From positions 1 through 61,794 of the forward strand of contig JALEMG010000027.1 in assembly GCA_022768375.1 (NCBI GenBank): a DNA stretch of 61,794 nt, read 5' to 3'. A model generated the notes under the pieces. That model was given only the letters and a program-made list of their open reading frames with translations. It had not been told where the DNA came from and ran no database searches. Below, in pieces: positions 1 through 61,794 of the stretch. The position numbers and the translations under genes were made by a program. The stretch comes from Lentisphaeria bacterium. GTDB taxonomy: Bacteria; Verrucomicrobiota; Lentisphaeria; Victivallales; Victivallaceae. How positions within the stretch are numbered: position 1 is the stretch's first letter; every line of letters begins with the position of its first letter.

Positions 1-1
1 G

Positions 2-2743
2 ACCGGTACGGTTTTGATGTCGGACAACGCGGCGCTGGTATTCGGCAACAGTTCCGACATCAGCATTTCCGCCGCGGTCGCTTTCGGCGCGGACGGCGAC
101 GACGCGGATGAGGTGGCGAGTTTCGGCATGACCTTCAACGGGGCCCGCGTGTCGTTCTCCAACGCGGTGGACCTCTCCGGTGTGGCGGTCTCGATCAACG
201 GCGCGATGCCCGATCCGGGCGCGACCCGGACCGTGGCGTCCGGGGTGTCCGGGATCGACTTCGACAATGTCACTTTCCACGGCGTTGTGGTCGGCAGCGA
301 TCAGCAGGTCAAGATCGGGAAGGCGACCTACGCCTTTGCCCGCGAGAGCAACAATCTGACCGTCAGCCAGATCGTGGTCAAGTACGACGTGGTGTACGCT
401 CAGATGGACGGTTCCGGCTACGTGGTCATCGGCGGCGAAACCATTACCGACGGGGTATTCGATACGGTCGCCGAGGCGAAAAGCGCGCTCAATGCCGGCG
501 GCAAACTGTACGTATTCAACCTGAATTCCGGAACTGAACAGATGTACTTCAACATCAACGATGAGTTGGAGGCGATCTATCAGGGCAGCACCATGTCCGG
601 CTATACCGGAAGCACGTCGATCCCGTGGGGCGGTGCGATTTTCGCGGACGCGAAGACCGATCTCGAACTCGACAACGTGGTCATGACCGGTAACAGAGGC
701 AAGGACGGCGGCGCGTTTTATGCCAAAGGGTCGAATATCGTGATCTCCGGCGGCACCTTCTCCGACAACATCGCCGACGAGGTCGGCAATGGCGACGGCG
801 GCGTGTTCTACATCGGGGGGAGTGATTCCGCCGCCGTAATTGACGTTGCGATCGCATCGGCGGTGTTTTCCGGCAATACCGCCGATCGTTTCGGCGGGGT
901 GGCGTATGACGCACAGTCCGCGTCCTTCACCCTTTCCGGCAGCACTTTCAGCGGCAATACCGCGGGGACGCGAGGCGGGGCGTTGGCGCTCTACGGTGCG
1001 GCGACGACGATTTCCGGCAGCACGTTTGCCGGGAATGCCGCGGGTGATTGCGGCGGCGCGATCTATCTCCAGAAGGATGCCGGCACGCTGACCCTTGACG
1101 GTTCTTCGCAGGCGGTGGTCTTTGACGGCAACGGTGCCGAAAGCGGCGGCGGGGCGCTCTGGGTGCGGGCGGGCGCGGCGACACTGACCGGAGATGTCCG
1201 GTTCCTCACCGCCTCCGACGACATCTACCTCCGGGGGGATATCGCCTCGGTTTCGCTGAGCGTCACCGATGCGGACCTGGATCTCAATGCCGATCTGATC
1301 GCCGGCAACGGCAAGACCGGGGAAGAATTTGTCCAGTACGCGGATAAGATCGGCGTCAGCGATTCCCGGATCGTTTTCGGCAACAGCGAAGCGATCACCG
1401 TTTCAACGCTGAATTTCAGCGGAAACAACGCTGTGGTCCTCAACGGTTCCGCGGCGGTGAACTTCGCTTCTCAGGACCTCTCGGATGTGATGCTGACGGT
1501 GAATGGTTCGGCGTATGTCTCGGATGTGACCGTCGCCACCGGCGTAAGCGCGATCGGCAGTTACACCGTGATCGGCGATGCCGATTTGTTCCTGAAACTG
1601 GACGGCACCGACCTCGTGATGTACGAGAGAGCCGCCGACCTCAAGGACGGCGACGCTCCCGTCGGCAATTACAAGGGGACCGGCGACAGCAATCTGATTA
1701 CGGGCGGCAAGGTGGAAGTGGCGTTCTTCGGCACGACACAGGCTTCCGGCAACGTGCGGACGGTCTTTGCCGGCGGCACGGTGGTCAATTCGGCCATCGG
1801 CGGCGCGCTGGTGCTGGCGGGAAGTTCCGCCGGTCTGGGCGCGGTGACGCTGGATATCCGCGACGGGGTGTCGCTCCTCGGCGGACCTTCCAACGGCGGC
1901 ATGAACTACGTCGCCGGGTATGCCTACGGCGCGAACGCCTCCCCCGCGGCCCGGGACGATGCCAAATGCCTGACCGTGGATTCTGCGGTTCTGAACCTCT
2001 CCGGCTCCAGCATCAACGGCAACCTCTACGCCGGAGCCCACGCCCGCAAAGGCGCGTGGACGGAAGTCACCGCCACGACGATCACCGTGACCGGCGGCAT
2101 CGTGGAGAAGTTGTACGGCGGCGGCTGGGCTGAACGGTACGGCCAGAGCGATGTCGGCACCGCGACGGTGAATATCTCCGGCGGTTCGATCAACCGTCTC
2201 TACGCGGGCGGCGGCAACGGTTCCAACGCGTACACCTACACTACGACCGCGGACCTCACGATCTCCGGCGGGACGGTGGACTACGTCTTCCTCGGCGGCA
2301 GGAACATCAACTGCTTCGTGGGCGACGCGACGCTGACCATCACCGGTGACGACGCGATGACGCTGACCCGGATCTCCGGTCACAACGACTGCGGCGTGGA
2401 CAATACGACCGGCACCGCCGCGCTGAATGTCCGAACCGACGTGACGGTGGACTACCTCGACTATGTGGACAGAATCAACATCGCCGAAGGCGGCAGCCTC
2501 GCCATCGGGGAATTGGCGCTTTACGACGATCCTTCCGTCGAACTGGCGGTGAATCTGATCACGGACGGGGTGGAAAGCGACTGGACGGTGCTGAGCGGAG
2601 CAAGCATGGATGTTCTCGGCGCGGCACAGTTCTACGTCAATGACGCGGCCTACACCGAAGGCGGTGTGGTGATCGGACAGTACACCTATGAACTGACCTT
2701 CGGAGAAGACAGCATCAAGTTCGGCAGAAAGCAACTGGCATAA
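2..2743 (+). CDS. Giant Pmp-like repeat surface protein, 3' part (5' end outside window)
   Basis: The reading frame is open from base 2, so this is the C-terminal part (about 913 codons) of a larger protein. The first half carries many Chlamydia-Pmp-like units: GGA/GGV followed by a beta-strand and FSxN (for example FSGNTA, FAGNAA, FSDNIA), which predict a right-handed beta-helix. The second half has a different Gly-rich repeat built around ISGG and LYAGG. The C-terminus ends in short beta strands (IGQYTYELTFGEDSIKFG) with no recognisable autotransporter barrel, so how it is anchored is unclear. Proteins of this type are secreted or surface-exposed adhesin-like molecules. A 37-codon ORF follows after 11 bases. 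The repeat class is clear; the function is inferred only from the family. Confidence 0.75.
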   Translation, partial: TGTVLMSDNAALVFGNSSDISISAAVAFGADGDDADEVASFGMTFNGARVSFSNAVDLSGVAVSINGAMPDPGATRTVASGVSGIDFDNVTFHGVVVGSDQQVKIGKATYAFARESNNLTVSQIVVKYDVVYAQMDGSGYVVIGGETITDGVFDTVAEAKSALNAGGKLYVFNLNSGTEQMYFNINDELEAIYQGSTMSGYTGSTSIPWGGAIFADAKTDLELDNVVMTGNRGKDGGAFYAKGSNIVISGGTFSDNIADEVGNGDGGVFYIGGSDSAAVIDVAIASAVFSGNTADRFGGVAYDAQSASFTLSGSTFSGNTAGTRGGALALYGAATTISGSTFAGNAAGDCGGAIYLQKDAGTLTLDGSSQAVVFDGNGAESGGGALWVRAGAATLTGDVRFLTASDDIYLRGDIASVSLSVTDADLDLNADLIAGNGKTGEEFVQYADKIGVSDSRIVFGNSEAITVSTLNFSGNNAVVLNGSAAVNFASQDLSDVMLTVNGSAYVSDVTVATGVSAIGSYTVIGDADLFLKLDGTDLVMYERAADLKDGDAPVGNYKGTGDSNLITGGKVEVAFFGTTQASGNVRTVFAGGTVVNSAIGGALVLAGSSAGLGAVTLDIRDGVSLLGGPSNGGMNYVAGYAYGANASPAARDDAKCLTVDSAVLNLSGSSINGNLYAGAHARKGAWTEVTATTITVTGGIVEKLYGGGWAERYGQSDVGTATVNISGGSINRLYAGGGNGSNAYTYTTTADLTISGGTVDYVFLGGRNINCFVGDATLTITGDDAMTLTRISGHNDCGVDNTTGTAALNVRTDVTVDYLDYVDRINIAEGGSLAIGELALYDDPSVELAVNLITDGVESDWTVLSGASMDVLGAAQFYVNDAAYTEGGVVIGQYTYELTFGEDSIKFGRKQLA

Positions 2744-2754
2744 GGAGTTTCATC

Positions 2755-2868
2755 ATGCGGATCGACTACGAACACCCGGAACTTGCCGAAGTGGACTTCG
2801 GCAAGTTCGCCAGCGGCGAGAGCAAAGCGCCCGACTACGACGACGATACCGACGATCTGGGGCTGTAA
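2755..2868 (+). CDS. Small acidic protein, 37 aa, downstream of the Pmp-like gene
   Basis: This ATG ORF of 37 codons has a perfect AGGAG seven bases before the start, and that motif overlaps the stop codon of the surface-protein gene. The product starts MRIDYEHPELAEVDFGKF and ends in a run rich in Asp (DYDDDTDDLGL). It has no signal peptide and no membrane segment. A strong rho-independent terminator begins 27 bases after its stop, so it is the last cistron of the surface-protein transcript. I do not recognise the family. The combination of a good ribosome-binding site, tight spacing and a downstream terminator argues that it is a real gene. A role tied to export or maturation of the large protein is only a guess. 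Confidence 0.6.
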   Translation: MRIDYEHPELAEVDFGKFASGESKAPDYDDDTDDLGL

Positions 2869-2894
2869 ACCGAAACGGTTCGAAACCAACCGCC

Positions 2895-2926
2895 GCCCTG
2901 CCGGAACAAACCGGCAGGGCGTTTTT
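2895..2926 (+). terminator. Rho-independent terminator
   Basis: A perfect 10-bp stem (GCCCTGCCGG/CCGGCAGGGC) with a 6-base loop is followed by G and five T. It ends the surface-protein/small-ORF transcript. Confidence 0.93.
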
Positions 2927-3353
2927 CGTCAGGGGCGGGACTGCTCGCCCCTCCCCCGCCCCCCCCGCTCCCGGCAGGGCTAAGGCCCTGCTCCCCGAGG
3001 TCTCGTTCGGCGGTCTGCGAAGGACGGCTTCGGGAAAAACGCGATCAAATCTGTGACCGCACTTGCCGCTCCGGAGGAGAACACCCCCGGATCCCTCGGC
3101 GCGTCGGCTCCCGCCGGTCGCGCGGCGGTCCGCAGTCGTTGGGGACACGCAGCCCGTTCGCAATCTGCACACGGTGTGCCCGTCAATGCCGAGACAGCCC
3201 ATCGGGGGGTGGGAATCCGGCGGGAACCGATACGGAAGGCTCACCGCTTCTCATGAAAGGGAAGCGGGCTTGGGGGGGAGGAGTGTTCTTTCCGTATGAA
3301 AAGAATTTTCCCCTCTCCCGAGAACAGTTTTCCTTTTTCAAACCGGACCGAAT
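2927..3353. other. Intergenic stretch, no gene seen
   Basis: These 427 GC-rich bases lie between the terminator and the convergent aminotransferase gene. Several short frames are open, but none has a ribosome-binding site or recognisable protein content. A run of eight G near 3272 and a small hairpin near 3245-3266 are the only visible structure. Confidence 0.5.
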
Positions 3354-4544
3354 TTATTTCCGCACGGCGGCCGCGGCCCGCCGGAAAGATTCGGCCGAAG
3401 CGGTGATGGTGCGTTCCGAGACGCAGAAGGCCAGCCGGAAGTGCCCCGGCAATCCGAATCCGCCGCCGGGGACGGCCAGCACCCGCTCTTTAAGCAGCGC
3501 GGCAATGAAAACTTTCTCGTCCGGGGTCGGGGATTTCGGGAAAAAGTAAAAGGCCCCCTGCGGCATCACGAATTCGATCCCTGCTCCGGTCAGCACCTCG
3601 GCCATGGCGTTGCGGCGGCGGCGGTACACCTCCAGATCGACCTGGCAATCCCAGCATTTTGCGATGAGTTTCTGCGCGACCACCGGAGCGTTGACAAAGC
3701 CGAGGATGCGGTTGGTCAGCGTGAGGGCGGCCACCAGTTCGGCGGCGTTCTCCAGTTTGGGGGATACCGCGACATAACCGATACGCTCCCCGGGAAGCGA
3801 CAGGCTCTTGGAGAAGGAACCGATGACCGCCGCGCCGTCGTAGATGTCCAGCATGGAGGGGATCTCCGCGCCGTCGAAATTGAGAAAGCGGTACGGTTCG
3901 TCCGCGACAATATAGATCATGCGGCCGAATTTCTCCCGGGCGCGGCGCAGAACCGCGGCGACGGCTTCCAGTTCGGCGCGGGAATAGATGCGCCCGGTGG
4001 GATTGTTGGGGGAGTTGAGGATCACCGCCCGGGTACGCCCGGTGACGGCGGCGGCGATGGCGGCGATGTCCAGCGAAAAATCGGCGTTGGTCCGCACCGG
4101 TTTGAGTTTTCCGCCGAAATTCCCGGCGTAAAATCCGTATTCCACAAAGTACGGCGCGGGACAGATCACTTCGTCGCCCGGGGTCAGCACCGCCCGGAAC
4201 AGGGCGTTGATGCCTCCGGCGGCGCCGCAGGTGATGACGAGATTCTCCGCCGGGACGGGCAGCCCCTGCTCCCGGCTGACCAGCCGGGCCAGCGCCTGCC
4301 GGACCGCGGGGTCGCCGGCGTTGGGCATGTAGCCGAATGCGAACGGCTGATCGCTGGCCGCGGCCAGTTCCGTCATCGCCGCCTTGATCTCCGGCGGCGG
4401 CGGCAGATCGGGATTGCCCAGACTGAAATCGTAGACGTTGTCCGCGCCGTACTGCCGCTTCAACTCGATCCCCGCCTCGAACATCTTCCGGATCATGGAG
4501 GAATTGCCGAGAAAACCTTTCATCTCGTCGGTAACCAACTGCAT
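3354..4544 (-). CDS. PLP-dependent aminotransferase (aspartate aminotransferase-like, class I/II)
   Basis: This 396-aa fold-type I aminotransferase transfers an amino group between an amino acid and a 2-oxo acid in the cytoplasm. Visible motifs are the substrate/PLP segment NSPNNPTGRIY, the PLP-contacting ADEPYR, and the Schiff-base lysine in SFSKSLSLPGERIGY. The start is placed at the ATG at 4544 (MQLVTDEMKGF), preceded by AGGGTGA. The frame is open further upstream, but that part would lie inside the promoter. It is monocistronic and divergent from the zinc-ribbon/DinG operon. Sequence alone does not fix the substrate: Asp, aromatic or another amino acid are all possible. Confidence 0.85.
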   Translation of the reverse strand: MQLVTDEMKGFLGNSSMIRKMFEAGIELKRQYGADNVYDFSLGNPDLPPPPEIKAAMTELAAASDQPFAFGYMPNAGDPAVRQALARLVSREQGLPVPAENLVITCGAAGGINALFRAVLTPGDEVICPAPYFVEYGFYAGNFGGKLKPVRTNADFSLDIAAIAAAVTGRTRAVILNSPNNPTGRIYSRAELEAVAAVLRRAREKFGRMIYIVADEPYRFLNFDGAEIPSMLDIYDGAAVIGSFSKSLSLPGERIGYVAVSPKLENAAELVAALTLTNRILGFVNAPVVAQKLIAKCWDCQVDLEVYRRRRNAMAEVLTGAGIEFVMPQGAFYFFPKSPTPDEKVFIAALLKERVLAVPGGGFGLPGHFRLAFCVSERTITASAESFRRAAAAVRK

Positions 4545-4581
4545 TGCTTTCACCCTGAGTTTGCGTTTTCCAGTTCCGTGT

Positions 4582-4610
4582 AATATAGCACACCGGCGGA
4601 ATTTTTTCAA
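4582..4610 (-). promoter_or_regulatory. Sigma-70-type promoter of the aminotransferase gene
   Basis: Read on the minus strand: TTGAAA (4610-4605), 17-bp spacer ending TGC, TATATT (4587-4582). It sits 38 bp upstream of the chosen start. Confidence 0.8.
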
Positions 4611-4630
4611 AGGTTTTTCCCGGGGCGCAC

Positions 4631-4659
4631 TTGACAGGGACGGGAAAAACGCTTATATT
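4631..4659 (+). promoter_or_regulatory. Sigma-70-type promoter of the zinc ribbon-AlbA_2-DinG operon
   Basis: TTGACA (4631-4636), 17-bp spacer, TATATT (4654-4659). It lies back-to-back with the aminotransferase promoter. Confidence 0.85.
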
Positions 4660-4687
4660 TCCCCCAGCGAAGAAGGGAGAAACGATC

Positions 4688-5398
4688 ATGCTGGATGCGA
4701 ACTTGAACGCGCTGTTGAAACTTCAGGACTTGGATATGCGCAAGCGGGGCATGGAGACCCGGCTGACCCTGCTGCCCAGGGAGATGGACGCCATCATCGC
4801 CAGACGGGATGCGCTCAACGCCGCCACCGCCGCCGCCGCGGACGCGGTCAAAAAGGAGGAACTGGCCGTCAAGACCGGCGAAGGCGAAATCGCCCGGCTG
4901 GAGAGCAGCATCCAGAAACTCCAGCAGCAATCGGCGCTGGTCAAGAAAAACAACGAATATCAGGCCATGCTGATGCAGATCGCCGCGGAAAAGGGCCGGA
5001 TCGGGGAGATCGAGGAGCAGTTGATCGAACGTTTCGACCGTCTGGAACAACTCAAAGCCGAGGCGGAGGAGACGCGCAAGCGCAACGCTTCGGAACTGCG
5101 GGCGGCCCGGGGCGAATTCGAGGAACTGCTGGCGTTCTCCAAAAACGTCAAAGAGGAGATCGCCAAACTGACCGCCGAGCGGCCGAAACTCGCCGCCGCC
5201 GTGCCCGACGAGTTGCTCGGCACCTACATGCGGCTGCTCAAGGGCAAGGACGGTTCCGCGCCGGTGGCCAAAGTGGACAACGGATGCTGCGGCAACTGCC
5301 ACATGCGCGTGACGATGCAGACGCTGAACGAACTGTCGAAGGGCAAACTGGCAAGTTGCGACAACTGCCAGCACCTGCTCTACGTGGACGGCGAGTGA
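4688..5398 (+). CDS. Coiled-coil protein with C-terminal C4 zinc ribbon (CT398/DUF164-like)
   Basis: This 236-aa protein has a long helical coiled-coil region (about residues 5-180, rich in Glu, Lys and Leu). A C-terminal zinc ribbon has Cys 200/201, 204, 224 and 227 in the pattern CCGNC...CDNC. This matches the widespread bacterial family typified by Chlamydia CT398, whose role is uncertain. Nucleic-acid or flagellar/sigma-54-related functions have been proposed for relatives. The start at 4688 is preceded by AAGGGAGA. Its stop overlaps the next start by one base (TGATG), so the two genes are translationally coupled. It is the promoter-proximal gene of a DNA-metabolism operon. Confidence 0.75.
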   Translation: MLDANLNALLKLQDLDMRKRGMETRLTLLPREMDAIIARRDALNAATAAAADAVKKEELAVKTGEGEIARLESSIQKLQQQSALVKKNNEYQAMLMQIAAEKGRIGEIEEQLIERFDRLEQLKAEAEETRKRNASELRAARGEFEELLAFSKNVKEEIAKLTAERPKLAAAVPDELLGTYMRLLKGKDGSAPVAKVDNGCCGNCHMRVTMQTLNELSKGKLASCDNCQHLLYVDGE

Positions 5399-6639
5399 TG
5401 ACCTCTCTGAAGTCATACGATCCGGAGGAACTGGTCTTCCGCGGCGTGGAATCCGACGAACTGGACTACAAGGCCGCGATGAACTGGAACACCATGAGCC
5501 GGACGGAGAAAGGCAAACTCCTGCGGCATCTGACCGCATTCGCCAATACCCGGGGCGGTTTTCTGGTCATCGGGGTCGGGGAAAGCGATTCCGGCGTTCC
5601 GGATCAGCGGACCGGGGTGAGCGAGCGGGAGGCGGCCAGTTTCGACCCCACGGCGGTGGGCAACTTCATCAATTCCCATGTGGAGCCGCCGCTGGATTTC
5701 ACCATCGACCGGCCGGAGGTCCGGGGCAGACGGTTCGTGATCTTCGCCGTGCGGCCGTTTTCCGGACTGCCGCACATCTGCAGCCGGGGCATTGAGACGG
5801 AACTGCAGGAAGGGGTGTTCTACATCCGCACCGGCGAAGCCTCCAGCCGCCCGGCGCGCCGGGCGCTGGAGATGCAGAACCTCATCCGGCGCTGTATGCG
5901 CAACGAACGGGAACAGTTGGGCCGGGTCCTGCGGGGCATCCTGTACGAAACCGGGACATTGTCCGCCGAGACCGCGGCGGGACGGCTGCCGGATCTGGCC
6001 GAGGACGCGGAACAGTATTTCCGGCGGCGGCACACGGAAACTGCCGACGCGGTGCTGTGCAAGTTTTTCATCATCCCGCCGACAGCGGAAGTGCACACCA
6101 CCCGGGAGGAGCGGCGCGCGGCGGTGGCGGCGGCGCCGTTCATCCGGCGCAACGCGGTGTTTCTCAGCGGGGAGGAGTGTCAGTCCGGCGGCAAAGCCCC
6201 CGGGTCTCTGCGGATGCTCTCCCGCAAACGGCCGCTGATGTGGCAGTTTTTCGACCGCGGGCTGTTTCTGTATTTCCGCTTCACGCCGGAAACGGAATTC
6301 ACGCCGGAGTATCTGGCCCGGTTCTGCGCCGAAGCGGTGGCATTCGCCGGCAATCTGGCGGCGGAACTGTGCGGCGGCGAGGAACTGCTGACGCTGAAAG
6401 CGGCATTTTCCGGCGCCGGGAACGGACGGAAACTGCAGTTGTGTTCGGGCGAGCGGAAATTTTCCGCCGACGGCGGCGAGATCGCCGCGGAGATCAGCCG
6501 CAGCGCCGCCGATCTGGTCAGCGGCAGGGAAAATCACGCGCTCCGGCTGTTTCACCGGCTGGGGGAAAACTTCAAACTGCCGGACCGTCTGCTCGACCCG
6601 CTGGAGCCGGCGATGCGGAACTTTCTGGCCCGGCGATGA
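5398..6639 (+). CDS. AlbA_2/Schlafen-like domain protein
   Basis: This 413-aa protein has an N-terminal AlbA_2 (divergent AAA-4) domain. The typical signature is ESDELDYK near residues 18-25, FANTRGGFLVIGV near 48-60, and GVFYIRTGEASSRPA near 140-155. Family members occur as putative nucleic-acid-binding or nuclease-like proteins and in regulators. No winged helix was evident at the C-terminus. The remaining 250 residues are unrecognised. It is coupled at both ends: TGATG with the zinc-ribbon gene and ATGA with the DinG-type helicase gene. That placement implies it works with DNA repair enzymes, which is an inference from context. Confidence 0.7.
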   Translation: MTSLKSYDPEELVFRGVESDELDYKAAMNWNTMSRTEKGKLLRHLTAFANTRGGFLVIGVGESDSGVPDQRTGVSEREAASFDPTAVGNFINSHVEPPLDFTIDRPEVRGRRFVIFAVRPFSGLPHICSRGIETELQEGVFYIRTGEASSRPARRALEMQNLIRRCMRNEREQLGRVLRGILYETGTLSAETAAGRLPDLAEDAEQYFRRRHTETADAVLCKFFIIPPTAEVHTTREERRAAVAAAPFIRRNAVFLSGEECQSGGKAPGSLRMLSRKRPLMWQFFDRGLFLYFRFTPETEFTPEYLARFCAEAVAFAGNLAAELCGGEELLTLKAAFSGAGNGRKLQLCSGERKFSADGGEIAAEISRSAADLVSGRENHALRLFHRLGENFKLPDRLLDPLEPAMRNFLARR

Positions 6640-8699
6640 TCGACACGGATTTTCTGGCCGACGCCGCCGGAGCGGAGGATTTCGACGGCTTCGATCCCGA
6701 CGACTTCGCGGTGGACTATCTCCCGGAGCGCGAGTGTCAGGTCGATCTGCGGTCCGAATGCGAAGCGTTCTTCTCTCCGGGCGGCACGCTCGCCCGGAGC
6801 GGCGGGGTCAACGGCGCGCCCTGCGAGGAGCGCCCCCAGCAACTCACCATGGCGCTGGCCGCGGCGGACGCGCTGGAAACGGGAAGCAACCTCTGCGTCG
6901 AAGCCCCCACCGGAGTCGGCAAAAGTTTCGCCTACCTGGTGCCGCTGATCCATTACGCCGTCCACCGCCGACGGCCGGCGCTGGTCTCCACCGAAACCAT
7001 CAATCTCCAGCACCAGTTGATCGAAAAAGACCTGCCTTTTTTGCAGGAACTCTGCGGCACGGACTTCAAGATCGCACTGGCCAAAGGCCGGAGCAATTAC
7101 CTCTGCCGACGGCGGCTGTCCCTGCTCTCCGGGGAACAGCGGGACGCCCTGCTGCCGATCCCGCATCTGGCCATGGAGACCGAACGGATCATCCGGGATC
7201 TGGAAGCCGGACGGGACCAGCAGTTCGTTTCCGGCGTCCGGGGAAATTACGCCGTGTGGAATCTGGTCTGTTCCGAAAGCGGCAACTGCGCCGGCAGTCA
7301 GTGCGAGTTCTTCCGCTCCTGCTACTACTTCCGCGCCCGGCGCAAATGGGACGAGGCGGACATCGTCGTGGCCAATCACGCGCTGTTCCTCACCGATCTG
7401 GCCATCCGCGCCGAAAACGGCAGCGGCGCGGCGCTGCTGCCGGATTACGGCGCGGTGCTGATCGACGAGGCTCACACGCTGGAGAACAACGCCGCCGGTC
7501 ACCTGGGACTGCGCCTCAACAAAGCCGCCATGCTGGGGACGCTCAACCGGCTCTACAATCCGGAACGCGCCAAAGGTCTGCTGATGCGGCAGGGCCCGGA
7601 AATGCTCCGACTCCGCAGCCTGACCCAGAGCGTCCGGGACGAGACGTACGGTTTTTTCGCGCCCTACGAGGAACTCGTCCGCAAGAGCGGCGGGACCTCC
7701 CTCCGACTGCCGGAATCCGCGCCCGATCCCTTTCCGTCGGCGCTGGTCGACGCGCTGATCCATCTGGAGAATCTGCTGGCCGACACGGTGGAAAACGAGA
7801 CCGACGAAGCCTTCCGCACCGAATTGTCCAGTTACCGCGACCGGTGCCGGGCGTTCCTCGACATGATCTCGGACTTCACCGGCAGAAGCATGACGGACGC
7901 GGTGTATTTTCTGGAGATGGAGCGCGACACGCTCACCCTCTGCGCCGCCCCGCTCAACGTGGCTGAGCTGCTGGCGAAAATGCTTTTCGACGGTTCGCTG
8001 CCGGTGATTCTGTGCAGTGCCACCATGACCGTGGCGGGGAACTTCGACTACTACGCCGGGCGGATCGGCTTCACCGGAGGGAAGATGATGCAGTTGGATT
8101 CGCCGTTCTCGTCCGATCAGGCGCAGGTGGTGATCCCGCCGGGCATGCCGGAACCGGACGCGCCGGACTACCTGCCCTCGCTGGCGGAGAAAATCTATGA
8201 ACTGGTGGAGGAAAATGACGGCAGCGCGTTCGTGCTTTTCACCAGTTACCGAAGTCTGCGGTACTGTGCCGACGCGCTGCGGGAACGCTTCGCTGCCGGA
8301 AACCGGCTGCTGCTGGAACAGGGCGGAGAACTGGACCGCGACACGATGCTGCGGACATTTCGCGGCACGCCGCATTCGGTGCTGTTCGGCGCGGACAGTT
8401 TCTGGACCGGGGTCGATGTGCCGGGGGAGAATCTGAGCATGGTCATCATCACCCGGCTGCCGTTCGCCTCGCCGGGTTCGCCGCTGATCGCCGCCCGACA
8501 GGAACGGATCGAGCGAAGCGGGCGCAGTTCGTTCGCCGAATACTCCCTGCCCGAAGCAGTCCTGAAGTTCCGGCAGGGGGTGGGCCGTCTGATCCGCAAC
8601 CGGACCGACCGGGGAAAAATCGTGGTGCTGGACTCCCGGATCACCGGCAAGAGTTACGGCAGGAAATTTCTGCGATCCATACCATATCAAGTCGGATAG
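6636..8699 (+). CDS. dinG: DinG-type Fe-S ATP-dependent DNA helicase (XPD family)
   Basis: This 687-aa superfamily 2 helicase has Walker A in APTGVGKS (residues 90-97). The DEAH box in LIDEAHTLENN lies near residue 277, and motif VI is GVGRLIRNRTDRGKIVVLD near residue 648. Between Walker A and DEAH lies the iron-sulfur cluster segment with four Cys in CSESGNCAGSQCEFFRSC. These enzymes unwind forked DNA, D-loops and R-loops in the 5'-3' direction. The start ATG overlaps the preceding stop (ATGA). The N-terminal 60 residues are acidic and have no clear counterpart in E. coli DinG. Endonuclease IV follows 8 bases after the stop, which fits a repair operon. Confidence 0.85.
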   Translation: MIDTDFLADAAGAEDFDGFDPDDFAVDYLPERECQVDLRSECEAFFSPGGTLARSGGVNGAPCEERPQQLTMALAAADALETGSNLCVEAPTGVGKSFAYLVPLIHYAVHRRRPALVSTETINLQHQLIEKDLPFLQELCGTDFKIALAKGRSNYLCRRRLSLLSGEQRDALLPIPHLAMETERIIRDLEAGRDQQFVSGVRGNYAVWNLVCSESGNCAGSQCEFFRSCYYFRARRKWDEADIVVANHALFLTDLAIRAENGSGAALLPDYGAVLIDEAHTLENNAAGHLGLRLNKAAMLGTLNRLYNPERAKGLLMRQGPEMLRLRSLTQSVRDETYGFFAPYEELVRKSGGTSLRLPESAPDPFPSALVDALIHLENLLADTVENETDEAFRTELSSYRDRCRAFLDMISDFTGRSMTDAVYFLEMERDTLTLCAAPLNVAELLAKMLFDGSLPVILCSATMTVAGNFDYYAGRIGFTGGKMMQLDSPFSSDQAQVVIPPGMPEPDAPDYLPSLAEKIYELVEENDGSAFVLFTSYRSLRYCADALRERFAAGNRLLLEQGGELDRDTMLRTFRGTPHSVLFGADSFWTGVDVPGENLSMVIITRLPFASPGSPLIAARQERIERSGRSSFAEYSLPEAVLKFRQGVGRLIRNRTDRGKIVVLDSRITGKSYGRKFLRSIPYQVG

Positions 8700-8707
8700 G
8701 GGGTTTT

Positions 8708-9559
8708 ATGAAATACATCGGCTCGCATGTAAGCATCGCCGGCGGGGTGGAAAACGCCCCGCTCAACGCCCGGAGCATCGGCGCGTCGGGCTTCGGCATG
8801 TTCACCAAGAATCAGCGCCAGTGGAGCGCACCGCCGCTGACGCCGGAATCCGTCGCCGCATTCAAGGACAACTGCCGGAAATGCGGCTATGCTCCGGAGA
8901 TGATCCTCCCCCATGACACCTACCTCATCAACCTCGGCCAGCCCGACCCGGAGAAGCGCGCCGGGAGCATCCGGGCCTTCACCGCCGAATTGGAACGGTG
9001 CCGCGCGCTGGGGCTGACCATGCTCAATTTTCACCCCGGCAGTCATCTGCGTCTGGTCTCCGAGGAGGAAGACTGCGCCATCATCGCCGCTTCCGTGCGG
9101 GAGGCGCTGCTCACGGTGCCCGATGTTCGCGCCGTATTCGAGAACACCGCCGGACAGGGCAGCAACATGGGGTACACCTTCGAGCAGTTGGCCCGGATGC
9201 TGGAACGGGTGGATCTGCCGGAGCGCACCGGCGTCTGCATCGACACCTGCCACGCCTTCGCCGCCGGGTACGATCTGGCTTCGGAGGAGGGGTTCGAGCG
9301 CTGTTTCGCGGAATTCGACCGGCTGCTGGGCCGGGAAAACCTCCGGGCCATGCACCTCAACGACAGCAAAGGCGAACGCGGCGGCAAACTGGACCGCCAC
9401 GCCCCGCTGGGCGACGGAACGCTGGGATGGAGCCCCTTCGAAAGGATCGCCTCCTCCGACCGCTTCGACGGCATCCCGCTGATTCTGGAGACACCGGACG
9501 AGAGCCGCTGGCCCGCCGAAATCGCCCACTTACTTCTTTTCTCGCGGGAAAAGAAGTAA
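8708..9559 (+). CDS. nfo: Endonuclease IV (AP endonuclease), C-terminus supplied by a repeat
   Basis: This 283-aa Zn-dependent AP endonuclease cleaves 5' of abasic sites in base-excision repair. Family signatures are the N-terminal GSHVSIAGG, NFHPGS, FENTAGQGSNMG, CIDTCHAFAAGYD and MHLNDSKGERGGKLDRH. The GGGGG box just before ATG 8708 is the ribosome-binding site. The last residues (LLLFSREKK) are not family sequence. They are encoded by the left arm of hairpin module A of a dispersed repeat, which also provides the TAA stop. The native end was therefore probably replaced when the repeat inserted. The catalytic core appears complete. Confidence 0.92.
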   Translation: MKYIGSHVSIAGGVENAPLNARSIGASGFGMFTKNQRQWSAPPLTPESVAAFKDNCRKCGYAPEMILPHDTYLINLGQPDPEKRAGSIRAFTAELERCRALGLTMLNFHPGSHLRLVSEEEDCAIIAASVREALLTVPDVRAVFENTAGQGSNMGYTFEQLARMLERVDLPERTGVCIDTCHAFAAGYDLASEEGFERCFAEFDRLLGRENLRAMHLNDSKGERGGKLDRHAPLGDGTLGWSPFERIASSDRFDGIPLILETPDESRWPAEIAHLLLFSREKK

Positions 9560-9740
9560 GACAAGAAAAGGCGACTACGTTACTTTCTTTTGACGGCAAA
9601 AGAAAGTAACCAAAGAAAACCGGACCGGTAACTGCGGAGTCGGGCCCTGCCTCGCGGGAAAAGAAGTAAGACAAGAAAAGGCAACTGCGTTACTTCCTTT
9701 TGACGGCAAAAGAAAGTAACCAAAGAAAAGCCGGACGGCG
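9529..9740 (+). repeat. Tandem copy of hairpin modules A and B (repeat R1)
   Basis: Module A (9529-9560) is a 13-bp inverted repeat, CTTACTTCTTTTC/GAAAAGAAGTAAG, around a 6-base loop. Module B (9579-9610) is GTTACTTTCTTTT/AAAAGAAAGTAAC around GACGGC. A second unit follows exactly 110 bp later: partial A from 9651, and B at 9689-9720 with one arm mismatch. Unlike the copies at 48.0 and 50.9 kb, neither terminal inverted repeat is visible. The module order A-B corresponds to the minus orientation of those copies. The remainder up to 9798 holds no gene. Confidence 0.85.
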
Positions 9741-9798
9741 GCCGGCCTCATGAGCGGGAAAATCGGGCAATGTTTCATCCGGGGCCCCGGAGTTTTCC

Positions 9799-9827
9799 TT
9801 GATAAAACACATTCCGCGCGCTATATT
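9799..9827 (+). promoter_or_regulatory. Sigma-70-type promoter of icd
   Basis: TTGATA (9799-9804), 17-bp spacer ending GC, TATATT (9822-9827), about 65 bp upstream of the icd start. Confidence 0.82.
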
Positions 9828-9892
9828 ATTGCCTCGCAGTCAATGCGGAGTTTTTCTGTTCTTCAACGGCCCCGAAAGAAAGGCATGACAAC

Positions 9893-11143
9893 ATGAGCAC
9901 TTCTCACATCGTGCGCCCCGCCGCGGGCGAATACATCACCAACGTCGACGGCAGACTTCAGGTCCCGGACCGGCCGATCGTCAGTTTCATCGAGGGCGAC
10001 GGCATCGGCCCCGACATCATGAAAGCCGCCCGCTTCATGTGGGACAGCGCGGTGCGGAAGGCCTACGGCGGCAAACGCGTCATCGCGTGGCAGGAGGTGT
10101 TCGCCGGGGAAAAGGCCAACGCGGTCTACAATGAGACCCTCTGGCTGCCTTCCGAGACGGTGGAGGAGATCTCCCGCTGTCTCATCGCCGTCAAGGGACC
10201 GCTGACAACCCCCATCGGCGGCGGGTTCCGGTCGCTGAATGTGGCGCTGCGTCAGCAGTTGGACCTTTTCGCCTGCGTCCGGCCGGTACGATACTTTGAA
10301 GGAGTGCCCTCCCCGGTCAAGGCGCCGGAGAAAACCGACATGGTGGTCTTCCGGGAGAATACCGAGGACATCTACGCCGGGATCGAATGGATGGCGGGCA
10401 CCCCGGAGGCGCGGAAGGTCATCGACTTCCTGCAAAGCGAGATGCAAGTCGCCAAGATCCGCTTCCCCGAAACCTCCAGCATCGGCATCAAACCGGTCTC
10501 CCGGGAAGGCAGCGAGCGGCTGATCCGGGCGGCGCTGGATTACGCCATTGCCAATCAACGGCGGAGCGTCACGCTGGTCCACAAGGGGAACATCATGAAG
10601 TTCACCGAGGGCGGCTTCAAGAACTGGGGCTACGACCTCGTCCGGCGGGAGTACGCGGACCGGGCCGTTCCCGCCGCCGACTGCGACGGTGTCGCCCCCG
10701 CGGGGAAGATCCTGGTCAAGGACTGCATCTGCGACGCGTTTCTGCAGCAGATCCTCACCCGGCCCGACGAATACGACGTCATCGCCACCATGAATCTGAA
10801 CGGCGATTACGTTTCCGACGCGCTGGCGGCCTGCGTGGGCGGCATCGGCATCGCGCCGGGAGCCAACATCAACTACCTTTCCGGGCACGCGATCTTTGAA
10901 GCCACCCACGGCACCGCGCCCAAATACGCCGGGATGGACAAGGTCAATCCCTGCAGTCTGGCGCTCTCCGGCGAGATGATGCTCCGGCACCTCGGCTGGA
11001 CCGAGGCGGCGGATCTGGTCATCCGGGGCATTGCCGGGGCCATCGCGGACCGGATGATGACCTACGATCTGGCCCGGCTCACCGACGGAGCCACCGAACT
11101 GAGTTGTTCCGGCTTCGCCCGGGCGGCCGTGGACCGGATGTAA
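9893..11143 (+). CDS. icd: NADP-dependent isocitrate dehydrogenase
   Basis: This 416-aa TCA-cycle enzyme converts isocitrate to 2-oxoglutarate, CO2 and NADPH in the cytoplasm. The substrate loop [17 protein letters not shown] carries the Ser equivalent to the E. coli phosphorylation site. Other conserved segments are [14 protein letters not shown], the lysine in [14 protein letters not shown], the metal-binding Asp in [13 protein letters not shown], and the coenzyme region [11 protein letters not shown]. Length and motifs match the bacterial E. coli-type enzyme. Only 13 bases separate it from the ATPase gene downstream, so the rod-shape cluster may be partly transcribed from the icd promoter. 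Confidence 0.93.
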
Positions 11144-11156
11144 CGGAGAGGAACCC

Positions 11157-12449
11157 ATGGCGCGGAAGGAGGAGACATATCCGGGAGCGGCGGCGTTTCG
11201 GCTGCTCTTTTACCGGACGGACGACGACGGTCGTCCCTGCCCGCCGGACTCTCCGTTTCTCCGCCACGTGGAAGCGCTGCTGCGGGCGGATTCTCCCGAC
11301 GCGGCGGCGTTCCAATTCAACGCGCTGGCCCGTTTCGGCGACGCGGCGGCGTTCGCGGTCAGGCTTCTGGGCGCGATGTTCGACAGTTGCGTCGACCACC
11401 ATGTACTGCCCGGGGACTACACCGGCGGCAAGTTGACCCCGGACGCGGAATTTCTCCTGCGCCGCGCGGCGGCGGTGATTTCCGCGCTTCGCGGAGTGAT
11501 CGCCCGACCGGACCTGCCGGGAACGGAGATCCTGCCCCGGGCCGAAAAACTGTTTTCCGCCCTGCCGGAGGAGACCGCGCCGGAAGCGCTGGGCAAGCAG
11601 TTGGCGCACTCCGACCCGTTCGCGGTGGAGCATGTGTTCACGTTCCGGGATGAGAAGTTCGCCCCGGTCCGGCCGGCGTCGGTCAAGCCGGTGGACAGGT
11701 TTTTCGGGTTCCCGGGGGTGCGGGCGGCGCTGGACGAGCACTTCCGCGCCTTTGCCGACGGGACCACCAATCTGCCGCTGCTGGTGAACAGTTTGCCCGG
11801 ATACGGCAAAACCAGCATGATCGTCTCGTTCGCGCTGGCCCGGCGCGGCGTCACGGTCATCCTGCCCGACCCGGGGGCGCTGGAACACGACTGGAACCGG
11901 CTCATCGCCGCGCTGGAAAGCCGGACCGACCACCGATTCGTGCTGTTTTTCGACGACATCGACCCCCGGCAGGTGGACTGGTACAGTTTCCGCACCAACG
12001 TGGGCGGGGCGTTCACGCCGCCGTCCAACATCATGCCGGTGCTGGCGGCGAATTACGAATTTCCGCCGAGCATCCTCTCCCGGGGACGCAAGATCAGTTA
12101 CCCGGTCTTTGACGAGGAACGGTGTTCGGAGATGATCGAGGATTTCCTCAAATCTTTCGGCATGAAACATCCGCCCCGCAACATCGTCTCTCTGATGGGG
12201 GCGCGGTACACCGAGGAGTTCGGACAGAAGAAGTTCACTGAACTGTCGCCCCGGACGCTGATGCGGTTTCTGGCGGTCTTTGAACGCGACGCCCGCAAGC
12301 GCAGCGAGATCGTGGACCTGGCCTCCGGTCAGGTCATCACCCGGCCGGACGGCGAACTTTTCTACGAATTCAACATTGAGTTGATGCGTTCGCTCTACGG
12401 CGAAGAATACATCCAGCGTCTGCTCAAGGAGCGGCTGCGGGAATTATGA
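11157..12449 (+). CDS. AAA-type ATPase, DUF815-like
   Basis: This 430-aa protein has an N-terminal helical part of about 190 residues and an ATPase domain. The P-loop is SLPGYGKTSM, the Walker B-like strand is FVLFFDDIDP, and a later segment is VLAANYEFPP. It resembles the DUF815 family of ATP-binding proteins of unknown function. The P-loop deviates slightly from GxxGxGK(T/S) at its first position. The start ATG 11157 is preceded by AGAGGA. The stop overlaps the mreC start (ATGA), so it is translationally coupled to the rod-shape genes. A role in envelope growth is suggested by that linkage alone. Confidence 0.6.
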   Translation: MARKEETYPGAAAFRLLFYRTDDDGRPCPPDSPFLRHVEALLRADSPDAAAFQFNALARFGDAAAFAVRLLGAMFDSCVDHHVLPGDYTGGKLTPDAEFLLRRAAAVISALRGVIARPDLPGTEILPRAEKLFSALPEETAPEALGKQLAHSDPFAVEHVFTFRDEKFAPVRPASVKPVDRFFGFPGVRAALDEHFRAFADGTTNLPLLVNSLPGYGKTSMIVSFALARRGVTVILPDPGALEHDWNRLIAALESRTDHRFVLFFDDIDPRQVDWYSFRTNVGGAFTPPSNIMPVLAANYEFPPSILSRGRKISYPVFDEERCSEMIEDFLKSFGMKHPPRNIVSLMGARYTEEFGQKKFTELSPRTLMRFLAVFERDARKRSEIVDLASGQVITRPDGELFYEFNIELMRSLYGEEYIQRLLKERLREL

Positions 12450-13321
12450 AACCGCGACCGGAAAGAAAACGCGTCTCCTCCCGGAGCGTCATCCTCGCCG
12501 TCGTCGCGGCGGCGGCGGTGATGATCGTCCTCACCGCGGGATTCCGGGTCCTGCGTCAGGTCATCATGCGCGGTGCGGACAGTTTCTTCTACCCTTATCT
12601 GCGGGCGGCGGCAGGCTCGGAAAAGATCTCCGACCGGTCGCTGCTTTTGCGCAGTCCGGCGGAACTGGCGGCGCAGGTGGAACAACTCGGCGCCGCCAAC
12701 CGGGAACTGGCCCTGCAAAGCAGCGCCGCCGGCACCCTGCTGGAGGAGAACCGGCTTCTCCGGCAGATGCTGGATTTGGCCGACCGCGGAGAACGGAAAT
12801 TCGTGGTGGCGGAAATCATGCTCCGGGACCCGCTGCGCTTCCGGGAATCCTTCACCATCGGCAAGGGTTCCCGGCACGGCATCACCGTCGGCGCGGCGGT
12901 GGTGGAGGTTTCTCCCGACGGCCGGCTGCTGCTGATCGGCGTGATCGCCGAATGCGGCGCCCGCACCGCCAAAGTGGTGACGATCGCGGACAATTCGCTG
13001 CATATTTCCGGCCGGGTCGGAGCCAACGGCGCGGTGGGTTTCACCAATACCGGGACGGGGAACGCCATGCCGGGACGGGTTCGGTTCGGCATGCTGCCGG
13101 TGCGGGACGACTACATCTCCGGCGGCGCGGTGGTGACGACGGGATTTGAACGAAGCATCCCCGCCGGCATCAAGATCGGCGAACTCGATTTCTCCGGCGC
13201 GGTCCTGCCGGGGCTCAACACCCCGGATTACAGTTGCGACCTGATCCCGGCGGTGAAACCGGAATCCCTGCGCTTCGTCGCGGTGCTGACAACCCCGTTC
13301 CACGGACCCGACGCGCCATGA
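12446..13321 (+). CDS. mreC: Rod shape-determining protein MreC
   Basis: This 291-aa inner-membrane protein has a basic N-terminus and one transmembrane helix (about residues 15-35). A coiled-coil region with LEENRLLRQML near residue 95 follows, then the periplasmic double beta-barrel core (VAEIMLRDP, GITVGAAVV, VGFTNTGTGNAM, ISGGAVVTTG). MreC couples cytoplasmic MreB to the peptidoglycan elongation enzymes. Four-base ATGA overlaps join it to the ATPase gene upstream and mreD downstream. No mreB lies in the window. Confidence 0.88.
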   Translation: MKPRPERKRVSSRSVILAVVAAAAVMIVLTAGFRVLRQVIMRGADSFFYPYLRAAAGSEKISDRSLLLRSPAELAAQVEQLGAANRELALQSSAAGTLLEENRLLRQMLDLADRGERKFVVAEIMLRDPLRFRESFTIGKGSRHGITVGAAVVEVSPDGRLLLIGVIAECGARTAKVVTIADNSLHISGRVGANGAVGFTNTGTGNAMPGRVRFGMLPVRDDYISGGAVVTTGFERSIPAGIKIGELDFSGAVLPGLNTPDYSCDLIPAVKPESLRFVAVLTTPFHGPDAP

Positions 13322-13836
13322 GAACGTTTCTGGTGATCGTGACCACGCTGGGGCTGATCCTGCCGGAACTGCTGATCGGCAATCTCGGTCTGTCGCTCCA
13401 TCTGCCCCTGTACGGGGCGCTGTACTTCGCCGTGGCCTACCGGAAAAGCGCCGGACTGCTGAGCGCGGCGGCCGCGGGACTGATCCTCGATCCGATCTAC
13501 TGCCGGAACGCCATGCTGCTGGCATTCATCCTGCCGGGCGTGGTCCTGCTGCTGCTGCCTCAGGTCAAGCGTCTGCGGCGGAGACTGCCGCTGGCGGCGC
13601 TGCTGCCCGGCATGCTGGGCGGCGGCGTGATGGCGGCGGCGGATTCCCTGCTCTGTCTCGGATTCGGAAGTACGGGACCGGGACCGGATTTCGTCAGTAT
13701 GCTGATTTTTCAGTGCGGCGTTGGCGGGATATTCATGCCGGCATTCACGCTGGCGGCGGACGCGCTGGCATTCAAGTGCAATCTGCCCCGCTTCGGAGTC
13801 GCCGGAGGACATCGGAGCCGGGAGGAACGGTTATGA
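13318..13836 (+). CDS. mreD: MreD-like rod shape membrane protein
   Basis: This 172-aa, highly hydrophobic protein has about five predicted membrane segments, starting directly at the N-terminus (MRTFLVIVTTLGLILPELL). Size, topology and the position between mreC and PBP2 identify it as MreD; the sequence itself is poorly conserved in this family. The start and stop both overlap neighbouring genes by ATGA, giving strict coupling of the rod complex. The tail after the last helix is unusually long and basic. Confidence 0.75.
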   Translation: MRTFLVIVTTLGLILPELLIGNLGLSLHLPLYGALYFAVAYRKSAGLLSAAAAGLILDPIYCRNAMLLAFILPGVVLLLLPQVKRLRRRLPLAALLPGMLGGGVMAAADSLLCLGFGSTGPGPDFVSMLIFQCGVGGIFMPAFTLAADALAFKCNLPRFGVAGGHRSREERL

Positions 13837-15692
13837 CCCCCCCCCGCCGACGCGACCGGGCGGAACTCGGTATCCTCGACGACGACCGCTTCCGCATCTT
13901 CGTACTGGGCGGGGTGTTCATCCTCGCCTTCACCGCACTGGCTCTGCGGCTCTACTACCTCCAACTGCACCGCGGCGAGGAACACCGCCGCCGCATCGCG
14001 AGGCAATCCATCCGGCACATCCGCCAGCCGGGGGTACGGGGCTCCATCCACACCGCCGACGGAGTTCTGCTGGCCGGAAACCGCACCACCTACGATCTGG
14101 TCTTCTATCCTTCGGAAATGCGCTGCGCCGCCCGGGAACGGAAACAGCCGGTGGCCGCTCATATGGCCGAATGCGCGAAACAATTGGGCGCCCTGCTGGG
14201 GCGAAACGATTTCCCGGACGTCAAAAAGATCCGATATCACAAAACCAACTCCCCCGGCATCGCCATGACCGTATTCCGGGATCTATCGCTTCGGGAGACC
14301 GCGCTGGCGTTCGAGGCTCTGCGGACCATGCCCGGGGCGGACATCCAGCAGTCCTCGGTCCGCATCTGCCCGGAGAAGTCTCTGGCCGCCGCCATCATCG
14401 GCTACGCCCGTCCGATGGACCCGGGCCTGGCGCCCGACCGGGACAAATTCAAATACTACATCCCGGATGTCATCGGGATCGACGGCATTGAAAAAGCCTG
14501 CGACACCCTCCCGAACCGCGCGCCCGGACTGGGGTTGCGGGCCTATCCCGGATATTCGATCATTCAGGTCAACAACCTCGGTTACGCCCACCGGGAACTG
14601 CTGGGCCGCAGCGAACCGGTCAACGGAAGCGACGTCACGCTGACATTGGATTCGCGGGCGCAGAGACTGGGGGAGAAACTGCTGGCGGGCAGCGTCGGCG
14701 CGTTCGTAGTGGTGGACGCGGACAACGGCGACGTGCTGTGCGCGGCCAATTCCCCGGGGTTCGACCTCTCCCGGTTCTATCCCCGGCTCACGACGAAATA
14801 CCGGCAGGCATTGGATGAGACCCCCGACAATCCCCGGCTCAACCGGGCCTTCGACGCCATCTATCCGCCGGGTTCGACGCTCAAGCCGCTGATCTGTCTC
14901 GCGCTGCTGCTTAACGGGGTCGATCCCGCCGAAACGTACCGCTGCGACGGGGAAATTGCCGTCGGCAACGCGACCATCCGCTGTTCGGCACATCGTTACG
15001 CCGGAGGCGACATGGACATGGAGACCGCGCTGGAAAAATCGTGCAACGGCTATATGATCCACCACGCACTGCCCGCGGGACTGGCGGCGCTGACGCCCGT
15101 GCTTCACGCGGCGGGCATCGGACGCAAAACCGCGCTTGAACTGCCCAACGCAGCCGGAGACTTTCCCTCCCCCGCCCTCAAGGAACGGCGTTACCGCGCC
15201 CGCTGGAACGAATTCGACACCGCGCTGCTCTCCATCGGCCAGGGACTCATCAGCGTCACCCCGCTGCAGATGGCACTGATCGCCGGAGCATTCGCCAACG
15301 GCGGCACCGTCTACCGGCCCCATCTGGTTCGGGAGGTCGTGGACGTCAACGGCCTGGAACTCTACCGCCGCCGGGCGGCCGTCGCCGGGAAACTGCCCGG
15401 CACACCGGAACAACTGGAGATCATTCGCCGGGGAATGTTCCGGGTGGTCAATTCCGACGGCGGCTCCGGACAGCGGGCCGCGGTGGGGGGACTGGCGGTC
15501 TACGGCAAAACCGGTACGGCGGAACTCGGGGCCGGGGCCAACCGGCGCAGCATCACCCATTTCATCGCCTTCACGGAATTCCGCCGACGCCGCTACGCCC
15601 TTTGCGTCACCGTCGAGGACGGGCTTTCCGGGGGAAGGACCTGCGCGCCGTTGGCCGCCGCCTTTTTCAAACACTATCTGCTGGGCGACTGA
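13833..15692 (+). CDS. mrdA: Penicillin-binding protein 2 (elongasome transpeptidase)
   Basis: This 619-aa class B PBP crosslinks peptidoglycan during lateral growth. A single N-terminal membrane anchor spans about residues 20-42. The dimerisation/pedestal region starts with GVRGSIHTADGVLLAGN. The transpeptidase domain has the catalytic SxxK in GSTLK (Ser348/Lys351), the SxN motif as SCN (403-405), and KTG in YGKTGTAE (from Lys559). It follows mreD with an ATGA overlap, the classic mreC-mreD-mrdA order. Its last 19 bases overlap the 3' end of the convergent radical SAM gene. Confidence 0.92.
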   Translation: MTPPRRRDRAELGILDDDRFRIFVLGGVFILAFTALALRLYYLQLHRGEEHRRRIARQSIRHIRQPGVRGSIHTADGVLLAGNRTTYDLVFYPSEMRCAARERKQPVAAHMAECAKQLGALLGRNDFPDVKKIRYHKTNSPGIAMTVFRDLSLRETALAFEALRTMPGADIQQSSVRICPEKSLAAAIIGYARPMDPGLAPDRDKFKYYIPDVIGIDGIEKACDTLPNRAPGLGLRAYPGYSIIQVNNLGYAHRELLGRSEPVNGSDVTLTLDSRAQRLGEKLLAGSVGAFVVVDADNGDVLCAANSPGFDLSRFYPRLTTKYRQALDETPDNPRLNRAFDAIYPPGSTLKPLICLALLLNGVDPAETYRCDGEIAVGNATIRCSAHRYAGGDMDMETALEKSCNGYMIHHALPAGLAALTPVLHAAGIGRKTALELPNAAGDFPSPALKERRYRARWNEFDTALLSIGQGLISVTPLQMALIAGAFANGGTVYRPHLVREVVDVNGLELYRRRAAVAGKLPGTPEQLEIIRRGMFRVVNSDGGSGQRAAVGGLAVYGKTGTAELGAGANRRSITHFIAFTEFRRRRYALCVTVEDGLSGGRTCAPLAAAFFKHYLLGD

Positions 15693-16579
15693 ACCCCGGT
15701 ACCGTCGAAAGCCGGGATGAATTCCGCTCCGGCGGATCCCGCCTCCTGCAGAAACCCGTCCTCGATCCCCGAGGCAAACAACGCCGCCTCCGCTTCGGCG
15801 TATTCCGCGTCGCTCACCCGGCGGTTCAACTCCGGGAACTCCCGTTCCCCGACCCGGCCGCAGGGCAGATACTGCCGCATCAGCGAAAACATCACCTGCC
15901 CCGGACGGAATCTGCGGGCCACGAAGTCAATGACCTTGAGGGTGTTTTCGATCTGTCCCGGCAGCATGAGGTGGCGGATAATCACGCCGCTTTGCATCAG
16001 ACCGTCTGCGGAAAACCGGAAATCCCCGGTCTGATCGTACATCTCGTCGATGGCGGCGACGGCCCGCTCAAAATAATCGTTCACCCCGCTGTACCGCCGG
16101 GCCAACGCGTTGTCGGTGTACTTGAGGTCCGGCAAATAGACCGCGACTTTGCCCCGGAAGCGCCGCAATGTTTCCGGCAGATCGTACCCGTTGGTGTTGT
16201 AGACCACCGGGACCGGCGGCAGCGGGTCCAGACTGACCAGCACCGCGTCGGCGAAGTGGGTCGGCGTGACCAGATTGATGTTGTGCGCGCCCTGCGCGAC
16301 GAGTTCGGCGTAAATTTCCCGCAGTCGCGGCACGGAAACTTCCGTCCCGCTTCGGCCGGCGCTGATGGCGTAGTTCTGACAGTAGACACAGTGCAGATTG
16401 CAGCCGGAGAAGAACACCGCGCCGCTGCCCCGGCTCCCGCTGATGACCGGTTCCTCCCAGAAATGCAGTCCCGCCCGGGCCACCACCGCGGTCCGGGGCG
16501 ACCGGCAGACGCCGGCCGCGGCGGGACCGGATTCGGGACGATCGGCGTTGCAGCGCCGGGGACAAAGATTGCAGATCAT
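15674..16579 (-). CDS. Radical SAM protein (PflA-activating-enzyme-like)
   Basis: This 301-aa protein has an N-terminal Cys-rich stretch (MICNLCPRRCNADR and a further Cys in GVCRSP). The radical SAM CxxxCxxC motif follows as SGCNLHCVYCQNY near residues 58-70, then conserved segments NINLVTPTHF, VVYNTNGYD, YLPDLKYTD and HLMLPGQ. It belongs to the group of PflA-related radical SAM proteins often annotated as pyruvate formate-lyase-activating-like. The substrate is unknown, and no glycyl-radical enzyme is encoded nearby. It is transcribed alone and converges on mrdA with a 19-bp overlap. The upstream side is occupied by repeat R2. Confidence 0.8.
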   Translation of the reverse strand: MICNLCPRRCNADRPESGPAAAGVCRSPRTAVVARAGLHFWEEPVISGSRGSGAVFFSGCNLHCVYCQNYAISAGRSGTEVSVPRLREIYAELVAQGAHNINLVTPTHFADAVLVSLDPLPPVPVVYNTNGYDLPETLRRFRGKVAVYLPDLKYTDNALARRYSGVNDYFERAVAAIDEMYDQTGDFRFSADGLMQSGVIIRHLMLPGQIENTLKVIDFVARRFRPGQVMFSLMRQYLPCGRVGEREFPELNRRVSDAEYAEAEAALFASGIEDGFLQEAGSAGAEFIPAFDGTGVQSPSR

Positions 16580-16587
16580 AACTGAAA

Positions 16588-16832
16588 GTCTCGATACTGG
16601 AGAAAACTGATCTTCTGTTCCGTTCGGTTAACCGCCTCCCGCTCAACCGTCCCGGAAAGGATTTCCGGGACATCGCTTCCGGCGGGAGGTGTCGGCCTTC
16701 GCCGACCTGAACGCTTCGCTGAGATTTCGCCGCATTAAGCGGCGACCAGCGTTCCGCCGCTGGATCACGTCCGGGTAGCACCCGGAGGCAGATTTCTTTT
16801 TTTATTTTTCAGTTCTCTTTTCGTACAGAGCC
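16588..16832 (+). repeat. Dispersed repeat copy R2 with alternative interior
   Basis: The left part (TCTGTTCCGTTCGGTTAACC) and the right part (CCGCTGGATCACGTCCGGGT and onward to CTTTTCGTACAGAGCC) match repeats at 44.6, 48.0 and 50.9 kb. The A/B hairpin interior is missing. Three GC-rich hairpins replace it: GTCCCGGAAA/TTTCCGGGAC near 16648-16671, GGTGTCGGCC/GCCGACCT near 16688-16707, and CGCCGCATTAAGCGGCG near 16729-16745. This region holds no gene. Confidence 0.8.
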
Positions 16833-16836
16833 AACT

Positions 16837-16868
16837 GAAAAAGATCGGGGAAAGCCGCCTTTCCCCGA
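16837..16868 (-). terminator. Rho-independent terminator of the aroQ-accBC-asp23 operon
   Basis: A perfect 10-bp stem (TCGGGGAAAG/CTTTCCCCGA) with a 4-base loop is followed, on the minus strand, by a T-rich tract (16843-16837). It lies 31 bp past the asp23 stop. Confidence 0.9.
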
Positions 16869-16898
16869 ATCAAAATTCCGAGTCTGGTCCGCCGCGGA

Positions 16899-17351
16899 TC
16901 AGTCCAGCGGCAGATTTCCCTCCTCCGCCTGCGGCTCGGCCGGAGGCTCGTCCTCGATCTCCTGCACCAGCACGTCGACGGCGGTGACGCTCATGCCGGT
17001 GGTTTTCTCCACCTCGGAGATGACGGTCTTCTGAACCGCCGAGGCGACTTCCGGGATGCAGCAGCCGCAGCGGAGGATGACTTTCAGTTCGATGGAGACT
17101 TCGTTCTTCTCTCCGATGGAGATGTTGACCGCCCGGGACTGCATCCGGCGGCTGCCGACGATCTCGGCCAGATTGTCCACCAGCGAACTGCCTGCCAGCC
17201 GGGAAACGCCCTCCACCGCCAGCGCGGCCCGCCGGGCCACGGAAGCGATGACGCTTTCATGGATCTTGATATCGCCCATTTCCGTGTCGTCCAGAATCAT
17301 GGTCTCCGTCTTGGCCGGAGTTTTCGGGGTTTCGGCGTTGTCGTTTTTCAT
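16899..17351 (-). CDS. Asp23/Gls24 family envelope stress protein
   Basis: This 150-aa protein has the Asp23/Gls24 core: IKIHESVIASVARRAALAVEGV near residues 28-50, then an alternating beta region and SAVQKTVISEVEKTTGM. The tail is acidic. Family members are cytoplasmic or membrane-associated proteins induced by envelope stress in Gram-positives and common next to accC in many phyla. Its start overlaps the accC stop by four bases (ATGA). This gene order (acc genes followed by asp23) is conserved elsewhere and suggests a link to lipid or envelope homeostasis. Molecular function is unknown. Confidence 0.82.
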   Translation of the reverse strand: MKNDNAETPKTPAKTETMILDDTEMGDIKIHESVIASVARRAALAVEGVSRLAGSSLVDNLAEIVGSRRMQSRAVNISIGEKNEVSIELKVILRCGCCIPEVASAVQKTVISEVEKTTGMSVTAVDVLVQEIEDEPPAEPQAEEGNLPLD

Positions 17352-18730
17352 TTGCTGCTCTCCTTTGTGGAACTTTTCTTGAGTTTCTGGATCACGTTCT
17401 CCACAAACCCGGTGTCATATTTGCCCTCGACGAAGTTCTTGTGTCCGAGGATCCGCCGCTGAAAGGGGATCGTCGTCTTGACCCCTTTGACCACCACCTC
17501 GTCCAGCGCCCGGTTGCAGACCGCCAGCGCCTCGGTGCGGTCCTGCCCCCAGACGATGAGTTTGCCGACGAGACTGTCGTAGTACGGCGGGATGAAGTAC
17601 CCGCTGAACGCATGGGTGTCCATGCGGACGTTGGGCCCTCCGGCGGGAATGAACTGGGTGATCCGTCCGGGACAGGGGGCGAAATTGCGCTCCGGGTCCT
17701 CCGCGTTGATCCGGCATTCGATGGCATGACCGCGAAACACCACGTCCTTCTGGCGGATTTTCAGCCGGTCCCCGGCGGCGACCCGGATCTGGGCTTTCAC
17801 CAGATCAATGCCGGTCACCATCTCCGAAACCGGATGCTCCACCTGGATGCGGGTATTCATCTCCATGAAGTAGAACTTGTCCTTGCTTCCGGTGTCCAGC
17901 AGAAATTCGATGGTCCCGGCGCTGGAGTAATGGGCGGCTTTGGCGGCTTTGACCGCGGCGAGGCCCAGTTTTTCCCGGAGTTTCGGAGAAATCGCCGGCG
18001 AAGGGGTCTCCTCGATCAGTTTCTGATTGCGCCGCTGGACGCTGCAGTCCCTCTCGCCGAGGTGAATGACGTTGCCGAAGTTGTCGGCCAGGATCTGCAC
18101 CTCGATATGGCGGGGGTTTTCCAGAAATTTCTCCATGTACAGATCGCCGTTGCCGAAGGCGTTCTCCGCCTCGGTTTTCGCCGCGTGGAACCCCTGGCGC
18201 AGACTGGCGTCGTTGCGGGCGATCCGCATGCCCCGTCCGCCGCCGCCGGCCACGGCTTTGACGATGACCGGATACTTGAGTTTATGGGCGATCTCCAGCG
18301 CCTGTTTTTCGTCCTTGAGGATGCCGTCGCTGCCGGGGGTGATGGGGACTCCGGCTTTTTTCATGGTTTCCCGGGCGGCGTTCTTGTCGCCGAGGGACTT
18401 CATCGCCTCCGTGGACGGCCCGATGAACGTGATTCCGTGACGGCGGCAGGCTTCGGCGAAGTAGGCGTTCTCCGACAGAAAACCGTAGCCCGGATGGATG
18501 GCGTCCACGTCGCAGATGGCGGCCACGGTGAGCAGCCGCTCGATAAGCAGATAACTCTCCGCCGGCTGGGGCGCGCCGATGCAGATGGCTTCGTCGGCCA
18601 TTTTCACCGGCAGACTTTCGGCGTCGGCGGTGGAATAGACGACCACGCTTTTGATACCGAGTTCCCGGCAGGCGCGGATGATCCGCACGGCGATCTCGCC
18701 CCGATTGGCGATCATTACTTTATTGAACAT
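17348..18730 (-). CDS. accC: Acetyl-CoA carboxylase, biotin carboxylase subunit
   Basis: This 460-aa ATP-grasp enzyme carboxylates biotin on AccB, the first half-reaction of malonyl-CoA formation for fatty acid synthesis. Recognised segments are the N-terminal FNKVMIANRGEIAVRIIRA, the ATP-binding glycine loop VKAVAGGGGRGMRIAR, HIEVQILAD, GERDCSVQRRNQKLIEETPS, and the active-site EMNTRIQVEHPVSE. Length matches the stand-alone bacterial subunit. accB lies 35 bp upstream and asp23 overlaps downstream. No carboxyltransferase (accA/accD) genes are in the window. Confidence 0.95.
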   Translation of the reverse strand: MFNKVMIANRGEIAVRIIRACRELGIKSVVVYSTADAESLPVKMADEAICIGAPQPAESYLLIERLLTVAAICDVDAIHPGYGFLSENAYFAEACRRHGITFIGPSTEAMKSLGDKNAARETMKKAGVPITPGSDGILKDEKQALEIAHKLKYPVIVKAVAGGGGRGMRIARNDASLRQGFHAAKTEAENAFGNGDLYMEKFLENPRHIEVQILADNFGNVIHLGERDCSVQRRNQKLIEETPSPAISPKLREKLGLAAVKAAKAAHYSSAGTIEFLLDTGSKDKFYFMEMNTRIQVEHPVSEMVTGIDLVKAQIRVAAGDRLKIRQKDVVFRGHAIECRINAEDPERNFAPCPGRITQFIPAGGPNVRMDTHAFSGYFIPPYYDSLVGKLIVWGQDRTEALAVCNRALDEVVVKGVKTTIPFQRRILGHKNFVEGKYDTGFVENVIQKLKKSSTKESSK

Positions 18731-18765
18731 GATATGGTTCTCCGCGCCGCGTTGCGGCAGGGGGG

Positions 18766-19197
18766 TTATTCCAGAACGAACATCGGCTGGCCGAACTCCA
18801 CCGGCTGACCGTTCTCCACCAGAATTTCCTTGATCGTGCCGCTTTTTTCGGCCTTGACTTCGTTCATGACCTTCATCGCCTCGATGATGCAGAGCACCGT
18901 ATCGGGATGGACCTTGTCGCCCACCTGAACGAAAGGTTTGGCATCCGGGCTGGCGGAGCGGTAGAAGGAGCCGACCAGAGGGGAGTCGATAGTGACCGCC
19001 GGGACCACCGGCGGCGCGGCCGGGACCGCCGGGACCGGAACCGCCGGGACGGGAAGCGCCGCCGGGACCGCCGCGGCCGCCGCCCGGTCGTCACCGCGCT
19101 TGAAGCAGATGTTGCAGTTGTCGGACTCGATCTTCACTTCGGTGAGATTGTAATCCCCCATCAGTTTGACCAGATTGCGAATTTCCTCAAAATCCAT
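18766..19197 (-). CDS. accB: Biotin carboxyl carrier protein of acetyl-CoA carboxylase
   Basis: This 143-aa carrier has an N-terminal helical segment ([18 protein letters not shown]). A flexible Ala/Pro/Val-rich linker spans about residues 39-68. The C-terminal biotinyl domain carries the biotinylation lysine in EAMKVM (Lys109). It shuttles carboxybiotin between AccC and the carboxyltransferase. It lies between aroQ and accC on the minus strand and is probably co-transcribed from the promoter in front of aroQ. Confidence 0.93.
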
Positions 19198-19237
19198 GAT
19201 TGCGCGTCCTTATGTGTTGCGTTTTCAGTATGCAGAT

Positions 19238-19684
19238 TCAACAATGTCGTCCGCCGCATCGGGAAACCAGCGCCCGCAGGGCCAGCAAATAGGAATCCGG
19301 CCCGAATCCGGCGATCACCCCGGCGCACACCGGAGCGATGTACGAACGGTTCCGAAACTCCTCCCGGGACGCCACGTTGCTCAGATGCACCTCCACCGCG
19401 GGCAGCCCCACGGCGGCGATCGCGTCCCGGAGCGCGACGGAAGTGTGGGTGTAGGCTCCGGCATTCAGGATGATCCCGGAAAAGCCCTCCCGCCGGGCGG
19501 ACCCGATCCAGCCGACCAGTTCCCCCTCGCAATTGGACTGTCTCGCGGCGACTTCACACCCCAGTTCCGCACCGAGGGCGGCGACCGCCGCTTCGATGTC
19601 GGGCAGCGTGGTACGGCCGTATATTTCCGGTTCCCGGGTCCCGAGCAATTGCAGATTCGGCCCGTTGAGCAGCAGAATTTTCAT
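19238..19684 (-). CDS. aroQ: Type II 3-dehydroquinate dehydratase
   Basis: This 148-aa shikimate-pathway enzyme converts 3-dehydroquinate to 3-dehydroshikimate. Family motifs are the N-terminal [21 protein letters not shown] (with the Arg and Tyr of the active-site loop), [53 protein letters not shown] and [11 protein letters not shown]. It is the first gene of the aroQ-accB-accC-asp23 operon, an order also found in other phyla, and has its own promoter. Confidence 0.94.
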
Positions 19685-19722
19685 CCTTTCACTCCGTCGT
19701 TAAGCGGCAATGTCCTGAGTAT

Positions 19723-19751
19723 AAGATAACATGGAAATGGTGAAAAATCAA
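19723..19751 (-). promoter_or_regulatory. Sigma-70-type promoter of aroQ-accB-accC-asp23
   Basis: Minus strand: TTGATT (19751-19746), 17-bp spacer, TATCTT (19728-19723), about 39 bp before the aroQ start. Confidence 0.8.
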
Positions 19752-19764
19752 GTTTTCCCGCGTT

Positions 19765-20154
19765 TTATCCCCCGTCGCCGGAGAGGATCACCGTGGCCAC
19801 CGCGTAACGGGCTTCATGGCTGATGGAGACCCGAATCTCCTTCACGCCCGCGGCGGCGGCGGTCCGGGCCGCCGCGCCGGTAAAATTCAGCACCGGGCGG
19901 CCAGCGGCGTCGTTGACGATGCAGATGTCGGTGAAACCGCAGTCGCCGCCGATCCCGCATCCCAGCGCTTTGGCGGCGGCCTCCTTGGCGGCCCAGCGCC
20001 CGGCGAAAAAGGCCTTCCTCCCCCGCTTGCCGCCGGCCAGAGCCAGTTCGTCGGCGGTGTAGACCCGGTCGCAGAACTGTTCGCCGTATTCGTCGAGCAT
20101 CCGTTCGATCCGGGCGATCTCCACGATGTCGGTGCCCAAGCCGATGATCTTCAT
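19765..20154 (-). CDS. acpS: Holo-[acyl-carrier-protein] synthase
   Basis: This 129-aa enzyme transfers 4'-phosphopantetheine from CoA to the serine of ACP. Hallmarks are the N-terminal IIGLGTDIVEIARIERM with the metal-binding Asp8, and FFAGRWAAKEAAAKALG with the catalytic Glu. Later segments are GRPVLNF and VSISHEARYAVATVIL. Its ATG overlaps the stop of the PfkB-kinase gene by four bases (ATGA), making it the last gene of a six-gene chain that starts with argG. Only 80 bp separate its stop from the aroQ start, and that gap holds the aroQ promoter. Confidence 0.93.
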   Translation of the reverse strand: MKIIGLGTDIVEIARIERMLDEYGEQFCDRVYTADELALAGGKRGRKAFFAGRWAAKEAAAKALGCGIGGDCGFTDICIVNDAAGRPVLNFTGAAARTAAAAGVKEIRVSISHEARYAVATVILSGDGG

Positions 20155-21098
20155 GTCCGGGAACTCCTTGCCAGTTTCTCCACGGAGAAAGCGCCGACGG
20201 CGAAGCGTTCCGCCGCCGATCGGTCGAAACTTCCGGGACGGGAGGTCATGCTGTTGGCGCTGGCGGCGCCCAGAGCCAGTTGGAATGCCCGGGGCGGCTC
20301 CGTGCCGGAAACGATCTCGCTCAGCAGCACCGCGCTGGCGGTATCGCCGCACCCGATGGGATTGACCACCTCGGATATTTGCGGGATCTCGTAGGTGTAT
20401 AAATTCTCCCCGTCCGAGGCGAACGCCCGGGCCGCGCCGTCGGTGATGGCCGCGAAGCGGAGACGGCAGCGGCGGAACAGCGCGCACAGCCCCGAACGCA
20501 GATCGGACATCCCGGTGAGTTTCGCCAACTCGCTCCGGTTGATCTTCAGCAGATTGTCGCCGGCACGCAGGCACGGTTCCAACTCCCGCCACGCGTCGAA
20601 CAGCAACGGCCTGCCCGCGGCGTGAGCCAGGTCCGCCGCCCGCCGGTAAAGCCCGTAATCGCTTCCGTCCGGCAGGGTGCCGCAGATCGCCGCCGCCGCC
20701 GAATCGGTCAGCGCCGCCCGCCAGTTGCCGAGCAGGTCCTCCGCTTCGGATTCCGACACCGCGGCGGAGGGTTCGATCAGTTCGGTCATGACATGGTTTT
20801 TCTCATCCAGACATGTGACACAGCAGCGGGTCGTCCCGGAAACGACGGTATCCACGGCGGCGATATCCTCCCGGGCCAGCGCGTCGCGGATGAAACGTCC
20901 GGTCTCCCCGCCGGTGAACTGCATCAGCACCCCGGCAGCCCGGCCCCAGTGCGCGGCGGCCCGGCAGAAATTGATCCCCTTGCCCGAAGCCAGCACCTCC
21001 ATCCGGGCGGCCCGGTTGACTTCCCCGTACCGGAATTCCGAAAAAAACAGCGTCTTCTGACAGGCGGGATTGGCTCCCAGCACCGCGATCTTCCTCAT
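20151..21098 (-). CDS. PfkB-family carbohydrate kinase (1-phosphofructokinase-like)
   Basis: This 315-aa ribokinase-fold sugar kinase has the N-terminal motif GANPACQKTLFF and the substrate-binding GKGINFCRAAA. The C-terminal active-site signature is NPIGCGDTASAVLLSE, in which the catalytic Asp follows GCG instead of the usual GAG. The overall pattern is closest to the hexose-phosphate/1-phosphofructokinase branch, but the substrate cannot be read from sequence. It overlaps both neighbours by ATGA: Fe-ADH upstream and acpS downstream. No PTS or fructose transporter gene is nearby. Confidence 0.78.
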   Translation of the reverse strand: MRKIAVLGANPACQKTLFFSEFRYGEVNRAARMEVLASGKGINFCRAAAHWGRAAGVLMQFTGGETGRFIRDALAREDIAAVDTVVSGTTRCCVTCLDEKNHVMTELIEPSAAVSESEAEDLLGNWRAALTDSAAAAICGTLPDGSDYGLYRRAADLAHAAGRPLLFDAWRELEPCLRAGDNLLKINRSELAKLTGMSDLRSGLCALFRRCRLRFAAITDGAARAFASDGENLYTYEIPQISEVVNPIGCGDTASAVLLSEIVSGTEPPRAFQLALGAASANSMTSRPGSFDRSAAERFAVGAFSVEKLARSSRT

Positions 21099-22195
21099 TT
21101 CAACCCCCGCAGCAGCATCTCCACCTCCGCATCGGAGAACTCCCGGGGATTGCACTTCATGCTCCCGGAACGGCAGTATTTCACAATGAACGGGATGTGG
21201 GCGGTCACGTCGCCGAACGAATGGAAATCCTCCGGCAAACCCAGTTCCCGCCGCAGGTTCGTCACATGGTCGATCAGCGCCTCCGGCCCGGAAAAATCCA
21301 GTCCCCGCGCCAGTTCCGCAAAGCGTTCCCGGCACGCCGGCAGATTCCACCTCAGCACTTCCGGCAGCAGAACGGCGCAGCAGACCCCGTGGGGAATGTG
21401 CATGGCGCTGCCCGCGGGATGCCCGATGCCGTGGACCGCGCCCAGACCGCCGGAGGCGAACGCCATGCCCGCCAGCAGACTGCCCCGGGCCATCTCCGTC
21501 AGCGCCCCCCGGTCCCGACGGTACGCCCGGGGAAGCGCGGTAAGAATGTGCCGCGCCGCACTGAGGGAAATCTGCCGGGTCAGCGCGTCGCTTTTCCGCG
21601 ACAGGAATCCTTCCAGCGCCTGAGTCAGCGCATCGAATCCGCTCCCGGCGACCACGGCGTCCGGGGCGCCGACCAGCAGGTCCGGGTCCACCAGCGCGCA
21701 GTCGGCGGTCATACCCGGAGCCCGCAGGGACTGTTTGATCCCGGTGGTCCGGTCGACCATGACCGCGTTGGCGGTGACTTCGGCCCCGGTCCCGGCGGAC
21801 GTGGGCAGCAGGACCAGAAAATTCCGCCGCTCCGAAACCTGCGCCCGGCCGTAAAAGCACGCCGCGGCATCCGCATCGGAATCCGCCAGCGCCGCCGCCG
21901 CTTTCGCGCAGTCCATGGCGCTGCCGCCACCCCAGCCGATAAAGTTCACCGCGCCGATCTCCCGGGCCGCCGCCACCGCCGCAATCACGTCGGACAGGGG
22001 CAGTTCCGGGGCGACCGGCGGCGCGAAACGGCACTCCCGCCCGATCAACGCCGGAAGCAGGTCCTTCCGTATCTCCGCTTCCGCATGGCGTCCGCAGACG
22101 ATCAGCACCGCGCCGGGCGGCAGCAACTCCGGCAGCAGTCTGCGCACTCCGCTGCCGAACCGGATGTCCGGCGGCAAAATCTTCTCATACTTCAT
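21095..22195 (-). CDS. Iron-containing (group III) alcohol dehydrogenase
   Basis: This 366-aa oxidoreductase of the Fe-ADH/glycerol dehydrogenase-like superfamily has the cofactor-binding loop IGWGGGSAMDCAKAAA. The segment LPTSAGTGAEVTANAVM follows, and the metal ligand region contains GAVHGIGHPAGSAMHIPHGVCCAV with conserved His residues. The substrate is unknown. The ATG at 22195 forms an ATGA overlap with the rnc stop; an in-frame ATG at 22213 inside rnc is less likely. The gene is part of the argG-to-acpS chain, where its metabolic partner may be the following sugar kinase. Confidence 0.82.
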   Translation of the reverse strand: MKYEKILPPDIRFGSGVRRLLPELLPPGAVLIVCGRHAEAEIRKDLLPALIGRECRFAPPVAPELPLSDVIAAVAAAREIGAVNFIGWGGGSAMDCAKAAAALADSDADAAACFYGRAQVSERRNFLVLLPTSAGTGAEVTANAVMVDRTTGIKQSLRAPGMTADCALVDPDLLVGAPDAVVAGSGFDALTQALEGFLSRKSDALTRQISLSAARHILTALPRAYRRDRGALTEMARGSLLAGMAFASGGLGAVHGIGHPAGSAMHIPHGVCCAVLLPEVLRWNLPACRERFAELARGLDFSGPEALIDHVTNLRRELGLPEDFHSFGDVTAHIPFIVKYCRSGSMKCNPREFSDAEVEMLLRGLK

Positions 22196-22899
22196 GACAA
22201 TTCGTTCTCCCATCTCCGATGCAGGAACGCTTCCATTTTCACGGCGGCGGCGGTCTCCGCCAGTTTCCGGCTGGAACCGCGGCCGGGCGCGACGAACGGC
22301 CCCACCCGAACCTCTACTTCAAAAAACGGCTGGTGCGGCGGCCCGCCCCGGCGGAACAACCGGTACTCCGGCACCCGCTTCCAGCGGCCCTGCACCAACT
22401 CCTGCAACTGACCTTTGGGATTGAGAGAACAGAGCAGACGCCGGGGGTCGGGATAATCCGCCGCCATGGTCCCGTGGACGAACCGGCGCGCCCCCTCCAG
22501 CCCGGAGGCCAGATAGACCGCGCCCAGCACCGCTTCAAAAAGGTCGCACAGGGTGGATTCGCGCTCGTTGCCGGAACACTCCTTCTCTCCGTTGCCGATC
22601 AGCAGATAGCGTCCGAGGTCCAGTTTTCTGGCGGCGGCGGCAAGGGTCTTTTCGCAGGAAAGAGCGGCGCGTATCTTGGTCATGTCGCCCTCGGCAAGAT
22701 CCGGGTAGCGGTGGTACAGATACTCCGTGTGGATGATCTCCAGCACCGCGTCTCCCAGAAATTCCAGCCGCTGGTTGTCGTATTTCAGTCCCCGCTCCAC
22801 TGCATAGGTCCGGTGGGTCAGCGCCTCCTGCAAAAGCGGAAGCATTTCCCGCGGCATCCCCAGTTTCCGCAACAGTTGCGGGACTCGCTCCTCGTTCAT
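22192..22899 (-). CDS. rnc: Ribonuclease III
   Basis: This 235-aa dsRNA endonuclease processes rRNA and structured mRNAs. The catalytic domain has the signature NQRLEFLGDAVLEII with the conserved Glu and Asp, and the second acidic pair in CDLFEAVLGAVYLASG. The C-terminal dsRNA-binding domain contains PKGQLQELVQ and GRGSSRKLAETAAAVKM. Start ATG 22899 overlaps the stop of the kinase gene, and the stop overlaps the ADH start. Being embedded in the chain rather than with era or acpP is unusual, although acpS is three genes downstream. Confidence 0.93.
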   Translation of the reverse strand: MNEERVPQLLRKLGMPREMLPLLQEALTHRTYAVERGLKYDNQRLEFLGDAVLEIIHTEYLYHRYPDLAEGDMTKIRAALSCEKTLAAAARKLDLGRYLLIGNGEKECSGNERESTLCDLFEAVLGAVYLASGLEGARRFVHGTMAADYPDPRRLLCSLNPKGQLQELVQGRWKRVPEYRLFRRGGPPHQPFFEVEVRVGPFVAPGRGSSRKLAETAAAVKMEAFLHRRWENELS

Positions 22900-23675
22900 C
22901 GGTAGCGTTTTCCCCGTTCCAGAAGCGGCCGGACCGCGCGCCGGACCGCCGCCGCGTCCAGCGGGAAATTCCCGGCGGCGGTGTAACGCTCCGCCGCCTC
23001 CCGGCATCGCTCCGCCGCGTCCCCCGTATCGCGGGCGCAAATCATGAAACTGCTCACCAGCCGGGCCGTTTCCCCGACCCGGAACCGCGCCGCGACGCCA
23101 CCGCGACGGGGTGTCATGCCGTCCAGATCGACCATGCCGCACCGTCCGTCGGGACGCAGGTAGAGATTGCGCAGATTCACGTCGCCGTGAATCCAGCCGG
23201 AATCGTGCAGACGGACCAGCAGGGGCAGTACATCCTCCATCAGTTTCCGCCACACCGTTTCCGGCGGCGCGCCGCGATCCAGCGCCCGGTTGAAAAATTC
23301 CGTCTCCGGTTCCAACGCGGCGGTCACCAGAAACTCCCGGCGCACCCAGCCCCGGCTCTCCGTCAGCGCGGCGGCCACGGCCGGGGTGTCGATGCCCAGC
23401 GCGGCCAACTGCCGCGCTCCGGCCAGCGCCCGCCACGGACGCGGCGTCCGCAGCCGCCGGCGCAACTGGGTCAGCAGCCCGGGCAGATTGCAGCGCTTGA
23501 TGAAATACCCGTCCACGCATCCGGCGGTGATTTTGGGGCGGTCCTTGCACAGCACCGCCTCCGGGCCGTCCAGTTTGCCGCACAGGGCCGCGAAACCGGC
23601 CGCGTCGCCCGCCGCAAAACCGCGCCAGCGCGCGCCGGAAGCGCGGAAATCCACTTTGCCGTACCGTCCGGGCAT
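22896..23675 (-). CDS. Lipopolysaccharide kinase-like protein (WaaP/Kdo kinase, RIO-like fold)
   Basis: This 259-aa protein kinase-fold enzyme has the catalytic loop HDSGWIHGDVNLRNLYL, containing the HGDxNxxN core, and a metal-binding MVDLDGM in place of DFG. The N-terminal half holds a lysine candidate in GYFIKRCNLPG. This pattern fits the WaaP/Kdo kinase family that phosphorylates lipid A core sugars. An Ala/Arg-rich interior gives weak conservation elsewhere. It lies six bases after argG and overlaps rnc by ATGA. With lpxB also in the window, an LPS-modifying role is plausible; the sugar target is not determined. Confidence 0.68.
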   Translation of the reverse strand: MPGRYGKVDFRASGARWRGFAAGDAAGFAALCGKLDGPEAVLCKDRPKITAGCVDGYFIKRCNLPGLLTQLRRRLRTPRPWRALAGARQLAALGIDTPAVAAALTESRGWVRREFLVTAALEPETEFFNRALDRGAPPETVWRKLMEDVLPLLVRLHDSGWIHGDVNLRNLYLRPDGRCGMVDLDGMTPRRGGVAARFRVGETARLVSSFMICARDTGDAAERCREAAERYTAAGNFPLDAAAVRRAVRPLLERGKRYR

Positions 23676-23681
23676 GCCGCG

Positions 23682-24884
23682 TCAGTAGCGTTTCTGCTTG
23701 CTGCGGGCCAGCACTTTGAGCCGCAGGGCGTTGAGCCGGATGAACCCGGAAGCGTCCTTGTGGTCGTAAGCGTCCAGTCCTTCAAAACTGGCGATGCTGT
23801 CGTCGTAGAGACTGTATTCGCTGCGCCGTCCGGTGACGTGGCAGGCGCCCTTGAAAAGTTTCACCCGCACGTCGCCGGTGACGAACTTCTGGCTCTCGGT
23901 GATCATCGCCTGCAGCATCTCCCGCTCCGGAGCGTACCAGAACCCGTTGTAGATCATGTCGGCGTAACGGGGGATCAGGCTGTCCCGCAGGTGCATGACT
24001 TCCCGGTCGAGAGTGATCTCCTCCAATCCCCGGTGCGCCGCCTGCAGAATGGTGCCGGCGGGCGTCTCGTAAACGCCCCGGGACTTCATGCCCACGAAGC
24101 GGTTTTCCACGATGTCGATCCGGCCCACGGCGTGCTTTTTGCCCATGGCGTTCAGCGTGCGCATGATGTTGGCCGGGGAATATTCCCTGCCGTCGATCCT
24201 GACCGGGATGCCCTTCTCAAAGGAGATCACCACGTCCTCCGGAGCGTCGGCGGCTTTGGAGAGCGGCTCGGTCATCACGGCGATGTCCTCGGGGAACTCG
24301 TTCCACGGGTCCTCCAGAATGCCGCCCTCGAAACTGATGTGCAGCAGATTGCGGTCCATGCTGTACGGTTTTTTCGCGGAGACGGAGACCGGGATGTTGT
24401 GCTTTTTCGCGTACTCGATCATATCCAGACGCCCGGTGAACTTCCAGTTGGGGTCGCGCCACGCGGCGATGACCTTGATGGACGGGTCGAGAGCGGCGGC
24501 GCTGAGTTCGAACCGCACCTGATCGTTGCCCTTGCCGGTAGCGCCGTGGCAGATGGCATCCGCGCCCTCCGCGATGGCGGTTTCCACCAGCCGTTTGGCG
24601 ATCAGCGGCCGGGCGATGGAAGTGCCCAGAAGGTAGTTGTTCTCGTAAATGGCCTCGCCCTGCAGCATCGGGAAGATGAAATCCCGGGCGAACTCCTCGT
24701 TGAGATCGTCGATGATGCACTTGCTGGCGCCGGTGGCAACGGCTTTGGCCTCCAGCCCGTTGAGTTCCTCCTGCTGGCCCACGTCGGCGCAGTAGCAGAT
24801 CACCTCCGCGTTGTAGGTCTCCTTGACCCATCTGACGATGACGGAGGTGTCCAACCCGCCCGAATACGCGACGACAACTTTCAT
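23682..24884 (-). CDS. argG: Argininosuccinate synthase
   Basis: This 400-aa arginine-biosynthesis enzyme condenses citrulline and aspartate with ATP. The N-terminal P-loop is [16 protein letters not shown]. Other signatures are [13 protein letters not shown], the citrulline/aspartate-binding [13 protein letters not shown], and [22 protein letters not shown]. The start is preceded by AGGAGAG. It heads the tightly overlapping minus-strand chain down to acpS and is divergent from the uracil-DNA glycosylase gene. The two share a palindromic -10 region. Confidence 0.95.
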
Positions 24885-24932
24885 TTTTTTCTCTCCTGAG
24901 TCTTAATTTTGCGGCTTTCCGCCGGATGCCCT

Positions 24933-24970
24933 TTGATTTCGCCGATCCCGGCGTCTATATTAATATAGAC
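24933..24970. promoter_or_regulatory. Divergent promoter with an 18-bp perfect palindrome at the -10 elements
   Basis: The palindrome GTCTATATTAATATAGAC (24953-24970) contains TATATT on both strands. On the plus strand, TTGATT (24933-24938) stands 17 bp upstream of TATATT (24956-24961), facing the uracil-DNA glycosylase gene whose ATG is at 24976. On the minus strand the -10 (24967-24962) faces argG, but its -35 region is weak. Confidence 0.75.
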
Positions 24971-24975
24971 CTTGA

Positions 24976-25746
24976 ATGGCGAAAATAAAAGTTTCGATTG
25001 ACAATATGGCGGATTTTTTCGATCAGATGTGCCGCGTCATCGCGGAAACCGAGGCGCGCCGGCCCGGTTCGCTGAGTCCCGGACCGGAGGTGGAGGCGCT
25101 TTTTGCCGCCGCGCCCCGGCCGTCTCCGGCGACATCCGCCGCGCCCGCGGCCCCGCGGTCTCCCGAGGCCGCGCCGGTCCCGGCGGCGGGAACACTGGAC
25201 GCACTGCGGGACATGCTCGCGGACTGCCGCCGCTGCCCGCTCGCCCGGGGACGCACCCATCTGGTTTTCGGCGAAGGCAATCCCCGGGCCCGGCTGATGT
25301 TCATTGGAGAAGGTCCCGGTTTCGACGAGGATCGGACCGGGCGGCCCTTCGTGGGCCGGGCCGGACAGTTGCTGGACCGGATGATCGCCGCCATGCAGTT
25401 CACCCGGGAGGAGGTCTACATCGCCAACGTCGTCAAGTGCCGTCCCCCCGACAACCGCGCGCCCGCCCCGGAGGAAGCGGCCTGCTGTCTGCCCTTTCTC
25501 AAACGGCAGATCGATCTCGTCCGCCCGGAGGTCATCGTTCTGCTGGGCGCCGTGGCGGTCAAGTACCTGCTCGACACCACCACCGGCATCATGAAAATGC
25601 GCGGCAAGTGGACCCACTACGAGAATATTCCCGTGATGCCCACCTTTCACCCCGCGTTTCTGCTGCGGCAGGAAGCGGCCAAACGGGAAGCGTGGCAGGA
25701 CCTCCAGCAGGTCATGGCCCGCTTCGGGAAATTCCACCGCCGATGA
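24976..25746 (+). CDS. Uracil-DNA glycosylase, family 4 (Fe-S type)
   Basis: This 256-aa base-excision repair enzyme removes uracil from DNA. A variable Ala/Pro-rich N-terminus (to about residue 72) precedes the catalytic domain. That domain has Cys in DCRRCPLARG, the active-site motif GEGPGFDEDRTGRPFVGRAG, NVVKCRPPDNRAP and CC in the Fe-S region, and the C-terminal HPAFLLR. ATG 24976 is only about 8 bases after the predicted transcription start, and no ribosome-binding site is visible, so the mRNA may be nearly leaderless. A downstream ATG at 25006 is an alternative start. It overlaps the amidase start by ATGA. Confidence 0.85.
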   Translation: MAKIKVSIDNMADFFDQMCRVIAETEARRPGSLSPGPEVEALFAAAPRPSPATSAAPAAPRSPEAAPVPAAGTLDALRDMLADCRRCPLARGRTHLVFGEGNPRARLMFIGEGPGFDEDRTGRPFVGRAGQLLDRMIAAMQFTREEVYIANVVKCRPPDNRAPAPEEAACCLPFLKRQIDLVRPEVIVLLGAVAVKYLLDTTTGIMKMRGKWTHYENIPVMPTFHPAFLLRQEAAKREAWQDLQQVMARFGKFHRR

Positions 25747-26618
25747 GACGTCTGCTGTACTTCGCCCTGATGCTGATCGGAACGACCGGATGCGAACGGT
25801 TGATCTCGGAGCGTTTGGAGGCGCTGGATATGGAACCGACGGAACTCTCCGAGTGGAAACTTGCGCTGACCTCCCCCGCCAACCGGGTGGTCCTGCTCCG
25901 GGACAGCGCCGTCGCCGTGGTCAACGGCATTCCGGTGGAACTGCCCGGCCCCGCCGTCCGCGCCCCCCGAACGCGCTGGGATCTTCCGGAAACCGCCGTT
26001 CGCCGCGTACTCCTGCCGGTACTGGACTCCTCGCCCCGTCCGGTCCGCACCATCCTCGTCGACCCCGGCCACGGCGGACACGACCGGGGCACCGCCGCCG
26101 CGTCCGGGGATACGGAAAAGGACCTCAATCTGGCGCTGGCGCTCCGCCTCGCCGACGCTCTGCGCGAAGTCGGATTCACCGTCCGCCTCACCCGGGAAAC
26201 GGATCGCTTCCTGACGCTGGACCGCCGGGCGGAACTGGCCGGAGAACCGGGAACCGATCTGCTCATTTCCGTCCATCACAACGCTTCCGCGGCCAACCCG
26301 GATGCCGCGGGCATGGAGACATTCGCATTGCGGGAGGAGGATCCGGCGGAATCCGCCCGCGCCCGCGCCGCCCTCCGTCTTGCCTATCTCATTCAGCGGG
26401 AACAATCCGGGGTGAACCGCGCCCCCGGGCGCGGCGTGAAAACCGCCCGGTTCAAAGTCCTGCGTCTGGCGCCCGTCCCCGCCGTCCTCGTGGAAGCCGG
26501 GTTTCTCACCAATCCCGCCGAAGCCGCCCGCTGCGCCGACCCGGAACACCGGACGCAACTGGCCCGCGCCATCGCCCGGGCCGTGCTGGAATGGAGCGGC
26601 GGCAACTCCCTCCGGTAA
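25743..26618 (+). CDS. N-acetylmuramoyl-L-alanine amidase (Amidase_3)
   Basis: This 291-aa zinc amidase cleaves the amide between MurNAc and the peptide stem. The N-terminal hydrophobic segment (MRRLLYFALMLIGTTGC) could be a lipoprotein signal, although the residue at -3 of the Cys is Thr, a weak lipobox. The Amidase_3 domain shows the Zn ligands in DPGHGGHDRG, Glu in the EKDLNLALA strand, the His in SVHHNA, and the catalytic Glu in LVEAGFLTN. Translation is coupled to the glycosylase by ATGA. The pairing with a repair enzyme looks incidental. Confidence 0.85.
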   Translation: MRRLLYFALMLIGTTGCERLISERLEALDMEPTELSEWKLALTSPANRVVLLRDSAVAVVNGIPVELPGPAVRAPRTRWDLPETAVRRVLLPVLDSSPRPVRTILVDPGHGGHDRGTAAASGDTEKDLNLALALRLADALREVGFTVRLTRETDRFLTLDRRAELAGEPGTDLLISVHHNASAANPDAAGMETFALREEDPAESARARAALRLAYLIQREQSGVNRAPGRGVKTARFKVLRLAPVPAVLVEAGFLTNPAEAARCADPEHRTQLARAIARAVLEWSGGNSLR

Positions 26619-26693
26619 CACGAACGACGGCCGGACCCCGTCCCCCGAAAGGAAGGCGTCCGGCCGGGCTCCCGGGCGAACCGGCGACGGCGG

Positions 26694-27875
26694 TCAGAGT
26701 TCCACCTTGAGATTTTCGGCCATGCGTTTGACTTTGGCCAGCGCCTTTTCGACACTCTCGTCGCGGGCGAGGAGCACGCCGAGACGCCGGTGGCCGCGCA
26801 GTTCCTTCTTGCCGAAAATGCGGATGTTGGTGTCCGGCTCCGCCAGGACCGCTTCCAGATTGCCGAACGCCGCCGCGTCGGAGTTGCCCGCCACCTTGAT
26901 CGCTTTGCTGGCGCTGGGGCCGAGGAAGCGGATCTCGGGAATGGGCAGTCCGAGGATGGCCCGGGCGTGCAGATCGAACTCCGACAGGTCCTGCGAAATC
27001 ATCGTCACCATGCCGGTGTCGTGCGGACGGGGACTGACCTCGCTGAAAATGACTTCATCGCCCTTGATGAAAAGTTCCACGCCGAAAATCCCCCTGCCGC
27101 CCAGCGCACCGGTGATTTTTCCGGCGATATCCCGCGCTTTGGCGATCGCCTGCGGCGTCATGGGCTGGGGCTGCCACGACTCCTGATAGTCCCCGTCCAC
27201 CTGATGGTGGCCGACGGGCTGGAGAAAACTGGTGCCGCCGACGTGCCGGACCGTGAGCAGCGTGATCTCAAAGTCGAAGTCGATGAAGCCCTCCACGATG
27301 ACCTTGCCCGCTCCGGCGCGGCCGCCCTGCTGGGATTCCGCCCACGCCGCGTCGATCTGATCGGCGGTCCGAATGGTGCTCTGACCGTGACCGGAACTGC
27401 TCATCACCGGCTTGACCACGCAGGGCAGACCGATCTCCCGAACGGCGGCGTCGAACTCCTCCCGGGTGGAGGCGAACCGGTACGGCGACGTCGGCAGTCC
27501 CAGTTCCTCGGCGGCCAGTTTCCGAATGCCTTCCCGGTTCATGGTCAGCCACGTCGCCCGGGCGGTGGGGATCACGGTGAAGCCTTCGCTCTCCAGTTTC
27601 AGCAGTTCCGGCGTGGCGATGGCCTCGACCTCCGGGACGATGTAGTCCGGCCGCTCGGCCTCGATGATCCGGCGCAGCGCCGCACCGTCCAGCATGTTGA
27701 CCGTATAAGACCGGTGCGCGACCTGCATGGCGGGAGCGTTTTCATAACGGTCCACCGCCACGACCTCCACGCCCAGCCGCTGCATGGCGATGGTCACTTC
27801 CTTGCCCAGTTCCCCGGAACCGCACAACAGAACTTTCGTGGCGCTTGCGGTCAGCGCCGTACCCAGACGAGCCAT
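26694..27875 (-). CDS. purT: Formate-dependent phosphoribosylglycinamide formyltransferase (GAR transformylase 2)
   Basis: This 393-aa ATP-grasp enzyme of purine synthesis uses formate and ATP instead of formyl-THF. Motifs are the N-terminal Rossmann-like [12 protein letters not shown], the early motif [31 protein letters not shown] for ATP binding, [10 protein letters not shown], and the metal-binding [13 protein letters not shown]. It is the last gene of a minus-strand group (zinc ribbon, hpt, LOG, purT), 33 bp after the LOG gene. The group unites purine salvage and synthesis functions. Confidence 0.93.
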
Positions 27876-27908
27876 AAGATCCCTTTTTCCTTCCTCTTGT
27901 TTCGGAAC

Positions 27909-28604
27909 TTATTCGATCACCGTGCCCCGCTTGCCGTAGCGGTGACACTCCTTGAGATACTCCACCGCCTCCTCCGCGGTATCCACGACCTGAATGAGTT
28001 TCAGGTCCTCCGGCGAAATCATGCCCTCGCCCAGCAGCGTATGCTTGAACCAGCGGACCAGACCGCTCCAGAACTTCTGATTGACGAAAATGATCGGGAC
28101 GAGGTTGATTTTGGCGGTCTGCGCCATGGTCAGCACCTCGGACAATTCGTCCAGCGTGCCGAACCCGCCGGGAAAAACGATGAACGCGGTGGCGTATTTG
28201 AGAAAACAGACCTTGCGCACGAAAAAGTAGTTGAACGTCAGCGAAACGGTCTGATACGCGTTGGGATTCTGCTCCTGAGGCAGTTCGATGTTGAACCCGA
28301 TGGAACGGCCGCCGTTCTCGTACGCGCCCCGGGCCGCGGCTTCCATGATCCCCGGACCGCCGCCGGTGATCACCCCGTAGCCGGACGCGACCAGCCGCCG
28401 CCCCGTTTCCCGGGCGCTGGCATAGTCCGCGTCACCCTCCCGGGTCCGGGCCGAACCGAAAACCGAGACCAGCATCCTCGGCTGGGAACGCATGACCTCG
28501 AAGGAATTCACGATCTCCGCCATGATCCGCATCACCCGCCACGAATCCATGGGCATGAAGTTGGGATTGGCGGCGCCGGCACAGTCCGATAAGTCCATCG
28601 TCAT
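27909..28604 (-). CDS. LOG family protein (Rossmann-fold nucleotide phosphoribohydrolase type)
   Basis: This 231-aa protein has the LOG signatures GGGPGIMEAAARGAYENGG and PGGFGTLDELSEVLT. LOG enzymes release bases from nucleoside 5'-monophosphates. The bacterial substrates are often AMP-like, and the cytokinin function of plant homologues need not apply. It sits between hpt and purT, consistent with nucleotide turnover. The 100 bp between it and hpt contain AGGAG before its start and no other gene. Confidence 0.85.
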   Translation of the reverse strand: MTMDLSDCAGAANPNFMPMDSWRVMRIMAEIVNSFEVMRSQPRMLVSVFGSARTREGDADYASARETGRRLVASGYGVITGGGPGIMEAAARGAYENGGRSIGFNIELPQEQNPNAYQTVSLTFNYFFVRKVCFLKYATAFIVFPGGFGTLDELSEVLTMAQTAKINLVPIIFVNQKFWSGLVRWFKHTLLGEGMISPEDLKLIQVVDTAEEAVEYLKECHRYGKRGTVIE

Positions 28605-28704
28605 TCTTCAAGCGACTCCTTCCGTCAAAATTTTCACCACTCGGGACAATGCGTTTCCCCCCTTCCGGCCCGATGCATTCCCGGGAAAGGCGGGATTTTT
28701 CGTT

Positions 28705-29199
28705 TCATACCATGCCGACGAACGGCAGATTGCGGTACTCCTCGCAAAAATCCATCCCGTATCCCACCAGATACCGGTCCGGAGCGGTAAACCCCGCCCA
28801 CTCCGGCCGGGATTTCCGACCGGGGACCTGTTTGTCGATCAGCACCGCGCACCGCACGCCGAGGGCGCCCCGCTCCAGCAGGTACTTCCGGCAGAACTCC
28901 ACGGTATTGCCGCTGTCGAACACGTCGTCGGCCAGCAGGATCTCCCGCCCCCGCGGGTCCAGTTTCGGCTCCGTCTCCATCCTTACCGCGCCCCGGGCAT
29001 CGGCGATATAACTGGCCGTCCGCATGGAATCGAACCAGAACGACTGACCGATCGCCCGGGCCAGGTCCGCGCCGAAAAACGCGCCGCCATTCATCAGCAC
29101 GATCAGCGTCAGCGGCTTCCCCGCGTAAAACGGCGCGATCTCCCGGCCCATTTCGGCGATCCGCCGGGCGATTTCCTTCTCCGAATACAATACTTCCAT
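28705..29199 (-). CDS. hpt: Hypoxanthine-guanine phosphoribosyltransferase
   Basis: This 164-aa purine salvage enzyme joins hypoxanthine or guanine to PRPP. The PRPP-binding motif reads ILLADDVFDSGNTVEF; the usual first acidic residue (E/V-D) is Ala-Asp here, a mild deviation. Other conserved parts are LIVLMNGGAFFGADLARAI, the lysine in LIDKQVPGRK and YLVGYGMDF. It lies 4 bp after the zinc-ribbon gene and upstream of the LOG gene. Confidence 0.9.
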   Translation of the reverse strand: MEVLYSEKEIARRIAEMGREIAPFYAGKPLTLIVLMNGGAFFGADLARAIGQSFWFDSMRTASYIADARGAVRMETEPKLDPRGREILLADDVFDSGNTVEFCRKYLLERGALGVRCAVLIDKQVPGRKSRPEWAGFTAPDRYLVGYGMDFCEEYRNLPFVGMV

Positions 29200-29203
29200 A
29201 CCT

Positions 29204-29419
29204 CTATCTCGGAAATTGCTGGCAACTGTGGATCATCCAGCGTTGCAGCACCGGACGGAGGACGAAATCCTCCAGTTGCGGCCCGTCCGGGAACAGATGA
29301 TTGCAGTACGGACACCGGGGATACATCTCCAAGTCCGCCGGTGTGACGCTCTCGCCGCACTCCGGACAAAATCTGCCGTCGATCAGGAACGGCGCTTCAT
29401 TCTGATTGCTGTTTTCCAT
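29204..29419 (-). CDS. Small zinc-ribbon protein, 71 aa
   Basis: This 71-residue protein carries two Cys pairs, FCPECGE and RCPYCNH, spaced as in a C4 zinc ribbon, followed by a helical tail ending QQFPR. The ATG at 29419 is preceded by GGAGAG. It is the first gene of the zinc ribbon-hpt-LOG-purT group and is driven by a well-formed promoter. I do not recognise a named family. Its position suggests a co-transcribed accessory or regulatory role. Confidence 0.65.
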   Translation of the reverse strand: MENSNQNEAPFLIDGRFCPECGESVTPADLEMYPRCPYCNHLFPDGPQLEDFVLRPVLQRWMIHSCQQFPR

Positions 29420-29440
29420 ATTTCTCTCCGCCGGGGCGGA

Positions 29441-29469
29441 TTGAAAAATCCCGCTTCCCGCGTTATGTT
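29441..29469 (+). promoter_or_regulatory. Sigma-70-type promoter of lpxB
   Basis: TTGAAA (29441-29446), 17-bp spacer, TATGTT (29464-29469). lpxB starts 54 bp downstream. Confidence 0.75.
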
Positions 29470-29484
29470 ATGTTCCGTTTCTAT

Positions 29485-29513
29485 AAGATAATGCATTGGC
29501 CCGGTAAAATCAA
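29485..29513 (-). promoter_or_regulatory. Sigma-70-type promoter of the zinc ribbon-hpt-LOG-purT group
   Basis: Minus strand: TTGATT (29513-29508), 17-bp spacer, TATCTT (29490-29485). The two divergent promoters face each other across 15 bp, so each start region lies inside the other's transcribed leader. Confidence 0.75.
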
Positions 29514-29523
29514 GGACGATGAA

Positions 29524-30672
29524 ATGAAAAAAATCTGGATCGTGGCCGGGGAAACCTCCGGTGACATGTACGGCGCAGAACTGGCCGCGGAACTCCGGCG
29601 CCTCGCGGCGGAACGGGGCGAACCCGTGGAACTCTCCGGCATGGGCGGCGCGGCGATGATCGCCGCCGGAGTGCCGGTGAAAGTCGATTCCACGGAACTC
29701 GGGGTGATGGGCGCGTTTGAAGTGCTGAAACTCATTTTCACCTTCATCCGCATCTTCCGACAACTGGTACGCGCCGCCAAAGCCGAACGTCCCGACGCGG
29801 TGGTGCTGATCGACTACCCCGGGTTCAACCTCCGCTTCGCCCGGGCGATGCACCGCGCGGGCATCCCCGTTTACTGGTACATCAGCCCGCAGGTCTGGGT
29901 CTGGAACAAGCGGCGGCTGCCGATTCTGGCGCGGGTCTGCACCAAAATGCTGGTGATCTTTCCCTTTGAAGTCGACGTCTACGCCGGGACCGGACTGCGG
30001 ACGGAATTCGTGGGACACCCGCTGACCGACCTGATCGCCGGACGCCGGGACCCGGCGATCACGCGGGACGGCAATACGTTTCTGCTGCTTCCCGGCAGCC
30101 GCAGGCACGAGGTCGAGAGGCTTCTGCCGCCCATGCTGGAAACGATCCGCCAACTCCGCCGCCGCCACGGGGAACTGCGCTTCCATCTGGCCGCGCCCCG
30201 GGAAAAAATCGCCGCCCTATGCCGGGAGATCATCGCCGCACGCCGACGCAAACACCCCGATCTGCCCGAGATCGAACTCAGCGTCGGCGACACCGGATAC
30301 TGGCAGCAGCGCGCCGGGACCGGGCTGGCGGCCAGCGGTACCGTCACGGTGGAGTGCGCGCTCGCCGGACTGCCGCTGGTGGTGGGCTACAAACTCAATT
30401 ACTTCACGCTCGCGCTGGCCGGTCTTTTCGTCAAATTGTACCGGGGCTTTTTCACGATGGTCAACATCATCGCCGGCCGGGAGATATATCAGGAATTCCT
30501 CCAGTGGCGCTTCCGCCCCCGGAAACTGCTGCCGGCGGTGGAGGCGATCCTGCCCGGCGGCCGCCGCCGGGAGGAGGTGGAAGCGGGCATGAGGGAAGTC
30601 GCCGCGCTGCTGAAAACCGATTCCGGCGAGTCCGCCATCCGCCGGACCGCCCGGGCCGTTTGGGAGCCGTAA
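29524..30672 (+). CDS. lpxB: Lipid-A-disaccharide synthase
   Basis: This 382-aa GT19 glycosyltransferase joins lipid X and UDP-2,3-diacylglucosamine to give the lipid A disaccharide at the inner membrane. Recognised segments are IWIVAGETSGDMYGAEL, VLIDYPGFNLRFAR, YYISPQVWVWNKRR-like (YWYISPQVWVWNKRR), PFEVDVYAG, FVGHPL, LLLPGSRRHEVERL, and the sugar-nucleotide region ASGTVTVECAL. The start at 29524 (MKKIWIVAGE) is preceded by AAGGA; an upstream in-frame ATG at 29470 overlaps the promoter. Its presence shows an LPS-bearing outer membrane. Confidence 0.93.
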   Translation: MKKIWIVAGETSGDMYGAELAAELRRLAAERGEPVELSGMGGAAMIAAGVPVKVDSTELGVMGAFEVLKLIFTFIRIFRQLVRAAKAERPDAVVLIDYPGFNLRFARAMHRAGIPVYWYISPQVWVWNKRRLPILARVCTKMLVIFPFEVDVYAGTGLRTEFVGHPLTDLIAGRRDPAITRDGNTFLLLPGSRRHEVERLLPPMLETIRQLRRRHGELRFHLAAPREKIAALCREIIAARRRKHPDLPEIELSVGDTGYWQQRAGTGLAASGTVTVECALAGLPLVVGYKLNYFTLALAGLFVKLYRGFFTMVNIIAGREIYQEFLQWRFRPRKLLPAVEAILPGGRRREEVEAGMREVAALLKTDSGESAIRRTARAVWEP

Positions 30673-30764
30673 CGCGACACGTCCGCAACGCCGGGAAAAC
30701 CGAACGCGGACCCCTTTCCCGTTTTCGGGACCGGGGCCCGCGCCGGGGCCGAAGTCGGAAGAAA

Positions 30765-30983
30765 TCACTTCTTGCGGAATACGATCCGGCCCTTGGTCAG
30801 ATCGTAAGGGGACATCTCCATCGTCACGCTGTCCCCGGGCAGAATGCGGATGAAGTTCATCCGCATCTTGCCGGAAATGTGGGCATTCACCACATGGCCG
30901 CCCTGAATTTCCACCCGGAACATGGTGTTGGGAAGCAATTCCCGCACCACGCCCTCGACTTTGATCACATCATCTTTTGCCAC
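30765..30983 (-). CDS. infA: Translation initiation factor IF-1 (GTG start)
   Basis: This 72-aa OB-fold protein binds the 30S A site during initiation. The sequence (M)[19 protein letters not shown], followed by [20 protein letters not shown] and [20 protein letters not shown], matches IF-1 throughout. The start is GTG at 30983, preceded by GGAGATC; no ATG fits. Its first 19 bases overlap the 3' end of map, giving coupling. The order hisS-adk-map-infA recalls the end of the spc ribosomal operon (adk-map-infA) but without ribosomal genes. Confidence 0.93.
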
Positions 30984-31738
30984 GTTAAGATCTCCGGTTC
31001 GTTTTCGGTTATCAGGATCATATGTTCGAAATGGGCGCTCCACGCTCCGTCGCGGGTCCGCACCGTCCAATGGTCTTTGCGGTCCAACCTCACCGCGTCC
31101 GTGCCCAGATTGAGCATGGGTTCAATGCAGATGACCATGCCCGGTTCCAGCCGGGGGCCTTTGCCCCAGCCGGTGTAATTGGGCACTTCCGGGGGTTCGT
31201 GAAGTTTGATGCCGCAGCCGTGTCCGACGTAGTCGCGGACGATGGCGAGACGGTGCTTCCGGGCGCATTTCTCCACGGCGGCGCTGATGTCCCGGATGTA
31301 CGCGCCGCACCGGGCGGCGGCGATCCCTTCCATCAGGGCCTCCCGCGTGCCCTCCAGCAGCCGCCGAATTTCGGCGGGCGGATTTTCCCTGAATCCCACC
31401 GTAACGGCGGTGTCGCCCAGCGCGCCGTCGATCTTCACGCCGAGGTCCATGCTGACGATGTCATCCTCGGTGATGAGTTGATCCGGCGAACCGATCCCGT
31501 GAATGACGGTGTCGTTCATGGAGATGCAGATGTTGCCGGGATAGCCGCAGTAGTTTTTGAAGGCGCTCTCGCCCCCGGTGCGGCCGATGAGTTCGCCGGC
31601 CAGCATGTCCAGATCAAAGGTGGTCATACCGGGATGGACCAGCCGGGCCAGTTCGTCCCGGACCTGCGCGGTGACCGCCGCGGCGCGGCGGATGCGGACG
31701 ATCTCCTCGGGAGTGTGAATGATCCGGGCCGGAGCCAT
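30965..31738 (-). CDS. map: Methionine aminopeptidase, type I
   Basis: This 257-aa enzyme removes N-terminal Met from nascent proteins. Metal ligands appear in [19 protein letters not shown] (two Asp), [17 protein letters not shown] (His), IEPMLNLG (Glu) and the final Glu in [11 protein letters not shown]. The start lies 7 bp from the adk stop, with GGAG inside the adk end. It overlaps infA by 19 bp. Confidence 0.94.
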
Positions 31739-31744
31739 CTTGTC

Positions 31745-32395
31745 TTACTCCAGCACCGCGGCCAGTTCCGCGACGATCCCGTCCAACTCCGTGCTTTTGC
31801 AGGTATGGAGCAGTCCGAGTTTGTCGTAGTAGTCGATAAGCGGCTGGGTCTGTTTGTGAAAAACCGCCAGCCGGGATTTGGCCGTCTCCAGCGAATCGTC
31901 GGGACGCTGATAGAGTTCGGAACCGCACTTGTCGCAGATGCCGGCGACTTTGGGCGGCATGAAAATCTTGTTGTAAATGGCGTCGCAGCCCCGGCAGTTC
32001 ATCCGGGAAGTCAACCGCTTGAGGATCTCGTCGTCCGGCACGTTGAGATAGATCACTGCGTCGATCTTTTTGCCCATCCCGGCGAGAATGGAATTCAGCG
32101 TATCGGCCTGCGCGATGGTGCGGGGGAAGCCGTCGAGGATGAAGCCCTTTTCGCAATCGGGCTGTTTGAGCCTTTCGCCGACCATGCCGCAGACGAGGGC
32201 GTCGGGAACAAGGCCGCCGGCTTTCATGATGGCGCCGGCCTCCCGGCCCGCCGGAGAACCTTTGGCGACTTCGGCCCGGAGAATGTCGCCGGTGGAGATG
32301 TGGGCGACGCCGTACTTGGCGATCATCCGGTTGGAAACCGTACCCTTGCCCGCGCCGGGGCCGCCGAGGAAGATCAGATTTTTCCTGGTAAGCAT
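31745..32395 (-). CDS. adk: Adenylate kinase with four-Cys zinc LID
   Basis: This 216-aa enzyme interconverts ATP + AMP and 2 ADP. The P-loop is LGGPGAGKGTVSNRM, followed by STGDILRAEV and LDGFPRTIAQAD. The LID has Cys pairs NCRGCDAIYN and ICDKCGSEL, the zinc-binding form typical of many Gram-positive and thermophile enzymes. The start ATG 32395 has a perfect AGGAGG upstream; the longer frame from 32434 is not needed. It sits between hisS and map. Confidence 0.94.
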   Translation of the reverse strand: MLTRKNLIFLGGPGAGKGTVSNRMIAKYGVAHISTGDILRAEVAKGSPAGREAGAIMKAGGLVPDALVCGMVGERLKQPDCEKGFILDGFPRTIAQADTLNSILAGMGKKIDAVIYLNVPDDEILKRLTSRMNCRGCDAIYNKIFMPPKVAGICDKCGSELYQRPDDSLETAKSRLAVFHKQTQPLIDYYDKLGLLHTCKSTELDGIVAELAAVLE

Positions 32396-32405
32396 GATGT
32401 GCCTC

Positions 32406-33665
32406 CTATGCCATGCGTTGGGAAATTGCTTCAAACAGCCGGTCTTCCGGCACCTCGACCTGGGTGCCGTCGGCCATGTTCTTGAGAATGGCGACCCCGC
32501 GGGCCATTTCGCTGTCGCCGCGGATCAGCGCGCAGACGGCGCCGCAGCGGTTGGCCGAGCGCATCTGGGATTTGAAGGAACGCTCCTCCAGTTCCAGTTC
32601 CACCCGGATCCCGGCGGCGCGGAGCCGGTCGGCCAGCACCAGATTGGCCATCCGGGACGCCGCGTCCAGTCCGATGAGAAACGCTCCGGCGACGGCGACG
32701 GACGGCGCGGGAACGCCGAGCGCCTCGCGGACCATGAGCAGCCGTTCCACTCCGGCGGCGAATCCCACCCCCGGCAGGGGCTTCTTCTCGCCCGGCAGAA
32801 ACAATTCGTAACGGCCGCCGCCGGCAATGGCGATCTGTCCGCCGAGCCCGGGATGAGTGACTTCAAACACCGTATGCACGTAGTAGTCCAGCCCGCGCAC
32901 CAGCCGGGAATCGACCCGGAAGGGCACGCCGAGCCGAGTCAGCGCTTCCTGAACCGCGGCGAAATATTCCCGGGAAGCGGCGCTGAAGCACTGCGAATAA
33001 TCCGGTGCTTCGGTGATGATCCGCCCGCAGGCTTCCTGCTTGCAGTCCAGAATGCGCCAGATGTTCCGGTCCAGCCGGGTCCGGCAGTCCGGACACATGG
33101 CGTCGATGTGACCGGAGAAGTACTCCCGCAGCATCGCCTCGGCCGGAGGCCGGTCGTCCATCACGCCCCGGGTGTTGACGGTGAATACCGCCCCGGTGAT
33201 GCCGATGGCACGAAGATAGTTGTGAAGCATGGCGATGCATTCGGCGTCGATGAGAGGAGCGCAGCGGCCCACATTCTCCACGCCGATCTGATGAAACTGC
33301 CTCCGCCGTCCGGCGGAGGGCCGCTCGCCCCGGAACATCGGACCGTAGTAGAAGACCCGCTGTTCGCTGCCGTTGGCCACGTCGGTGTTGGTCAGCGCGC
33401 GCATTACGCCGGCGGTGCCCTCCGGACGGAGGGTCAGACTGCGGCCGCCCCGGTCCTCAAAGGTATACATCTCCTTCTGGACCACTTCGGTTTCGCCGCC
33501 CAGCCCGCGCTGGAAGACTTCGGTGTACTCGAACACCGGCGTCCGCAGTTCGCCGTAGCCGTAAGCGGAAAAAACCTTCGCGGCGGTATTTTCCAGAAAG
33601 CGCCAACTGCCCGCCTCCGCGGGAAAGATGTCCGCCGTGCCCGGCGGCGGGGAGAATGCTGCCAT
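32406..33665 (-). CDS. hisS: Histidyl-tRNA synthetase
   Basis: This 419-aa class II synthetase charges tRNA-His. Motif 1 region is FGYGELRTP-like (AYGYGELRTPVFEYTEVF). Motif 2 is YYGPMFRGERPSAGRRRQFHQIGVE. Histidine-specific signatures are VRGLDYYVHTVFEV and GGGRYELF, and motif 3 is GVGFAAGVERLLM. A C-terminal anticodon-binding domain follows. The ATG lacks a strong ribosome-binding site (GAGG at about -15). No clear promoter is visible between it and the HU terminator, so it may depend on read-through from HU. Confidence 0.93.
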   Translation of the reverse strand: MAAFSPPPGTADIFPAEAGSWRFLENTAAKVFSAYGYGELRTPVFEYTEVFQRGLGGETEVVQKEMYTFEDRGGRSLTLRPEGTAGVMRALTNTDVANGSEQRVFYYGPMFRGERPSAGRRRQFHQIGVENVGRCAPLIDAECIAMLHNYLRAIGITGAVFTVNTRGVMDDRPPAEAMLREYFSGHIDAMCPDCRTRLDRNIWRILDCKQEACGRIITEAPDYSQCFSAASREYFAAVQEALTRLGVPFRVDSRLVRGLDYYVHTVFEVTHPGLGGQIAIAGGGRYELFLPGEKKPLPGVGFAAGVERLLMVREALGVPAPSVAVAGAFLIGLDAASRMANLVLADRLRAAGIRVELELEERSFKSQMRSANRCGAVCALIRGDSEMARGVAILKNMADGTQVEVPEDRLFEAISQRMA

Positions 33666-33693
33666 GATCTATGAAACCTCGTCTGTTCTCGGG

Positions 33694-33737
33694 AAAAAAA
33701 GCAAAACGCCCGACGAAGCACTTGATTTCGTCAGGCG
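33694..33737 (-). terminator. Rho-independent terminator of the HU gene
   Basis: Minus strand: an 11-bp stem with one G-T pair (CGCCTGACGAA/TTCGTCGGGCG) and a 9-base loop, followed by TTTTGC and seven T. It lies between HU and hisS. Confidence 0.85.
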
Positions 33738-33774
33738 GGAATCCACAGCGGTCAGACCCACTTGCGGGGGTTGT

Positions 33775-34074
33775 TCACCGGAACTGGGCGGGGTCGAGTT
33801 TCTCGACCGCTTCCTTCAGTTCCTTGCCGGCACGGAACTTGATGACCGCGCGCTCGGGGATGATGACCTCGTTCTTGGTATCGCGGGGATTGCGTCCCTT
33901 GCGGCTCTTGCGGACCTTGATCTCGAAGACGCCGAAGTTGCGCAGTTCGATATCGTTGCCGGAGATCAGTTCCCCCGCGATGCTGTCCAGCGTACGCTGG
34001 ACGATATCGGCGACGTCGCTCTGAATAATTCCGGTTTCTTTGGCGATTTTGACTACCAGATCACGCTTGGTCAT
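33775..34074 (-). CDS. HU/IHF-family DNA-binding protein
   Basis: This 99-aa histone-like protein bends and compacts DNA as a dimer. It has the typical N-terminal helices (MTKRDLVVKIAKETGI), the beta-arm core IELRNFGVFEIKVRKSRKGR with NPRD at the tip, and VIKFRAGKELKEAV. The N-terminus MTKRDLV and the arm resemble both HU and IHF, so the subtype is left open. It is monocistronic between a good promoter and a terminator. Confidence 0.92.
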   Translation of the reverse strand: MTKRDLVVKIAKETGIIQSDVADIVQRTLDSIAGELISGNDIELRNFGVFEIKVRKSRKGRNPRDTKNEVIIPERAVIKFRAGKELKEAVEKLDPAQFR

Positions 34075-34144
34075 TTTTTCTTTTCCTTTTTCTGATATGG
34101 TTCCGATTTATGCTAAATGACTGTTTTTCAACTGACATCCGTAT

Positions 34145-34173
34145 AATATCGCACCGAAACGCGGTTTCGTCAA
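34145..34173 (-). promoter_or_regulatory. Sigma-70-type promoter of the HU gene
   Basis: Minus strand: TTGACG (34173-34168), 17-bp spacer ending TGC, GATATT (34150-34145). The leader is about 65 bases. Confidence 0.72.
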
Positions 34174-34217
34174 ATCAAAATTCGGGATTTTTCCGCTTTT
34201 TTGCGTTTCCCTCTCCG

Positions 34218-36389
34218 CTATTGCGCGTTTTTCCGGAGGAGGCGGCATAAGCGGGCGGCCAGATTGGAATACCGCGGCCGGATGCGGGCATCCCGGACCG
34301 CCAGTTCCACGGCCTTGCGCCCGCCGATGAGGATAAGCAATTTTTTCGCCCGGGTCATGCCGGTGTAGAGCAGATTGCGCCGGAGCATGACGAAGTGCTG
34401 ATTGAGCAGCGGCATCACCACCGCCGGAAACTCGCTGCCCTGCGATTTGTGAATGGTGACGGCATAGGCGGGATTGATCTGATCGGCCTCCTCGAAATGG
34501 TAGACGACCGCGCGGTCGTCGTCGAAAAGGGCGGTGAACTGTTTGGCGTCCCGGTCGATCCGGACGATCCGGCCGAGATCGCCGTTGAAGATGTTCTTGT
34601 CGTAGTTATTGGCGTTCTGCATGATCCGGTCGCCCTGCTTGAACACCGTCCCGCCGAACTGAAACTCCGGCAGGTCGCCCGCGCGCAGCCGCGCGGAGAG
34701 CCGGGCGTTCAGCGCCGCGGTACCGCATTCGCCCCGGTTCATGGGGGTAAGCACCTGGATGTCCTGCATGGGGTCGAAGTGAAACCTTTCCGGAATGCGT
34801 TCGACGACCAATGTTTCGATGAGGGATGCGACCCGCTCCGGATCATCCTGTTCGATCCAGTAGAAGTCCGCCAGTTTTCCCGGCCCGGCGGACGCCGGTT
34901 CGGGCGGCAGACCGGCATTGACCCGGTGGGCGTTGCGGATGATGGCGCTGTTCCCGGACTGGCGGAAGATCCGGGTCAGTTTGGTCACGCCGAAAAATCC
35001 GCTCTCCATCAGATCGGCCAGCACCCGGCCCGGCCCCACCGACGGCAACTGGTCGGCGTCGCCCACCAGCACCACCGAACAGCCGGGCGGGATCGCCTGA
35101 AACAACTGGCAGGCGAGAATGATGTCCAGCATGCTCGTCTCATCCACGATGATCAGTTCGCAGTTGAGGCGGTTGTTCTGATCGTAGTGGAACCGGGCGG
35201 TGGCGGGGTCGAACATCAGCATCCGGTGGATGGTTTTGGCCTCGGCGCCGCAACTCTCGCTCAACCGCTTGGCGGCGCGGCCGGTGGGCGCGGCCAAAAG
35301 GAACCGGACTTTGGCGGCTTTGGCCCGGCGGACGATCTCGCCCACCACGGTGGTCTTGCCGACACCGGGACCGCCGGTGATGATGTTCAGCGGCCGGGAA
35401 TAAAGGGCTTCCACCGCCTGGTGCTGCACCGGGTCCAGCACCAGTTCGGACGGCGCGGCGACCCGCCGGAGCCTCGGGCCGGGAAAATCCCGGGCGGCGG
35501 CCAGCGCGGCGATCACCTCCGGCAGCCGGGTCTCCGCCACGGCGGTGCGGGGGGTGTAGAAGCATCCGTCCAGACGGTAGAGCAGTTTCCGCTCCACCGC
35601 GCCGGCAAGTCCGGCGGCGGCGGCGGCCCCGTTCTGTCCGGTCAGCCGGACGCACTCCCGTACGAGTTCCTCCTCCGGGGCGCAGACGTGGCCCTCCCCG
35701 ATCATCGTGTTGAGCGCGTAGACGGCGGCGGCCTCCATCCGGGCCGGGGAATCGGGAGCGAATCCGAGGTTGCGGGCGATGGCGTCGGCTTTGAGAAATC
35801 CGATGCCGTCCACCTCCTCCGCCAGACGGTAGGGATTCCGGCGCACGGCGTCCGCCGCGCCGTCCCCGTAACGCTTGAAAAGCCTCGCGCAGTAGGCGGG
35901 AGTGACTCCGAGGCCTTCCAGAAAGATCCGCTCCTCCCGGCTCCGGGCGGATTCCTTCCAGATCTTCACGATCTGCGCCGCCTTCTTTTTGCCGATCTTG
36001 GGAACTTCCAGCAATCGTCCGGGGTAGAGGTCGAGGACTTTCAGCGTCTCATCCCCGAATTTCTCCACGATGGCGGCGGCGGTTTTGGGTCCGATGCCGT
36101 TCACCGTGTGCCGAAGGTAACGGATCACCCCGTCCCGGGTGGACGGCGGCACCGTGCGGCACTGTTCGACGCGGAACTGCAACCCGTATTCGGGATGTTT
36201 TTCATAGTACCCCTCCGCCTCGATGGTCTGCCCCGCCGCGGGACCGGGGATGTTCCCGGTGGCGGCCAGTTTCGTTCCGTCGGCGCAGCGCAGCGTGACC
36301 ACGGCGAACCCGTTGTCCGGGTTTTCGAAGCGGACGCTGAAAATTTCCGCCGTGAGTCGGGTGCGGGTGAGCAGTTGGATTTCGGGCAT
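34218..36389 (-). CDS. recD2: RecD2-type ATP-dependent DNA helicase
   Basis: This 723-aa SF1B helicase has an N-terminal OB-like domain and helix-hairpin-helix repeats (TVNGIGPKTAAAIVEKFG, VPKIGKKKAAQIV, VDGIGFLKADAIA) found in RecD2 but not RecD. The motor has Walker A GGPGVGKTTV, LAAPTGRAAKRL, the Walker B region IIVDETSMLD, GDADQLPSVGPG, and the C-terminal VTIHKSQGSEFPAV. RecD2 works without RecBC in DNA repair and replication. The start is at MPEIQLLT (36389); the frame is open further, but that stretch is promoter. The genes for HU and RecD2 are separate transcription units. Confidence 0.9.
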   Translation of the reverse strand: MPEIQLLTRTRLTAEIFSVRFENPDNGFAVVTLRCADGTKLAATGNIPGPAAGQTIEAEGYYEKHPEYGLQFRVEQCRTVPPSTRDGVIRYLRHTVNGIGPKTAAAIVEKFGDETLKVLDLYPGRLLEVPKIGKKKAAQIVKIWKESARSREERIFLEGLGVTPAYCARLFKRYGDGAADAVRRNPYRLAEEVDGIGFLKADAIARNLGFAPDSPARMEAAAVYALNTMIGEGHVCAPEEELVRECVRLTGQNGAAAAAGLAGAVERKLLYRLDGCFYTPRTAVAETRLPEVIAALAAARDFPGPRLRRVAAPSELVLDPVQHQAVEALYSRPLNIITGGPGVGKTTVVGEIVRRAKAAKVRFLLAAPTGRAAKRLSESCGAEAKTIHRMLMFDPATARFHYDQNNRLNCELIIVDETSMLDIILACQLFQAIPPGCSVVLVGDADQLPSVGPGRVLADLMESGFFGVTKLTRIFRQSGNSAIIRNAHRVNAGLPPEPASAGPGKLADFYWIEQDDPERVASLIETLVVERIPERFHFDPMQDIQVLTPMNRGECGTAALNARLSARLRAGDLPEFQFGGTVFKQGDRIMQNANNYDKNIFNGDLGRIVRIDRDAKQFTALFDDDRAVVYHFEEADQINPAYAVTIHKSQGSEFPAVVMPLLNQHFVMLRRNLLYTGMTRAKKLLILIGGRKAVELAVRDARIRPRYSNLAARLCRLLRKNAQ

Positions 36390-36428
36390 GACCGGTCTTT
36401 CCGTGCTGTTGACTGTTTCCGGAGAGAA

Positions 36429-36457
36429 AATATATATTGCAAACCCCGTTCCGTCAA
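36429..36457 (-). promoter_or_regulatory. Sigma-70-type promoter of recD2
   Basis: Minus strand: TTGACG (36457-36452), 17-bp spacer, TATATT (36434-36429), 40 bp upstream of the start. Confidence 0.8.
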
Positions 36458-36580
36458 GTTGCCGACCCGTCGTCCGGGCGGTCCGGTGCAAAAAATGTCG
36501 GCCGCGGGGCCTGTCTGCCCCCCCCGACAACGGCCCCGCTTCCGACTCCGCGATGCGGGGTGCTCCGTCGCGGGATGCGG

Positions 36581-36626
36581 TTGCAAATCGTCCCCGACGG
36601 TGCTATATTATTTGTTCGTAACAAAT
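36581..36626 (+). promoter_or_regulatory. hom promoter with inverted repeat at the transcription start
   Basis: TTGCAA (36581-36586), 17-bp spacer ending TGC, TATATT (36604-36609). Directly downstream, ATTTGTT-CGT-AACAAAT (36610-36626) is a perfect 7-bp inverted repeat covering the predicted start site. It is a candidate operator or 5' mRNA hairpin. Confidence 0.72.
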
Positions 36627-36665
36627 GAGGTCGATTTTACCCTGACTTGCGGAAAGGATGTCACT

Positions 36666-37958
36666 GTGAAGGAATACAAAGTCGGAATCATCGGATTCGG
36701 CACCGTCGGCGCCGGCACGGCGGAAAATCTGCTGCTCAACTGCGACTGCATCGCCAAGCGCACCGGGGTGCGCCCGAAACTGCACAAGATCGCGGACCTG
36801 GACATCAAAACGGATCGCGGCGTGAACGTGCCCTCCGGCGTGCTGACCACCGACGCCGCCGAAGTCATCCGCGAATGCGATATCGTGGTGGAACTGGTCG
36901 GCGGCACCACCGCGGCAAAAAAATTCATTCTCGACGCCCTCGCCGCCGGCAAGTCCGTCGTCACCGCCAACAAAGCCCTGCTGGCCCACCACGGCGAGGA
37001 ACTTTTCGCCGCCGCCGAAAAGAACGGCTGCGACCTCTTTTACGAGGCCAGCGTTGCCGGAGGGATCCCCATCATCAAATCCCTCCGCGAAGGCCTGGTC
37101 TCCAACCGCATCAGCCGCATCTACGGCATCATGAACGGCACCTGCAACTACATCCTCACCCGCATGGAGCGGGAGGGTTCGGACTTCGCCCCGGTGCTGG
37201 CCGACGCGCAGAAACTCGGGTATGCCGAAGCCAATCCGTCGCTGGACATCGACGGTTTCGACACCGCCCACAAGACGGCGATCCTCGCGGCGCTCGCCTA
37301 CGGCAAGTGGTTCGGGATCGACGCGGTCCATGTGGAAGGCATCCGGGAACTGGAACTGGCCGACATCGCCTGCGCCGAGGAACTGGGCTACCGGATCAAA
37401 CTGCTGGGCATCATCAAGTGCGATGACGGCGCGGTGCAGATGCGGGTCCATCCGACACTGATCCCCGCTTCCTCGCTGATGGCCGGCATCAACGACGTAT
37501 TCAACGGTGTGCAGGTGGAGGGCGATACCGTGGGCACCACGCTGTTCTACGGCCGGGGCGCCGGACGCAAGGCCACCGCCAGCGCGGTCGTCGCCGACAT
37601 CACCGACGCCGCGCTCAATCTGGCCCGCGACTGCCGACGGCGCATTCCCTGCTTCGTCGAGGGGGCGCAGTTCCGAAGCCAACTGGCCATGGACGACATC
37701 GTCAGCCGCTACTATCTGCGGCTCAAGGTGAAAGACTGCGCCGGAGTCATCGCTTCGATCACGCAGGTCCTCGCGTCCCGTTCCATCAACATCTCCAGTT
37801 TGATCCAGCACGAGAACCGGGACAACGACGGTTCGGTGTCGCTGGTGATGCTGACCCACCCGGCCCGGGAAAAGGAGATTCGCGCCGCGCTCTCCGAGAT
37901 CGCGGTGCTTTCGTTCAACAGTTCGCCGGTCCGGCTGCTGAGAATCGAGGATCTGTGA
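36666..37958 (+). CDS. hom: Homoserine dehydrogenase (GTG start)
   Basis: This 430-aa NAD(P)-dependent enzyme makes homoserine from aspartate semialdehyde for Thr/Met synthesis. The N-terminal Rossmann motif is VGIIGFGTVGAGTAENL. Then come LVGGTTAAKKFILDALAAGKS-like and VTANKALLAHHG, the catalytic region EASVAGGIPIIKSLREGL, YGIMNGTCNYILT and the lysine segment. A C-terminal ACT domain (KDCAGVIASITQVLASRSINI) suggests feedback control. The start is GTG 36666, preceded by GGAAAGGA. The aspartokinase gene follows one base after the stop. Confidence 0.93.
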   Translation: MKEYKVGIIGFGTVGAGTAENLLLNCDCIAKRTGVRPKLHKIADLDIKTDRGVNVPSGVLTTDAAEVIRECDIVVELVGGTTAAKKFILDALAAGKSVVTANKALLAHHGEELFAAAEKNGCDLFYEASVAGGIPIIKSLREGLVSNRISRIYGIMNGTCNYILTRMEREGSDFAPVLADAQKLGYAEANPSLDIDGFDTAHKTAILAALAYGKWFGIDAVHVEGIRELELADIACAEELGYRIKLLGIIKCDDGAVQMRVHPTLIPASSLMAGINDVFNGVQVEGDTVGTTLFYGRGAGRKATASAVVADITDAALNLARDCRRRIPCFVEGAQFRSQLAMDDIVSRYYLRLKVKDCAGVIASITQVLASRSINISSLIQHENRDNDGSVSLVMLTHPAREKEIRAALSEIAVLSFNSSPVRLLRIEDL

Positions 37959-37959
37959 C

Positions 37960-39381
37960 ATGGCCCGCGGAATCCATACGGTAGAGAAGATCGGCGGGAC
38001 CAGCATGACCCGCTTCGGGGAGTTGATGCGCAACATCCTCATCGGCTCCCGCAGGGGGCCGGAGTTGTACAACCGCATCTTCGTGGTCTCCGCCTACGGC
38101 GGCGTCACCAACTGGCTGCTGGAGGATAAGAAAACCGGCGAACCGGGCATCTACGGTCACTTCGCCGCCGGAGACAACCGGGCATGGCAGGAAAAACTTG
38201 AGGCGACCCGCGCCAAAATGATCGACCTCAATCATTCCTTCGCGGACTTGAAGTTGGACCTCGCCGGCGCCGACGCTTTCGTCAACGAGAGAATGAACGG
38301 GATCAAAAACTGTCTGCTCCATCTGATGCAGTTGCGCAGTTTCGGCCATTTCCAGCCGGGAAACTACCTGCCCGCCGCGCGGGAACTGCTCAGTTCCGTG
38401 GGCGAAGCCCACAGCGCATTCAACTCCACGCTCATCCTCAAGGAACACGGCGTGAACGCCGTTTTCGTGGACCTCTCCGGCTGGAAGGATCAGGAGACCG
38501 GCACGATGGAGGAGACCATCGCCCAGCACCTCGAAGGCCTTGATTTCAGCGCCTGCATGCCCATCGTCACCGGCTACGCCAAGTGCGCCGAGGGCGTGAT
38601 GGCCAAATTCGACCGGGGGTACAGCGAGATCACGTTCAGCAAGATCGCCGTCGTGACCGAAGCCCGGGAGGGGATCATCCACAAGGAGTTCCACCTCTCC
38701 ACCGGCGACCCGAAACTCATCGGCGTGGACAAGGTCCGCACCATCGGACACACCAGTTTCGACATCGCCGACCAGTTGGCCGACATGGCCATGGAGGCGA
38801 TCCACCCCAGGGCCTCCAAGGAAATGGAACGCCACGGCATCGCCATCCGGGTGGACAATGCGTTCGACCCCGGCCACCCCGGGACCCTCATCAGTGAGGA
38901 TTTCGTCTCGCCGTACCCGAAAGTGGATATGATCTGCGGCCGCAAGGATATCGTGGCCATTGAGATTTTCGATACGGAGATGGTCGGAGCCAGCGGCTAC
39001 GATTATCAGGTATTGGAGAGTTTCGCCCGCAACAAGGTAAGTTACATCGCCAAAAATACCAACGCCAACACCATCACCCATTACGTTTCCGAGCGGTGCA
39101 AGGGTCTGGAACGGTGCCTGACCGAATTGCGCGAAACTTTCCCCGGAGCCAAAATATCCACCCGGGAAGTCGCCATCATCGCGGTCATCGGCAGCAATAT
39201 GAAAATTCCGGGATTCCTCTCCCGCGCCGCCAGCGCTCTGGCCGGAGCCGGGATCAACATCCTGGCGCTGGACCAGTGCATGCGGCAGGTGAATATGCAG
39301 TTCATCATCGAACGGGAACACTTCGCCGCCGCACAGCGGGCCCTCCACGCGGAACTGGTGGAGAAACAGCCCGCCAACTGA
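37960..39381 (+). CDS. Divergent aspartate kinase (Ask_Ect-like)
   Basis: This 473-aa protein has an amino-acid kinase fold with the N-terminal HTVEKIGGTSMTRF in place of the common KFGGTSV. It also has IFVVSAYGGVTNWLL, VTGYAKCAEGVMAKFDRGYSEI (the RGGSD-like site reads RGYSE), and two C-terminal ACT repeats (one being IPGFLSRAASALAGAGINIL). The first step of the aspartate pathway is the obvious role beside hom. From memory, the variant motifs recall the aspartokinase group associated with ectoine clusters, but no ect genes are here. The start is two bases after the hom stop, so the two are co-transcribed. Confidence 0.78.
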   Translation: MARGIHTVEKIGGTSMTRFGELMRNILIGSRRGPELYNRIFVVSAYGGVTNWLLEDKKTGEPGIYGHFAAGDNRAWQEKLEATRAKMIDLNHSFADLKLDLAGADAFVNERMNGIKNCLLHLMQLRSFGHFQPGNYLPAARELLSSVGEAHSAFNSTLILKEHGVNAVFVDLSGWKDQETGTMEETIAQHLEGLDFSACMPIVTGYAKCAEGVMAKFDRGYSEITFSKIAVVTEAREGIIHKEFHLSTGDPKLIGVDKVRTIGHTSFDIADQLADMAMEAIHPRASKEMERHGIAIRVDNAFDPGHPGTLISEDFVSPYPKVDMICGRKDIVAIEIFDTEMVGASGYDYQVLESFARNKVSYIAKNTNANTITHYVSERCKGLERCLTELRETFPGAKISTREVAIIAVIGSNMKIPGFLSRAASALAGAGINILALDQCMRQVNMQFIIEREHFAAAQRALHAELVEKQPAN

Positions 39382-39490
39382 CCGCACTTGCCGCGGAAAA
39401 GCGGGAAAAGTTTTCACAGATTTGGCCGCGATTTTCCCGGAGCCGTCCTCCGCAGATCGCCGAAAAACGCCCCGCCCGCGCCGTGACCGT

Positions 39491-40918
39491 TCAAAAGTGT
39501 TTTCGGCGCAGACTGGAAGCGGGTATCCGCATACTTTCGCGGTATTTGGCCACGGTGCGGCGGGCGACGGACAGACCGGATCGTTTCAGCAGTCCGGCCA
39601 GCGCGTCGTCGGAAAGGGGTGCGGCGGGGTCCTCCGCGGCGATGGCCCGGCGAATCTGTTCCTTCACCGCCTGCGCCGCCACCTCGGACCCGTTTTCGGA
39701 GTGATAGCCGCCGGAGAAAAAGAACCGCAGCGGGAACATGCCCTGCGGCGTGGCGGCGAACTTCTCCGCGACCGCGCGGCTGACGGTGCTTTCGCTCAGA
39801 TCGAGTTGCGCGGCGGTCTGCTTCATGGTCATGGGTTTGAGTTCGCGGACGCCGCGATCGAGGAAGTCGCGCTGTTCGGCGATGATGACGTCGCCGATCC
39901 GCTTCAGGGTGCTTTCCCGCAATGTCATCGCCTGCACGAATTCCCGGGCCCGGTTGATTTTTTCCGTGAGATAGGCCCTGTCTTCCCCGGAGAGGTCGGG
40001 CCGCTCCAGCAGTTTTTCGTAGAGCGGTGAAACCGCCACCCGGGAACGGAATTCCCGGCGCACCACGGTGCGGTAACCGCCGTCCTCCGTCCGCACGATC
40101 TCGATGTCCGGCAGGACGGCCGCGACCTCCGGACGCCGTTCCCGGCCGGGGGCGGGGTCGAGGGTGCGCAGTAATTTGAGCATCTCCTCCAGTTCCGCCG
40201 GGGAGACGTCCAGTTTGGCGCACAGCGCGGGGAGCCGGTTCTTTTCCAGATCCTCCCGGCCCTCGGTCAGCAGTTTTGCCAGAACCGGCGTCAGTTGGCC
40301 GCGCCGTTCCAGTTGAAGTTTCAGCGATTCACTCACGTCCCGGGCGGCGACGCCCGCCGGAGCAATGTTCTGAACCAGGCGCAGTGCCGCCAGCACGTCG
40401 TCCATATCGGCGTCGCTGGCCATGGCGATGTCCGCCAGATTGCTGGCGACCAGACCGTCGTCGTTCAGCGCGGAGATGATCTCCACCGCCGGAGGGAAAA
40501 GTTTTTCCGGGCAGTTGGCGCAGTTCAATTCCGCCAGCAGCATCGTCTTGAGCGACGGCGGCGGCGCCGGGGAATTGCCGAGCGGGTCCGCCGCCGCGTC
40601 ATCCCGCTCCGCTCCGCCGGACGGGGCGGAACCGGGCAGGGGCAGTTCGTCCGCCCACTCGTCGGCGCAGGCGGCGTTGCGTTCGTAATCGTTCTCGTCC
40701 TCCGCGTCTCCGGGACGCCCCTCCTCCGGCAGATCTCCCGCGCTCTCCGGCGGGACCTCCTCCAACACCGGATTCACCGCGAACTCCTGAGCCAGTTTCG
40801 TCTCCAGCGCGGCCAGCGGCAGCGCGAGGATCTCCAGCGAATGCCGCTGGACCGGAGACAACTGCTGACGCTGTTCCAGTTTTCCGGTCAGGACCGGAGT
40901 TAATTCCGCGGCGGACAT
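39491..40918 (-). CDS. rpoN: RNA polymerase sigma-54 factor
   Basis: This 475-aa alternative sigma factor has the Gln-rich activator-interacting region I (LTPVLTGKLEQRQQLSPVQRHSL). An acidic region II is rich in Asp and Glu. The core-binding and DNA-binding region follows, and the RpoN box ARRTVAKYRE is near the C-terminus. Genes it controls need AAA+ activators; none is encoded in this window. It is monocistronic on the minus strand and divergent from the MBL-fold gene. Confidence 0.95.
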   Translation of the reverse strand: MSAAELTPVLTGKLEQRQQLSPVQRHSLEILALPLAALETKLAQEFAVNPVLEEVPPESAGDLPEEGRPGDAEDENDYERNAACADEWADELPLPGSAPSGGAERDDAAADPLGNSPAPPPSLKTMLLAELNCANCPEKLFPPAVEIISALNDDGLVASNLADIAMASDADMDDVLAALRLVQNIAPAGVAARDVSESLKLQLERRGQLTPVLAKLLTEGREDLEKNRLPALCAKLDVSPAELEEMLKLLRTLDPAPGRERRPEVAAVLPDIEIVRTEDGGYRTVVRREFRSRVAVSPLYEKLLERPDLSGEDRAYLTEKINRAREFVQAMTLRESTLKRIGDVIIAEQRDFLDRGVRELKPMTMKQTAAQLDLSESTVSRAVAEKFAATPQGMFPLRFFFSGGYHSENGSEVAAQAVKEQIRRAIAAEDPAAPLSDDALAGLLKRSGLSVARRTVAKYRESMRIPASSLRRKHF

Positions 40919-40966
40919 GGTGATCGTGCTCCTCGATTTTTTCCGGGGAAAACTCCGGAAACGGAT

Positions 40967-40995
40967 TTGACTTTGCCCGGTATAGAATTTAAATT
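40967..40995 (+). promoter_or_regulatory. Probable promoter of the MBL-fold gene
   Basis: TTGACT (40967-40972), 17-bp spacer, TAAATT (40990-40995), 59 bp before the start. Confidence 0.6.
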
Positions 40996-41054
40996 ATGAA
41001 ACGGGTTTTTTCCAGTCGCGGACGGAAATTTTTACGGTTTTATTTCAAGATCAC

Positions 41055-41846
41055 ATGGCGGACGGCGAAGTTTTTTTCATTTCTCTGGGCAGCGGCAGCG
41101 AGGGCAACAGTTTCTTTCTCGATACGCCCCGCGGCGCGCTGCTGATCGATCAGGGGTTTTCCCGCCGGGAACTGCTGGCCCGGATGAAGCGGGCCGGATG
41201 CGACCCCTCCCGGCTGCGCGGCGCGCTGCTCACCCACGAACACAGCGACCATGCCAAAGGCGCCCGGGTCTTCTGCGACGCGCTCCGGCTGCCGCTCTAT
41301 ACCTCCATCGGCACCGCGACCCGGCTGGCCCGCCGGAACAATCTGCCGAAACTCGTGCGGACTTTCGAGCCGGGAGCCGCTTTCGACGTGGCCGGAGTGG
41401 AAATTTCCTCCTTTGCGCTGCCTCACGACGTGGACACGGTGGGATTTCACATCACCTGCGACAACGTCTCCGTCGGCATCGCCACCGATCTGGGGTGCGC
41501 CGGGGAAAGCGTCCGCCGCCAACTGGCCAACTGCAACGCGCTGGTCATCGAAAGCAACTACGACCGGGAAATGCTGATGAATTCCGACCGCACACTGGAG
41601 TTGAAGCGGCGCATCTGCGGATTCCGGGGCCATCTGGACAATGCCTACACCGCCGAACTGCTGGCGGAACTGCTGGGAGAGGAGACCGGACTGCTCCTGC
41701 TGGCCCACGTCAGCCGGGAGTGCAACGACCCGGAACTGCTGCGGACCGTCTGCCGGGAGAAACTGCGCGAACTCCACCGGGACGACCTGCGGTTCGACAT
41801 TCTGAGACAGGACGAACCTTCGGCGCGTTTCACCGTCCGCGCCTGA
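41055..41846 (+). CDS. MBL-fold metallo-hydrolase (YycJ/WalJ-like)
   Basis: This 263-aa metallo-beta-lactamase-fold protein has the metal-binding LLTHEHSDHAKGARVF, the N-terminal SLGSGSEGNSFFL, and downstream His/Asp ligands in SFALPHDVDTVGF and IATDLGCAGE, plus LLAHVSRECND. Pattern and length match the YycJ/WalJ group, proposed nucleases or phosphodiesterases linked to DNA or cell-wall coordination. The substrate is unproven. It is transcribed alone. The next gene lies 319 bp downstream behind a strong hairpin. Confidence 0.82.
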   Translation: MADGEVFFISLGSGSEGNSFFLDTPRGALLIDQGFSRRELLARMKRAGCDPSRLRGALLTHEHSDHAKGARVFCDALRLPLYTSIGTATRLARRNNLPKLVRTFEPGAAFDVAGVEISSFALPHDVDTVGFHITCDNVSVGIATDLGCAGESVRRQLANCNALVIESNYDREMLMNSDRTLELKRRICGFRGHLDNAYTAELLAELLGEETGLLLLAHVSRECNDPELLRTVCREKLRELHRDDLRFDILRQDEPSARFTVRA

Positions 41847-42000
41847 TTTTCCCGTATTCCGGGCCCGCTTCCCTTCATCGGCAAAAGCGAGTTTCCCTCC
41901 GATCGACTCCGATGGGAAACACCGACACAACATGACCGGAGATCCAACAGGGCCTAAGTAAAGTCACTCCGGAGAACTTCCGAGCATCCTCCCCCGCGTA

Positions 42001-42040
42001 AAAAACTCCGACATCTCTTTCGGGACATGCCGGAGTTTTT
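42001..42040. terminator. Hairpin, probable bidirectional terminator
   Basis: AAAAACTCCG (42001-42010) and CGGAGTTTTT (42031-42040) form a 10-bp inverted repeat with A and T tracts on the two sides. The 41847-42165 gap otherwise holds only the NifU-like promoter. Confidence 0.75.
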
Positions 42041-42081
42041 GGTCCTTCGGGAAAAAATCGAATTTTTCCAGGGGACAGGGG

Positions 42082-42110
42082 GTGAAAATGCCGCGTTGAA
42101 GTGCTATATT
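42082..42110 (+). promoter_or_regulatory. Promoter of the NifU-like/GGGtGRT genes
   Basis: A weak -35 (GTGAAA, 42082-42087), 17-bp spacer ending TGC, TATATT (42105-42110). The extended -10 probably compensates. Confidence 0.68.
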
Positions 42111-42165
42111 ATAGGAGTTTATTGTGTGTTTCTGGTCAACCCCAACCATGGATGGAGAAACAAAA

Positions 42166-42870
42166 ATGAGTTGTCCGTATCAGTGCTCGCATGAAGTCGA
42201 GCAGATGTGCCGCGTCGCCAAAGGCGTCAAACACGGCCCGGCGCCCATTCCCGAGGAGGGTAAATGGGTCAAATCCAAACAGATTTCCGACATTTCCGGC
42301 CTGACCCACGGCATCGGCTGGTGCGCTCCCCAGCAGGGCTGCTGCAAACTGACGCTCAACGTCAAGGACGGCATCATTCAGGAGGCTTTGGTCGAGACTC
42401 TCGGCTGCTCCGGCATGACCCACAGCGCCGCGATGGCGTCGGAGATTTTGCCCGGCAAAACGATTCTCGAGGCGTTGAACAGCGACCTCGTCTGCGACGC
42501 CATCAACGTCGCCATGCGGGAACTCTTTAAGCAGATCGTCTACGGCCGCACCCAGACCGCGTTCAGCGAAAACGGCCTGCCCATCGGCGCCGGACTGGAA
42601 GACCTGGGCAAAGGTCTGCGTTCGCAGGTCGGCACCATGTTCTCCACCGCGGAGAAAGGCCCCCGCTATCTGGAAATGGCCGAAGGCTACGTCCTCAAGA
42701 TCGGTCTGGACGCCAATGACGAGATCATCGGCTACCAGTTCGTCCACCTCGGCAAAATGATGGAAGCCATCCGCAACGGCGTCTGCCCCGGCGATGCCTA
42801 CGAAAAGAACGTCAAGACCTACGGCCGCTTCGACGAGGCCGTGAAGACCATTGATCCGCGCAAGGAATAA
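42166..42870 (+). CDS. NifU/IscU-like iron-sulfur scaffold protein
   Basis: This 234-aa protein is rich in conserved Cys: residues 3, 7 and 15 near the N-terminus (MSCPYQCSHEVEQMCRVA), 53, 59 and 60 in GWCAPQQGCCKLTL, 81 in ETLGCSGMTHSAAM, and 110. The central part follows the NifU/IscU N-terminal fold (DGIIQEALVETLGCSG, ILPGKTILEALN). It is longer than IscU and has an extra C-terminal domain. The start at 42166 has GGAG eight bases upstream. Genes of this type are repeatedly found beside GGGtGRT proteins, as here. The client of the presumed Fe-S cluster is unknown; the next gene's product is the best candidate. Confidence 0.75.
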   Translation: MSCPYQCSHEVEQMCRVAKGVKHGPAPIPEEGKWVKSKQISDISGLTHGIGWCAPQQGCCKLTLNVKDGIIQEALVETLGCSGMTHSAAMASEILPGKTILEALNSDLVCDAINVAMRELFKQIVYGRTQTAFSENGLPIGAGLEDLGKGLRSQVGTMFSTAEKGPRYLEMAEGYVLKIGLDANDEIIGYQFVHLGKMMEAIRNGVCPGDAYEKNVKTYGRFDEAVKTIDPRKE

Positions 42871-42889
42871 TTGGAAGGAGTTCACCATC

Positions 42890-43888
42890 ATGAGTGTGAA
42901 ATTTGAAGGTTACGAGCGCCGGATCGCCCAAATCGAAAAAGCGCTGAAACAGTACGGCATCGCCAGTCTGGAAGCCGCCCGCGAACTCTGCCTCGCCAAA
43001 GGCGTGGATGTGGAATCTATCGTGCGCGGCGTTCAGCCCATCGCCTTTGAAAACGCGGTCTGGGCCTACACCCTCGGCGCCGCCATCGCCCTCAAACTCG
43101 GCGCGAAGAACGCCGCCGACGCCGCCGAAAAGATCGGACTCGGACTGCAGGATTTCTGCATCCCCGGTTCCGTGGCGGACAGCCGTCAGGTCGGCCTCGG
43201 CCACGGCAATCTGGCCGCCATGCTGCTGCGCGAGGAGACCAAGTGCTTCTGCTTCCTCGCCGGACACGAATCCTTCGCCGCCGCCGAAGGCGCCATCGGC
43301 ATCGCCAAGACCGCCAACAAGGTCCGCAAGGAACCCCTCCGCGTCATCCTCAACGGTCTCGGCAAGGACGCCGCCTACATCATCAGCCGGATCAACGGAT
43401 TCACCTTTGTGGAGACCGAATACGACTACTATACCGGCGAGTTGAAGATCGTCGAGGAAAAAGCCTTCTCCAACGGTCCCAAAGCCGCCGTCAAATGCTA
43501 TGGCGCCGATGACGTCAGCGAAGGCGTCGCCATCATGATCAAGGAAGGCGTGGACGTTTCCATCACCGGCAACTCCACCAACCCCACCCGCTTCCAGCAT
43601 CCCGTCGCCGGGACCTACAAGAAGTGGGCGATCGAACACGGCCGCAAATACTTCAGCGTCGCCTCCGGCGGCGGCACCGGCCGGACTCTCCATCCGGACA
43701 ACATGGCCGCCGGTCCCGCCAGTTACGGCATGACCGACACCATGGGCCGGATGCACGGCGACGCGCAGTTCGCCGGGTCCTCCAGCGTCCCCGCCCACGT
43801 CGAGATGATGGGGCTCATCGGGATGGGCAACAACCCCATGGTCGGCGCTTCCGTCGCCGTGGCCGTCGCCGTCGCTCAGGCCAAATAA
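42890..43888 (+). CDS. GGGtGRT protein
   Basis: This 332-aa protein has the family-defining motif SVASGGGTGRTLHPD (GGGTGRT at residues 260-266). Other conserved-looking stretches are IPGSVADSRQVGLGHGNLAAM, FLAGHESFAAAEGAIGIAK and TGNSTNPTRFQHPVAGTYKKW. It is predicted cytoplasmic and has no membrane segment. The family is known by this motif only; no reaction is established as far as I know. It follows the NifU-like gene by 19 bp with AAGGAG before its ATG, so the two form an operon. The GGGTGRT loop resembles a phosphate- or nucleotide-binding glycine loop, but that is a guess. Confidence 0.85.
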   Translation: MSVKFEGYERRIAQIEKALKQYGIASLEAARELCLAKGVDVESIVRGVQPIAFENAVWAYTLGAAIALKLGAKNAADAAEKIGLGLQDFCIPGSVADSRQVGLGHGNLAAMLLREETKCFCFLAGHESFAAAEGAIGIAKTANKVRKEPLRVILNGLGKDAAYIISRINGFTFVETEYDYYTGELKIVEEKAFSNGPKAAVKCYGADDVSEGVAIMIKEGVDVSITGNSTNPTRFQHPVAGTYKKWAIEHGRKYFSVASGGGTGRTLHPDNMAAGPASYGMTDTMGRMHGDAQFAGSSSVPAHVEMMGLIGMGNNPMVGASVAVAVAVAQAK

Positions 43889-43916
43889 GCCCGTCGGACC
43901 GAAACGATCACAAGGA

Positions 43917-43949
43917 ACCGGGCCGGCGGCAAAGCCGGTCCGGTTTTTT
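43917..43949 (+). terminator. Terminator-like hairpin between the GGGtGRT and LUD genes
   Basis: An 11-bp stem with one G-T pair (ACCGGGCCGGC/GCCGGTCCGGT) and a 6-base loop, followed by a T6 run. The LUD ribosome-binding site begins four bases later. Confidence 0.88.
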
Positions 43950-43965
43950 CATGGAGGCAACGAAG

Positions 43966-44616
43966 ATGAGTACGGGAACTGAAATGATCCGGCGGCGCTA
44001 TGCGCTCATGGCGCCCCGGGTGCTGAATGCGCTGCGCCATCGGGGATACGAGGCGCATTTCGCCGCCGATTCCGCCGCGGCCCGGGCGCTGGCGCTGAGT
44101 CTGATCCTCCCCGACGAAACGGTTTCCTGGGGTGGTTCGCTGACGCTTGAGGAGACGGGGCTCCTGTCGGCTCTGCGCTCGGGCGGATACCGCCTCATCG
44201 ACCGGGACGCGGCCGCGTCCCCGGAAGAACGTCGGGAACTGATGCGGCAGGCGCTGCTGTGCGGCACCTTTCTCTCCAGTGTCAACGCCATGACCGAGGA
44301 CGGGGAAATGATCAACATCGACGGCAACGGCAACCGGATCGCCGCCATCGCCTTCGGGCCGAAACGGGTGATCCTCGTCGCGGGCATGAACAAGATCTGC
44401 CGCGACCTGCCCTCCGCGCTGGCCCGGGCCGCGGGATTCGCCGCGCCCGCCAACGGAGTGCGGCTGCATGCCGACACGCTGCCCTGCGTCCGAACCGGGG
44501 TCTGCTGCGACTGCCGCTCCGGCGACAGCATGTGCGCTCAAGTGGTGCGAATGCGCTGCAATCACATTCCCGGACGCATCAAGGTCATTCTGGTGGGCGA
44601 GGACTGCGGCCTTTAA
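43966..44616 (+). CDS. LUD-domain (lactate utilisation/YkgG-like, DUF162) protein
   Basis: This 216-aa protein has the LUD-type core: VSWGGSLTLEETGLLSAL, LLCGTFLSSVNAMTEDGEMINIDGNGNRIAAIAFGPKRV-like, and VAGMNKICRDL. A C-terminal Cys cluster is at residues 174, 180, 181, 183, 190 and 198 (PCVRTGVCCDCRSGDSMC), probably an Fe-S or zinc site. GGAGG (43953-43957) fixes the start at 43966. LUD proteins occur in lactate-oxidation complexes, but no LutA/LutB genes are present. A strong terminator-like hairpin separates it from the GGGtGRT gene. Confidence 0.82.
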   Translation: MSTGTEMIRRRYALMAPRVLNALRHRGYEAHFAADSAAARALALSLILPDETVSWGGSLTLEETGLLSALRSGGYRLIDRDAAASPEERRELMRQALLCGTFLSSVNAMTEDGEMINIDGNGNRIAAIAFGPKRVILVAGMNKICRDLPSALARAAGFAAPANGVRLHADTLPCVRTGVCCDCRSGDSMCAQVVRMRCNHIPGRIKVILVGEDCGL

Positions 44617-44641
44617 GCCGCCCGGGGACAGATCCCTTTCC

Positions 44642-44759
44642 GGCTCTGTACTGAAAGAAACCTGATTTTCCGTTCCGTGCGGTCGGCCGCCGGACCACGT
44701 CCGGGCGGCACCGGGGGGCAGATTTCTTTTATTTTTCAGGTCTCTTTAGGCAGGGAGCC
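44642..44759 (+). repeat. Dispersed repeat copy R3, interior deleted
   Basis: The left end GGCTCTGTACTGAAAGAAAC, then CCTGATTTTCCGTTCCGTGCGG, is joined directly to the right-end segment (CCACGTCCGGGCGGCACC onward to TCTCTTTAGGCAGGGAGCC). Both ends match the copies at 16.6, 48.0 and 50.9 kb, while the roughly 130-bp interior is absent. Confidence 0.75.
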
Positions 44760-45041
44760 TTCTTCTTCTTCCGGCGGGAGGTCGGGGCAGGAGGCCGCCG
44801 GACGCGGGGACTGCATCTCCTCAAAACGCTTTTTCAAATCTTCCAACTGCCTACGCGAAGCGTCGTTGCGCCGGACCGCCATGTAACTGACCCAGATCAC
44901 GAAAACGAACGTCCCGGCGATCACCGTCAGGATCTCCATTTTGCCGATAATGCCCGTCATCAGCGCAATGACGCCGAGGGACATCAGGCCGTTGAAAAAT
45001 CCCTCCCGTCTCATGCTCCACCGCTGCCGTTCCGTGGTCAC
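44736..45041 (-). CDS. Small membrane protein, 101 aa, unknown
   Basis: This 101-aa protein has two predicted transmembrane helices in the middle (about residues 18-33 and 37-56). A cytoplasmic helical tail follows (RRNDASRRQLEDLKKRFEEMQ), ending in a Pro/Glu-rich segment. It has a good promoter and stands alone. Its last residues (GSLPKET) and stop codon are encoded by the terminal inverted repeat of element R3. An in-frame Met at residue 10 is an alternative start. I do not recognise the family. Confidence 0.6.
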   Translation of the reverse strand: MTTERQRWSMRREGFFNGLMSLGVIALMTGIIGKMEILTVIAGTFVFVIWVSYMAVRRNDASRRQLEDLKKRFEEMQSPRPAASCPDLPPEEEEGSLPKET

Positions 45042-45080
45042 GATGTTCCATCCCCCGTTTCATTTCTCTGTTACCCCGGA

Positions 45081-45109
45081 AATATAGCACGGTTTTCCGC
45101 GATTTGCAA
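45081..45109 (-). promoter_or_regulatory. Sigma-70-type promoter of the small membrane protein gene
   Basis: Minus strand: TTGCAA (45109-45104), 17-bp spacer ending TGC, TATATT (45086-45081). Confidence 0.78.
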
Positions 45110-45209
45110 CACTTTCCCGGAGAAAAACGCGCGAAACACGCGGCACCGCGGTCCCGGGAAAACGGCAACCCGACCGGAACATCCCCGACATCCCGGTCGG
45201 GAGCCACGG

Positions 45210-46463
45210 TCAGAAGTCGATCAACTCAACTTTGCCGGATCGGATGGATTCGTTGGCGGTGATGCCGACCAGCGCACTCAGCGCCCCGGCGCGGGAACCG
45301 GCGACCTGCCCCAGCGGATCGGGGCCGCCGGCGCCGAAAAGTTGGTCGAACATGGCGTAGTCGCCGCCGCCGTGAGGCGTGAGGGCTTCCTGAAAAGGCA
45401 ATTCCCGCATGACGATGTTCTGTCGGGTGGTTCCCGTGATGATGCGGATGTAGTCCTCGCTGCGGAAGTTCTCCGGACGGGTGGCCCGGTTCACCGTGCC
45501 GACCTCGACACGCCCGGCCGTGCCGTTGAAAACGATGTTGTACCCCTGCCACGGCGCATACGCGGTCTCGCAGTAGTTGACCCTGGCCCCGCCCTTGTAG
45601 GTGATGATGGCGTTCATCGTATCGTAAATGTCGGTCTTGCGGTCGAAACAGCAGCGGTCGCGGCGGTAGCCGTCGATCTTTTCGGCTTTGAAATACAGTT
45701 CGTTGAAAATATTGCCGTCGGTGCCGGGATTGAGATCGGCGTCCTCCAGCGTGGACTTCAGCACCGCCCAGCACGTATGGGCGTGGGGACAGTTGGTGCA
45801 GCGCTCGCCGTAGAAGGGATTCGCGTCGCCGTAGACCTCTCTGCCGGCGGTGGCGTACACCGAATACGGTTCGTCCTCCAGAAACCAGTTGAGCATGTCG
45901 AAATGATGGGTCCCCTTGTGGACCAGCAGTCCGCCGCCGTTTTTCATGTCGCTGTGCCAGCGGTGAAAGTATTCGTTGCCGTGAGTTCGGTCGATGAACC
46001 ACTCGGCGTTGACGCTGGTAATGCGCCCGACGGGATGGTCCATCATCACCTTTTTAATGGCTGCGGAATAGGGGCTGAACCGCATGTTGAATGTGACGAC
46101 GACCTCCTTGCCGTACTTGATCTCGGCGGCGCGGATACGGTTGACCCCTTCCCGGTCCATCGCCATCGGCTTCTCCGTGACCACATTCAGCCCGGCCGCG
46201 AAACCCCGCTCGACAAATTCCGGATGCAGCCGGTCCGGCACCAGCACCACCATCGTGTCCGGTTTGACCGTGCGCAGCATGGTGTCGAAGTCAGTGAAGC
46301 AGGGCACTTCACCGTTCCCGATCAGGACCTTGAACCCCTCCATGCGTGCGGGGTTGTTGTCATAAAGCCCGACCAACTGCGAATACTCGGAGACCCGATG
46401 CAGCAGACCGTCGGCAAAATTGAGCGCCCGCGTCCCGCATCCCGCCAGTACCACTCGTCTCAT
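45210..46463 (-). CDS. Gfo/Idh/MocA-family oxidoreductase
   Basis: This 417-aa NAD(P)-dependent sugar oxidoreductase has the N-terminal Rossmann motif VVLAGCGTRALNFADGL. The family EKP motif is in VVTEKPMAMDREGVN, and the C-terminal beta-sheet domain has HKGTHHFDMLNWFLED. A four-Cys segment (ERCTNCPHAHTC plus later Cys pairs) is unusual and could bind metal. No twin-arginine signal is seen. ATG 46463 has AGGAAG upstream; the longer frame from 46574 crosses the promoter. The substrate is unknown. PVC bacteria carry many such enzymes for polysaccharide-derived sugars. Confidence 0.82.
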   Translation of the reverse strand: MRRVVLAGCGTRALNFADGLLHRVSEYSQLVGLYDNNPARMEGFKVLIGNGEVPCFTDFDTMLRTVKPDTMVVLVPDRLHPEFVERGFAAGLNVVTEKPMAMDREGVNRIRAAEIKYGKEVVVTFNMRFSPYSAAIKKVMMDHPVGRITSVNAEWFIDRTHGNEYFHRWHSDMKNGGGLLVHKGTHHFDMLNWFLEDEPYSVYATAGREVYGDANPFYGERCTNCPHAHTCWAVLKSTLEDADLNPGTDGNIFNELYFKAEKIDGYRRDRCCFDRKTDIYDTMNAIITYKGGARVNYCETAYAPWQGYNIVFNGTAGRVEVGTVNRATRPENFRSEDYIRIITGTTRQNIVMRELPFQEALTPHGGGDYAMFDQLFGAGGPDPLGQVAGSRAGALSALVGITANESIRSGKVELIDF

Positions 46464-46574
46464 GGATGAACTTCCTTTCCTGATCCATGGTTCCCGTTTT
46501 CGGCCTCCGAAAGCACACCTCGGGGACCCGGCCGCCCGATCATGAAAAAGTCCCCGACCGTCCGGCGCATCCAT

Positions 46575-46603
46575 AAGATACTCCGTATCGCGGCAAATGT
46601 AAA
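46575..46603 (-). promoter_or_regulatory. Sigma-70-type promoter of the Gfo/Idh oxidoreductase gene
   Basis: Minus strand: TTTACA (46603-46598), 17-bp spacer, TATCTT (46580-46575). The leader is about 105 bases. Confidence 0.7.
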
Positions 46604-46669
46604 TAGTGCAAAATCACCAATGATTGCATCGCATCACCAAATTTTGCCGGATCGGAAATCCCCGCCGCG

Positions 46670-47098
46670 TCAACGCGGTCCGGAAGAATTTTCGGACGAA
46701 GGCAGATACCCGGACAGCGCGGCGCGCACCGGCTCCGGAAGCGGTATTTTGACCTGACGGACGAAATCGAAACAGACAATGACTTCCCGTCCCCGGGCCG
46801 CCAGATCGCCGGCGTCATCGTAAATGCGGTGGGAGAGGATGAAACTGGTCTGCTTGATCTCCGCCACCGAGGTGCACACCCGGACGTGCCCGGGATAGTG
46901 CAACTGCTTGGTGAACTGGATCTCCGTCGCCGCTTCGATGGGACCGACGCGCATGCCCGGAAATACCGGCAGTCCGACTTTTTCCGACAGCATCACCCGC
47001 GCCGCCTGAAAATACCCCACGATCGCCAGATTGTTCACATGCCCCAGCAGATCGAGATGGCTCCAGTCGATCCGCAATTCCAGTTCCTGTTCTTCCAT
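46670..47098 (-). CDS. Hotdog-fold acyl-CoA thioesterase (4HBT/YbgC-like)
   Basis: This 142-aa hotdog-fold enzyme has the 4HBT signature DWSHLDLLGHVNNLAIVGYFQ; the usual Asp/His pattern (YxDxDxxGHVN) is shifted to HLDLLGHVN. EIQFTKQLHYPGHVRV and ILSHRIYDDAGDLAARGREV follow. It hydrolyses acyl-CoA or acyl-ACP; the substrate is unknown. ATG 47098 follows AAGGAG. A TATATT (47140-47135, minus strand) supplies a -10, but the -35 is poor. It is transcribed toward the oxidoreductase gene. Confidence 0.78.
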   Translation of the reverse strand: MEEQELELRIDWSHLDLLGHVNNLAIVGYFQAARVMLSEKVGLPVFPGMRVGPIEAATEIQFTKQLHYPGHVRVCTSVAEIKQTSFILSHRIYDDAGDLAARGREVIVCFDFVRQVKIPLPEPVRAALSGYLPSSENSSGPR

Positions 47099-47208
47099 AT
47101 CGCTCCTTTCCGCAAAAACCGTTTCCGAAAGGATAATATAACACATTCATGCGTTTTTTCCATCCGCCCGGGTCCCCGGCGGAAAAACATTTTTTTGTCG
47201 GCAACGAT

Positions 47209-47237
47209 TTGCATTGAAGTCGAAGAAATGCTATATT
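47209..47237 (+). promoter_or_regulatory. Promoter of the rubrerythrin gene
   Basis: TTGCAT (47209-47214), 17-bp spacer ending TGC, TATATT (47232-47237). A TTGACA at 47275-47280 could be a -35 of a second start, but no fitting -10 is seen. Confidence 0.68.
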
Positions 47238-47350
47238 CAAACGCGGCGCGGATGATTTTCGGGGCCGGCCCGGTTTGACATCCCGCGCCCGGCAGTAGTG
47301 TTTGCCGCCGTCATGACAACCCAACAACCCCCAAAAGGAGACTCAAAAAA

Positions 47351-47884
47351 ATGGAACTCAAAGGAAGCAAAACCGCCGCCAACCTCGCGTTCGCCTTCGC
47401 CGGCGAATCCCAGGCCCGCAACAAGTACACCTATTTCGCCAGCGCCGCCCGCAAGGAGGGCTACGAACAGATCGCCGCCATCTTCGAAGCCACCGCCAAC
47501 AACGAGAAGGAACACGCCAAACTCTGGTTCAAAGCCCTCTCCGGCATCGGCGATACCGCCGCCAATCTGAAAGCCGCCGCCGCCGGGGAACACGAGGAAT
47601 GGACCGAGATGTATAAGAATTTCGCCGCCGAAGCCCGCGCCGAGGGATTCGAGGAGATCGCCAAAAAGTTTGACCTCGTCGCCGCCATTGAGAAACGCCA
47701 CGAGGAACGCTACAAAAAACTCCTCGCCAATCTTGAGTCCGGCGAAGTCTGGGTCAAAACCGGTCCGAACCGCTGGGAGTGCCGGAACTGCGGCCACGTC
47801 TACATCGGCGAAAAAGCCCCGGAGGTCTGCCCCACCTGCAACCACCCCCGCGCTTACTTCGAAATCGAAGCCCAAAATTACTGA
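47351..47884 (+). CDS. Rubrerythrin
   Basis: This 177-aa non-haem iron protein has peroxidase activity in anaerobes. The N-terminal diiron four-helix bundle carries Glu ligands in [39 protein letters not shown] and [15 protein letters not shown]. The C-terminal rubredoxin-like domain binds iron through [24 protein letters not shown] stands in front of the ATG. The gene is monocistronic and fits an anaerobic or oxygen-sensitive lifestyle. Confidence 0.94.
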
Positions 47885-48010
47885 CCGGCTTTTTCTTTCA
47901 CGGACGAAAGAAAAATCGGCAAAAGAAACGCGGACCGGCGGCAATGCTCCGCCGGTCCTGTCTCGCGGCGGCGTGTTCGCCGCTTCTTTTTTCGTGAAAA
48001 GAAAGGAGAA
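47885..48010 (+). repeat. Hairpin-rich spacer after rubrerythrin
   Basis: Immediately after the rubrerythrin stop comes TTTTTCTTTC/GAAAGAAAAA around a short loop, a likely terminator. Next is GGACCGGCGG/CCGCCGGTCC (47930-47956), then CTTCTTTTTTCGTGAAAAGAAAG resembling module A. No gene is present. Confidence 0.6.
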
Positions 48011-48265
48011 GGCTATGTACGAAAAGAACCCGGAATTTCCATTCCGCGCGGTCAGCCGCCTCCCGCTTCCGCCTTCGCCGAGGCTACGGCGGACAAGCAA
48101 CCCCGCCCTTTCTTTGGTTACTTTCTTTTTGAAAGAAAGTAACGCTGTCGCCTTTTCTTGCCTTACTTCTTTTCCCGCGAGAAAAGAAGTAAGACGCTGG
48201 ATCACGTCCGGGTAGCACCCGGTGGCAGATTTCTTTTTTTTTCAGTTCTCTTTTTGTATGGAGCC
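48011..48265 (+). repeat. Dispersed repeat R4, full-length copy (255 bp)
   Basis: The ends GGCTATGTAC and GTATGGAGCC are imperfect terminal inverted repeats; the fuller left consensus is GGCTCTGTACGAAAAGAGAA. Inside are a conserved left block (CGCGGTCAGCCGCCTCCCGC), module B (48117-48143, 12-bp arms GTTACTTTCTTT), module A (48162-48193, 13-bp arms CTTACTTCTTTTC), and the right block with the hairpin CCGGGTAGCACCCGG. It ends 12 bp before the SIS-protein start. Confidence 0.85.
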
Positions 48266-48277
48266 AGGGAAAAAATC

Positions 48278-49888
48278 ATGAGTTATCTTGACGAGGCCCA
48301 CGAGTTTGAATCAAGGGACACGGCGTTTCATCTGGGATTTCTGCCGACGGAGCAATCCAATCCGGAGACGGCGCACCTGGATGAGGCATTCCGGACATCG
48401 GCGGCAACGGGCATCCGCAATCTGCAGCGGGTGGACCGCAGCGTGCTGACGATGGCGGAGCGGGTGTTCCCCTCCCCGGGATTTGCCGCGCTGGTGCGGG
48501 CGATGGGGGAGGCATTCCGGCGGGGGGGCCGGGTGGTCTTTTCCGGGTGCGGCGCCACCGGACGGCTGAGTATTCTGCTGGAAGCGATATGGCGCGAGGG
48601 CTGTCCGGAATTTGCCGACCGGGTGCAAAGCATCATGACCGGCGGGGATTTCGCGCTGGTCAAGTCGGTGGAATCGTTTGAGGACTATGCGGTCTTCGGC
48701 GCGCGGCAGGTCCGGGACATGAAAATGACGCCGGACGATCTGCTGGTGGCGATCACCGAGGGCGGCGAAACGAGTTCGGTACTGGGGACGGTGAAGGAAT
48801 TCACCGGGCTCGGAGGCAGGGCGTTTCTGCTTTTCAACAATCCGGCGGCGCTGCTGAGGGAGCGGCTGGCCCGGAGCCGGGAAGCCATTGACAATCCGGC
48901 GGTCACGGTGCTGGACCTCTCCTGCGGTCCGATGGCCATTGCCGGGTCCACCCGGATGCAGGCGGCGAGTTGCGAACAGTTGATCGCGTCGGCGGCGCTG
49001 GAACTGGCGGCGCGGGAGCGGTACGGCGAACGGACGGAAATGGATTTCGCCGCCGGATTCGCCCGCTTGCTCGCCGCGCTGGAGCGCGGGGAAACCGTGG
49101 CGCGCATGGCGGACGAGATCATACGGGAGGAGCGGACTTACGCCGACGGCGGGCGGGTCACCTACTATGCCGACGCATACATGCTGGACCTTTTCACCGA
49201 CACCACGGAACGCAGTCCGACCTTCATGCTGCCGCCGTTCCGCAAGACGGACGATCCCGCGGCCCCCGAACCGTGGGCGCTGGTGCGCAATCCCGAGCGG
49301 TCCGCGGCGGAGACGTTTTTCCGGGCGCTGGGCGGCCGCGGACCGCGCTGTCTGGAGTGGACCGGGGCCGACTACGCCGCCATGGGCGCGCCGGACCGCA
49401 TCCGCACGGCGCCGCCGCGCATTTCGGAGGCGGAACTGCTCAAGTTTCCCGTGGGCAATGAGGAACTGCCGTCCCGGTGGGCGACCGGACACGACACGGC
49501 GGTGCTGTTTCGCATGGGCGAAGCGGAGGAAACTCTGCGGGCCGCTTTTGACCGGGAGGCGGCGAAGTTCGCGGCCCGGGCGGAATTCGACGCCGCCCTG
49601 CCGGATCTGCCGGAGACGAGACTGCGGGTTTTCGAGCATCTGGCGGTGAAACTGCAGTGGAACAACATCTCCACCGGGACCATGGTCCGATTGGGCCGGG
49701 TCAGCGGCAACTGGATGAGTTTCGTGGCGATCTCCAACAAGAAACTGATCGACCGGGCCGTCCGGCTGGTGGCGGAACTGGGCAAACTGGATTACCACAC
49801 CGCCTGCGAGGAACTTTTCCGCTCCGTGGCCGAAGCCCCCGGCGAACCGGCGGTCCGCCGGACGCTGGCCCGACTCGGCCGGCTCTGA
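48278..49888 (+). CDS. SIS-domain protein, MurQ/glucokinase-regulatory-protein-like
   Basis: This 536-aa protein is related to N-acetylmuramate-6-phosphate etherase (MurQ, about 300 aa) but much longer. The N-terminal SIS part has FSGCGATGRLSILLEAI (sugar-phosphate loop), VAITEGGETSSVLGTV and LSCGPMAIAGSTRMQAAS, the last equivalent to the MurQ GSTRMKA motif. The MurQ C-terminal motif appears only near residue 460 (NNISTGTMVRLGRVSGNWMSF), after an extra domain of about 200 residues. This layout resembles glucokinase regulatory protein. Etherase activity or sugar-phosphate sensing are both possible. The start is fixed at 48278 by AGGGA. Repeat R4 lies just upstream. Confidence 0.7.
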   Translation: MSYLDEAHEFESRDTAFHLGFLPTEQSNPETAHLDEAFRTSAATGIRNLQRVDRSVLTMAERVFPSPGFAALVRAMGEAFRRGGRVVFSGCGATGRLSILLEAIWREGCPEFADRVQSIMTGGDFALVKSVESFEDYAVFGARQVRDMKMTPDDLLVAITEGGETSSVLGTVKEFTGLGGRAFLLFNNPAALLRERLARSREAIDNPAVTVLDLSCGPMAIAGSTRMQAASCEQLIASAALELAARERYGERTEMDFAAGFARLLAALERGETVARMADEIIREERTYADGGRVTYYADAYMLDLFTDTTERSPTFMLPPFRKTDDPAAPEPWALVRNPERSAAETFFRALGGRGPRCLEWTGADYAAMGAPDRIRTAPPRISEAELLKFPVGNEELPSRWATGHDTAVLFRMGEAEETLRAAFDREAAKFAARAEFDAALPDLPETRLRVFEHLAVKLQWNNISTGTMVRLGRVSGNWMSFVAISNKKLIDRAVRLVAELGKLDYHTACEELFRSVAEAPGEPAVRRTLARLGRL

Positions 49889-49903
49889 CCGGAAGGAATA
49901 CGG

Positions 49904-50692
49904 TCACCGCTTCAGATTTTGGAAATCGTGGAAAAATGCCAGCAGTTTTTCGTGGATGCGGCCGTTGGTGCATAGAAAACCGCGTCCGGGATAACCGTCG
50001 GCGCCGAAAAGATCGGTGATGACCGCTCCGGCTTCCCGGGCGATGATCACTCCGGCGGCGATGTCGTAGGGCTGGAGAAACAGTTCCCAGTAGCCGTCCA
50101 CCGCGCCGCGCGCCGTAAGACAACAGTCCAGCGCGGCGGAACCGAACTTGCGCAGATCGGAAAGTTCCGGGGCGATCCGGGCGATGAATTTGAGGTTGTT
50201 CTCCTCCTGCCACCGCGCCCGCAGACAGGCCAGTCCGGTGGCGACGATGCAGTCGGACAGTTCGGTCCGCCCCGACACATGCATCCGCAGTCCGTTCACA
50301 TAACTGCCGCCGCCCTCCTCGGCGCAGTACAGGTCATCGGTCTCCGGCTGGTAGATCACTCCCGCGACGGAACGGCCGCCGCAGGTCAGCCCGACGGAGA
50401 CGCACCAGTTGGGCAGACCGTGAATGAACGACGCGGTGCCGTCGATCGGATCGATCACGAAGCAGTATTTCCGGTCGCCGGATTCCCGGCCGGTCTCCTC
50501 TCCGAAAATCCCGTACTCCGGGAAACGGCGCTTCAATTCGGTGATGAGGAATTGTTCGACTTTGCGGTCGGTGTCGGTGACCAGGTCCATCGCGGTCGCT
50601 TTGGTGTGGATATTCTCCGTCCGCAAACGGAGGCCGTCGGACCGGGCGATGGCGCCGGCCTGCCGCGCCAACTGCTTCAAAAACTCGATCAT
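49904..50692 (-). CDS. suhB: Inositol monophosphatase-family protein (SuhB-like)
   Basis: This 262-aa Mg-dependent, Li-sensitive phosphatase-fold enzyme has metal ligands in IFGEETGRESGD, DPIDGTASFIHGLPNW and YDIAAGVIIAREAGAVITD. Members dephosphorylate inositol phosphate, fructose-1,6-bisphosphate or PAP, and E. coli SuhB also acts in rRNA transcription, so the substrate is open. It has its own promoter and converges on the SIS-protein gene with a 15-bp gap. Confidence 0.85.
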   Translation of the reverse strand: MIEFLKQLARQAGAIARSDGLRLRTENIHTKATAMDLVTDTDRKVEQFLITELKRRFPEYGIFGEETGRESGDRKYCFVIDPIDGTASFIHGLPNWCVSVGLTCGGRSVAGVIYQPETDDLYCAEEGGGSYVNGLRMHVSGRTELSDCIVATGLACLRARWQEENNLKFIARIAPELSDLRKFGSAALDCCLTARGAVDGYWELFLQPYDIAAGVIIAREAGAVITDLFGADGYPGRGFLCTNGRIHEKLLAFFHDFQNLKR

Positions 50693-50740
50693 CGTCGGAT
50701 TTTCCTCTGTTGGTTCATTTTGTTCCGCATGTGGACGTAT

Positions 50741-50769
50741 AATATATCTCTCCCGGAAACGGAAATCAA
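50741..50769 (-). promoter_or_regulatory. Sigma-70-type promoter of the inositol-phosphatase-like gene
   Basis: Minus strand: TTGATT (50769-50764), 17-bp spacer, TATATT (50746-50741). Confidence 0.8.
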
Positions 50770-50800
50770 ACCTTCCCTGCCGGGAATGGGGCGGCGGGGC

Positions 50801-50828
50801 TTGAAAACCCTTCGGAACGGGCTATATT
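50801..50828 (+). promoter_or_regulatory. Sigma-70-type promoter upstream of repeat R5 and the amidohydrolase
   Basis: TTGAAA (50801-50806), 16-bp spacer ending GGC, TATATT (50823-50828). Any transcript would carry repeat R5 in its leader of about 310 bases. Confidence 0.72.

Positions 50829-61794: not shown

Follow-up and report, generated by a model that had tools for sequence, protein, structure and literature searches.

A genus-wide family of modular hairpin repeats in Lentisphaeria, probably a MITE frame with exchangeable modules that also occur alone at gene ends

The Neisserial Correia elements and the RUP elements are short repeats with terminal inverted repeats that are moved in trans. 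They are named alongside BOX, the small MITE-like repeat of S. pneumoniae and S. suis that is built from two end modules and a variable number of interior modules (PMC3049150), and interchangeable interiors of the kind reported below are not described for them in the available part of that account. BOX copies are over-represented between convergent genes, their mobilisation has only been proposed, from similarity to ISSpn2, and in S. suis two end pairs, A/C and E/F, enclose the same boxB modules, to which boxD can be added (PMC3049150). The REP and BIME sequences are palindromic and lie near the 3′ ends of upstream ORFs, and the termini of GTAG REPs often provide a flanking ORF with its TAG stop codon (PMC3733652). 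Among the literature examined, and as far as the available parts of these sources go, BOX, including that of S. suis, is the closest architecture in print to the family analysed here, and REP, with its placement at ORF 3′ ends and frequent supply of stop codons, is the closest behavior. Given these BOX and REP precedents, modularity and the supply of stop codons are both known in kind; what is new is the combination of features, the host group, the precision of the junctions at tRNA ends and stop codons, and a comparison over some 30 sister species. Bacterial small interspersed repeats are generally classed either as MITEs or as REPs, and the modules of this gut bacterium behave as both, some copies lying within a frame that has the hallmarks of a transposon and others standing by themselves at the ends of genes.

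The window, by which we mean the whole stretch of 61,794 nucleotides that was analysed, is contig C59 of a 2.25 Mb genome in 64 contigs. Its features are as follows.

48011..48265, plus strand: full composite element, with LE, M1 hairpin, one A/B unit and RE
48011..48034, plus strand: left terminal inverted repeat of the 48011 copy, degenerate, GGCTATGTACGAAAAGAACCCGGA
48242..48265, plus strand: right terminal inverted repeat of the 48011 copy, degenerate, ...TTTTTGTATGGAGCC
48117..48143, no strand: B hairpin, GTTACTTTCTTT/AAAGAAAGTAAC, from sequence and fold
48162..48193, no strand: A hairpin, CTTACTTCTTTTC/GAAAAGAAGTAAG, from sequence and fold
48187..48265, plus strand: RE block, comprising the core CACGTCCGGGTAGCACCCGG, a tail rich in T and the right end
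50861..51120, minus strand: second full AB element
16588..16832, plus strand: element in which M4 (three GC hairpins) replaces M1 and AB; left end degenerate
16620..16775, plus strand: M4 block and start of the RE core; block present in 15/34 genus genomes, with covariation
44642..44759, plus strand: ends-only derivative, LE fused to RE
9529..9740, minus strand: frameless two-unit A/B array at the nfo 3′ end, the stop codon coming from the A hairpin
8708..9559, plus strand: host gene, endonuclease IV-like, presumably nfo; C-terminus ...EIAHLLLFSREKK before the stop
61036..61122, plus strand: frameless A/B unit, the A hairpin of which begins 1 nt past the CCA of a tRNA-like sequence
61127..61197, minus strand: tRNA-like sequence, 21.8 bits against a gathering score of 29, with no ARAGORN call

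The order of the full element is LE (GGCTCTGTACTNAAAGAAACCTGATTTTC...), M1 (a GC hairpin), at least one A/B unit and RE, the last of these being laid out as CTGGAYCACGTCCGGGTAGCACCCGG, a T-rich stretch and ...CTCTTTTAGTACAGAGCC. M1 and the A/B unit can be replaced by M4, joined to M4 or absent, and framed copies are ~98-400 bp long and non-coding, with interiors made of hairpins and no transposase inside. The full, swapped-interior, ends-only and hairpins-only copies of the original prediction were all located where it had placed them: the copy at 16588..16832 has three GC hairpins as its interior, its right end being good and its left end degenerate, that at 44642..44759 has ends and no interior, and A/B hairpins without ends occur as two units at 9529..9740 and as one at 61036..61122. 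The ends said to be shared by the two full copies are present, but both are imperfect (GGCTATGTAC...GTATGGAGCC at 48011 and TGTTCTGTAC...GTACAGAACC in the minus-strand copy at 50861..51120). Likewise, the four predicted interior types all exist but are only a subset of those in the genome, since this also contains an array of several A/B units with GC-rich linker sequence, AB joined to M4, M1 joined to M4 and a duplicated LE-M1. In the A/B arrays the GC-rich linker separates the inner units and the last unit has a complete A hairpin. The likeness to BOX lies in the two end modules and the variable number of interior modules and is one of architecture only. As far as the available BOX text goes, the family differs in having several unrelated interiors within one frame and in having interiors that also stand alone, at gene ends, with in-frame stops and beside tRNA ends. 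The window also contains an imperfect 21-bp tandem repeat at 52497-52601.

The repeat family is found genome-wide and far above chance. In the own genome 108 stretches match the 255-base element, GGCTSTGTACTRAA, when up to one mismatch is allowed, has 25 matches compared with 1 for its reversed control, and the hairpin TTACTTTCTTT-N2-14-AAAGAAAGTAA occurs at 37 sites (0 in the control). Elsewhere in the genus an excess of GGCTSTGTACTRAA was seen only in G016 (36 versus 0 in the control), its matches in most other genus genomes being no commoner than those of the reversed control. M4 with the RE core is present in 15/34 genus genomes with a presence that varies among them, the copies of G014, G011 and G025 being without terminal repeats, and G001 has tandem A/B arrays with a period of ~90 bp. 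The exact hairpin TTACTTTCTTT-N-AAAGAAAGTAA was found in 11/387 phylum genomes, nine from this genus and two from other genera in the window's own family, and in this phylum set the AAAGAAAGTAACC palindromes that the original prediction mentioned for unrelated bacteria were not seen outside that family. A scan of named genomes for the exact RE core, which may exclude the own genome, gave 10 stretches in five MAGs, all Lentisphaerae or Lentisphaeria and two of them from sheep colon. A plasmid search gave no match to the repeat, a phage search gave only a 26-nt match in 9 Lak phages, and two viral contigs had a match. Literature searches on MITE or palindromic repeats of Lentisphaerae or Victivallis and on MITEs with stop codons gave nothing on this family among the matches listed, and the repeat motif searched as text gave unrelated matches only.

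The frame is a genuine MITE, with terminal repeats, no internal transposase and 8-bp target duplications. Its terminal inverted repeats are GGCTCTGTACTRAA followed by CTGA at about positions 21-24 (the frame ends are also written GGCTCTGTACT). Both ends are recognisable in 11 elements of the own genome (10 detected pairs left after removal of one chance pair, and L057 added by hand) and in 11 of G016 (from 22 loci), and many copies lack one end. AT-rich 8-bp flanks with at most one mismatch were found for 5/11 elements in the own genome (perfect at L009 and L023, with one mismatch at L017, L053 and L057), where the permuted mean was 0.55, and 8-bp flanks at the same threshold for 9/11 in G016, with a 1-nt shift allowed at the right end, where it was 1.46; 0/20,000 permutations were as good in either species. 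A good duplication is absent in 6/11 of the own copies, including both full copies of the window (2 and 3 mismatches). Between the two species the interiors differ and the ends are alike. The check proposed with the original prediction, on ends and target-site duplications, yielded 8-bp duplications in two species, and common ends, separable modules and many copies are likewise supported.

We propose that these repeats probably form a genus-wide, two-layer family of composite, non-coding hairpin elements, in which a MITE frame is combined with exchangeable modules. In the first layer the frame makes 8-bp target duplications on insertion and, given these, would have been spread in trans by a DDE-type transposase, a putative enzyme absent from this assembly. 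In the second layer the A/B unit, the M4 and RE core and the M1 modules live inside or outside the frame and would be exchanged, tandem-duplicated and homogenised via recombination or template switching, as the mosaics and the species-specific loop variants suggest. The missing transposase partner, the many copies with one end missing and the own copies with no good duplication count against this two-layer reading, as do the weaker orientation bias of G016 and the run-in loci whose stop is not that of the hairpin, both described below.

A transposase encoded elsewhere with the same ends, as the original prediction expected, was looked for and not found. Searches for IS1595 and for IS6/IS240 each matched 0/34 genus genomes, and none of the 37 own-genome matches to the TIR pattern was shown to flank a transposase. 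The MAG is incomplete (94.75% complete) and breaks at repeats, with at least two IS terminating many of its contigs, and hence an autonomous copy may be unassembled. The ISL3 of the own genome at first seemed to have 33/37 end bases identical to those of the element, and was set aside because its other copies, at three contig ends, start at GCATCTTCACC with different flanks; the ISL3-like matching stretch is the remnant of a hairpin element into which ISL3 had inserted. The ISL3 of G013 has different ends, and what looked like a TIR where contig C6 terminates is the flank of a different contig-breaking IS. The ISL3-family IS (NF033550, 199.8 bits), with the end GCATCTTCACC, was itself observed at four contig ends, each adjoining an A- or T-tract (L258:1387-1430 and the ends of L308, L315 and L319, with a C10 copy inside the element remnant), and a second high-copy IS, with an end near AGGGAACCTCTATC, terminates 11 contig ends of the own genome (L058:2430-2570, L154-L167).

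The frameless modules are hairpins without terminal repeats that are placed at gene ends, as REPs are in the available account (PMC3733652), and this is what would be seen in a strict REP system, in which a Y1/HUH (RAYT-like) transposase moves hairpin modules on single-stranded DNA. Y1 transposase matches were found in 11/34 genus genomes, yet the own genome, richest in copies and 94.75% complete, gave none, and the 12 Y1 loci are without A/B, M4 or RE, one M1 hairpin lying ~1.4 kb away. Moreover, framed copies carry 8-bp duplications, which HUH transposition is not known to make. The GTAG tag of REPs, as defined in the available text, is absent, as is the CGTC form, since the CGTC of the RE core precedes a palindrome, CCGGGTAGCACCCGG, that is without A-T first stem pairs; no RAYT gene flanked by the repeats was found. 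In that account the REP unit is 20-40 nt long, compared with about 88 and 170 nt for the units here, which also differ in that the stop is located at the distal end of a hairpin of 28-32 nt and in that there is a frame with an 8-bp duplication. We therefore regard a strict REP system as quite unlikely.

The original prediction suggested nested non-autonomous elements, but the frameless A/B and M4 modules do not look like ordinary nested MITEs. No terminal repeats or duplications were seen at 12 loci inspected by eye, and the modules are associated with the 3′ ends of genes and with stop codons. Genes were called with a simple codon model and the RE- or A-proximal neighbor was taken for 82 element clusters (44 from the own genome and 38 from relatives), nine duplicate loci having been removed before neighbors were counted. 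A neighbor was called for 72 clusters, of which 64 read towards the element and 8 otherwise, and in 53 of the 64 the element overlaps the stop or is no more than 120 nt away from it. Codirectional pairs favor the RE/A side by 17:3 in the own genome (p 0.0026) and by 10:1 in relatives (p 0.012). The orientation is weaker in G016 (6 with and 3 against), and this genome accounts for all three exceptions among the relatives. These counts depend on the gene caller, since a cruder one gave 40/47 towards the element and 23:1 for codirectional pairs.

Several further repeats were observed around these loci. The stretch ACTCTGCCYCGCAGT, perhaps another module, is common to the far side of the A/B arrays L014, L024 and L033, and GGGAAAATCGGRCAATGTTTC, followed by a promoter-like TATATTA, occurs past an A/B array in the window (about 9780-9850) and at L033 (near 1800). 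The A/B array of L031 is bracketed by CTGCTTCGGC ... GCCGAAGCAG, an inverted repeat (1492-1521 and past the array), which gives the impression of an older hairpin with the array in its loop. Another hairpin repeat, GGGAGCGGGAAAAACTTCTTTTCCCGGGAAAAGAGGCTTTTCCCGCTCCC, and its relatives were seen downstream of genes in two species (L058:2308-2360 and the start of L064).

Liang et al. reportedly place REPs near stop codons. In the present family the surprising part is the precision at gene ends. Among 29 A-hairpin loci, two of which (L021 and L169-1908) sit behind other modules, a coding frame enters the hairpin in 20, and in 15/20 the terminal stop of the hairpin is used (p 0.00017 against one third), giving C-termini such as ...LLLFSREKK, YFFSREKK and LTSFRGEKK before the stop. 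In the other five of these run-in loci the stop lies 14 to 50 nt further on. Loop variants give the A hairpin a length of 28, 29 or 30 nt at different loci, and the stop stays in frame because the frame of the gene varies together with hairpin length. At L034 both arms are altered, from TTA..TAA to TCA..TGA, so that pairing and stop are both kept, and L039, which was filtered out of the 29-locus list, also has an in-frame hairpin stop. In three further loci a stop codon immediately precedes the hairpin, and another locus, L279, has TGA followed by CTTAC. The hairpin also begins 1 nt past the end of five ARAGORN-called tRNA genes, namely Gln in the own genome (L024), Arg in three species (L277, L280 and L283) and Thr (L282), and the weak tRNA match at 61127-61197 of the window has the same 1-nt spacing. 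The three Arg-tRNA cases may be one old event.

The nfo gene provides filled and empty sites for comparison. Of the 30 orthologues compared, 28 have a native end and lack an A/B unit over the following 120 nt (G033, for example, ends in ...EIAHLRNIAAGNA), and arrays occupy almost identical codon positions in two lineages, G000 (...EIAHLLLFSREKK) and G001 (...ELSLLLFARKEVRQEK). On the nfo protein tree, which uses 28 of the 30 rows with two partial rows omitted and a short G001 row, the two insertions need two changes, and 0/200 bootstrap trees need one; judged by the well-supported branches alone, both insertions may have had one origin. A second gene end, presumably that of hrpB, carries a hairpin in G001 and G014. 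The nearly identical codon position in nfo and the exact 1-nt spacing to the tRNA CCA are what might be expected if a site-specific recombinase recognised gene 3′ ends, in the manner of integrative elements at tRNA genes. The target genes are, however, many and unrelated, and apart from the start of the element itself they show no sequence in common, and no attachment-site duplication was seen by eye, and such target-specific integration is therefore very improbable. In a single case, the native nfo of G033 has TTAC where the G000 array starts with TTAC (window 9529), a possible target motif.

In the two-layer reading, the modules outside the frame behave like REP elements, lying at gene 3′ ends in one orientation, with the A hairpin either bringing in an in-frame stop or starting directly after a stop codon or a tRNA CCA end. 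They would most likely persist because such a strong hairpin does no harm, or is of use, where a transcript ends (3′ protection), and copies in the opposite orientation or upstream of genes would be lost. The precision may come from such selection or from target choice. We also consider, as a tentative and rather doubtful possibility, that the A/B unit acts as a mobile cassette for gene ends, joined with base precision directly behind a stop codon or a tRNA CCA, or inside the final codons with a new in-frame stop, with independent gains at the same ends in different lineages and with the MITE frame as a second vehicle; if this were true, C-termini and 3′ ends would have been rewritten across a genus. 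Were the gene-end precision due to target choice rather than selection, it would represent a type of insertion specificity not seen before, through which the C-termini and transcript ends of many genes are rewritten. The orthologous empty sites in some 30 sister species make the question of whether modules are placed at gene ends or survive there directly testable.

The hairpins themselves are strongly paired. In M4-RE (46 used of the 51 copies found) there are 1568 Watson-Crick, 9 G-T, 13 A-C and 9 other cells; over its 35 pairs 98.1% are Watson-Crick compared with 84.1% after shuffling, and 13/35 show at least two pair types, each in at least three copies, figures that come from a structure derived from the same alignment and from shuffles that ignore relatedness. 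The corresponding cells are 610 Watson-Crick, 12 G-T, 8 A-C and 33 other for 51 A hairpins, and 1598 Watson-Crick, 31 G-T, 31 A-C and 56 other for 143 B hairpins. None of the M4, A and B copy sets shows an excess of G-T over A-C on the element strand, and this favors maintenance as DNA palindromes, by template switching or a DNA-binding enzyme, over selection on RNA. The compensatory pairing in the M4-RE copies, the fixed position at gene ends and the hairpin and T-rich tail in which RE terminates might instead mean that M4-RE and the A/B arrays are functional 3′-UTR or small-RNA structures under selection in the transcript, with mobility secondary. Selection on RNA should, however, tolerate G-U on the transcribed strand, where no G-T excess is seen, and RNAalifold scored the reverse strand better. 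In addition, the pairing figures rest on our own alignment with shuffles blind to relatedness, no Rfam family matched at its gathering score, and presence varies among genomes, the nfo site being mostly empty. A conserved RNA is thus an unlikely explanation. At gathering scores Rfam gave only tRNAs in the window. Below that level, the first M4 hairpin (window 16618-16675) resembles the Rfam family Termite-flg, with 26.3 bits against a threshold of 40 (E 0.011).
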